Source of the DNA: a virus
Direction: 5' to 3' (one strand)
DNA: 34,318 nt
Virus record (IMG/VR): IMGVR_UViG_3300043466_000283
Span: 1 to 34,318 of that record
Position numbers and translations under genes: made by a program. Positions 1 to 34,318 of this stretch are shown here, piece by piece (the first letter of the stretch is position 1; every line of letters begins with the position of its first letter). The notes below the pieces were generated by a model. The model ran no database searches. It was not told the DNA's origin and saw only the letters and a list, made by a program, of their open reading frames with translations.

Positions 1-46
1 TTTGAAAAGCTGCATCACTAACTTGTATATTTATTCCTTTTGCCAC
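1..46 (-). CDS. 5' end of HK97 gp10-like protein (duplicate of the start of the gene at 33760-34203)
   Basis: This is the first 15 codons of the gp10-like head-tail gene, cut by the left edge of the contig. The GTG start is at 46-44 and shares one base with the TAG stop of the connector gene (TAGTG). The complete copy is at the right end, at 33760-34203. It should not be counted as an additional gene. Confidence 0.9.
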   Translation of the reverse strand, partial: MAKGINIQVSDAAFQ

Positions 47-161
47 TATATTACTACAGTCTTATATTGATGATAATTGAGTCCATCCCAATAAGGATAT
101 TGTGTAATTACACCTTGTGGGTCTGCGTTCATTTTCTTACCCCTATTTTCATAAGACCAAG
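1..161. repeat. Terminal overlap, left copy
   Basis: Bases 1-161 match bases 34158-34318. The first 126 bases are identical; after that there are four differences (at 127, 128, 142 and 154). This closes the sequence into a 34157-bp circle. The late onset of mismatches looks like an assembler k-mer overlap joining slightly different strains rather than a true fixed terminal repeat. Confidence 0.93.
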
Positions 162-606
162 CAACAAGCGTTAAAATATCAGTCACCAAGTCTGAAGGCA
201 ATGTGCCATAACCAGCTTGATATTTTATATCGTAATACCCTTGAGAATATAACCAAACTTTTCCACCTATCACCTCATAATCTTCATTAACAGTAAGTGT
301 ATCACTCATATTGATGCCAGTTTTCATCACCACCTCATCCACGCAATTTAATGGAGAGTAAGGTAAATCAACCATCCAAACATTTGGCACACTCCCAGTA
401 AGTTGAATATTTGCTCTTATAAGCTTATTTGTCAAAGATCTACCAGTTAGCAATTCAAGATGCTTTCTAGCACTTGAAATTAGACTATCAATTAATGAGT
501 CATCCGTATTGTAATCAATACGCATCCAATTCTTAGCATCCGTTCTACTTACTGGCTCAACCACTGCATCAGCTAAAATGGTTATTCCGTTTATATATAT
601 TGCCAT
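46..606 (-). CDS. Head-tail connector (HK97 gp6 / phiE125 gp8-like)
   Basis: A 186-residue protein that probably forms the ring joining the portal to the tail. The N-terminal half has the family's helical pattern: residues about 19-57 include TDAKNWMRIDYNTDDSLI, then a helix ending in RKHLELLTGRSL. The C-terminal half has the Y-x-AGYG motif near residue 130 and a closing helix with AWSYENRG. Length is typical of phage gp6/gp8 adaptors. The start shares one base with the stop of the glycosyltransferase gene (TAATG), and the stop shares one base with the GTG of the gp10-like gene, so it is translated as part of the structural operon. Connectors usually follow the capsid gene directly; here two glycosyltransferase genes intervene. 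Assignment is by family resemblance read by eye. Confidence 0.82.
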   Translation of the reverse strand: MAIYINGITILADAVVEPVSRTDAKNWMRIDYNTDDSLIDSLISSARKHLELLTGRSLTNKLIRANIQLTGSVPNVWMVDLPYSPLNCVDEVVMKTGINMSDTLTVNEDYEVIGGKVWLYSQGYYDIKYQAGYGTLPSDLVTDILTLVAWSYENRGKKMNADPQGVITQYPYWDGLNYHQYKTVVI

Positions 607-1627
607 TATTTGTAATATTTATCAACCATTTCTCTGAGCCAAATTTCGAACTCATCAAGTGCTTTTCTTGGGTCGTGGTCTTTTGCTCTTTTTCTCGCTC
701 TCCTTGAGGCTTCGGTATATGCCTTTTTCTCATCCAACTTTGTAATTGCTTCAACCCAGCTTTTAACATCATCCCTATCTTTTATAAATATTCCAGCATA
801 GCCGCAATTCTCAACCAACCCATCAGCATTACTGCAAATAACTGGGATTCCATTACACATCGCCTCAGTCGCAGTCCTTCCCCAGCTTTCATATTCACTT
901 GGCATCAACAAGATTCTTGTCATACCATATATAGGCTTAATATCTGGCGTATTTGGCAGTATTTTAAGATTTGGGATGTTTGGTGTCACTTGCTCATCAT
1001 AACTCCCCAAAACGCCTAAAAATCGTTTATTTGGTAATGCCCTGGCTATGCTTTCAAATATCTTACCACCTTTATTATCGTTTAAGTTTATAAGTGTGAT
1101 AAATTCATTAACCTCTGGGTCTTTTCCTAAGTCGTAATTTCTAAAATCAACTGGGGGTGGTATTGTAAAGTTATCCCATTTGTAGTTTAATTTTCGCTTT
1201 ATCCATAGTGAATTATAAACAATGTGTTGTGGAAAATGTGCATTTTCAATCTCTGGGTACTTATACGAATTATGTATTAAATGAAAAACTGGCTTTTTAT
1301 ACAATGCAGCCGCTCCAATTGTCCATTGTGTATAATCTAAATGAGTAAATACACAATGAGACCACCTCATCAAATTCTCAATAACATTTGCATTTGGTGG
1401 AAATACATCAACACCATCAAAAGTGTAAGTATTATTTATTTTGTAATGATTAGCTTGATGTAGCAATACTCTAACACTATGACCTTTAGCCATTAAGTCT
1501 TTAGCCATATTATGTGCCATCCATTCTGCTCCGCATAAAACCTCTTGAGGGTGCATCAATTAAGACACACCCCCAAGAGGCAATTGTGTTGAGGAGGGTA
1601 TAGATGTATTGAAAATAATATATTCAT
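606..1627 (-). CDS. GT4-family glycosyltransferase, interrupted by a 47-nt hairpin element (possible translational bypass)
   Basis: A GT-B fold glycosyltransferase, expected to move a sugar from a nucleotide-sugar donor. The continuous ORF from 1559/1556 begins abruptly at residues leading to CGAEWMAHNMAKDLMAKGHS, without the first Rossmann strand. That strand is encoded just upstream in another frame: ATG at 1627 gives MNILFSIHLYPPQHNC, then reads into a hairpin and stops at TGA 1558-1556. Skipping the 47 nt at 1579-1533 joins the pieces as ...QHNC-GAEWM..., a 324-residue protein of normal GT4 length. The donor-site region is intact: the stretch ESWGRTATEAMCNGIPVICS carries the E-x7-E motif. 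The gene lies between a GT25-like gene and the head-tail connector, in a cargo position. Without bypass, reinitiation at 1556 (TGATG) would give a protein lacking beta-1. Confidence 0.75.
1533..1580 (-). other. Hairpin gap element inside the GT4 gene: candidate bypassing element
   Basis: Reading the minus strand, TGC (1582-1580) is followed by 47 nt ending in a second TGC (1535-1533). Within it, CCTCTTGGGGGTG (1580-1568) pairs with CACCCTCAAGAGG (1553-1541), 12 of 13 Watson-Crick plus one G-U, with a 14-nt loop. The upstream frame ends at TGA in the loop, which overlaps ATG 1556 as TGATG. An AGAGG sequence lies 5 nt before the second TGC. Matched codons, a hairpin starting at the take-off codon, a purine-rich site before landing and a gap near 50 nt all resemble the T4 gene 60 hop. 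Four T residues follow the stem, so weak terminator activity is also possible. Confidence 0.6.
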
Positions 1628-1645
1628 ACTTCTATGTATTTTAAG

Positions 1646-2203
1646 TTAAATTAATTTATTTGCGCTGCCATTAAATATATCTCTATAATCAGCATAAAAA
1701 TCCCATAAAGCTGATTGATGTGGTTTTTGCCAAGCTATCATTGGAGCCACTATATAACTGTTACCTCTTGGATGAATATTTTCTTTCAGCCAATCATCAA
1801 ACATAACTGATGTGTCTGTATATCCCTCACAAATAGCTTTTGGATTATTAAATATAACCGCGTGAGTTGTCCAAGCCCCAAAAGTCCTATATAGATTTTT
1901 ACTATATTTTTCAATAGGTGCTACAAGGTTTGCACCTAAATAACAAATCTCCCAATCAACTGGTAACTGCGAAAGTGCAGCAATTAAATGCTCATTCTCT
2001 CTTATCTCAACATCATCCTCAAAAAAATACAAAACATCATCAGCATCTTTACAAATATTGCTTATAGAGATGTTGTAAGATGTCTTTGGATTGCTATGCT
2101 TTTCAGCATAAACAACCTTTGGCAATATTCCCAATTTTTCAATCTCGCTTATAGCAGCATTAAGTGTTGGTGAGCCTTCAGTTGTAAGTAGTCTAACTTT
2201 CAT
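1646..2203 (-). CDS. Glycosyltransferase, GT25/GT-A-like (small)
   Basis: A 185-residue protein resembling GT25-type glycosyltransferases with a GT-A-like fold. The start MKVRLLTTEGSP is chosen at 2203; the longer reading frame upstream runs through the capsid terminator and the capsid gene end and is not credible. Visible motifs are FFEDDVEI around residues 59-66 (the acidic metal/nucleotide-binding type), WTTHAVIFN near the middle, and FDDWL about 20 residues later. The ATG sits directly after the U-tract of the capsid terminator, with no room for a promoter or a normal ribosome site, so expression must rely on read-through. It is 18 bases upstream of the GT4 gene. The two probably modify virion or host surface glycans; the acceptor cannot be told from sequence. 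Confidence 0.6.
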   Translation of the reverse strand: MKVRLLTTEGSPTLNAAISEIEKLGILPKVVYAEKHSNPKTSYNISISNICKDADDVLYFFEDDVEIRENEHLIAALSQLPVDWEICYLGANLVAPIEKYSKNLYRTFGAWTTHAVIFNNPKAICEGYTDTSVMFDDWLKENIHPRGNSYIVAPMIAWQKPHQSALWDFYADYRDIFNGSANKLI

Positions 2204-2236
2204 AAATAAAAAAAAGGGGAGAGTTAACCCCTCCCC
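2204..2236 (-). terminator. Intrinsic terminator after the major capsid gene
   Basis: On the minus strand GGGGAG (2236-2231) pairs with CTCCCC (2221-2216) around a 9-nt loop containing GTTAAC, followed by eight U residues (2215-2208). It lies 15 bp after the capsid stop codon. Its U-tract runs into the leader of the next ORF, whose ATG is at 2203. It probably sets capsid transcripts apart from the lower-dose genes that follow. Confidence 0.85.
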
Positions 2237-2250
2237 AATATTTATAAACC

Positions 2251-3420
2251 TTAGATAGCACCGTAAATTGCAGCACTTGGTTGGAATTGTAACAATTCGC
2301 AACGAGCCTCTGCACGGAAAGTGATAAGGTTCTTGATGAAATCATCTTGATCGAACTCGGTAGAACGAACCGCAAGACCGCTTTGCTGAGCAATAGCGAA
2401 CTTAGTAGTGTCCATTACGTAGATCTTAGATGCAGTAACCAAAGAGTGAGGAATTACTGGAACTCCAACGATTCTTACATTACCGTTTGTATCAATTACC
2501 ATTCCACCAGGTAGAGAGTAATCACTTGGCTTAGTCTTCAACAAACCAGCCCAACCAGCGTGAGTAGTCAACGCAAGGTTTGGAGTCCAGTTCAATGCAC
2601 CAAGTTGAGCAACGTAATCGATGAACTTCTCAGCGGTGTTAGAACCAGCAGATGAACCAGCAGTTGCTGAAGACGCAATTGCATTTAGATAGTAAGTATC
2701 TTCAGCCTTTTGGAAATCTTCAATCAATGATTGCTGCAAGTAAGCTTGTAAGAAAGGCAAGTCGTCAATCATCTGGCGAGAAACTTTAGCGTAACCAGCA
2801 ATGAAAGATAGAGCCGTATTTACAACAGTTACATCGTAATCAACTTGTGGCTTAGCAGAACCTTCAGTTTGCTTACCGAAAGAACCTTCACCAACTGGAG
2901 TGTTACCTCTTGGGAAAGATACTGAGCCAGTTGATACTGGGATGATGTTGAAGACACTTCTCAAGTGTGGGTTAACGAAAGAACGCAACGCTGGATTGTC
3001 AACATAAGATGTGTAAACAGAACCAGTCAAGTTGTTACCGATAGTCATTACACCAACTGCTTTCAAATCGATGTCAGCTGAGAACCCTTTACCATTGCTT
3101 CTCGCAGCGGCTTTGATTTCATTCCAACCCTTCTCGATTGCAGCACCAATCTCAGACTTGATGATATTAACGTGATCAGCATAAGAAGTTGCAACTTTTT
3201 GCTCAGCCTTTGCGCTCAACTTACCGAAAGCAGCCTTAGCCTCTTTTACTTCGCTCAATGCTTCAGCAAGAGTCTTATTTGACTTTTCCATTTGCTCGTT
3301 GATTTGCTCAACTTTAGAGTCAAATGCCTTTGAAGCTTTCTCGGTTACACTTGCAACCTCAGCTTTTTGTTCTGCCAATTTTGATTCGAGGGCAGACTCG
3401 AACGCTTTTAAATCGCTCAT
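2251..3420 (-). CDS. Major capsid protein (HK97 fold) with N-terminal scaffold-like segment
   Basis: A 389-residue HK97-type major capsid protein, the main subunit of the icosahedral head. Residues 1 to about 85 are highly charged and predicted coiled coil (many K/E/A heptads), the delta-domain that acts as an internal scaffold and is normally removed by the prohead protease encoded just upstream. The capsid fold follows, with PVSTGSVSFPRGNTP and a C-terminal region that includes KIYVMDTTKFAIA and RAEARCELLQFQPSAA. The leader reads AATAAAATTTAACAAAA before ATG, the A/T-rich type expected for a strongly expressed Bacteroidota gene, and codon choice looks more GC-rich and regular than in neighbouring genes. 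It is 5 bp from the protease gene and followed by a strong terminator. Confidence 0.93.
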   Translation of the reverse strand: MSDLKAFESALESKLAEQKAEVASVTEKASKAFDSKVEQINEQMEKSNKTLAEALSEVKEAKAAFGKLSAKAEQKVATSYADHVNIIKSEIGAAIEKGWNEIKAAARSNGKGFSADIDLKAVGVMTIGNNLTGSVYTSYVDNPALRSFVNPHLRSVFNIIPVSTGSVSFPRGNTPVGEGSFGKQTEGSAKPQVDYDVTVVNTALSFIAGYAKVSRQMIDDLPFLQAYLQQSLIEDFQKAEDTYYLNAIASSATAGSSAGSNTAEKFIDYVAQLGALNWTPNLALTTHAGWAGLLKTKPSDYSLPGGMVIDTNGNVRIVGVPVIPHSLVTASKIYVMDTTKFAIAQQSGLAVRSTEFDQDDFIKNLITFRAEARCELLQFQPSAAIYGAI

Positions 3421-3425
3421 TTTTG

Positions 3426-4283
3426 TTAAATTTTATTGATTATTGATATAAATGAACCCACTGGCAATTCATCAGCTTTTTGCTGCTCCTCTGTCGCAAT
3501 GACTGGAGAAGTGCTACTCATCATCTCGATTGCTTGTGCGAGTTGTTTTACTTTTATTAAACATAAATCGATTGTCTCATCCGTAACATCGCTATCACGA
3601 ATAAACTTCTCGAATGCTTTGATTTGATCCTTTACTTGTTCTACGTTACCCATATTTTTTAACCCTAATAGTGGTGTGTTTTCATTAGCACCCCAAGCCG
3701 TCAAACTTGAGCCTTCAAATAGCATTACCTCGTGTATCTCATTAGCCTCACCGCTCTTTTGCTCTCTTAGTGTTCTAAAGCCAATAGAATGCTCACCAAT
3801 CAATCCACTCTCAACCATCTTAATAAAGTCCTTGCCAAGTTGGTGAGTGCCTATTTTAGACTCATAATAAAGTCCATAACTATCCTCCTTCAAAGATAGT
3901 AATTTTCCTAATGGCTTTGATGGGTCGTGGTTTAATAAGTGCTTAATTCTTTGCTTACCATCAACACCCCAATCCTGGATAGACCTTTTAAATGCGCCTG
4001 GCATCATAATGTCACCATCGCTATCAACCATCCCAAATGCTGAGAAGTAACCGCTTACCACTCCGCTTTTTGCATCAACATCTTTGACCTCAAGACCAAA
4101 AGACTTGTAATTGTATATCATATTTTTGCTCTTTGTATTATCGTTCTTAATTGTCTCTTCCTTCTCTCCCTCCTCTGCCAAATAAGCCCTATAAGCCTCG
4201 TTGGCATTCTCCCTTGTAGTATAGATACATTCACCATCTCCGATTCTATATTTTCCGTTACTTTCGCAATAGTATATTGGCAT
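3426..4283 (-). CDS. Prohead protease (HK97 family, S78/U35) with N-terminal extension
   Basis: A 285-residue head maturation protease that trims the capsid delta-domain and itself. The catalytic domain starts near M55 (MIYNYKSFGLEVKD) with the usual GYFSAFGMVDSDGDIM and GAF segments. The His is in KHLLNHD (H115 or H119) and the nucleophile is Ser166 in GEHSIGF. Residues 1-54 are an additional domain (YYCESNGKYRIGDGECIYTT) rich in Cys and Tyr, followed by a charged linker; it could be a separately translated or self-cleaved segment. The C-terminal 70 residues form a helical tail. The first 26 bases overlap the end of the HNH gene. It sits directly before the capsid gene, as expected. Confidence 0.88.
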   Translation of the reverse strand: MPIYYCESNGKYRIGDGECIYTTRENANEAYRAYLAEEGEKEETIKNDNTKSKNMIYNYKSFGLEVKDVDAKSGVVSGYFSAFGMVDSDGDIMMPGAFKRSIQDWGVDGKQRIKHLLNHDPSKPLGKLLSLKEDSYGLYYESKIGTHQLGKDFIKMVESGLIGEHSIGFRTLREQKSGEANEIHEVMLFEGSSLTAWGANENTPLLGLKNMGNVEQVKDQIKAFEKFIRDSDVTDETIDLCLIKVKQLAQAIEMMSSTSPVIATEEQQKADELPVGSFISIINKI

Positions 4284-4803
4284 AAATCTTTTTTATATGT
4301 TCTAAAAAATCATTATAAGATAAATCAGACTTAGCCAAGTTACATTTTTTGCAACAACTTAAAACATTACCTCTAATATAACCTTTTTTACTATCAATCC
4401 TATCTATCCCATTATAATGAAATATGTGTGTATAATGTGGTTGCTTATAAACATATTTATTTGAATTATAAGAACCACAATAATGACACTTATCTTTAAA
4501 TAAGGATAAAACTTCTTCTGGTGTCAAGTTAGAAGTTAAACCTTTAAATAAATATCTTTTTTTAAGTCTTGATAATAATGATGAAGCACAAACTAAGTCT
4601 AAGTTTTTGTTTTCAAATGAATTAGATGATTGTCTTCTTCTTTTACATCCTCTACACAACTTACCTCTTCTATGAAATTCATCAATCCTTTGTGTTGATT
4701 TTTTTGTGCAATCATCACAAATAAAATCTATAAAAGTTCTAAGTCTTCCTTTTTTATCTACTTTAGTATATTTTTTTATATTAGTTTCAAATAATTCAGT
4801 CAT
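4258..4803 (-). CDS. HNH homing endonuclease
   Basis: A 181-residue free-standing HNH endonuclease. An N-terminal four-Cys zinc site (CDDCTKKS ... CRGCKRR) is followed by a basic DNA-binding region. The HNH core starts at KCHYCGSYNS and continues with YNGIDRIDSKKGYIRGN and SCCKKCNLAKSDL, which supply the His/Asn and structural zinc Cys residues. It is visibly more AT-rich than the flanking MuF and protease genes, consistent with a mobile gene. It is inserted precisely between those genes: the MuF stop is 2 bp away and its own 3' end overlaps the protease start, so neither neighbour is broken. Such enzymes cut related genomes lacking the insertion. Confidence 0.9.
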   Translation of the reverse strand: MTELFETNIKKYTKVDKKGRLRTFIDFICDDCTKKSTQRIDEFHRRGKLCRGCKRRRQSSNSFENKNLDLVCASSLLSRLKKRYLFKGLTSNLTPEEVLSLFKDKCHYCGSYNSNKYVYKQPHYTHIFHYNGIDRIDSKKGYIRGNVLSCCKKCNLAKSDLSYNDFLEHIKKIYANILLRK

Positions 4804-4805
4804 AC

Positions 4806-5660
4806 TTACTCTATTGTTGCGGCATCAAGCCTTGGTTTTAAAATTAGTCTACCATTTTTATCCCTCTTCGGTATAAAACCAATCGCGCATCGGCAATTGA
4901 TTGTGAACCCAGCTGGTGCAGTAATGTCTCCAGGTTGCATCGCACTAACTTGTTGACCCTCTTTCCCAACCGATGTAAAAGGCTCATCATAACCAACTAT
5001 CACACCATCCAACGCAACGTGATCAAAAGTATCCTCTGGTATCCTCCTTGTCCTACTATCTCTCGCACTTATCCATTGCTTATCCACCTCAAAGTCGTGC
5101 GCCTCCGCCCCTTTCATCGCACCAATGTTACTTGCCCTCATCACCTCGGTTCTTGCTATCCTTCTCGCTCTAAATGCTGAGTAACTTAATTGCTCATCAC
5201 TTTTTATTAATTTAACAATCTCTTCAATACTCAACCCATCATTTATTCCTTTAGTCACTATATCATTCATCTTCTTTTTAGTAGTCGATGTGATGTCGGC
5301 AACTAAAGTAAACCCTTGTTGAAATAAAAACTCAACTACCGCTTTGGTCCACTCCTTATTAAATCCAAAAGTGTCAGCCTTTCTATTTGCCTCAATCTTT
5401 AGGACTCTATAAGTGGCATTTCCAAAAGTGACCACAGTTTCTTTATACATTTGTTCAAAGAGCCTTGTTATTTCCTTATCCCACACATCAAGTCCAAGCC
5501 TACTCCTCGCACCACTCACACCATATCTACTCACATCAGCAGCAAACTTCACAAACTGCTTGTATATGCTATCTTTTAGTTTGTTAAAGTATTTAGCCTC
5601 AATCTCCCTTCTCAACCGCTCCACTTTGAGCCAATATGTCTCTCGCTGCTTCGCGTTCAT
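4806..5660 (-). CDS. Minor head protein, MuF-like (SPP1 gp7 family)
   Basis: A 284-residue minor head protein, normally present in a few copies near the portal. The N-terminal half is helical and charged (MNAKQRETYWLKVERLRRE...). The MuF domain runs from about residue 145, with the signature RARRIARTEVMRASNIGAM, KQWISARDSRTR, and a closing PAGFTINCRCAIGF. The start at 5660 is 29 bp after the portal stop. An alternative frame overlapping this start (5599-5799) was rejected. No toxin domain is fused to the C terminus, which ends about 20 residues after the NCRC motif. Confidence 0.9.
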   Translation of the reverse strand: MNAKQRETYWLKVERLRREIEAKYFNKLKDSIYKQFVKFAADVSRYGVSGARSRLGLDVWDKEITRLFEQMYKETVVTFGNATYRVLKIEANRKADTFGFNKEWTKAVVEFLFQQGFTLVADITSTTKKKMNDIVTKGINDGLSIEEIVKLIKSDEQLSYSAFRARRIARTEVMRASNIGAMKGAEAHDFEVDKQWISARDSRTRRIPEDTFDHVALDGVIVGYDEPFTSVGKEGQQVSAMQPGDITAPAGFTINCRCAIGFIPKRDKNGRLILKPRLDAATIE

Positions 5661-5689
5661 ATTCTAACTTTAATTTCTCAAATAATGAC

Positions 5690-7153
5690 CTACGAACCTT
5701 GTTCATCATATCCTTCTCCACTTGACAACTCCTCTCGCTCTCTGTCTTGGGATATTGTGTCATCACTTGAGTCCATAATATCACTTCCGTTTGTGTCATT
5801 GTAAGTTAAGTCCATTGCAACTTGATCCAACACCACCAATCCTTGGTTTACATATGAATACTCATATGCACCATATTTTGGCTCATAGTTCATCGCTACT
5901 CGCTTCTCATCCATTGTGAGCCAGTTTGCATCACGCAACACTCTTGTCATTCGCTCCATATCTTGCTGCATCTCTGGAATGGATGTAATATCAAAGTCGA
6001 TGTAAACATCCTCACCATATATTGGCAGCAACCACCTATTCAACTCATCTCTCAATGTGCTACACAAAGGAATGATGGTATTTGTCATCATATCTCTCAA
6101 GGCATTCTGATAGTTGTTATAAGATGTCGTATCCGTATCAAATAATACTTGAGGTAAGCCAAACACTCTACACCATTGCTGGAGTGACATTTTTAAAGTA
6201 CCCATCAACTCCATATCAACACTTGACAAACCGAAATTGAGATAATCCCAAGGTGTTTGCAACACTCTTATTGCTCCCTTGTTGTCAATCCCATTCAAGT
6301 CATCATTCACCGCTCTTTTGATGATGTTTGCTTGTTCAATTGTAAATTGAGCCACATTTGAACCAATAGGCTTTGGCACAATCGCACCTTTCGCTCCACC
6401 ATTTGCAGTCATCGCCGCTGATGCATCGTGAGCATTGTTGCTCATACGCAAAGTTGAATAAGCAGACCTAAGAGGAGAGAGTCCTCTCATATGTGAGCGA
6501 GTCACATCGTTAAAGTCTGGATTCCAACTCTTCCAAGCACAAACCTGGTCCTTTGGGATGTCTATTGATTGTGACACCATCAACTTATAACCCAATAGAC
6601 CGTATAAGTCGCGTGGGTCTGGGTAGATGTCCAAGAATTGGGTTGGCAATACATTAAGCTCGAGAAATTTACCACCTTGTATGTTACCATTATTTCCGTA
6701 TATGTTTCCTTCACCCGATAGGATGCGATAGCCGAAAAGGTTTTCTAAAAATTGATCTTGCGCCTGGTATTGGTTTGGATTCTCTAACAACTTAGCTAGG
6801 TCGCTATCCATCACAATATTGTCAGAGTAAGCATTTTTACGCTCAATCATCGCTCTCTCGAACGCGCCTTTATTAGCCAAACCTTTTGATAGTTGCTTGT
6901 ATCTTAGTAGAGAAGTTTTTGCTTTCTCACCCTTATTTAATTTGTAAACGTACCAAGGTACTGACGCGGCTTTTCGCGCTAAGAAGCTGACAATCGAGTA
7001 AACATCAGCATTACCCAAATATCCCTCATCAACATATGACTTTGATTGATAATTTTGCAGCACCGCGCCATTTATTTGCTTAAGCGCATTGTTGCTGATA
7101 TTTTGCAAAGGGTCTAAGCCTTTTTGCCTTTTAAAAACGTCAAATAAACCCAT
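5690..7153 (-). CDS. Portal protein (HK97 gp3-like)
   Basis: A 487-residue portal protein that forms the dodecameric ring through which DNA enters and leaves the head. The N terminus MGLFDVFKR and the segment YSIVSFLARKAASVPWYVYK are typical of the HK97-type portal family. Further family marks are GEGNIYGN, LNVLPTQFLDIYPD, the central stretch with MSLQQWCRVFGLPQVLFD, and SYNNYQNALRDMMTNTIIP. The last 45 residues are acidic and low in complexity (many D, S and E). It lies 6 bp downstream of the large terminase and just before the MuF gene, the standard order. Confidence 0.94.
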   Translation of the reverse strand: MGLFDVFKRQKGLDPLQNISNNALKQINGAVLQNYQSKSYVDEGYLGNADVYSIVSFLARKAASVPWYVYKLNKGEKAKTSLLRYKQLSKGLANKGAFERAMIERKNAYSDNIVMDSDLAKLLENPNQYQAQDQFLENLFGYRILSGEGNIYGNNGNIQGGKFLELNVLPTQFLDIYPDPRDLYGLLGYKLMVSQSIDIPKDQVCAWKSWNPDFNDVTRSHMRGLSPLRSAYSTLRMSNNAHDASAAMTANGGAKGAIVPKPIGSNVAQFTIEQANIIKRAVNDDLNGIDNKGAIRVLQTPWDYLNFGLSSVDMELMGTLKMSLQQWCRVFGLPQVLFDTDTTSYNNYQNALRDMMTNTIIPLCSTLRDELNRWLLPIYGEDVYIDFDITSIPEMQQDMERMTRVLRDANWLTMDEKRVAMNYEPKYGAYEYSYVNQGLVVLDQVAMDLTYNDTNGSDIMDSSDDTISQDREREELSSGEGYDEQGS

Positions 7154-7159
7154 TCTTTT

Positions 7160-8305
7160 TTATATTACACCCCAAGTCACACTTGGGATTGTTAATTTAC
7201 TGAAGATAGCATATCTCATTGCATCGGCAATGTGGTCATTGAATTTTACTGGTGCATCAAGCTTATTCCCATTCCTATCAGTCTTCCACCTATAGTTCTT
7301 TAACTCTTTCAACAAATTTACACTTTCATTGTCAATTATCAATGGAGTCCCTTTCACCGTTCTTATTCCCTCAGTCACATCTTTGTTTGCGCTCTTAGCA
7401 TTGAACCCATTTCGCACCAACTCCTCAATCGTTTTAGGCTCGGCTGCATCACAATATATCTCATCGTGTGCGCTTATGCCTAAATCTTTAAGTTTATCAA
7501 TCAAGTCATTGGTAGTTAGTTTAGCCTCGTATATCAATTCCTTACAATAAGCCGCATTCTCAACAAAAACCACCTTCACCAATGCCGTAGGCACGTTAAA
7601 CCCAAAGTCCAAGCCATATACAGTCTCACCATCTTCTGGGAAATTCTCAGTTGTCTTCCAATGCGTGTAAATTATGTCTTGACTAAGTCCCCTCTCACCT
7701 AAGCCATAAATTTGCCAATAGTTAGGATCAGCGTCCTTCATCCTTTCCAACTCCAACACCAACTCTTTTGGTAAGAATGGGTTGTCGCGGAAAGTTGTAA
7801 TGTGAAAGTCGGCATCATCACGAGGTATGACTGAGTCATAAATCCAAGATGAAATGTCCGAAGGGTTATAATCAATCACAATCTTACCTTCCGTTCTCAT
7901 TATCAGCTGCATCCAAGCCTCATAACTCAACTCATTCGCCTCATTGCAAAATAAATAGTTCCTCGCTCTACCCCTTATCTTTTGCGGCTGATCAGCACTA
8001 ACAAACTCTATAATGTTCCCATTAAGGGAATAAATCTGGTCGGTTTTGTTGTGGTTATCCTCAGAATAAATGCCTAATCTAGATAGAATGTCAACGAAAT
8101 CACGCAACACAGTACCCTTAATGCTTGGTAAAGATTGCCTAACTATTGTTAAGGTCTTGCCATTCTCTTGCAACAACTTAACAACAAACCAAATAAGTAT
8201 GTTATAAGTTTTGCCAGACCTTGAGCCGCCTTGCATCACAGTTATGCGCTTGTCACTATCACTCAGTAATTCAAAGACCTTATTTGTTTGAAGTTTAGCG
8301 TCCAT
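7160..8305 (-). CDS. terL: Terminase large subunit (packaging ATPase and nuclease)
   Basis: A 381-residue large terminase that drives DNA into the prohead and cuts it. The ATPase has Walker A GGSRSGKT at residues 26-33 and Walker B YLFCNEAN at 117-124. The RNase H-like nuclease has GLDFGF at 231-236 (D233), YCDAAEP at 284-290 (D286) and FNDHIADAMRYA near 355-366. Length is on the short side but complete; it resembles the PBSX-type family. It is preceded by a 276-bp non-coding stretch rather than abutting the small subunit gene, which makes that gap a candidate recognition or cutting site. Confidence 0.95.
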   Translation of the reverse strand: MDAKLQTNKVFELLSDSDKRITVMQGGSRSGKTYNILIWFVVKLLQENGKTLTIVRQSLPSIKGTVLRDFVDILSRLGIYSEDNHNKTDQIYSLNGNIIEFVSADQPQKIRGRARNYLFCNEANELSYEAWMQLIMRTEGKIVIDYNPSDISSWIYDSVIPRDDADFHITTFRDNPFLPKELVLELERMKDADPNYWQIYGLGERGLSQDIIYTHWKTTENFPEDGETVYGLDFGFNVPTALVKVVFVENAAYCKELIYEAKLTTNDLIDKLKDLGISAHDEIYCDAAEPKTIEELVRNGFNAKSANKDVTEGIRTVKGTPLIIDNESVNLLKELKNYRWKTDRNGNKLDAPVKFNDHIADAMRYAIFSKLTIPSVTWGVI

Positions 8306-8581
8306 TTCAAGTATAAAAAAAAATTCTATATCGGTTTTTCGGTTTCAAAAGTAGTGTCAAAATAGGGGGTCATCGTATAGGGTCGAGTTTTGGTGGTATC
8401 AAAAATGGGTGGGATATAAACCCAGGTCGCTTTCGGTTTCCTAAAGTACCCCCCTCATCGTATACCCACTAATTCTAGTAGTCGGACAATAGGTTATTCC
8501 TTCATATAATTTACATTATGTTAAATAGAAACCTATCGCGCCCATAACTCCTTCATTTTCAACCCCTCCCCTACCCTATCT
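8306..8581. other. Gene-free terS-terL gap with paired direct repeats: packaging-site candidate
   Basis: No ORF longer than about 15 codons is present. On the plus strand TTTCGGTTTC occurs at 8337-8346 and 8431-8440, and TCATCGTATA at 8370-8379 and 8455-8464, in the same order, so a block seems duplicated 85-94 bp apart. The second word is flanked by G runs in one copy and C runs in the other, which makes the copies partly complementary. A small hairpin TGGGT/ACCCA lies between them (8406-8424). Long C/G runs make it stand out from the AT-rich genome. Position and ordered repeats suggest a cos or pac site, but no cut position can be named. Confidence 0.45.
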
Positions 8582-8923
8582 TTATGCTACCTTTTCTAGT
8601 TGCGGCTTAACCACCTCAACACTAACCTGGTTCAAATTACCCTCGATCTTGCTCTCAATCTTTTGGGTTGGTAAGCCAATGAAGTATTGCATAAAGATCT
8701 GCAACGCTTTCATATCACCATCTAACACCTTCTGCTCCAACATCTTAAATGCTTTCTCAGCCATAGGACTAAGCTTCTCTATTAACTCAGCCTCTTCCAT
8801 CCTACGCTTACGTCCAGAGTTAGGACGGTAACCACCGTGAGCAACCTTGGGCTTCCCAGTCTTATAGCTTATGTTATTAGCCTTCTTACTTTCCTTGGTA
8901 TTTGCTTGGTTATTCATCTCCAC
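8582..8923 (-). CDS. Terminase small subunit candidate
   Basis: A protein of 113 residues from the GTG at 8923, or 111 from the ATG at 8917; the ATG has GGAG just upstream and is equally likely. The N-terminal third is basic, with the AT-hook-like GGYRPNSGRKRR, followed by a helical segment (EELIEKL-type through MKALQIFMQYFIGLP). This pattern, a basic DNA-binding start and a short helical oligomerisation core immediately before terL, fits a small terminase that recognises the packaging site. The identity is inferred mostly from position and the GRKR motif. It overlaps the previous gene by up to 14 bp. Confidence 0.6.
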   Translation of the reverse strand: MEMNNQANTKESKKANNISYKTGKPKVAHGGYRPNSGRKRRMEEAELIEKLSPMAEKAFKMLEQKVLDGDMKALQIFMQYFIGLPTQKIESKIEGNLNQVSVEVVKPQLEKVA

Positions 8924-9140
8924 TTTCGTTCTCTTTTATATGCTTAGGATTAACCACCACTTCCATATTGTGTGTATGCCCCTTCTCATCCTCATTAAGC
9001 CTCTCAAATATCCTTAGACGTACCCAACCATTCGTTTGAGGTAAGGTGTCTAGAAACGTCTTAAAATCGCTTACAAACACATTAAGGTATAAGCAATTCT
9101 CTTTTGGGTTATTCTTGAGGTAAAATCCTTTCTTTGCCAC
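8910..9140 (-). CDS. Hypothetical protein, 76 aa
   Basis: Not recognised. It starts at GTG 9140; an in-frame TAA lies four codons upstream, so no earlier start exists. The protein is a compact alpha/beta type with no signal or membrane segment: KKGFYLKNNPKENCLYLNVF, then a helix, then WVRLRIFERLN and a KGHTHNMEVVVNP stretch, ending acidic. It lies between the DnaA-like gene and the small terminase candidate and overlaps the latter, so it is probably co-translated with it. It could be an accessory of replication or packaging, but nothing in the sequence decides this. Confidence 0.7.
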   Translation of the reverse strand: MAKKGFYLKNNPKENCLYLNVFVSDFKTFLDTLPQTNGWVRLRIFERLNEDEKGHTHNMEVVVNPKHIKENESGDE

Positions 9141-9195
9141 GTTATAAAGTTAAGCCATTAAATACATTGTTAGTATCACTTTCCACATCCTTTGT

Positions 9196-9588
9196 CTATA
9201 ACTTCTCAACCCTACATTCATATTTATTTACTATATCCATTATCACTTGGTTGACTATCGACTCATCATCAAAAGTAAGCATCACTCTTATCGGTTCATT
9301 GGTGTACTTGGCTACTGCTTCTTTAACTGAGTTATACAACTCAATAGTCAACTCATCACCTATTTGAATATAAGATGCAATCTTATCAACCGAATAAATC
9401 ACAGTTGAGTGATGAGCATCTAAGTAATCAGCAATATCCATAAACGTCTCCTTCATCTTTGTCCTAGCGACATAAGAAAATATATACCTTGGCAATACCA
9501 GTTTGCGATACCGATCCTTACCCATTATTTTCTCCTTTGTTTGTCCGCTACAACTTGCTACAATGTCCATCAACTGGTCTAAGTTCAT
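9196..9588 (-). CDS. DnaA domain IV-like DNA-binding protein
   Basis: A 130-residue protein carrying only the C-terminal DNA-binding domain of DnaA. The match is CSGQTKEKIMGKDRYRKLVL, then PRYIFSYVARTKM, then DYLDAHHSTVIYSVDKI. HHSTV at 59-63 corresponds to the DHSTV signature that reads DnaA boxes. There is no AAA+ ATPase domain. The last 50 residues form a separate mixed segment of unknown role. It is encoded directly downstream of a repeat-rich AT region and the primase-helicase gene, so it may bind those repeats to start or control replication, or compete with host DnaA. The binding site is not proven. Confidence 0.8.
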   Translation of the reverse strand: MNLDQLMDIVASCSGQTKEKIMGKDRYRKLVLPRYIFSYVARTKMKETFMDIADYLDAHHSTVIYSVDKIASYIQIGDELTIELYNSVKEAVAKYTNEPIRVMLTFDDESIVNQVIMDIVNKYECRVEKL

Positions 9589-9625
9589 ATTATGTTTTTT
9601 TATAGTTTGTTTATCATTGTGGAAA

Positions 9626-9942
9626 GCGAGCCATCAAAGCCATCAAAAATCCCAGTTCTTCCCTATATATATGTATATATATATATTCTTATTATTATTA
9701 TAATTTAAGAAATTTGATGGTTTTATTGGCATACCCCTCCTAACTCCTTGATAATCAATAAAGAGCGATAGCCAATAAACTTTTTTGGTTGATGGCTTTT
9801 GATGGTCGTGTTGGCTATTTTTTGCCATTTTCTTAGAACATATTATCTTTTTCAATAATAGGTTCATACCCACTTGCCATCAACTTGCCATCATTTGCCA
9901 TCAAAAAGCCATCACTTGCCATCAACTTTTTATTTTGATGGC
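9626..9942. other. Candidate replication origin: GATGGC repeats plus AT-rich tract
   Basis: The word GATGGC or its complement occurs exactly nine times: GCCATC begins at 9630, 9639, 9876, 9887, 9897, 9908 and 9918, and GATGGC at 9791 and 9937. Variants GATGGT lie at 9716 and 9801. Chance would give well under one. The tract 9663-9715 is almost pure A/T, including a long alternating TA run, suitable as an unwinding element. The region spans the 3' end of the primase-helicase gene and the gap before the DnaA-like gene. Together these are the parts of an iteron origin. No RNA or protein data are visible here. Confidence 0.55.
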
Positions 9943-12442
9943 TATCCAAATTGTGGATAAAAATAAATCTTCCGTGCTTCACACTCCTCTTTTGAGACAC
10001 CTCAAGTTGGTTAATATCGCAGTAAGTTTTGACCTTTCTGCTAAAATATTTGTCCAACATTTTAACCTTAAATGCCTTGATGCAGTACCTCAAAAGATGA
10101 GAATTATAGACGTTTAACCCTCCAGCTTCCCACTCAAAACACCCAATTAAACTATCCTTATCGTGTTGTAATTGGTCGTAAGGTGTCATCATTTCCTCAA
10201 ATTCAAGGTGGTTTTTAGCCATTTTATAGGTGCTAATTCCTTGCTCAAGTACCTCAATGATGAACTCTGGGACTTGATCTTGGAGCAATCTCTTGGCTTT
10301 GTTATCGTTCATTTTAGCATTCTCATACTCGATTACACCATCACGCAAATACACCTGGATGCACTCAATAGCAAAGTTTATCGCGCTCATTTTCTCATAA
10401 TAATCCCAATCATCGCTAAAAAAGTCTTGCCCATTAAACGCATCTTTTAACCGATAAACGCTACTAAACACCTTCTTGATGGGTACAACTATAAACCTAT
10501 CTTTATCCGAATCGCTCTCTAAAGATGGCAAAAAGTTAGTGGTGATAAATACTTTAGGGGATTTGTTAAATGGTATGGTGTAGGACTTTTTACCCTTATT
10601 CTCAATAAGAAAGTCATCCGTTATATAATTATAAAATTGCTGGATAGGTAGTCCCTTTTGGGGGTCGTTTAAATAGAATACTTGCGTCCAAGGTGAGATT
10701 CGCTGCATCTTAAATTGCGAGTCGGTCTTATAATTCCTTCCATCTTGCTCAACTGTCTGCCTAATCCATTTGATGAATTGACCAAGTAAACCCTTACCGC
10801 TTCGCCCTCTTGCCTCCTCTTGATCATCTACATCCTCTATTATCATCACCGCTTTTGCAAAACTCTTGCGCTTAAAGTTGTGCAAGATATAACCAAATGC
10901 GCTCATTAAAAACCGCTTATGTCCATCATCAATAGAGAGCATATTGATAAACTGGACAAAACTACCAGCATCATTATTAGGCTTATAATCAAACGGCTTG
11001 ATGTCGCGGACAAATACATAACTATCCAACTCATTATACTTAATCAATTCAACCTCATCACTACTAACCTTTAACACACCATTGTTAAATAGCAAATAAC
11101 TGCAATCATTCCCATCTCTTAATATGTTGCCATCAAACTGGGGTAATATTGTGAGGTAAGACATTAACCTTGGTAGGAATGCAATCAAAAGCCTTTGCGC
11201 ATCAGCCTCTAAATATTCGACCATCACAAAGTCTACAAATGCGCGTTGGATGTCGGACTCATCAATGTCATAAATCACATTTTCAACCACTCTGATTAAC
11301 CGCGATGGTGCATCATCATCGATGGACATTTTCATCATCATAAACCCACTCTCAATTGCCCAAAGCTGGATGCCTCTAATCTCAAGCCTCCACGTCAAAC
11401 CATTCCTCCCAGCCACCGATGAGACCATCGGCACACGCTCTGGCAAGTCAATCCCCATTTGCCCACATAGGTCCACCACAACCCGTGACGTTTCGTCCCA
11501 GTTACGGTCATTTAGATAAAACAACACTTGGTAAGGTGATAGCCACGATGCTAGTCCTTCGCTATTATTGATTGATGGCAGCTTAACCCCAACACTATCA
11601 GTATAAACACTTAATCGCTTCGAGTCATAATAATAAGCCGCGCTCCTAACAGTTCGCTCATCTTCACTCTTACCAGGTCTATACAACTCGATAAATTTCC
11701 CATAATCCCTACCATTACCAAGCCGCTTATTACTCAAACTCCAACCTAATGTCTCAAGGTAATTAGGTATAAACATCTCATCAACCTTTGCATCAAATAT
11801 GTCCATAACTTGCTTATACTTAATAGGTGGTTGGGGGAATTTCGCAATCGAGCGTTGCTTCACTCCTCCACTTGATGTGATGGCATTGCCCTTATAGGTA
11901 TTAAACTGATAGCCGCAATCTATTAGCTGCATCATCTCATCAAAGTCCAACGTCTCTAATTCAAGCAAACTCCTTTGAATGAATGAATACTTAGGCGTGG
12001 GAGCGCAATAAGTGATACCATTAAAATTATCACCTCTTAACCCTATCACTTCCCTACCCTCATCATTATAAGCTATGCCGTGAATATCACATTTATCATT
12101 GCAAAGAAAATAAACGTGGTAGCCATTAGATCTCGTGCGCTCAATTACCAGCTTACTATAAATAATGGGATCAATTAAAGCCTTCCAATTATCAAACACA
12201 TTGCGACCGATAGCATTCTTCTCATCAAAGTCAAGACACTTTAAATTTGGGTTGGCTTTGCTCATTAGCACCGCTATGCCATTGCCAAACCCTTTATTTA
12301 TCCACTCTTTATGCTCATCATCACTCAACCCATTGTCAAACTTGGTGTTGTATTCATAGATGTGATAAATGCGCCCATCTGTGTATTTAATAGGTAGGAC
12401 CTTCACCCCAGCATAGTCTAACTCTCGTATAAGTTCAAGCAT
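9833..12442 (-). CDS. Primase-helicase (Prim-Pol plus SF3 helicase)
   Basis: An 869-residue replicative protein that should prime and unwind phage DNA. The N-terminal Prim-Pol (AEP-type) domain shows CLDFDEK with D71 and D73, RSNGYHVYFLC with H109, and IGLRGDNFNGI. A linker domain follows (about 200-330). The SF3 helicase has Walker A GRSGKGLL at 546-553, a Walker B-like VFYLND at 588-593 and sensor KVFITTNF at 630-637. The C-terminal 30 residues are a low-complexity repeat (LMASDGF, LMANDGK) that looks more like a by-product of DNA repeats than a fold. There is no phage polymerase, so host polymerase must do the elongation. The gene follows the VRR-NUC gene by 2 bp. Confidence 0.9.
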   Translation of the reverse strand: MLELIRELDYAGVKVLPIKYTDGRIYHIYEYNTKFDNGLSDDEHKEWINKGFGNGIAVLMSKANPNLKCLDFDEKNAIGRNVFDNWKALIDPIIYSKLVIERTRSNGYHVYFLCNDKCDIHGIAYNDEGREVIGLRGDNFNGITYCAPTPKYSFIQRSLLELETLDFDEMMQLIDCGYQFNTYKGNAITSSGGVKQRSIAKFPQPPIKYKQVMDIFDAKVDEMFIPNYLETLGWSLSNKRLGNGRDYGKFIELYRPGKSEDERTVRSAAYYYDSKRLSVYTDSVGVKLPSINNSEGLASWLSPYQVLFYLNDRNWDETSRVVVDLCGQMGIDLPERVPMVSSVAGRNGLTWRLEIRGIQLWAIESGFMMMKMSIDDDAPSRLIRVVENVIYDIDESDIQRAFVDFVMVEYLEADAQRLLIAFLPRLMSYLTILPQFDGNILRDGNDCSYLLFNNGVLKVSSDEVELIKYNELDSYVFVRDIKPFDYKPNNDAGSFVQFINMLSIDDGHKRFLMSAFGYILHNFKRKSFAKAVMIIEDVDDQEEARGRSGKGLLGQFIKWIRQTVEQDGRNYKTDSQFKMQRISPWTQVFYLNDPQKGLPIQQFYNYITDDFLIENKGKKSYTIPFNKSPKVFITTNFLPSLESDSDKDRFIVVPIKKVFSSVYRLKDAFNGQDFFSDDWDYYEKMSAINFAIECIQVYLRDGVIEYENAKMNDNKAKRLLQDQVPEFIIEVLEQGISTYKMAKNHLEFEEMMTPYDQLQHDKDSLIGCFEWEAGGLNVYNSHLLRYCIKAFKVKMLDKYFSRKVKTYCDINQLEVSQKRSVKHGRFIFIHNLDSHQNKKLMASDGFLMANDGKLMASGYEPIIEKDNMF
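9869..9925 (-). repeat. 21-bp tandem repeat, 2.7 copies, inside the primase-helicase 3' end
   Basis: Units start at 9925, 9904 and 9883 (the last is partial, 15 bp). Each full unit carries two GATGGC words about 10.5 bp apart and is translated as LMASDGF, LMANDGK and LMASG. Word spacing of 11, 10, 11 and 10 bp puts all copies on the same face of the helix. Confidence 0.85.
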
Positions 12443-12444
12443 TA

Positions 12445-12717
12445 TTAAACATTTTTATGACAATAAACATCAATATCATCTAGCGACCTAACCACTCTAG
12501 AATGGACACCATTCGACTTCAATAGCTTCATCACATAATCTTGCAATGGCGCAACCACTCCCACATCGGTCTTAACCTCTAAAAATATCACCACACCTTT
12601 GCGGATGCACATTAGGTCTGGGATGCCATTCATTGATGAGCTGATAATCTTCACCACCAACCATCCGTGTTTAATTAAGCGGTTTTTAATTTGTGTTTGG
12701 AGTTGTGATTCTTTCAT
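12445..12717 (-). CDS. VRR-NUC domain nuclease
   Basis: A 90-residue minimal VRR-NUC protein of the PD-(D/E)XK superfamily. The core motif is clear: NGIPDLMCIRKG, then VIFLEVKTDVG, then APLQDYVMKLL, giving the D...E-x-K active site and the glutamine. Stand-alone phage versions of this domain can cut branched DNA such as Holliday junctions. Its ATG directly follows the TAA stop of the methyltransferase gene, and it ends 2 bp before the primase-helicase gene, so it belongs to the replication operon. It may resolve replication intermediates before packaging. Confidence 0.88.
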   Translation of the reverse strand: MKESQLQTQIKNRLIKHGWLVVKIISSSMNGIPDLMCIRKGVVIFLEVKTDVGVVAPLQDYVMKLLKSNGVHSRVVRSLDDIDVYCHKNV

Positions 12718-14337
12718 TTAAAATAAGTTTAATTGTTTATCTTTAATACAATTATTAATTCTTGCTTCGGCTATCTTGGTATATTCAGGGTCTTGTTCTA
12801 TTCCTACAAATTCAAATCCTTCTAATTTACAAGCTATTCCCGTAGTACCGCTTCCACAAAAAGGGTCAAGTACCTTTCCATTTGGGGGTGTAATTAACTT
12901 GACAAGGTATTGCATTAGCTTTATTGGTTTTACAGTTGGATGAAAGTTTTTATTTCCACCAGCCAAGTTGTTTTTTGATTCTACGCTATTTTGTTCTTCA
13001 TAATGTGTTTCTCCATTACAACCACAAACTAATTTATTTGATGAATCTACTCTCTTACTACCACATACGCTACAAGTCAATTTTGGCATTATATAATTAT
13101 CAGGCTTATTTTTTTCCTCAAACCCTTCTAATCCTTTATTTCTTTCGGACTTACTTGCTTTTGCACAATAAAAGAATCGTGAAGCACCACCTGAATCATT
13201 ATGACCTCTTAATGTATTTTCTTGTTCTTTATATTTACCGTAGACATTATTGTTAATTATATTTCCACGTTTACTTTTTTGACTTTTACTTTCTCCACTC
13301 TGCTCATCCATTATTCTAATAGGGCAATCTTCGTGGCAATCCCAATCTTCAATCGTTTCTTCGCTACCATAGTGTGTAGTAATTTTATTTGTTTTAATTT
13401 GCGCAAATTTAGTTTCTGAATTTTCTCCATCAGTTTCATATCCACTTGTTCCTTTTATTTTCTTCAATCCTTTGCACTCACATTCGGGGTGATGGGTTAA
13501 AATTAAATTAGCTGGAAAACGACCTAATGGAGAAGATTCAATATCCTTTCCTTGAAAACCACCCTCATATACATTTTCTGCTGCTTTATCAGTTTTCCAA
13601 CTTCCATTACCCCCCAATCTTGGGTCATCATTTTTAGATAAAGAAATCCTACTCCCATCAATATTTATTCCACCAGTTCCCCATTTCAAAACATTCTCTG
13701 CTATTGACAATCCTTTCTCAAGTGGTTTTCTTGCTAGGACTATTGGCTCGTTTGCTGGTTTCAAGGCACTACCCCATCCATCCCATTGTTTAGCTTGTTT
13801 GGTTGATGGGGCAGTAATATTATAATTTTCTGTTTTTTCTACATTTTTATCTCCATTGTAATTATTGCCTTTTAGTGTTTTTGCAGTTCCTTGCAATTGC
13901 ATACTACCTATAATTTCTCTTTCTGCACCATGAAGTTTATCAATAGCCTTACTGATATTATGGGACTTTGGAAATCCGCTTCCATAAATCCATTGGATAC
14001 AATCCCTTACCTCAAATCCAGCAAACCTCATAGCCATTACACCCCAATCGTAAGTTCTCGTTCCAAAGAATGAAACAACATGACCTCCATGCTTTAATAC
14101 CCTAAATACCTCTTTCCAGAATATAGGTTGCGGTACAAAAGCATCCCATTCCTTACCCATAAAGCCAGTTCCAATAATTTCGTGATAGCCTTTCTCTACC
14201 CAATCTTTCATAAGTTCCGCAGCATCTGGTTCTTTTCCCAATCCGTATGGAGGGTCTGTAACAACTGCATCAAAGTAATTATCTGGATATTCTTTTAATG
14301 CTTTTATGTTATCTGCATTAATTACAATTTCTTTCAT
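12718..14337 (-). CDS. DNA methyltransferase, beta class (N6-adenine or N4-cytosine type)
   Basis: A 539-residue methyltransferase from the start MKEIVINADN at 14337, chosen because it follows the previous stop by one base (TAATATG); an extension to 14367 adds ten unlikely residues. Motif IV DPPY is at residues 28-31 and motif I DPFCGSG at 491-497, the permuted beta-class order, with HPTVKP before it. Between them is a long variable region that should hold target recognition. Near 422-440 a C-x2-C ... C-x-C zinc-ribbon-like insert (CSVCGSKR ... CGC) is present. Base use is more AT-rich than in the flanking genes, suggesting transfer. No restriction enzyme is nearby, so a protective role against host restriction is likely. 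Target sequence unknown. Confidence 0.92.
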   Translation of the reverse strand: MKEIVINADNIKALKEYPDNYFDAVVTDPPYGLGKEPDAAELMKDWVEKGYHEIIGTGFMGKEWDAFVPQPIFWKEVFRVLKHGGHVVSFFGTRTYDWGVMAMRFAGFEVRDCIQWIYGSGFPKSHNISKAIDKLHGAEREIIGSMQLQGTAKTLKGNNYNGDKNVEKTENYNITAPSTKQAKQWDGWGSALKPANEPIVLARKPLEKGLSIAENVLKWGTGGINIDGSRISLSKNDDPRLGGNGSWKTDKAAENVYEGGFQGKDIESSPLGRFPANLILTHHPECECKGLKKIKGTSGYETDGENSETKFAQIKTNKITTHYGSEETIEDWDCHEDCPIRIMDEQSGESKSQKSKRGNIINNNVYGKYKEQENTLRGHNDSGGASRFFYCAKASKSERNKGLEGFEEKNKPDNYIMPKLTCSVCGSKRVDSSNKLVCGCNGETHYEEQNSVESKNNLAGGNKNFHPTVKPIKLMQYLVKLITPPNGKVLDPFCGSGTTGIACKLEGFEFVGIEQDPEYTKIAEARINNCIKDKQLNLF

Positions 14338-14338
14338 A

Positions 14339-14761
14339 TTATTTAATTTGCAACCATCCCTGGTCAACGTAAAAAATAAGTTCTATTGGTTGAATAAGAC
14401 CACCTTTTACCTCCACATCAAAGTCAACTTGAGGGATGGTGTTGTTGTCGCTTGTGAATGGTACACTACCATAAAGATTCCTATCATCCGTATAGCATAC
14501 CCATCTCACGCTTAACATTGCAATCTCATCTTGAGTCAACTCCTCTAATGGGATTTGGAAATTAATGAAAAATGATGTTTGCTCGTGACCTATTTCAAAA
14601 TAAACCTGGTTGTGATTGGTTTGGTAATCGCTATACCAAAAGCACCTTAAATCCTCTACTTGTGCTGAGATGTCGTAGGAGTTTTCTCGTAAGCCTAAAT
14701 ACTCGGCTAAATACGAAATGGTGCAATCAAGTCTCTTAGTAATGTGATGTTGTTTAGACAT
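14339..14761 (-). CDS. Hypothetical protein, 140 aa
   Basis: Not recognised. A soluble protein with a helical start (HHITKRLDCTISYLAEYLGL) and then a beta-rich body with many aromatic and acidic residues (FWYSDYQTNHNQVYFEIG, SVRWVCYTDDRN). No zinc site, signal peptide or membrane segment. It lies between the SF2 helicase and the methyltransferase, with a possible promoter -7 box just ahead of it and its stop one base before the methyltransferase start, so the two are likely co-translated. Confidence 0.65.
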   Translation of the reverse strand: MSKQHHITKRLDCTISYLAEYLGLRENSYDISAQVEDLRCFWYSDYQTNHNQVYFEIGHEQTSFFINFQIPLEELTQDEIAMLSVRWVCYTDDRNLYGSVPFTSDNNTIPQVDFDVEVKGGLIQPIELIFYVDQGWLQIK

Positions 14762-14783
14762 AGTTTAAAGTTTAAGTGTTGAC

Positions 14784-14791
14784 AAATATAA
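14784..14791 (-). promoter_or_regulatory. Possible Bacteroidota-type -7 box (TATATTTG)
   Basis: On the minus strand TATATTTG matches the -7 consensus TAnnTTTG and lies 22 bp before the ATG at 14761. I do not find the matching TTTG about 19-20 bp upstream, so this is a weak call. It would give the methyltransferase operon its own start. Confidence 0.3.
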
Positions 14792-14797
14792 GTAAAA

Positions 14798-16033
14798 TTA
14801 AAGTCCGTATTCTTTCTTGAAATATTCCGTTGTGAAATCGCGCTTGTCCATTACCGCTTTATATATCTTATCCTCTATTCCACCCTCGCTAAATATCCAA
14901 TATATTTGCGCCTCTTTGGTCCTATCCTTGGTTTGAATCCTTGCTCTACTTTGCCAGTAGCTTGTAGCACTAAAATCAATATTATAAAAGACAAGCGCAT
15001 CAGCCGTGCTAAGATTTACCCCTTCCCTACCGCTCACTATTTGCGATATAAAGCACCCATCATCGGCATTATTAAACTCGGTTGGATCTTCATAGCACTT
15101 ACCCATCACCCATTTAATAGCCATTTGCTCGGCTGCAAATTTATAAAATATGGCGATTTTCTTACCTTGGAAATACTGCTTGATAAACTCAGCCTTAGTG
15201 TAGTCAATAACCTTGCCGTATCTATCTGGTGCATCTACTATTACCGTGCCACTATAAATTTGATGTAGCTTGTTCATTAGCTTAACTGCGGTGTCTCCTA
15301 GTACTGTCTTTCCTTCCTTATTGATAATAACTTTATCAATTCTAATCCGCTCTGCAAACTTGTATGTGTTATCCTCCATTTTAACGTATAAAACATTTTC
15401 CTTAACTAACTCCTTAAACCCTGCTTCCTCTTGCGTATAGGCAAGGAATAAATGACGCGTCTTCTCTTCAATGAGTTCCTTTTTCGCGAAGCTATAGTCA
15501 TTAATCTGCTTACCATACAAATACTTTTTGCGAATCTCAACGTAATCTCTTGCCCACCCATAGAAATTTTTGTAATCTTTAAAAGGACCATAAGTCGATA
15601 CCCACATTTGATGGAATAACTGCGAGAAACTTTCGGGCGATGGCGTCCCAGATAGGTAGATGATTGGCTTTGCATTGCATATTCGTTTTAATTCTTTTGC
15701 TCTTAGTGATGGTGTGGGGAATGCTCCGAGGCTATGTGCTTCATCAATAATGACTAGATCATAGTCAGTACCAATATTATGCAATTGCTCAAAATTGTCA
15801 ACGTCTATTTTATCAAAGTTAAAGTTAGCGTCAAGCACTTGAGCCATTACATCTGCCTTGGCTTTTTTCTTGGTGACAAATAAAATCTTCTTAGCACCAA
15901 ACTTATGCGCAGTTGCGAATGCAGTTAAAGTCTTGCCAGTCCTTACCTCCATTGCTAAGTAGACTAAGCCATATTTATTAAGTATCTTGGTTGCCTTATC
16001 GGACAACTCAATTTGATAGTCCCTTAGTTGCAT
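14798..16033 (-). CDS. SF2 helicase / SNF2-like DNA translocase
   Basis: A 411-residue superfamily 2 ATPase. It begins at the Q-motif-like LRDYQIEL. Walker A is EVRTGKT at 29-35, DEAH at 97-100, motif III SGTPSP at about 129-133, and the C-terminal lobe carries SGREGVNLSTADALVFYNID and the motif VI stretch WQSRARIQTKDR. Compact enzymes like this, of ERCC/SNF2 layout, are common in phage replication blocks, where they remodel forks or strip proteins from DNA. No nuclease domain is fused. Its start overlaps the end of a 33-codon membrane ORF by 10 bp. Confidence 0.9.
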   Translation of the reverse strand: MQLRDYQIELSDKATKILNKYGLVYLAMEVRTGKTLTAFATAHKFGAKKILFVTKKKAKADVMAQVLDANFNFDKIDVDNFEQLHNIGTDYDLVIIDEAHSLGAFPTPSLRAKELKRICNAKPIIYLSGTPSPESFSQLFHQMWVSTYGPFKDYKNFYGWARDYVEIRKKYLYGKQINDYSFAKKELIEEKTRHLFLAYTQEEAGFKELVKENVLYVKMEDNTYKFAERIRIDKVIINKEGKTVLGDTAVKLMNKLHQIYSGTVIVDAPDRYGKVIDYTKAEFIKQYFQGKKIAIFYKFAAEQMAIKWVMGKCYEDPTEFNNADDGCFISQIVSGREGVNLSTADALVFYNIDFSATSYWQSRARIQTKDRTKEAQIYWIFSEGGIEDKIYKAVMDKRDFTTEYFKKEYGL

Positions 16034-16125
16034 TGTGTAAAAAATTTAATTACACCATAAAAAAAGAAAAACCAAACAATAAAGCAAATGATGACAATGA
16101 TTGTCCAGGCAATTAATCTATTCAT
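16024..16125 (-). CDS. Small membrane protein, 33 aa
   Basis: A 33-codon ORF: a short N terminus (MNRLIAW), one hydrophobic stretch of about 20 residues rich in I, V and F, then KFFTQCN. One membrane helix is expected. Its ATG overlaps the upstream TGA as ATGA, and its 3' end overlaps the helicase start by 10 bp. This chained start/stop arrangement is the main evidence that it is translated. Function unknown. Confidence 0.5.
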   Translation of the reverse strand: MNRLIAWTIIVIICFIVWFFFFYGVIKFFTQCN

Positions 16126-16328
16126 AGTTTAATATTATATTCATTTAAGTATTCGTAAAGCAACTCCCTAATATCACAAGCTACTTTATTGTCAGTATGT
16201 TTGCACATAGACCTTAACTTTTGATCAAAGTCGTGTAAACAAGAATGCATATTAAAAGCGTTGTTACACAAGTTATAACTTAGCAAATCTTCTTGATCGT
16301 TAAGGTCAAATTCTATTATTGCTTTCAT
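16122..16328 (-). CDS. Hypothetical protein, 68 aa (MKAIIEFDL family)
   Basis: A small soluble protein that starts with a short beta strand, MKAIIEFDLND, followed by helices ending in ELLYEYLNEYNIKL. Short proteins with this EFDL start and a middle D-x-D-x-x-LRS-like helix recur in phage and plasmid replication blocks, but I know no assigned function. The leader GGGAGGAATAAAGT before ATG is a clear Shine-Dalgarno site, unusual in this genome, and indicates an independent translation start inside the upstream overlapping ORF. Confidence 0.72.
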   Translation of the reverse strand: MKAIIEFDLNDQEDLLSYNLCNNAFNMHSCLHDFDQKLRSMCKHTDNKVACDIRELLYEYLNEYNIKL

Positions 16329-16479
16329 ACTTTATTCCTCCCTCGTGATTAAAGTTATTATATATCAAATCATCGTCTGAGTCATAGTCAACCAACTCGC
16401 AGTCATCTTCACAAGCTAGGCAAATTAATTGCATATTTATGTCGGTCATTTCCGCTCCACAACATTTAGTTACTTTCAT
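16306..16479 (-). CDS. Small Cys-rich, acidic protein, 57 aa
   Basis: A 57-codon ORF. The N terminus has two Cys pairs, VTKCCGAE and ICLACEDDC, spaced like a small zinc ribbon, followed by a strongly acidic stretch (DYDSDDDL). The ATG overlaps the upstream gene's TGA as ATGA, and the 3' end overlaps the next gene by 23 bp. It is probably a minor regulatory or adaptor protein of the early operon; no family is recognised. Confidence 0.6.
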   Translation of the reverse strand: MKVTKCCGAEMTDINMQLICLACEDDCELVDYDSDDDLIYNNFNHEGGIKYESNNRI

Positions 16480-16685
16480 AAAGTATCTTTAAGTTTCATA
16501 AGATATAGCGCGTGATCGAGTGACTCTTCGATTGCGTGGTCAATCCATTGTTTTACTTCCAGGTCGGTCCTATCTAATGTAGTGCCGTATTTTCTAATCC
16601 CAGTCTCAGACCTTGAGCGCAGTAATTGAGCAATTTTAAAGACTATTGTGTCCTTATTGTCGATGGTGATAAAATCGTGACTCAT
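16476..16685 (-). CDS. Small helical protein, 69 aa (MazG-like pattern, weak)
   Basis: A 69-residue all-helical protein. The segment GIRKYGTTLDRTDL followed by WIDHAIEESLDHALYLMKLK recurs in phage proteins and recalls all-alpha NTP pyrophosphohydrolases (E-E-x-x-D-type helix), but it is too short to hold the full MazG active site. Either it works as an oligomer or it is only a related fold. Start and stop overlap both neighbours by 4 bp (ATGA), tying it to the PD-(D/E)XK nuclease upstream. Confidence 0.6.
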   Translation of the reverse strand: MSHDFITIDNKDTIVFKIAQLLRSRSETGIRKYGTTLDRTDLEVKQWIDHAIEESLDHALYLMKLKDTL

Positions 16686-17434
16686 TTCTTATGTTTTAAA
16701 GTGTAAGATAATTGCCTTGGTTTGGTTGTCTCGTTCATATATAGCCATAACTGGTGGGTTGCTTGGAATAGTGTCCAATAGGTTAACACCTCACTAATAG
16801 GCTTGGTTACTAATTGCCACCCAATGCCTTGTATTGCTCCCCCTTTTCCAGTTGTCCTTGTCTTGGCATTTAGCCACAATATACCTACCTCATCAATGCT
16901 TTTAACATCGGTTGCAATCTCACTTAATAACTCATAATAAGCGGCTAATTGCAGCCAGTAGCTATCCTGGATTCCGCTGGATGTTTTTATATCTAATAAA
17001 ATTCGTTTGCCGTTTAGACTAACTACTCTATCAAGCGTTCCAGCAAATCCTAATTTCTCACTTACAAAATGTGCCTCCATCATCTCAATGCTAGGCTTAT
17101 GAGTCACGCTAAAATCAACATAACGCTCAAACATTGACCACTCCAGGTTCTTGTAAGTTGGATAGCCATTAGCATCAAGATAGCTAACCTCCTCACCTTG
17201 ATCATAACGTTCAGTTAACTCGTGGACGGTTGAGCCTCTGCGCCCAGCTTCATCTCTAATGGTGTCGGCATCGCCGCCCTTCTCTTTGAGCCATTCGTAA
17301 AATTGCGCACCCTTGGGAAAGCATTCTAGGATTGTGGTCACCGATGGGACATATCCACCACTAGGGGTGGCATAAAAGCGCGAGTCGATAAATTCAATTC
17401 GATTTTTGTTTAAGTCTACAGTATAACTTTTCAT
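16682..17434 (-). CDS. PD-(D/E)XK nuclease, RecB/Cas4-like
   Basis: A 250-residue nuclease from the start MKSYTVDLNK at 17434; the longer frame to 17479 adds an unlikely N terminus through the regulatory region. The RecB-type motifs are ordered as expected: H71 in RRGSTVHELTERY, D135 in GFAGTLDRVV, D148-x-K150 in RILLDIKTSSG, and the closing QLAAYYEL at 162-169. There are no four-Cys iron-sulfur ligands, so it is not a canonical Cas4. With the SSB-like protein next to it, it may resect DNA ends for recombination or degrade host DNA. Confidence 0.87.
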   Translation of the reverse strand: MKSYTVDLNKNRIEFIDSRFYATPSGGYVPSVTTILECFPKGAQFYEWLKEKGGDADTIRDEAGRRGSTVHELTERYDQGEEVSYLDANGYPTYKNLEWSMFERYVDFSVTHKPSIEMMEAHFVSEKLGFAGTLDRVVSLNGKRILLDIKTSSGIQDSYWLQLAAYYELLSEIATDVKSIDEVGILWLNAKTRTTGKGGAIQGIGWQLVTKPISEVLTYWTLFQATHQLWLYMNETTKPRQLSYTLKHKK

Positions 17435-17616
17435 AATAATAAGTTTAAAGTTTAGTAAAAAAGACCCCAATGTAGACACATTAGGTCGAATGCTACACTA
17501 ATGAAACACAGTTATTTTAAATAAAATCATCAATTTGCAAGTCACTTGCAAAAAAATGGGGTGAGAATTGATCTCTAAATGCGCACTTGCGCAACCCCCT
17601 TACAAACCCCTACATA
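17435..17616 (-). promoter_or_regulatory. Palindrome-rich control region before the nuclease gene
   Basis: No ORF is present in these 182 bp. TTTGCAAG-TCA-CTTGCAAA is a perfect 8-bp dyad at 17534-17552. TGCGCA-CT-TGCGCA at 17580-17593 is a second dyad, and both share CACTTGC 40 bp apart. A looser palindrome TGTAG...CTACA spans 17471-17497. On the minus strand TTGCAA with AAAATA 16 bp later could be a sigma70-like promoter. No U-tract follows the dyads, so they are more likely operators than terminators. Confidence 0.45.
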
Positions 17617-18201
17617 CTAAAATGGTACATCATCACCCTCGATAACATCTTGGAGGGTCGGTTTGACTTTAGGTAAGATAGATAATTTCACATAATCTTC
17701 CAAATAATCCATTCTATCAGTATCATCCCAGGTTTCAACTCCTTTAACTTTAATTTTCTTTAATGGAGGCAATTCGCGTGGTGTGTCCTTAGTCCAAAAG
17801 TGCTTGAGCCCTTTCCCATTTTGCGAAATGAAAACAACACTTTGCTTCTTATCGCCATCAATTACAAGCTTTGGTGTGATGTTTATCAACTCGCTAAGAT
17901 TGGCATTTGGTAGAGCCTTTAGAAATGATGTGGCATAGCCAGATGAATACTTCATTTCAAGGTTGTAATAAACACTATCATCCTTGATAGTAACAACCCA
18001 AAACTTGCCATAGTCAGACTCTTTGGTTTTTACATCAGTTAGGTAGCCACTTAGTGAGTCGTAAAACTCCTCGTGTACTTCTCTGCCCAATTTGTTGACT
18101 CTGCTTACTGACTTGTCCGTTGGTGCTGAAAATTGCCTAACCAGTTTACCATTAGTAATCTGCAAAAACACTCCTTTCGATTGACTTTGATTTAGTCCCA
18201 T
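17617..18201 (-). CDS. Single-strand DNA-binding protein-like, with SSB-type DDVPF tail
   Basis: A 194-residue protein whose last residues, EGDDVPF, copy the acidic tip by which bacterial SSB recruits its partner proteins (usual form DDIPF). The body is beta-rich (GVFLQITNGKLVRQF, KFWVVTIKDDSVYYNLEM), compatible with an OB fold, and has a low-complexity acidic approach to the tip. Its position just upstream of the RecB-like nuclease supports a role in replication or recombination. It does not show obvious sequence identity to bacterial SSB outside the tip, so the fold is inferred. Confidence 0.68.
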   Translation of the reverse strand: MGLNQSQSKGVFLQITNGKLVRQFSAPTDKSVSRVNKLGREVHEEFYDSLSGYLTDVKTKESDYGKFWVVTIKDDSVYYNLEMKYSSGYATSFLKALPNANLSELINITPKLVIDGDKKQSVVFISQNGKGLKHFWTKDTPRELPPLKKIKVKGVETWDDTDRMDYLEDYVKLSILPKVKPTLQDVIEGDDVPF

Positions 18202-18202
18202 T

Positions 18203-18532
18203 TTACTTTGTTTTTTTGTTATGAAAATAATTGATCTTTTGGTTATACTTTTCTATTAATTGAGTCATCTTCTCATCATAGGTGTAGTTCATAAATAAAC
18301 GGAAATACTTTTCATTTAGCTGGTTTAATTTATGGAATACAACCTTTGCATTAGCCTCAGTCATATCAGTTACGTTTTGTGCTATTTCGTTGTAATCCTC
18401 CCAAAACTCAGCTGGTATGATATATTTCGCATTGGTGTGCTTACGTTTAGGCTTATTTGGTTTATCAAATTTGGTTGGCACTAATATTACCGATATGGTA
18501 ATCAATACTACTATTATTATTCCTAGTATCAT
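18203..18532 (-). CDS. Membrane-anchored small protein, 109 aa
   Basis: An N-terminal hydrophobic segment (MILGIIIVVLITISVILVP) is followed by a basic linker (KPNKPKRKHTN) and a helical soluble domain rich in Asn, Tyr and Lys. One membrane span with the rest in the cytoplasm is likely, given the positive charges after the helix. The start overlaps the end of the HTH gene by 68 bp in another frame. Early phage proteins of this kind can alter the host envelope or exclude other phages, but nothing specific is visible. Confidence 0.65.
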   Translation of the reverse strand: MILGIIIVVLITISVILVPTKFDKPNKPKRKHTNAKYIIPAEFWEDYNEIAQNVTDMTEANAKVVFHKLNQLNEKYFRLFMNYTYDEKMTQLIEKYNQKINYFHNKKTK

Positions 18533-18698
18533 AAATTAGTTTAAGTGTGTTGAATAGTTTAGTCATTGTTTTGTGTAGGACATCACCGCTTTTCTCAGCA
18601 CGGTTCACAGTAGCCAATGAAACACCGCTCAATTTTGCCAGTTCCTCTTGCGTGATGTCCAAACTTCGCCTTAATGCCCTTAGATTTTCTTTAGTCAT
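18465..18698 (-). CDS. XRE/Cro-type helix-turn-helix regulator
   Basis: A 77-residue protein from MTKENLRALR at 18698, selected because it follows the stop of the small ORF upstream by 4 bp; the longer frame has an improbable start. The HTH is ITQEELAKLSGVSLATVNRAE (about residues 15-35), a clear XRE match. The C-terminal 25 residues are disordered-looking. It is the second gene after the early promoter, which overlaps a dyad it might bind, suggesting autoregulation. With no integrase it is more likely a Cro-like timing switch than a lysogenic repressor. Confidence 0.82.
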   Translation of the reverse strand: MTKENLRALRRSLDITQEELAKLSGVSLATVNRAEKSGDVLHKTMTKLFNTLKLIYDTRNNNSSIDYHIGNISANQI

Positions 18699-18702
18699 AA
18701 TA

Positions 18703-18801
18703 TTAAATGAAATTGTGAAAGAATAACGCAACCAAGATAATGATTGCAAATGCAATGTAAGATTGGTTTTTCGTGAGTGAGTCTTTTTCGTATTGATTCA
18801 T
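18703..18801 (-). CDS. Small membrane protein, 32 aa
   Basis: A 32-codon ORF, polar start (MNQYEKDSLTKNQ) then one hydrophobic helix (YIAFAIIILVALFF) and HNFI. It is the first ORF after the predicted promoter, with a short leader, and ends 4 bp before the HTH regulator. Position and sensible amphipathic layout support it; function is unknown. Confidence 0.5.
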   Translation of the reverse strand: MNQYEKDSLTKNQSYIAFAIIILVALFFHNFI

Positions 18802-18816
18802 TGTGTTGTTGTTTAG

Positions 18817-18835
18817 AATGCTAAATTAAGGCATT
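18817..18835. promoter_or_regulatory. Operator-like dyad over the early -7 box
   Basis: AATGC (18817-18821) and GCATT (18831-18835) form an inverted repeat with a 9-bp spacer that contains the -7 element. A protein bound here would block the promoter. The HTH regulator encoded about 120 bp downstream is the natural candidate. Confidence 0.4.
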
Positions 18836-18851
18836 TTTTATAACTACCAAA
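18821..18851 (-). promoter_or_regulatory. Bacteroidota-type promoter of the early operon
   Basis: On the minus strand TTTG (18851-18848), a 19-bp spacer and TAATTTAG (18828-18821) match the -33/-7 pattern TTTG-N19-TAnnTTTG with a single change at the last-but-one base. Transcription would start near 18814, about 12 nt before the first ATG. It lies just after a strong terminator. Confidence 0.6.
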
Positions 18852-18890
18852 TAATTTTTTATAAATCTTTATATATTTTTCATAATAATA

Positions 18891-18930
18891 TGTTAAAACA
18901 AAAACAAAGCCCCTGGTAGAAACCAAGGGC
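18891..18930 (-). terminator. Intrinsic terminator at the end of the late operon
   Basis: On the minus strand GCCCTTGG (18930-18923) pairs with CCAGGGGC (18916-18909) with one G-U pair and a 6-nt loop, followed by TTTGTTTTTGTTTT. It closes the long late transcript after the HExxH gene and insulates the early promoter. Confidence 0.87.
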
Positions 18931-18964
18931 GTAATTTGACCATACCGTATTTAATCACAAAAAA

Positions 18965-19237
18965 CTATGTTTCACCATTCTGCAATGGTATATCTTCAGT
19001 ATTATCGATTTTCCTATAACCCTCGTGCCATAATGTTTTGGTGAGGATCACACTTTTTCTTATTACCTCCTCCTCACTATCTTCGGGCGAAATTATGTGA
19101 CAAATTTCGTGGATTAGTATCTCCATTGCCTTGCGACCTTTGAGCCTAATATCAATCTCAATCAACTCATCCGAGTGAGCCAACCCCCAGGCTTTTTGCT
19201 TACCTAACTTGCTATATTGAACTTTTATCCTCCTCAT
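18965..19237 (-). CDS. HExxH zinc metallopeptidase-like protein, 90 aa
   Basis: A small protein with the zinc motif H43-E-I-C-H47 in the helix EILIHEICHIIS. The start MRRIKVQYSK at 19237 is chosen because it overlaps the upstream stop as ATGA; the longer frame reads antisense-like residues. A third zinc ligand may be one of the acidic residues in EDSEEE just after, or H75 in LWHEGY. The beta strands before the helix (GLAHSDELIEIDIRL) fit a minimal SprT/ImmA-like metallopeptidase domain. It is the last gene of the late transcript. Substrate unknown. Confidence 0.75.
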   Translation of the reverse strand: MRRIKVQYSKLGKQKAWGLAHSDELIEIDIRLKGRKAMEILIHEICHIISPEDSEEEVIRKSVILTKTLWHEGYRKIDNTEDIPLQNGET

Positions 19238-20253
19238 TTTGCAGTAGGAATTAAGAGATGTCGCTTTTGTTTTATTGTAGCAGCACCAAGCCTTTTTCTT
19301 GATACGCTTGAACAATTGCCACATCTAAACAACTCGTAAATATTAGCACTCGTATTATAGCACTTGCCTTGATCTTGCAAATCACTACTCCCACAACTTG
19401 GACACCTATGCTCGGTCTCATCCAATATAAATAACCCCATATTTGGATGGGGTTTTATCCAAGGTCTTATTTGCAAATATGTCTCCTCAAGTATTCTTAC
19501 ATCTTGCACATTGTAATCCTCCATTTCTTTAAGTGCCTTTCTATCACCCTTCATACAATTATCCCACAACTCAAATGATGTCTCTTTTTTACGCTCTAAA
19601 TTGAGCAATTTGTTTACATAGTCTAGCTTATTAGATGTAAATCCAAATTGTCTCCTTATATGCCTTAAAGTGTCTATAACTTGATAGGGGAGTGGTGGGT
19701 TGAGACCATTGAGAATAAATCTTGAGTTGAGCCTTGGTATATCGAATTTCTCAGCGTTATGAGCGATGACTATGTCCGCTTCATTTATAAGCTTCCATAT
19801 CCCCTCCATTATCCTTTTATCATCTTGCTTGGCTACCTCTTCTGGCTTTAGCTTGGCTGAATAAACCTTATCTTCGAAGAGCCATTTCGCTGCCCAAGTA
19901 AGACAGAACCAATCGGTCTTGATTTGTGGCAAGTGTACGTTCTGATTCCAAATGCCCCAAACGTAAGCACTAATAGGCGCAGTCTCAATGTCAAGTATTA
20001 GGACTTTTGCGGATGTTTGGATTTTCTCCATTTTTGTGTTGGTTGTGTCGAAGTTAAGAGGTTGCTGATGTTTTCTATCCTTTAGTTTCCTTCGATTCTT
20101 TTCTCCTTGCCTTCCCCTATAATAATTTACTGCACCTCTAATATTTTGCAATTTATAACCTTTATGTTCGTTGCAAATTAAAACTGCAAGGGTGTAGCTT
20201 TTCATATCTGGGTATAATTCCAAATATGGGATTATCAAATCTCTGACGGTCAT
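19234..20253 (-). CDS. DEDD 3'-5' exonuclease (RNase H-like) with zinc ribbon
   Basis: A 339-residue protein with three parts. Residues 1-60 form a small basic helical domain. The exonuclease core has ExoI LILDIETAP (D88, E90), ExoII IAHNAEKFDIPRL (N166, D171), and ExoIII in YNVQDVRILEETY. This is the DnaQ/PolB-exo type fold acting on DNA or RNA ends with two metal ions. The C-terminal segment has CPSCGSSDL and RCGNCSSVSR, a four-Cys zinc ribbon for nucleic acid contact. No polymerase domain is attached. It follows the spanin gene with a 4-bp overlap, in an unusual position inside the lysis-side operon, and may help degrade host DNA. Confidence 0.87.
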   Translation of the reverse strand: MTVRDLIIPYLELYPDMKSYTLAVLICNEHKGYKLQNIRGAVNYYRGRQGEKNRRKLKDRKHQQPLNFDTTNTKMEKIQTSAKVLILDIETAPISAYVWGIWNQNVHLPQIKTDWFCLTWAAKWLFEDKVYSAKLKPEEVAKQDDKRIMEGIWKLINEADIVIAHNAEKFDIPRLNSRFILNGLNPPLPYQVIDTLRHIRRQFGFTSNKLDYVNKLLNLERKKETSFELWDNCMKGDRKALKEMEDYNVQDVRILEETYLQIRPWIKPHPNMGLFILDETEHRCPSCGSSDLQDQGKCYNTSANIYELFRCGNCSSVSRKRLGAATIKQKRHLLIPTAK

Positions 20254-20702
20254 TTGCGCTTAATAATATAAAAAACACCACCAATCAGCACAATCCAAGC
20301 CCAAGTTATTAATGCACCTCTTTGCCACCATCTATACATCTTCTCAGTTGCATCTCTGTCCTTCTTTGCAGCCTCATATGCATCCTTATACCTATCAACA
20401 AATATCTTCTTGTCAATTATCTTAATAGAGTCCTTGCAAGGCTTTAAAACCTCTTTAATTTGCCACCTGGTGACTGGTCGGTCAATATATTTAAAATCGC
20501 TAAACCATTGATACAAAGTATCGGTTAACTTATCAACTATCAAGGAATCCTTGACAATTAAAGTTGTGTCGTGGACATCTTGAAAGATAAACACCCTTTC
20601 AATCATTTCTGGGTTTTTCTCAAGGTATCTTTCCACCTTTTTAGTAGTTATGCAAGACGTAAGAAATAGGATTGGAATAAAACAAATAAATAGGTTTTTC
20701 AT
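20250..20702 (-). CDS. Unimolecular spanin (u-spanin) candidate
   Basis: A 150-residue protein with a lipoprotein signal at the N terminus (hydrophobic FICFIPILFLTS then Cys17) and one membrane helix at the C terminus (about 127-146, WAWIVLIGGVFYII) ending in KRK. The periplasmic middle is about 105 residues, partly helical and charged. An outer-membrane lipid anchor plus an inner-membrane C-terminal helix in one chain is the design of u-spanins such as T1 gp11, which fuse the two membranes at the end of lysis. It overlaps the endolysin gene by 4 bp, which supports the role. It also implies a Gram-negative host. Confidence 0.8.
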   Translation of the reverse strand: MKNLFICFIPILFLTSCITTKKVERYLEKNPEMIERVFIFQDVHDTTLIVKDSLIVDKLTDTLYQWFSDFKYIDRPVTRWQIKEVLKPCKDSIKIIDKKIFVDRYKDAYEAAKKDRDATEKMYRWWQRGALITWAWIVLIGGVFYIIKRK

Positions 20703-21292
20703 ACTATTAGATTAAATATAACATTGGTTTTGGATAGGCGATCGGCTAACCCATTATAGCCGCCATTGACTCGATGAGTAATGCGTTTGACTATTTCATT
20801 GTGTATGCCTTGATCACAAATGTCCCACAACTTATGTTTCTCAAAGTACCAGGCTGCGCTTGTTAGTGCATATTTTGTTGCAACCAAATCGGGGTTATCT
20901 AATAACTTAACACCAATATAGTCACCAAAAGTTTTATAATTAGTTTTCCCAGTTAGTTGAATATATCCTCTACCTCTATACTTCCACCCATCACCGCTAT
21001 TCTTATCGCCATTGCCCATTCTTAATTCGTACACTATATTGGCAATCATCTCTGGCTTTCGTGCATAAATACCAGCCGTATTTTTGTCAAAATACTTAGG
21101 GAATACTTTGAGTAGTCCCTCTTCACTATAATTAAGATTTTCTCTTGTATATCTAAAATTGCCACTCTCGTGAGCCGTCTGCGCTAAAAAATGAGTAAGC
21201 CTAAACGAGTTGGTGATTGAGAATTGAGTCATCACATCACCTAACTCATTTAGCACTTGTATGGGGATTTTATTGTGCAGTTTGGTCAGCAT
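20699..21292 (-). CDS. Endolysin, GH19 (chitinase-like lysozyme)
   Basis: A 197-residue glycoside hydrolase family 19 domain that should cleave peptidoglycan glycan strands. The signature is HFLAQTAHESGNFRYTREN with the expected catalytic glutamates E42 and E51, followed by YFDKNTAGIYARKPEMIANI and GDGWKYRGRGYIQLTGKTNY. There is no signal peptide or membrane helix, so release to the periplasm needs a holin. It lies between a coiled-coil peptide gene and the spanin gene. Confidence 0.93.
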   Translation of the reverse strand: MLTKLHNKIPIQVLNELGDVMTQFSITNSFRLTHFLAQTAHESGNFRYTRENLNYSEEGLLKVFPKYFDKNTAGIYARKPEMIANIVYELRMGNGDKNSGDGWKYRGRGYIQLTGKTNYKTFGDYIGVKLLDNPDLVATKYALTSAAWYFEKHKLWDICDQGIHNEIVKRITHRVNGGYNGLADRLSKTNVIFNLIV

Positions 21293-21404
21293 CTTTCTCC
21301 ATTGCTTGAGCGATTTTCTGATTTGTTTCTGCTAATTGTTTTTGGATGTACTCCATTTGAGCGAGTAGATCGTAGGCTTGAGCCTTAAGTTCTTTAATGT
21401 CCAT
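21270..21404 (-). CDS. Small coiled-coil protein, 44 aa
   Basis: A 44-codon ORF encoding one continuous charged helix (MDIKELKAQAYDLLAQMEYI, then QKQLAETNQKIAQAMEK), a likely coiled coil. The leader ATAAAATTTTTAACT before ATG matches the A/T-rich leaders of other genes here. It overlaps the endolysin start by 23 bp and follows the amidase by 20 bp. It may regulate or accompany the endolysin; no family is assigned. Confidence 0.65.
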   Translation of the reverse strand: MDIKELKAQAYDLLAQMEYIQKQLAETNQKIAQAMEKDADQTAQ

Positions 21405-21424
21405 AGTTAAAAATTTTATTAAAG

Positions 21425-22075
21425 TTACAAAGATTTCAACATTTCTATCATCTTAGGGTGTGGATAAATGTCAATTTTATCCATTCTTACCGAATTATGC
21501 GTAAATACACCCTTGTCACCATTTAAGGCTCTTGGGCATATATCCCATATGTCCTCATTATACTTTAGTGGGATATTATACCTCTCCTTCCAAAGCAGTA
21601 GCAATTGCTTGACCGACTCAATTTGCGCATCGGTATAATTATGGAAGTATTGTTTGCCTTTATACTTTTTGGCAAGTTTAATAACTTGGGATTCTGGCAC
21701 TACACCCCCCACATAGTTATAATACTTGCCATCTTTTAAGGTAAGATGCCCCCAATTACATATTTCTATACCGATGCTGATCCTATCGAGTGACTTATAT
21801 TTAATGCCAAACTTTTGGAAGGTTGACTCTTGCAGACCAAGATGAAATGCCCAATATTTAGAGGAGAAGCCCTGGACAATCTCACCATCAATGCAGCCTC
21901 TCCCAATGCCCGATATGGTCACGCAAGTTGCTACTCTTACTGGGGTCTTTTCCCAATGCTTAAACACATTCTCACCATTGGCATTCCCAGCCGTATGGTG
22001 CAAATATATTTGCTTTTTTGGATGCTCCTCTTTGATCCATTGAGACTCCTTAAATGGTACTTGTCTAATTTTCAT
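21425..22075 (-). CDS. N-acetylmuramoyl-L-alanine amidase (amidase_2 type)
   Basis: A 216-residue zinc amidase that would cut the bond between muramic acid and the peptide stem. The first zinc ligand is in YLHHTAG (H26/H27), the middle has SIGIEICNWG, and the C-terminal HNSVRMDKIDIYPHP supplies the second histidine and the conserved D-K-x-D residues. Neither a signal peptide nor a cell-wall binding domain is seen. It is the second lytic enzyme of this phage; its place next to the fibre genes leaves open a virion-associated role at entry. The start shares one base with the previous stop (TAATG). Confidence 0.9.
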   Translation of the reverse strand: MKIRQVPFKESQWIKEEHPKKQIYLHHTAGNANGENVFKHWEKTPVRVATCVTISGIGRGCIDGEIVQGFSSKYWAFHLGLQESTFQKFGIKYKSLDRISIGIEICNWGHLTLKDGKYYNYVGGVVPESQVIKLAKKYKGKQYFHNYTDAQIESVKQLLLLWKERYNIPLKYNEDIWDICPRALNGDKGVFTHNSVRMDKIDIYPHPKMIEMLKSL

Positions 22076-22332
22076 TAGATGATTGTTAGGTTAAGTTTAC
22101 CTGCGATATAAACGTAAGCCTCTTCATTTGAATTATCCCAATCGATGTAATCTTGCCCGTCCATTGCGACATTTCCTACCGATAGAGTAGAACCGCCATT
22201 GCCTTCTTTTAACTCATAATAAAATGTACAAGATGTTGCAAGGTCATCGTAAATGATTCGTGCGTCTAGTTCACTTGCTTCTTTGCTTTGTCCGTTTGCC
22301 CAGATTGATACTGGCTGAATGTTAACTCCCAT
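22075..22332 (-). CDS. Hypothetical protein, 85 aa
   Basis: Not recognised. A beta-rich protein without Cys clusters (one Cys), starting MGVNIQPVSIWANGQSKEAS and ending in YVYIAGKLNLTII. It lies between the large fibre gene (19 bp away) and the amidase. Its style resembles small baseplate or fibre accessory proteins, but this is position-based only. Confidence 0.7.
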   Translation of the reverse strand: MGVNIQPVSIWANGQSKEASELDARIIYDDLATSCTFYYELKEGNGGSTLSVGNVAMDGQDYIDWDNSNEEAYVYIAGKLNLTII

Positions 22333-22351
22333 TTTTATTTTATTTAAATTG

Positions 22352-25216
22352 TTATGCTAATATACCTTGATTACGCAAGGCTTTTACTATTTGTCTAAGT
22401 GTGTAACCATCAAAGGTTGTATCGTCAAGTACTGCACTTCCGCCACCTAATGAAATGATTGAGTTACCTACTGCCGTTGTTTCTTGATAGAGTTTAATAA
22501 CCGCCCCATTCTCCGTTCTAAAGTGAGGTGCAGCGTTACCAGCTGTTACATCGGCAGAATATTGCACATAAGAATCGGTAACACTTGATGAAGGATTAGT
22601 CGCACTTGTATGAGAAAACCAACCATTACTAGATAGTCTTACTCTCTCAGTGTTATTAGATGCTAAAATTAAATCCCCAGCCGCTTCAGTACCTACCGCA
22701 ATATGTAAGCCGTTTGAGTTTGTACTCATTACCGATGTGCCACCACCAGTCGGTCTAATCGCACTAACTGCATTTGCGGCACTATTAATAAACTCTAATG
22801 CGTTACCGCCATTTATTATAAGACCAGTTGAATCAATTTGTACTCTTTGTGTGCCGTCAGTTTGGAATATGAACGTACCGCTTGAAGCACCTCTTGCATT
22901 AAGGATTGTCCCAGCGTCATTAGTCCCAGCTATTTGAGATGTTGCGATGAGTAACCCTCTACCATCTACATTGCCAAATATTGCTTGAGTTGAGTTTGCG
23001 GATGCTGAAACAACACGCAATCTTGCATCTGGATTGTATGTGCCAAATCCAATATTACCAGAGGTATCAATAATCATTCTTATTGCTCCACCTGCAGTTG
23101 TATCGCCTATAAAAAATTTATTTGAATCATTCCCCGTTGTAGAACCTCCAATACCTAACGTCATTTCCCTACCACTTGCACCAGTATTCTTAAAAATCAT
23201 ATAAGAATACCCAGCAGTTGAAGTACTTACAATTGTATGATTCATTAAACCAGCACCAGTCAATGTTGTATTACCACCAAAAGCAGTCGCCCCCGTTATC
23301 TTCGCAGTCCCAGTCACTTGTAGACGTTCGCCGCTATCGGTTGTGCTACCAATAGCAAGGTTGTTTGTAGAGAATAGCGTCATTGCTTGGGTAAACGTTA
23401 TTGCGTTTCCAGCAGTACCACTCGCAGCGCTAAACCAATAATGCGCACCTAATCCTTGTTCGTACCTTGAAGATGCACCAGTAGCTATATATTTCCATCC
23501 ACTATTAAACGTAGCGTTTGCATTCCAATAAGCAGCAGCGTCTGATCCAGAACCCATCATTACTGCATTACCATTCTGCACATTTCTATACCCACCAGAA
23601 GTTAAGGTCGGTTGTAGACCTACACCAATGTTTCCGCTTCTATGTACTACAAGCTGATTGTTTACTCCATTCGCTTGTAGAATCATATTAGCACCTACAC
23701 CATCATCAAAGTTGTATATACCAGTAGTTGTAGCAAGGGTAAATCTTAAAGCTAATGAACTTGTTGTACCATTTTTTAAATTTATAGTATCAGTAAATCT
23801 TGCAGTCCCAGTCACATCAAGACGGAATCCACCATCGGCAGCATTTCCACCTACTCTAAAATTGCCATTAGCATAAAACCTTCCTACTTCCGTTGCGTTT
23901 GTTGTGAATGCTAAAGGAGTATTTGACCTTGTGCCGAAATAAGTTTCAGTTGCAGTATTATTCCAACTTGCGTGGCGAGTAGTTCCAGTCATCAAATCAA
24001 TATTACCACCATTTGTTGCATTGCCTACCGCAAGTGTAGTATATCCACTAAGAGCAGTTATACTTGTTGTCCCTATTCCAGTATTTCCAGCCAAATAATT
24101 TTGGGCAGTGCCGTTCATATAGAGATTCCATACATTAGTTGCAGCAGCTAAGTCACCATAGAAACCATAATCAGTTGAAGCCCCCGTCATTCCACTATGA
24201 ACAAAGAACCCAGTTTGTGTTGATACACTTGAACCAGCACCGAAAGTACCTTGCAATGCGCTAAAATGTCTTATCTCACTTATTGTTGCACTTGCAGCAA
24301 CTGATGGGCTTGAGCGAAAAACTTGTGTAGTACCCGTTGCAGTTGATTGAATTGTACCATCTACAAAGACTGGTATTGGACTTACTACTCCCGTAATGTT
24401 ATTACTAATCCTTAAATTATATCCCGTCAAACTTGTACTCCCAATCCCCACACTATCACTAAAATACCCAGTCCCAATCACTTGTAACCTCTGCCCCGAA
24501 TCAGTCGCACCAGTATTGATACCGACATTACGAGTAGAGAATATTCTCATTGCCTCCTCTGGATAACCATTAGTATTATTAGCAGTGCCAAATATTAACG
24601 ACCCTTTGTAGTCTGAGTTTGTTGATACATCTCTAAAACTCCATATTGCAGCGTATGTTGAAAAACTTGTTGAAGTTAATCTTGCTCTAAAATTTATCCC
24701 ACCACCAACACCAGCTGCGAAAGCAGTATCATCAGTAACCGATAAAGGCATAGTATTAAATGAAGCAATACTATTTAGTGTTGTTGTCCTTGTTGACAAG
24801 GAATCTAATTTTGTAAATGGAGATACTGTACCTATTCCTAACCTCAAATTCGTTGTATCCCAAAATAATGCATTGTTCCCAGCTTGTGTAGTCGCACCCG
24901 TGAAGTATGCGACTTGACCAGCACTACCACTACCAGTAATCCCACTATCACTATCGTTCACCCAAGATGTGCCGTTGTACTTTAGCACTTGACCATTTGA
25001 AGGGCTTGTCAATACTATCGGCATAGTAAGTAATGAGCCATCACCTCTTAGAAGCTGAGATGTAGTGCCACTTGCAATGTATTTCTGAAAGCGAGTGTTA
25101 GTCGTTCCGTTGCCTATATATAGGTCAAAGGTGTCCGTAGTGAACAAAGGTTCACCAGCTAAAGCCGTAGGTATCCCACTCGCTAAACCCCTTTTAAATC
25201 TTAATGTATTTGCCAT
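22352..25216 (-). CDS. Tail fibre protein with repeated GIGT modules
   Basis: A 954-residue fibre, likely the host-binding appendage. The N terminus MANTLRFKRGLASGIPTALA followed by GEPLFTTDTFDLYIGNG is the common attachment start of phage fibres. The shaft is made of recurrent modules: short GIGT or GIGS strands after LRL/GN, and four copies of a block like RLQVTGTA or RLDVTGTA. The C terminus closes with DDTTFDGYTLRQIVKAL. I see no S74 autocatalytic chaperone motif, so trimming is not expected. The two genes upstream share its composition and presumably build the same structure. Confidence 0.85.
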   Translation of the reverse strand: MANTLRFKRGLASGIPTALAGEPLFTTDTFDLYIGNGTTNTRFQKYIASGTTSQLLRGDGSLLTMPIVLTSPSNGQVLKYNGTSWVNDSDSGITGSGSAGQVAYFTGATTQAGNNALFWDTTNLRLGIGTVSPFTKLDSLSTRTTTLNSIASFNTMPLSVTDDTAFAAGVGGGINFRARLTSTSFSTYAAIWSFRDVSTNSDYKGSLIFGTANNTNGYPEEAMRIFSTRNVGINTGATDSGQRLQVIGTGYFSDSVGIGSTSLTGYNLRISNNITGVVSPIPVFVDGTIQSTATGTTQVFRSSPSVAASATISEIRHFSALQGTFGAGSSVSTQTGFFVHSGMTGASTDYGFYGDLAAATNVWNLYMNGTAQNYLAGNTGIGTTSITALSGYTTLAVGNATNGGNIDLMTGTTRHASWNNTATETYFGTRSNTPLAFTTNATEVGRFYANGNFRVGGNAADGGFRLDVTGTARFTDTINLKNGTTSSLALRFTLATTTGIYNFDDGVGANMILQANGVNNQLVVHRSGNIGVGLQPTLTSGGYRNVQNGNAVMMGSGSDAAAYWNANATFNSGWKYIATGASSRYEQGLGAHYWFSAASGTAGNAITFTQAMTLFSTNNLAIGSTTDSGERLQVTGTAKITGATAFGGNTTLTGAGLMNHTIVSTSTAGYSYMIFKNTGASGREMTLGIGGSTTGNDSNKFFIGDTTAGGAIRMIIDTSGNIGFGTYNPDARLRVVSASANSTQAIFGNVDGRGLLIATSQIAGTNDAGTILNARGASSGTFIFQTDGTQRVQIDSTGLIINGGNALEFINSAANAVSAIRPTGGGTSVMSTNSNGLHIAVGTEAAGDLILASNNTERVRLSSNGWFSHTSATNPSSSVTDSYVQYSADVTAGNAAPHFRTENGAVIKLYQETTAVGNSIISLGGGSAVLDDTTFDGYTLRQIVKALRNQGILA

Positions 25217-25238
25217 ATATCTTTATTTTCTTATATTA

Positions 25239-25940
25239 TTACCAAGTGCCGTAATCCCCAACGCTCCACGATCTATTCGCACTCAAGTCAAAACTAACAT
25301 CATTTATAGTTAACGTCCTTGTTGTTGGCACACCCCCTACATCACTCGCAGTAATTGCGCTCCAAACTGGCGCAGCACTTAATGTACCATCACCAGTTTG
25401 ACTTAAATACATTTTAGTAGTGGTGGTGTTGCCAGCTAACCTAATAGGTAAACCCACGGCATTGCCTCGAATAATATCACCAAGGCTTGTCATTGGGTTT
25501 GACATAAAGTTAGCATCAAAGAACTCATAGCCAGTCCCAGCCGCGTTGACCCTTAATAATTGTAAAGGTGTTGTGGAGGCTACACCACTAAAGGCACTTG
25601 TCCCATTGCCTATCACCACACCACTAATAGTCCCTACACCACTCCCACCTCTCGCTACTGGCAATATCCCAGCGGTTATCTTGGAGGCATTAAGGTTTGG
25701 TATGTCATCACTTACTAATAAGCGAAATTGCGGTACATCCTCAGCGCCAGTTGTTGGTCCAGCCCACACCGTGTTAGCCAATTGATTGACTAAGCCGATT
25801 TGCAATGTCCCAGTTGATGTAATAGGTGATCCAAGGACAGTAAATATCCCACTTGGAGCGGTTAGTGCAACGCTTGTAACCGTCCCACTACCAGCCCCAC
25901 TCGCTGGGGTATAAGCTATAAGTGACTTATTTATTCTCAC
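25239..25940 (-). CDS. Tail fibre component, 233 aa
   Basis: A low-complexity beta protein with the fibre phrases GSGTVTSVALTAPSG, LPVARGGSGVGTISGVVIGN and TLTINDVSFDLSANRSWSVG. The phrase ARGGSG is a classic strand repeat in phage fibres. It ends in DYGTW, like its upstream neighbour, which ends in FGTW. Start at 25940 overlaps that neighbour's TGA as ATGA. It is likely a middle segment of a multi-protein fibre; receptor specificity cannot be read. Confidence 0.75.
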   Translation of the reverse strand: MRINKSLIAYTPASGAGSGTVTSVALTAPSGIFTVLGSPITSTGTLQIGLVNQLANTVWAGPTTGAEDVPQFRLLVSDDIPNLNASKITAGILPVARGGSGVGTISGVVIGNGTSAFSGVASTTPLQLLRVNAAGTGYEFFDANFMSNPMTSLGDIIRGNAVGLPIRLAGNTTTTKMYLSQTGDGTLSAAPVWSAITASDVGGVPTTRTLTINDVSFDLSANRSWSVGDYGTW

Positions 25941-26587
25941 CAGGTGCCAAAATTAATTGATGAAGTTTTTGTCCATAGTCCAGTACTGCTAACATATTGC
26001 AAGACATCGCCGTCATTAGGATTCCTTGCAGCAACATCGTGCAACTCATCCATCTCATAGCCATTTTGCACCCTCACCTCAATAGTCCCTTGGTTGGGAT
26101 GTGATCTTGTCACTATCCCTATATAAACCAAATGGTCTGGTGCATATGGCTTAGTGGTTGTATATCCACCAGCCACCGTTGGTGATAAATATAATTGATC
26201 TCCTTCGTTATAAGCACTCGTATTAAGTCCAGTCTCCCTACCAAACACCACAACATATCCAAAGCCGTTATTAGCTATATTATCTCTCACTAATCCTAGT
26301 GTCTGCGCACTCGTACCATCAGTTGTGGCAATAGCCTTGCTGATAGTTGCCGTGTTGCCAGTCGCACCACTAATATACACAACCGTCCCTTTGGTGATTG
26401 TCGCACCAGTTTGATTCCTTACATATTGCAACAATGTCAAAGCTGAGTCAACCGCTCCACCACCACCATTTGTGCCAGTTTTTATATAAATAGGGCTTGG
26501 AGGCACAACCTTAACGACTATGTTATTAGATGTGTCAGTTACCCTAATTATTGGCTGACTAATTGTATAATTAACCTTAATTATCAT
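25937..26587 (-). CDS. Tail fibre / baseplate component, 216 aa
   Basis: Start MIIKVNYTIS at 26587 is used because it shares a base with the previous stop (TAATG); the longer frame to 26632 overlaps that gene. An N-terminal beta region is followed by a glycine bridge (TGTNGGGGAVD) and a domain with KGTVVYISGATGNTATISKA and GLVRDNIANNGFGYVVVFGR, a pattern typical of capsid-decoration or fibre beta domains. The end LQYVSSTGLWTKTS... FGTW resembles the fibre shaft repeats. Confidence 0.72.
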   Translation of the reverse strand: MIIKVNYTISQPIIRVTDTSNNIVVKVVPPSPIYIKTGTNGGGGAVDSALTLLQYVRNQTGATITKGTVVYISGATGNTATISKAIATTDGTSAQTLGLVRDNIANNGFGYVVVFGRETGLNTSAYNEGDQLYLSPTVAGGYTTTKPYAPDHLVYIGIVTRSHPNQGTIEVRVQNGYEMDELHDVAARNPNDGDVLQYVSSTGLWTKTSSINFGTW

Positions 26588-26925
26588 TATGACGTGATTT
26601 GAGATTGCACTTGAATATAACCTTGCATCCAAGTATATGTGCCAGTTGCCGTGGTTACTTGTAGGTCGTATTTAAACTCCCCAGCGGTATATCCAGCCGT
26701 TGTTGCAGCCGTTAAAGTAACTGTGCGCTCATTAGGCTCACCAACAACAAACAAAGCATTATCCCAAGTAAATTGAGTGACACCAGCACTATTCTTAGCC
26801 ATTAGCTTGAAGACATCAGTTGTCACATCAATAGGTGTAGTCTCGCACTCATCCTCCCAAAATGACAAAGGCAAAGTGTAAGTATCTCCTTGTCTAATCG
26901 GCATTAAATTAAATTCTGGTATCAT
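26587..26925 (-). CDS. Baseplate upper protein-like (BppU N-terminal type), 112 aa
   Basis: A 112-residue single-domain beta protein. The start PIRQGDTYTLPLSFWED and end GEFKYDLQVTT...TYTWMQGYIQV match the general layout of BppU N-terminal and related Ig-like adaptors that connect fibres to the tail tip. It precedes the fibre genes, consistent with an adaptor. No enzyme motif is visible. Confidence 0.68.
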   Translation of the reverse strand: MIPEFNLMPIRQGDTYTLPLSFWEDECETTPIDVTTDVFKLMAKNSAGVTQFTWDNALFVVGEPNERTVTLTAATTAGYTAGEFKYDLQVTTATGTYTWMQGYIQVQSQITS

Positions 26926-26934
26926 ATAAATTAT

Positions 26935-27159
26935 TTATGTTCTATCAACCTTGTCTTTTAACTCCAATTTAATATCTTGCAAAGCCTCAAAAATCTTACC
27001 CAACTTCTCACCAATCTCATCCTCCTTTTTCTCAAGGGTGCGGACACGAAGATCAAGCTCTCTAAGCTTAATCTTCATATCCGTAAACATTTTTGACAAT
27101 GCCATTGCAAACGCGATGGTTTGTATAATAATTGTCACAATCACCCCTTGCTCCATCAT
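26935..27159 (-). CDS. Holin-accessory-like membrane coiled-coil protein, 74 aa
   Basis: One N-terminal membrane helix (MEQGVIVTIIIQTIAFAMAL) is followed by a 50-residue charged coiled coil (KIKLRELDLRVRTLEKKEDE...). This is the reverse order of XhlA, where the helix is C-terminal, but the parts are the same. It lies 3 bp after a 52-residue two-helix protein; the pair may make the membrane lesion in lysis. Start at either of the two adjacent Met codons. Confidence 0.6.
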   Translation of the reverse strand: MMEQGVIVTIIIQTIAFAMALSKMFTDMKIKLRELDLRVRTLEKKEDEIGEKLGKIFEALQDIKLELKDKVDRT

Positions 27160-27162
27160 TAC

Positions 27163-27321
27163 TTACTTTTTAGCGTCTGAAGCAAAAATGCCAACTAATA
27201 GCATTCCGATACCAGCCAAGACCATTTTCCAATCTTGAGCAATTGCACCTTCCCAAATCATTGGCAATCCAGCTACCGCTCCAAAAAGGCTTGTCTTTAC
27301 ATTTTCCATCATTTGTTTCAT
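27163..27321 (-). CDS. Small two-helix membrane protein, 52 aa: holin candidate
   Basis: A 52-codon ORF: MKQMMENVKTS, hydrophobic LFGAVAGLPMIWEGAIA, short polar turn (QDWK), hydrophobic MVLAGIGMLLVGIFAS, then DAKK. Two short membrane helices with a lysine tail suit a small holin. Spacing is tight to the next gene (3 bp) and the previous gene ends 12 bp before. No other clear holin is present in the window. Confidence 0.6.
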   Translation of the reverse strand: MKQMMENVKTSLFGAVAGLPMIWEGAIAQDWKMVLAGIGMLLVGIFASDAKK

Positions 27322-27333
27322 AATTATTAATTT

Positions 27334-27972
27334 TTATATTGGTATATAAGCCATTGTTACTCTAACTCCATTTAATCCTGGACCTAAGTCAAGATAATAG
27401 TTGCCTTCTATTAATAAAACATTATAACTATAATACCATTCACCCCTATATCCAACCGCAACTAACTGCCAATCGTTATAATTTCTCGCAGTAACTAAAC
27501 CACTCGTAAACGCTCCGACATTCTCTTGATCAACTTCACTAATTTCATTAAAAGCACCATTCCCTTGTAATGTGTATGAGTAAGAAGCAAAGCCGTTAAC
27601 AACTGAATCAAGCGTTAATTCACTAATATAACAATTAAATTGATAAACTTTATATTCACTATAACCATTAATTATGTCAAGATAAGCAACGAAATTGGTG
27701 TTAGTAGTGGTAAACATATCATCGAAATAATCCAACCCCAGCTGCGCACCTTGATAAACTAACTTAACCAATCCAGTACCACTAACTGTAAAAGTGCGCT
27801 TACCAGGAATAAATCTCCTAAAGTAATTATTACTTTTTGGCGCAAGTTCAATCATATCCCTCGTGATGGTGATAGATGTATCTTTAGCACAAGCAAAAGG
27901 ATAAACCTTGCCGTCATCTCTTGTGAAAGCAATCACTAAACCAGAGGCTTTTACTATGTTAGGGTTTGACAT
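27334..27972 (-). CDS. Second tail-tube-like protein, 212 aa
   Basis: A beta-rich protein following the large tail tip gene. Its segment YQFNCYISELTLDSVVNGFA...YSYTLQGNG lines up by eye with the major tail protein's YYHQFMGYITDLTLNQSTTE...NFSGTIQSNG, so both appear to share the tail-tube fold. Residues 1-50 read VKASGLVIAFTRDDGKVYPF, again like a tube subunit start. A C-terminal 60-residue extension is unique. It may cap the tip or make an adaptor ring. This relation is read from pattern only. Confidence 0.6.
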   Translation of the reverse strand: MSNPNIVKASGLVIAFTRDDGKVYPFACAKDTSITITRDMIELAPKSNNYFRRFIPGKRTFTVSGTGLVKLVYQGAQLGLDYFDDMFTTTNTNFVAYLDIINGYSEYKVYQFNCYISELTLDSVVNGFASYSYTLQGNGAFNEISEVDQENVGAFTSGLVTARNYNDWQLVAVGYRGEWYYSYNVLLIEGNYYLDLGPGLNGVRVTMAYIPI

Positions 27973-27974
27973 TA

Positions 27975-30383
27975 TTACTCGTATAAATAATTATCCGTAT
28001 ATGGGTCATAGTCAAGGGTATTGCTTGGACTGTTTATCTTCATATCACCACCATTAACCGTGATGGATGAAGCATTTGTCACAACAACCCTAAAAGTGTC
28101 ATTTGTAGCTATAGTTTGAGTAGTTACACTTAATGCCATTGTGAATGGCTGATTTGCAGTATAAATTGGATAGTTTATAGTTTTAATAGCCGTGCCATTC
28201 TTTTGCAATTGGAAAGTTATAGTCTTAGGATAAGTCGCGGCACTAACTACTCCAAAGATACTACAATCAATTGGAGTTGTCAAAGTTGTTGCGTTGTCAT
28301 ATCTCGCAGTATTGCTAGTCTGAATAGAAAAGCCACCGCTAGATACTAGCGTTAAAGGCATTACCGATGGCGAGGCATAAGTGCCAAGTGTAAAATCAGC
28401 CTCGAAAGTCTCAGTAATTGGGGTGTCTCTTATCTCATCATACACCTCCTCTAAAGTAGCACTCCAGGTCCCAGCTGCATAGTCAACCTCTTTAAGGTTA
28501 GCTATCCAATACACCTTATTAGGGTCATCATCTAAGAACCTAACAGTATTCAATAAGCCTATTGGTGTAAGTGTTACATTATCAGTCCACATTAACCCAA
28601 AAAAGTTGACATCTATCTTATTTCTATTTACACGGTTATGCTCCCACCTTGCAGTCGCATTTTGCCTCCTCAGTCCAAATGTCTCAGATGGGAATCTCAA
28701 GCGATGCCAGTTTGCATCGGTTAATGTTGTCCCATTTGATTGAAAAACCGCTCCTTTATGCAACGCACTAAAATGATCATCAAGGTAAGTATCATTTTTG
28801 CTTGAGTTTACAATTGTGCCGCTCTTTGTATATAATGAGTTTATCCCAGTTATCTTGCGTAAAAAATCACCATTCTCAAAGCCGTTTAATACTTGGACTT
28901 TTAGATTGTTATAATAGGTAATTGAGTTAGTTACTGTATTGTCATTGAAATGTCTTAGCCTTATTGTTAACTTGCCACCAGCTGGGACAATGTCCGACTC
29001 AATTTGGATACTATTCCACTCCTCAGTCTGCACATTTGTGCCAGATCGTGAGTCAAGTCTTATTGACCCAACAAGACCTAAAGATAAAACAAATGTCCAA
29101 GTACCCTCTTCATTAAGCCAATAATAACCCCCAGCACTTTCTATCACCACATTTGCGATTGGTGCTAGTTGGAAATAGCTGCGCAAAAACTTAATATCAA
29201 AACTTATATTGACAAAACTTGCTGAGTTTATTGCAACCTCATTGCTCAAAATCCAACAAGATGCAACTCCAGCTGCTTGTAGTGTCTCAATAAAAACATA
29301 TCTCTCAAGCAATCCACCAGCAATGCTTGATGAATAAATCTCTCTAATCTTACAATTAAAGTTTGCGCCTGGTGTTGTTGGTGATGTTAAACTACCAGTT
29401 TGAAAAGTCCATAAATCTAAACTGTAAGTTTTTGAGGACCCACTTGTAGCAACAAAAGTACCACGAGCAAAAGTCTCATTGTTAAAGGTCTCATCAAAAG
29501 GGTCATAAGCAAAATCAATCTCATCGAACTTAGTCTTCTTTTGTATTAGCCTAAGCATTTCTGGTGAGATTGGTTTAACCTCCCTATCAACACCAACCTC
29601 AATATCATATCTCTTATTTATACCACTTGGTACACCTAAATTCCACTCAGTACCAATTAGATTATTATTGTAAGATGTGTATAATTCCTCAAATCTAAAA
29701 AAATACCATCGGTTAAGATATTGAAATAAAGTTTGAGAAAATGAACTATTTATCTTCTCAATCACAGTTAGTTTATCATCATATGTTGTAGCATCTTGCT
29801 GAAATGTTTTTGCATCAATGTAACATTGAAACAATGGGCTATCAACATCAGTCATTGAATCGTGATACAAATTATTAATTACTGCATATCTTGTCAATGG
29901 TGTATTTGGCGCACCTTGTAATGAATAGTTTAATAATTCGAAAGGTGTAAACTTACCAATTAATTCTGCACCATTGTCAGACAATGGGATGTCTTTTAAC
30001 ATTCCTAACCCATCATATGCTCTAATGATAAGAAAGTGATTTGTATCATCCCAAACCTCTTGGAAATCATCTTGTAAAACATACCCACTCCAAACGGAAA
30101 AATCACCTATATCAAATCTAATAAGTATGTCACTATCTTGGTCCGCAAAAAAATCCTCTATTTGCACTCCATTAACATCGGTCAAAATTTCAATCTCACC
30201 CATCAAAGCCCTTACTGGCTTAAAAATGTCATCATCAGAGTTAAACTCCTTTAGGACAAATGGTCTCGTACCACCTTGCAATTCAGTAGCAGTACCCACA
30301 AAGCCTTCATATCTGAATGATACTCGGCACAGGTATCCATCCCCACTCTGAAAATTGATATAATATTTTTCTGCTCTAGCCAA
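27975..30383 (-). CDS. Tail tip / baseplate hub protein, 802 aa
   Basis: A large structural protein directly downstream of the tape measure gene, the place of distal-tail (Dit) and tail-associated (Tal) proteins. The N-terminal 150 residues (EKYYINFQSGDGYLCRVSFR, then YDGLGMLKDIPLSDNGAELI) resemble the hub domain of such proteins in Bacteroidota phages. The middle holds beta carbohydrate-binding-like stretches (GSLTSPTTPGANFNCKIREI). No lytic enzyme motif is visible. The ATG overlaps the tape measure stop by 8 bp. Confidence 0.72.
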   Translation of the reverse strand: MARAEKYYINFQSGDGYLCRVSFRYEGFVGTATELQGGTRPFVLKEFNSDDDIFKPVRALMGEIEILTDVNGVQIEDFFADQDSDILIRFDIGDFSVWSGYVLQDDFQEVWDDTNHFLIIRAYDGLGMLKDIPLSDNGAELIGKFTPFELLNYSLQGAPNTPLTRYAVINNLYHDSMTDVDSPLFQCYIDAKTFQQDATTYDDKLTVIEKINSSFSQTLFQYLNRWYFFRFEELYTSYNNNLIGTEWNLGVPSGINKRYDIEVGVDREVKPISPEMLRLIQKKTKFDEIDFAYDPFDETFNNETFARGTFVATSGSSKTYSLDLWTFQTGSLTSPTTPGANFNCKIREIYSSSIAGGLLERYVFIETLQAAGVASCWILSNEVAINSASFVNISFDIKFLRSYFQLAPIANVVIESAGGYYWLNEEGTWTFVLSLGLVGSIRLDSRSGTNVQTEEWNSIQIESDIVPAGGKLTIRLRHFNDNTVTNSITYYNNLKVQVLNGFENGDFLRKITGINSLYTKSGTIVNSSKNDTYLDDHFSALHKGAVFQSNGTTLTDANWHRLRFPSETFGLRRQNATARWEHNRVNRNKIDVNFFGLMWTDNVTLTPIGLLNTVRFLDDDPNKVYWIANLKEVDYAAGTWSATLEEVYDEIRDTPITETFEADFTLGTYASPSVMPLTLVSSGGFSIQTSNTARYDNATTLTTPIDCSIFGVVSAATYPKTITFQLQKNGTAIKTINYPIYTANQPFTMALSVTTQTIATNDTFRVVVTNASSITVNGGDMKINSPSNTLDYDPYTDNYLYE

Positions 30384-32241
30384 CTCTTGAAATTGTTGCG
30401 TTTGTTCTATTTATTGATCCTACCAAGTCACTACCTCTTAAACTTAAATTTACTGCACCAGCCATATTCATTGGACCACCACTAACACCAGCAAAAGATG
30501 GAGCGGCTACACTACCAGCACCACCAAAACCACCTCCTCCAAATCCTAAAGCACCAGTTATGCCACTTAATAATGTTGCACCAATACCACCACCACCAGC
30601 TGCAAAACCTGGGAGAAATATTGATGCTAATAATGTAATAATACCAGTTGCAATAACTTTAGCAACTATTTGGCTAATAGCCTTTAAAATTGCTTGAGCA
30701 AACTCCTTAAAAGCAAACTTCCCAGTTTGTAAAAAGTTACTAAATAAATCCTCAACTGGACCAAAAAAAGTGCCATTTATTAAATTAAATGCTGATTGTA
30801 AGTTAGCATCTTTCTTAATTTGATTTAATGCATCTTGAGCTATTGTTGCTTGCTCAGTAAGTTTAGCAGTATTTATTGGTATTGCTGGAGGTGCAGTTGG
30901 TAAGGTTCTTGGGGTAGTTATACCACCTTCCCTCTCAAGCTTTCTCCTTTGATTGGTTGCATCCCTTAAATTTTTTAAATCCTGGTTATTTAAAAAATCT
31001 TGTCTTTTTATTCTATCTTGAGTAGTTCTTAAAGCCTCAACCCTATCTTTCTCTTCTTTTCTAGCTGCTTCGCTTGTTATTCTTTTATTGTCAGATGCAG
31101 CTTTTTTATTTTTTTTAACTTGATTTTTTTGGTCAGTTAACTTTTTATTTGCCGCATCGACTGGGGCTTGTAAGGAGTTTTGTATCCTTATGTTTTTATC
31201 TAACTCAGTATTATATAAAGAAATATCATCTCTTAGAGATTGAACAATTTTATTTTGTTTATTGTATCTCTCGGTAGCAGCATCAACATCTCTTGTATCT
31301 ACTTGATCAGCCTTACCAATGAATTTTACTGGAGCTCTCTTTGCATCATCAAGTTCACCCTTTAACTTATTTAATAAATTTACTTGCTTTGCTAATTCAA
31401 CACTTGTCTCACCTACTGCAGCCTCAAAGCCTTTTGATATTGCAGCCTTTTGAATACTAACAATATAATTGTCAACTGCATTCTTTAAATCATTTAATTT
31501 AGTTTTCTCAAGGTCTAAATTCCCAAAATACTCCTTACTTATATCTTTTAAATCATTAAGCGCAGCATTCCTTTCATTATAAGTTGCAGTTTGGTCCAAT
31601 ACAATAGATGCAAGAGTTCTTACTCTTGAAATAGTACCCTCAGTTGATGCAATCTCTTCAGCATTTATTTCAATGCTATCTCTTTTCTCTTGGTTAAACT
31701 TTTCGTAAGATTTTGTAGCTTCAAGTATTTCCTCACTATAAATACTTTGCTTATTTATTATAGCATCTAAAGCACCGCCAACACTACCATATTTTTGAAC
31801 AAGTACAGTAATTGCTGATATTGCAGCACCTATAGCAAATGTCACACCAGCTGGACCAACAAGTGATGCACCAATCGCTTTTAAAGCATTTACCGCTCCT
31901 CCACTTTGTTTACTTAAATTTCCAAGCTGGTCAAATAAAATTGGTAAGTTATTTTGTATCGCTATAAATCCAAATGGAGCATCCCTTGCAACTTGCCCAA
32001 GTGCAGAAAGAGATGCAGCCCCATCATTTACCGCTTTGGGTAATTGTGATAAACCAGTTGAACGAAGATTGACAAGACTGGTTTGTAAATCTGAAATGTA
32101 TTTATTTGTCTCTACAATTGCAGCACCAGTCTTATTTTTTAATTCAGATTGGACCTTCTTTAACTCTGCTTCAACTTGTGAAATAGATTTAGTGAACCCA
32201 GAGACATCAGCACCCAACCGAAATATAAAATCTTCATTCAT
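30376..32241 (-). CDS. Tail tape measure protein, 621 aa
   Basis: A long helical protein: a first coiled-coil region (VSGFTKSISQVEAELKKVQS...), hydrophobic segments around residues 120-165 (SLVGPAGVTFAIGAAISAIT), a charged central coiled coil rich in K, D and N, and a Gly/Ala-rich hydrophobic C-terminal part (ILKAISQIVAKVIATGIITL, FAAGGGGIG). This layout is typical of tape measures, which set tail length; at roughly 0.15 nm per residue it suggests a tail just under 100 nm. The start overlaps the chaperone T reading frame by 4 bp (ATGA). Confidence 0.88.
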   Translation of the reverse strand: MNEDFIFRLGADVSGFTKSISQVEAELKKVQSELKNKTGAAIVETNKYISDLQTSLVNLRSTGLSQLPKAVNDGAASLSALGQVARDAPFGFIAIQNNLPILFDQLGNLSKQSGGAVNALKAIGASLVGPAGVTFAIGAAISAITVLVQKYGSVGGALDAIINKQSIYSEEILEATKSYEKFNQEKRDSIEINAEEIASTEGTISRVRTLASIVLDQTATYNERNAALNDLKDISKEYFGNLDLEKTKLNDLKNAVDNYIVSIQKAAISKGFEAAVGETSVELAKQVNLLNKLKGELDDAKRAPVKFIGKADQVDTRDVDAATERYNKQNKIVQSLRDDISLYNTELDKNIRIQNSLQAPVDAANKKLTDQKNQVKKNKKAASDNKRITSEAARKEEKDRVEALRTTQDRIKRQDFLNNQDLKNLRDATNQRRKLEREGGITTPRTLPTAPPAIPINTAKLTEQATIAQDALNQIKKDANLQSAFNLINGTFFGPVEDLFSNFLQTGKFAFKEFAQAILKAISQIVAKVIATGIITLLASIFLPGFAAGGGGIGATLLSGITGALGFGGGGFGGAGSVAAPSFAGVSGGPMNMAGAVNLSLRGSDLVGSINRTNATISRVG

Positions 32242-32878
32242 TGTCTTAACCTTTTGAATATTTCTCTTGCCACATCATCACTAAGTCCATTCTTAACCAC
32301 CTCATCACCTGGTAAATTCCACATCGCCTCTGGTGTTTTTGGTGCGCTCTTTGGATCACCCATTAAGCGCACCATTGTAAACATCAAGAGTCTTGTTTGC
32401 CGATAAGTGTCGACCTTTTTATCCTCGTGTCCTTTTATCATTAGGGACAAATGCCTTGGACTCATATCATAGAAATCACGAGGTAAAAGGCACAATTCAC
32501 CAAAGGCAAATGCCTCTATTTCTTCCCACGAGATGTCTTTTTTTTTGCTTGGTTATTTTCACTAACTGCGCCTTGAATATATTGGTTGTTAGTCCAAATT
32601 TCAATAACGCTCTTTATTTGAGTCATTACATCTTCATTGGTCAAATTAAATTCAATCCAATCAACAAACTCCTCAAACTTTAGTGATGGCTCAACATCTT
32701 TAACAAGGCAGTTATTAAAATAACCACTATAAATAATGTGAGCAATACCAATCTCATTTAGGTCTCCACCTTGATATGACTTGCCCTCGACAAGCTTATC
32801 TTGTAAGTATCTAAATGATGCCATTCCAAATTTAAGTCCGACCTTTTGGTCGTTAATAGTTATAGTAGTATAATTCAT
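32238..32878 (-). CDS. Tail assembly chaperone GT fusion by -1 frameshift
   Basis: The G frame (32878-32516) can pass to the T frame (down to 32238) by a -1 slip on nine A residues, giving about 213 residues. After the slip the product reads KDISWEEIEAFAFGELCLLP and goes on to DFYDMSPRHLSLMIKGHE, ending in EIFKRLRQ. The T frame stays open from the slip site although it has no good start of its own before 32495, which is the usual sign of a G/GT gene pair. The long product binds the tape measure and the short one coats it during tail assembly. It is located between tail tube and tape measure, as in lambda-like phages. Confidence 0.88.
32516..32878 (-). CDS. Tail assembly chaperone G-like, 120 aa
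   Basis: The short, unshifted product: MNYTTITINDQKVGLKFGMA, then a helical body with KFEEFVDWIEFNLTNEDV, then the basic tail AKKKTSRGKK after the slip site and a TAG at 32518. It follows the tail tube gene by 8 bp. It is the major form of the chaperone pair. Confidence 0.87.
   Translation of the reverse strand: MNYTTITINDQKVGLKFGMASFRYLQDKLVEGKSYQGGDLNEIGIAHIIYSGYFNNCLVKDVEPSLKFEEFVDWIEFNLTNEDVMTQIKSVIEIWTNNQYIQGAVSENNQAKKKTSRGKK
32537..32548 (-). other. Programmed -1 frameshift site (A9 run)
   Basis: Minus-strand codons GCA-AAA-AAA-AAG give nine A residues. A slip by one base on A-AAA-AAA/AAG re-pairs perfectly and opens the T frame. The zero-frame stop follows six codons later. No strong hairpin is needed for such runs. 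Confidence 0.87.
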
Positions 32879-32886
32879 AAGTTAAA

Positions 32887-33327
32887 TTAAGCAGTAATGT
32901 CCAAAGTGCCATTTGATTGGATAGTGCCAGAAAAGTTGATAAACTCAGTAGTTGATTGGTTCAAAGTTAAATCCGTGATATATCCCATAAATTGGTGATA
33001 ATATACCGTTCCAGCTGATGAACCAGTCACAACTGGGTTTTGTACTCTAACCGCAACTTGTGTCTTGTTTACCATTGCATTTAATACCTCTTCATAAGAG
33101 ATAGAAACAGTTGGTAACCCACCTGGGTCAGTCTCGCAAATTGCATCAAAGTCAACACTCATCTGAGGTGCAGAAGGTGAAGTAAAAACACCACAATTTG
33201 TTTGCTCAGTTGTTGCATCCATTGTGGTATTTACTGATGAAGTTCTCAAACAAACCAATGGCTTGTAAGAAGTACCACCAGCTACATCAATCTCGATGTT
33301 TTGTAATGATCCTAAAATTTGTCCCAT
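32887..33327 (-). CDS. Major tail (tube) protein, 146 aa
   Basis: A 146-residue tail tube subunit of the TP901-1/HK97 gpV-like type. The start IEIDVAGGTSYKPLVCLRTS, the middle SPSAPQMSVDFDAICETDPG and the end QFMGYITDLTLNQSTTEFIN...GTIQSNGTLDITA fit the family pattern of two facing sheets with a flexible loop. Leader AACCAAAAATAAAAGTAAAA is A-rich, as in other abundant structural genes here. It lies between the tail terminator and the chaperone genes. Confidence 0.85.
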   Translation of the reverse strand: MGQILGSLQNIEIDVAGGTSYKPLVCLRTSSVNTTMDATTEQTNCGVFTSPSAPQMSVDFDAICETDPGGLPTVSISYEEVLNAMVNKTQVAVRVQNPVVTGSSAGTVYYHQFMGYITDLTLNQSTTEFINFSGTIQSNGTLDITA

Positions 33328-33335
33328 TTTTACTT

Positions 33336-33767
33336 TTATTTTTGGTTAACTAAATTGCTAATTGTTATTATCTTTCTTGCTATAAAATTGTCTCCATTAA
33401 TTACTGGTAAATAAGTAGATAATGTCCTTGCAGTTGGAAAAACCTCAAAGTTTGCATCATCAAAGCCATCCACTTGAGTGTCTGGAATTAATATATTAAG
33501 TATTTGCGATGTGATATTATCAACGATACTATTATCATAAATGCGATATTGCTCACTATTTATCTCAATAACAACGTCAACAACATTACCAAAGCTATTA
33601 TTAGTGTTTGAAGCAACCTCAGTAATTGAACTAATAATCACATAATTTTGCGGCAATGTCCTAAATGGGTTTTGTCCATATACTGGCACATCCTTGCCAT
33701 TGTATGACAAGTTACCATTTAAGGCATTGACATAAATTGTGCGCACATTATTAGAACAATCAAGCAT
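33336..33767 (-). CDS. Tail terminator / completion protein-like, 143 aa
   Basis: The N-terminal part NVRTIYVNALNGNLSYNGKD, then VPVYGQNPFRTLPQNYVIIS, and the middle VVDVVIEINSEQYRIYDNSI are typical of DUF3168-type tail terminators, which cap the tube at the neck. Position between the gp10-like and tail tube genes agrees. It overlaps the gp10-like gene by 8 bp. Confidence 0.75.
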   Translation of the reverse strand: MLDCSNNVRTIYVNALNGNLSYNGKDVPVYGQNPFRTLPQNYVIISSITEVASNTNNSFGNVVDVVIEINSEQYRIYDNSIVDNITSQILNILIPDTQVDGFDDANFEVFPTARTLSTYLPVINGDNFIARKIITISNLVNQK

Positions 33768-34203
33768 TTTTACTCCTTATTATCTTTATTGCCTCTTCCT
33801 TAAATTTTGGATAGTATGCAAGTATTGAAGGTCTCATATATGGTCTCGCTGGTAAGTTAACTTGCTTTATTCCCCTACCTTTAAACTGAGCCGCTATATT
33901 TGCCCATTCAGTTTTCTCTGGTGGTATAAACCCAGTACCAGTCCCAAACTCAACATAAGCCGCGTAATTAGTTTGAGCAACCAAATAGTAAGAAAGAAAT
34001 TGATCCTTTTTTAGTGATATTGAATTTCTTAGTCTACCAGTATCTACTGCAACCAAATTTTTTGCACTTGTAGCCATTAATTCTCCAGTTGCAGCTAACT
34101 CTCTATCTATCAAAACAGCATTGCCGTTAACTTTATTTTTATAACGGTTTAGCAACCTTTGAAAAGCTGCATCACTAACTTGTATATTTATTCCTTTTGC
34201 CAC
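33760..34203 (-). CDS. HK97 gp10-like head-tail / tail protein, 147 aa
   Basis: The family signature is clear: TSAKNLVAVDTGRLRNSISL, NYAAYVEFGTGTG and ARPYMRPSILAYY. Proteins of this family sit at the head-tail joint. It starts with GTG at 34203, sharing a base with the connector's TAG, and its first 15 codons are repeated at the left end of the window. The gene order connector, gp10, terminator, tube is continuous only when the sequence is closed into a circle. Confidence 0.88.
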   Translation of the reverse strand: MAKGINIQVSDAAFQRLLNRYKNKVNGNAVLIDRELAATGELMATSAKNLVAVDTGRLRNSISLKKDQFLSYYLVAQTNYAAYVEFGTGTGFIPPEKTEWANIAAQFKGRGIKQVNLPARPYMRPSILAYYPKFKEEAIKIIRSKNA

Positions 34204-34318
34204 TATATTACTACAGTCTTATATTGATGATAATTGAGTCCATCCCAATAAGGATATTGTGTAATTACACCTTGTGGGTCTGCACTCATTTTCTTACCTC
34301 TATTTTCATACGACCAAG
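34158..34318. repeat. Terminal overlap, right copy
   Basis: This copy corresponds to bases 1-161 and closes the circle. All four differences fall within the last 35 bases, the far end of the overlap. Confidence 0.93.
34203..34318 (-). CDS. 3' end of head-tail connector gene (duplicate of 46-161, variant copy)
   Basis: The last 38 codons of the connector gene, repeated at the right end and open at the 5' side. Compared with the complete copy, one codon changes Asn to Ser (AAC to AGT) and two changes are silent (AGG to AGA, TCT to TCG). It should not be counted as a second gene. Confidence 0.92.
   Translation of the reverse strand, partial: WSYENRGKKMSADPQGVITQYPYWDGLNYHQYKTVVI

Follow-up and report, generated by a model that had tools for sequence, protein, structure and literature searches.

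The glycosyltransferase (GT4) gene of the phage sequence analysed here, a viral record 34,318 bases long (the window), is split between two frames by an insert of 47 nt, which is very probably a programmed translational bypass element that has spread together with a homing endonuclease. The hop itself, the site of cleavage and the protection of the occupied allele are the parts of this explanation that we infer from the patterns set out below. The window reads mainly on the minus strand, and it carries capsid, portal and terminase genes with matches to phage families. The nearest named relatives of the capsid are those of Cellulophaga phage phi10:1 and Flavobacterium phage 11b (~31% identity), and this similarity makes a Bacteroidota (flavobacterial) host likely. 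Between capsid and GT4 lies a gene (1646-2203, minus strand) with no Pfam or PHROG match that is exchanged in relatives for FkbM-like or methyltransferase-like genes (families assigned by eye only); the position is a variable cargo spot. Elsewhere, 21-nt tandem repeats (CACTTGCCATCAACTTGCCAT) at 9871-9928 lie in the 3' part of an 869-aa open reading frame (9833-12442).

The first coding piece of the GT4 gene (1580-1627, minus strand) starts at ATG 1627 and encodes MNILFSIHLYPPQHNC, the same N terminus as in intact homologues, in 16 codons up to a TGC at 1582-1580, the proposed take-off codon, beyond which its frame continues to a TGA at 1558-1556. The second piece (606-1535, minus strand; CGAEWM..., 309 aa, stop at 606) matches Pfam Glycos_transf_1 and opens on the landing TGC (1533-1535, minus strand). 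The two-frame split recorded in the preliminary description, with its ATG, take-off TGC and resumption at CGAEWM, is thus present as described. The insert runs from the take-off TGC to just before the landing TGC (1536-1582, minus strand; 44 nt between the codons), and removal of this TGC-to-TGC gap, as had been proposed, yields exactly the sequence type of 90 distinct relatives. It contains a hairpin (1541-1580, minus strand) and a linker, TTTTA (1536-1540, minus strand), preceded by the purine-rich AAGAGG. Two smaller features noted earlier, AGAGG 5 nt ahead of the landing TGC and TGATG at 1558-1554, are likewise in place.

Two protein searches of viral contigs together with pattern scans gave a set of 101 distinct GT4 sequences, 90 of which have no insert and read in one frame through MN.L.SIHLYPP.HNCGAE or close variants; the comparison with homologues called for earlier therefore finds phages lacking exactly the 47-nt segment. 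The corresponding codon in these empty relatives is TGC in 46, TGT in 42 and TCA in two. The pattern scans located the element in 15 other contigs, always at the same GT4 codon, so that the carriers comprise these contigs and the window, all of them metagenomic, in ten distinct versions. An assembly artefact is ruled out by the 16 records in ten versions. The insert measures 47 nt in the window, L085/L083, L082/L005/L086 and L088, 48 nt in L084, L087 and L210, 49 nt in L114/L099, and 50 nt in L109/L110 and L205/L207. These lengths cover all three frame phases, and the mechanism that reunites the two pieces must therefore be independent of frame. Take-off and landing codons are matched (TGC/TGC) in 10/10 versions and the downstream GT4 frame is open in every carrier, while the first-piece frame meets a stop at +24 (TGA) or +42 (TAA). 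Take-off one codon earlier was rejected, as codon 15 (AAT or TTA) matches no landing codon in most versions. Scans of viral contigs with exact patterns for the core, left arm and right arm recovered nothing but GT4 sites, apart from chance hits that had no right arm. The hairpin, which the preliminary description had proposed to look for at other sites, recurs in related phages, but always at this one GT4 codon: no other gene with the element was found among the viral contigs scanned, and GTDB genomes do not contain its exact core. GT4 relatives among phage records and GTDB genomes are at best only 33-35% identical.

The hairpin had been described as one of 13 bp; its presence is borne out, whereas its length was understated, since it forms 17 consecutive pairs (G-U included) around a 6-nt loop. 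It starts inside the take-off codon, at the third base, spans 40 nt and has a predicted energy of -30.7 kcal/mol (z -6.6), with 0/200 shuffles as good. By stem length it ranks second in the window. The first is a 20-bp hairpin with a 3-nt loop at 27041-27083 (minus strand), within a coiled-coil-like 75-aa open reading frame (27162-26935); as this frame is uninterrupted there, it was rejected as a second insert and is a coding palindrome. Over the ten versions of the GT4 element all 170 of 170 pair cells hold standard pairs, and three tip pairs show double compensatory changes (U-G to G-U, U-A to C-G and C-G to A-U), all three from one version, L205/L207; none of 500 shuffles reaches the same level of pairing and double changes. 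The lower 13 pairs are nearly invariant, and among the versions linked to an endonuclease gene the hairpin differs at 0-3 of 40 positions while the endonuclease genes are only 69-85% identical. The retained pairs, the double changes and this near-invariance beside diverged genes argue that both structure and sequence of the hairpin are constrained. A search of Rfam with the element gave no match to a known RNA family. The linker varies from 5 to 8 nt (TTTTA in the window; elsewhere TCGTA, TTTTAC, TTTAAC, TAAAAAC and TAAAAAAC), and AAGAGG or AGGAGG stands 5-8 nt ahead of the landing codon, the same bases also forming part of the stem.

Directly upstream of GT4, five of the ten versions carry a gene for a NUMOD4-HNH homing endonuclease of about 183-186 aa, with Pfam PF07463 and PF13392 in all three copies tested. 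It is present in 6/11 carrier rows and in 0/73 empty rows for which enough upstream sequence was available (Fisher 1e-6). The versions without it are those of the window, L082, L088, L110 and L205. In the window, however, a 24-nt remnant immediately before the ATG (1628-1651, minus strand; ATTTAACTTAAAATAcATAGAAGT) differs at one position from the 3' end of the endonuclease gene in L085, and the gene was therefore probably once present in this lineage and then lost. On the GT4 tree the carriers are scattered: the 11 carrier rows require 11 changes, ten of them forced by well-supported branches, a count equal to that of shuffled labels. When a carrier is set against its nearest empty phage, most pairs differ over ~9 nt ahead of the insert and over the 6-8 nt that follow it, beyond which they are again nearly identical, as in L114 and L126, which agree at 100% beyond the short downstream flank out to 400 nt. 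L205 and L141 resemble each other on either side of the insert, and L210 and L082 are exceptions downstream, with no differences in the first 9 nt. Short flank differences of this kind are the pattern that repair copying would leave. The earlier guess at a mobile element is thus strengthened by the patchy distribution, the short conversion tracts and the linked endonuclease gene. At L114:1979-1990 the GT4 start is apparently a GTG overlapping the endonuclease stop (GTGTGA), other versions having ATG. A second NUMOD4-HNH family occurs in several relatives, after the major capsid gene (L085:4744-5250, upstream in that contig; L118-L122), and its copies in L120 and L122 look decayed because of in-frame stops near their start; this family was rejected as a partner of the element, which is not found beside it.

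The insert might instead be a selfish scar that disrupts GT4, leaving a truncated GT4 made from an internal start or no active GT4. We regard this as unlikely, although all versions do have an in-frame ATG 4-5 codons past the landing site (Met21) and the element may have been acquired recently in most carriers, in which case the low dN/dS would partly date from before its arrival. GT4 contains no additional stop or frameshift in any carrier, and dN/dS after the insert is 0.05-0.16 against the nearest relative, within the range of empty relatives (0.12 for the second piece of the window against its nearest empty relative). The upstream piece offers a further argument. In L084 and L087 the endonuclease gene (dS 0.56) lies directly before GT4 codons 1-15 and an identical 48-nt element directly after them (hairpin differences 0/40). 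Between the two, codons 2-15 differ by seven synonymous changes and one nonsynonymous change, and 0/20,000 random placements gave so few nonsynonymous changes. This excess suggests that, if co-inherited with both neighbours, the N-terminal piece has stayed under selection as protein even though the element separates it from the rest; recombination could also have brought the neighbours together separately. A scar would moreover not be expected to be conserved so far beyond the adjacent endonuclease gene. Finally, in a structural model of an intact homologue (pLDDT 87), whose fold resembles that of GT4 enzymes such as MshA and BshA, residues 2-7 form beta strand 1 and helix 1 starts at residue 17, so that a product begun at Met21 would be predicted to lack strand 1.

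Very unlikely is a second possibility, in which translation stops at the loop TGA and restarts at the overlapping ATG, so that GT4 would begin with an altered N terminus (MHPQEVL-CGAEWM...). In its favour, the TGATG overlap is a classical arrangement for coupling, and in L110 and the 47-nt versions the loop ATG shares the frame of GT4. Five of the ten versions (L084, L087, L210, L114 and L205) nevertheless have no in-frame start at the hairpin, and restart cannot explain these; in L205 neither the loop ATG nor the loop stop remains, and the stop now follows the hairpin. The ATG also lies within the stem of a stable hairpin, and the product, like that from Met21, would on the model be without strand 1.

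Removal of the segment, either from RNA as a minimal intron with its cut at the hairpin or from the DNA of part of the population, fits frame independence as well as bypassing does, and a long hairpin could serve as an RNase III substrate. We nonetheless consider this highly improbable. The element lacks any Rfam match, contigs of many samples were assembled with the insert in place, the self-splicing introns known to us are all larger than 44-47 nt, and we know of no ligation of phage mRNA after an RNase III cut. Among simpler readings, a terminator is rejected as no U-run is kept among the linkers, stop readthrough could serve the 48-nt versions only, and a simple +1/-1 frameshift could neither serve the 48-nt versions nor pass the in-frame stops in the others. 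The alternatives that the preliminary description itself had named (restart, weak terminator, broken gene) accordingly fit less well than the bypassing it favoured, given the lack of an in-frame start at the hairpin in 5/10 versions, the absence of a conserved U-run and the dN/dS of 0.05-0.16, while exact empty homologues and a recurring hairpin lend support to the interpretation as a bypass.

Under bypassing, the ribosome would translate MNILFSIHLYPPQHNC up to the TGC of codon 16, where the 17-bp hairpin would stand at the edge of the decoding site, its first pair involving the third position of that codon. The peptidyl-tRNA(Cys) would then release, the ribosome would cross 44-47 nt, and re-pairing on the matched TGC 5-8 nt past the hairpin would be followed by decoding of GGA or GGT (Gly17) and synthesis of a full-length GT4. 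The NUMOD4-HNH endonuclease, for its part, probably cuts empty GT4 alleles around codons 13-18, and repair would copy either the endonuclease gene with the element or the element alone with a few flanking bases. The insert would destroy the target and render the allele uncleavable, while bypassing would make the insert harmless and leave GT4 functional. Retention of the element without the endonuclease gene would be expected if GT4 still works and the element guards against co-infecting phages.

To our knowledge, T4 gene 60 has long been the only well-established case of bypassing in bacteria and phages, and in the open-access literature we found no report of it in phages such as these. If our reading is true, the GT4 insert represents a second, unrelated bypass, and comparison of its ten natural versions with the dozens of exactly empty alleles would show which minimal signals hopping needs. 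Such a case would also point to bypassing as a recurrent cost of carrying a homing endonuclease, and the absence of a T4-like peptide signal, adjacent stop and 5' stem would simplify the mechanism.

T4 gene 60 contains a 50-nt insert with matched GGA codons, a take-off stem-loop, an adjacent stop, a nascent peptide signal, a 5' stem-loop and a Shine-Dalgarno-like element (PMC3014915, PMC5009743, PMC11194080), and its bypass forms a mobile cassette with the HNH gene mobA, according to the account of Bonocora et al. (2011, PNAS) given in PMC4592705. The GT4 insert shares with it a non-coding gap of ~50 nt (here 47-50 nt) that is absent from relatives, matched take-off and landing codons (TGC here, GGA in T4), a stem-loop at take-off, here a single 17-bp hairpin of differing geometry, and an adjoining HNH gene (NUMOD4-HNH here, mobA in T4). 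The purine-rich element before the landing site may be a counterpart of the Shine-Dalgarno-like GAG that stands ~6 nt before landing in T4. Since flavobacterial ribosomes largely ignore Shine-Dalgarno sequences (PMC9976891), however, AAGAGG/AGGAGG may not act as in T4 and may matter only as stem. In contrast to T4, no stop directly follows take-off, the next codon being CTC, and the nascent peptide has 16 residues rather than 46 with a KKYK signal; a predicted fold of 131 nt shows no local stem between ATG and take-off that would correspond to the 5' stem-loop. The phage group and the gene also differ, and there are many natural versions rather than one, with lengths spanning all frame phases.

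The byp elements of Magnusiomyces capitatus mitochondria (Lang et al., 2014; Nosek et al., 2015, as cited in PMC5009743 and PMC4592705), of which PMC5009743 gives 81 instances, provide a second comparison. They too are short inserts thought to be mobile, and they are bypassed in translation, as is proposed for the GT4 insert. Their length need not preserve frame. They occur many per genome, in different genes and on mitochondrial ribosomes, whereas the GT4 element is confined to one site and tied to a homing endonuclease gene. A 29-nt hop reported for an adhesin of Prevotella loescheii (cited in PMC5009743), which was not followed up, likewise concerns the Bacteroidota but affects a cellular gene with no mobile element described. 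In the tape-measure gene of phage Corndog, where bypass is one of two possibilities (PMC4351075), an HNH insertion beside a phage gene similarly calls for an unusual start or bypass, but no hairpin element or series of versions has been described. It is probable that Bacteroidota phages harbour an independently evolved and actively mobile bypass system, with a self-contained hairpin that dispenses with the nascent-peptide and stop signals of T4 and a gap of variable length (47-50 nt), and that this system serves a homing endonuclease cassette as its immunity mark. We conclude that the GT4 insert probably works like T4 gene 60 and yet constitutes a separate, independent variant, unrelated to it in sequence and parts.
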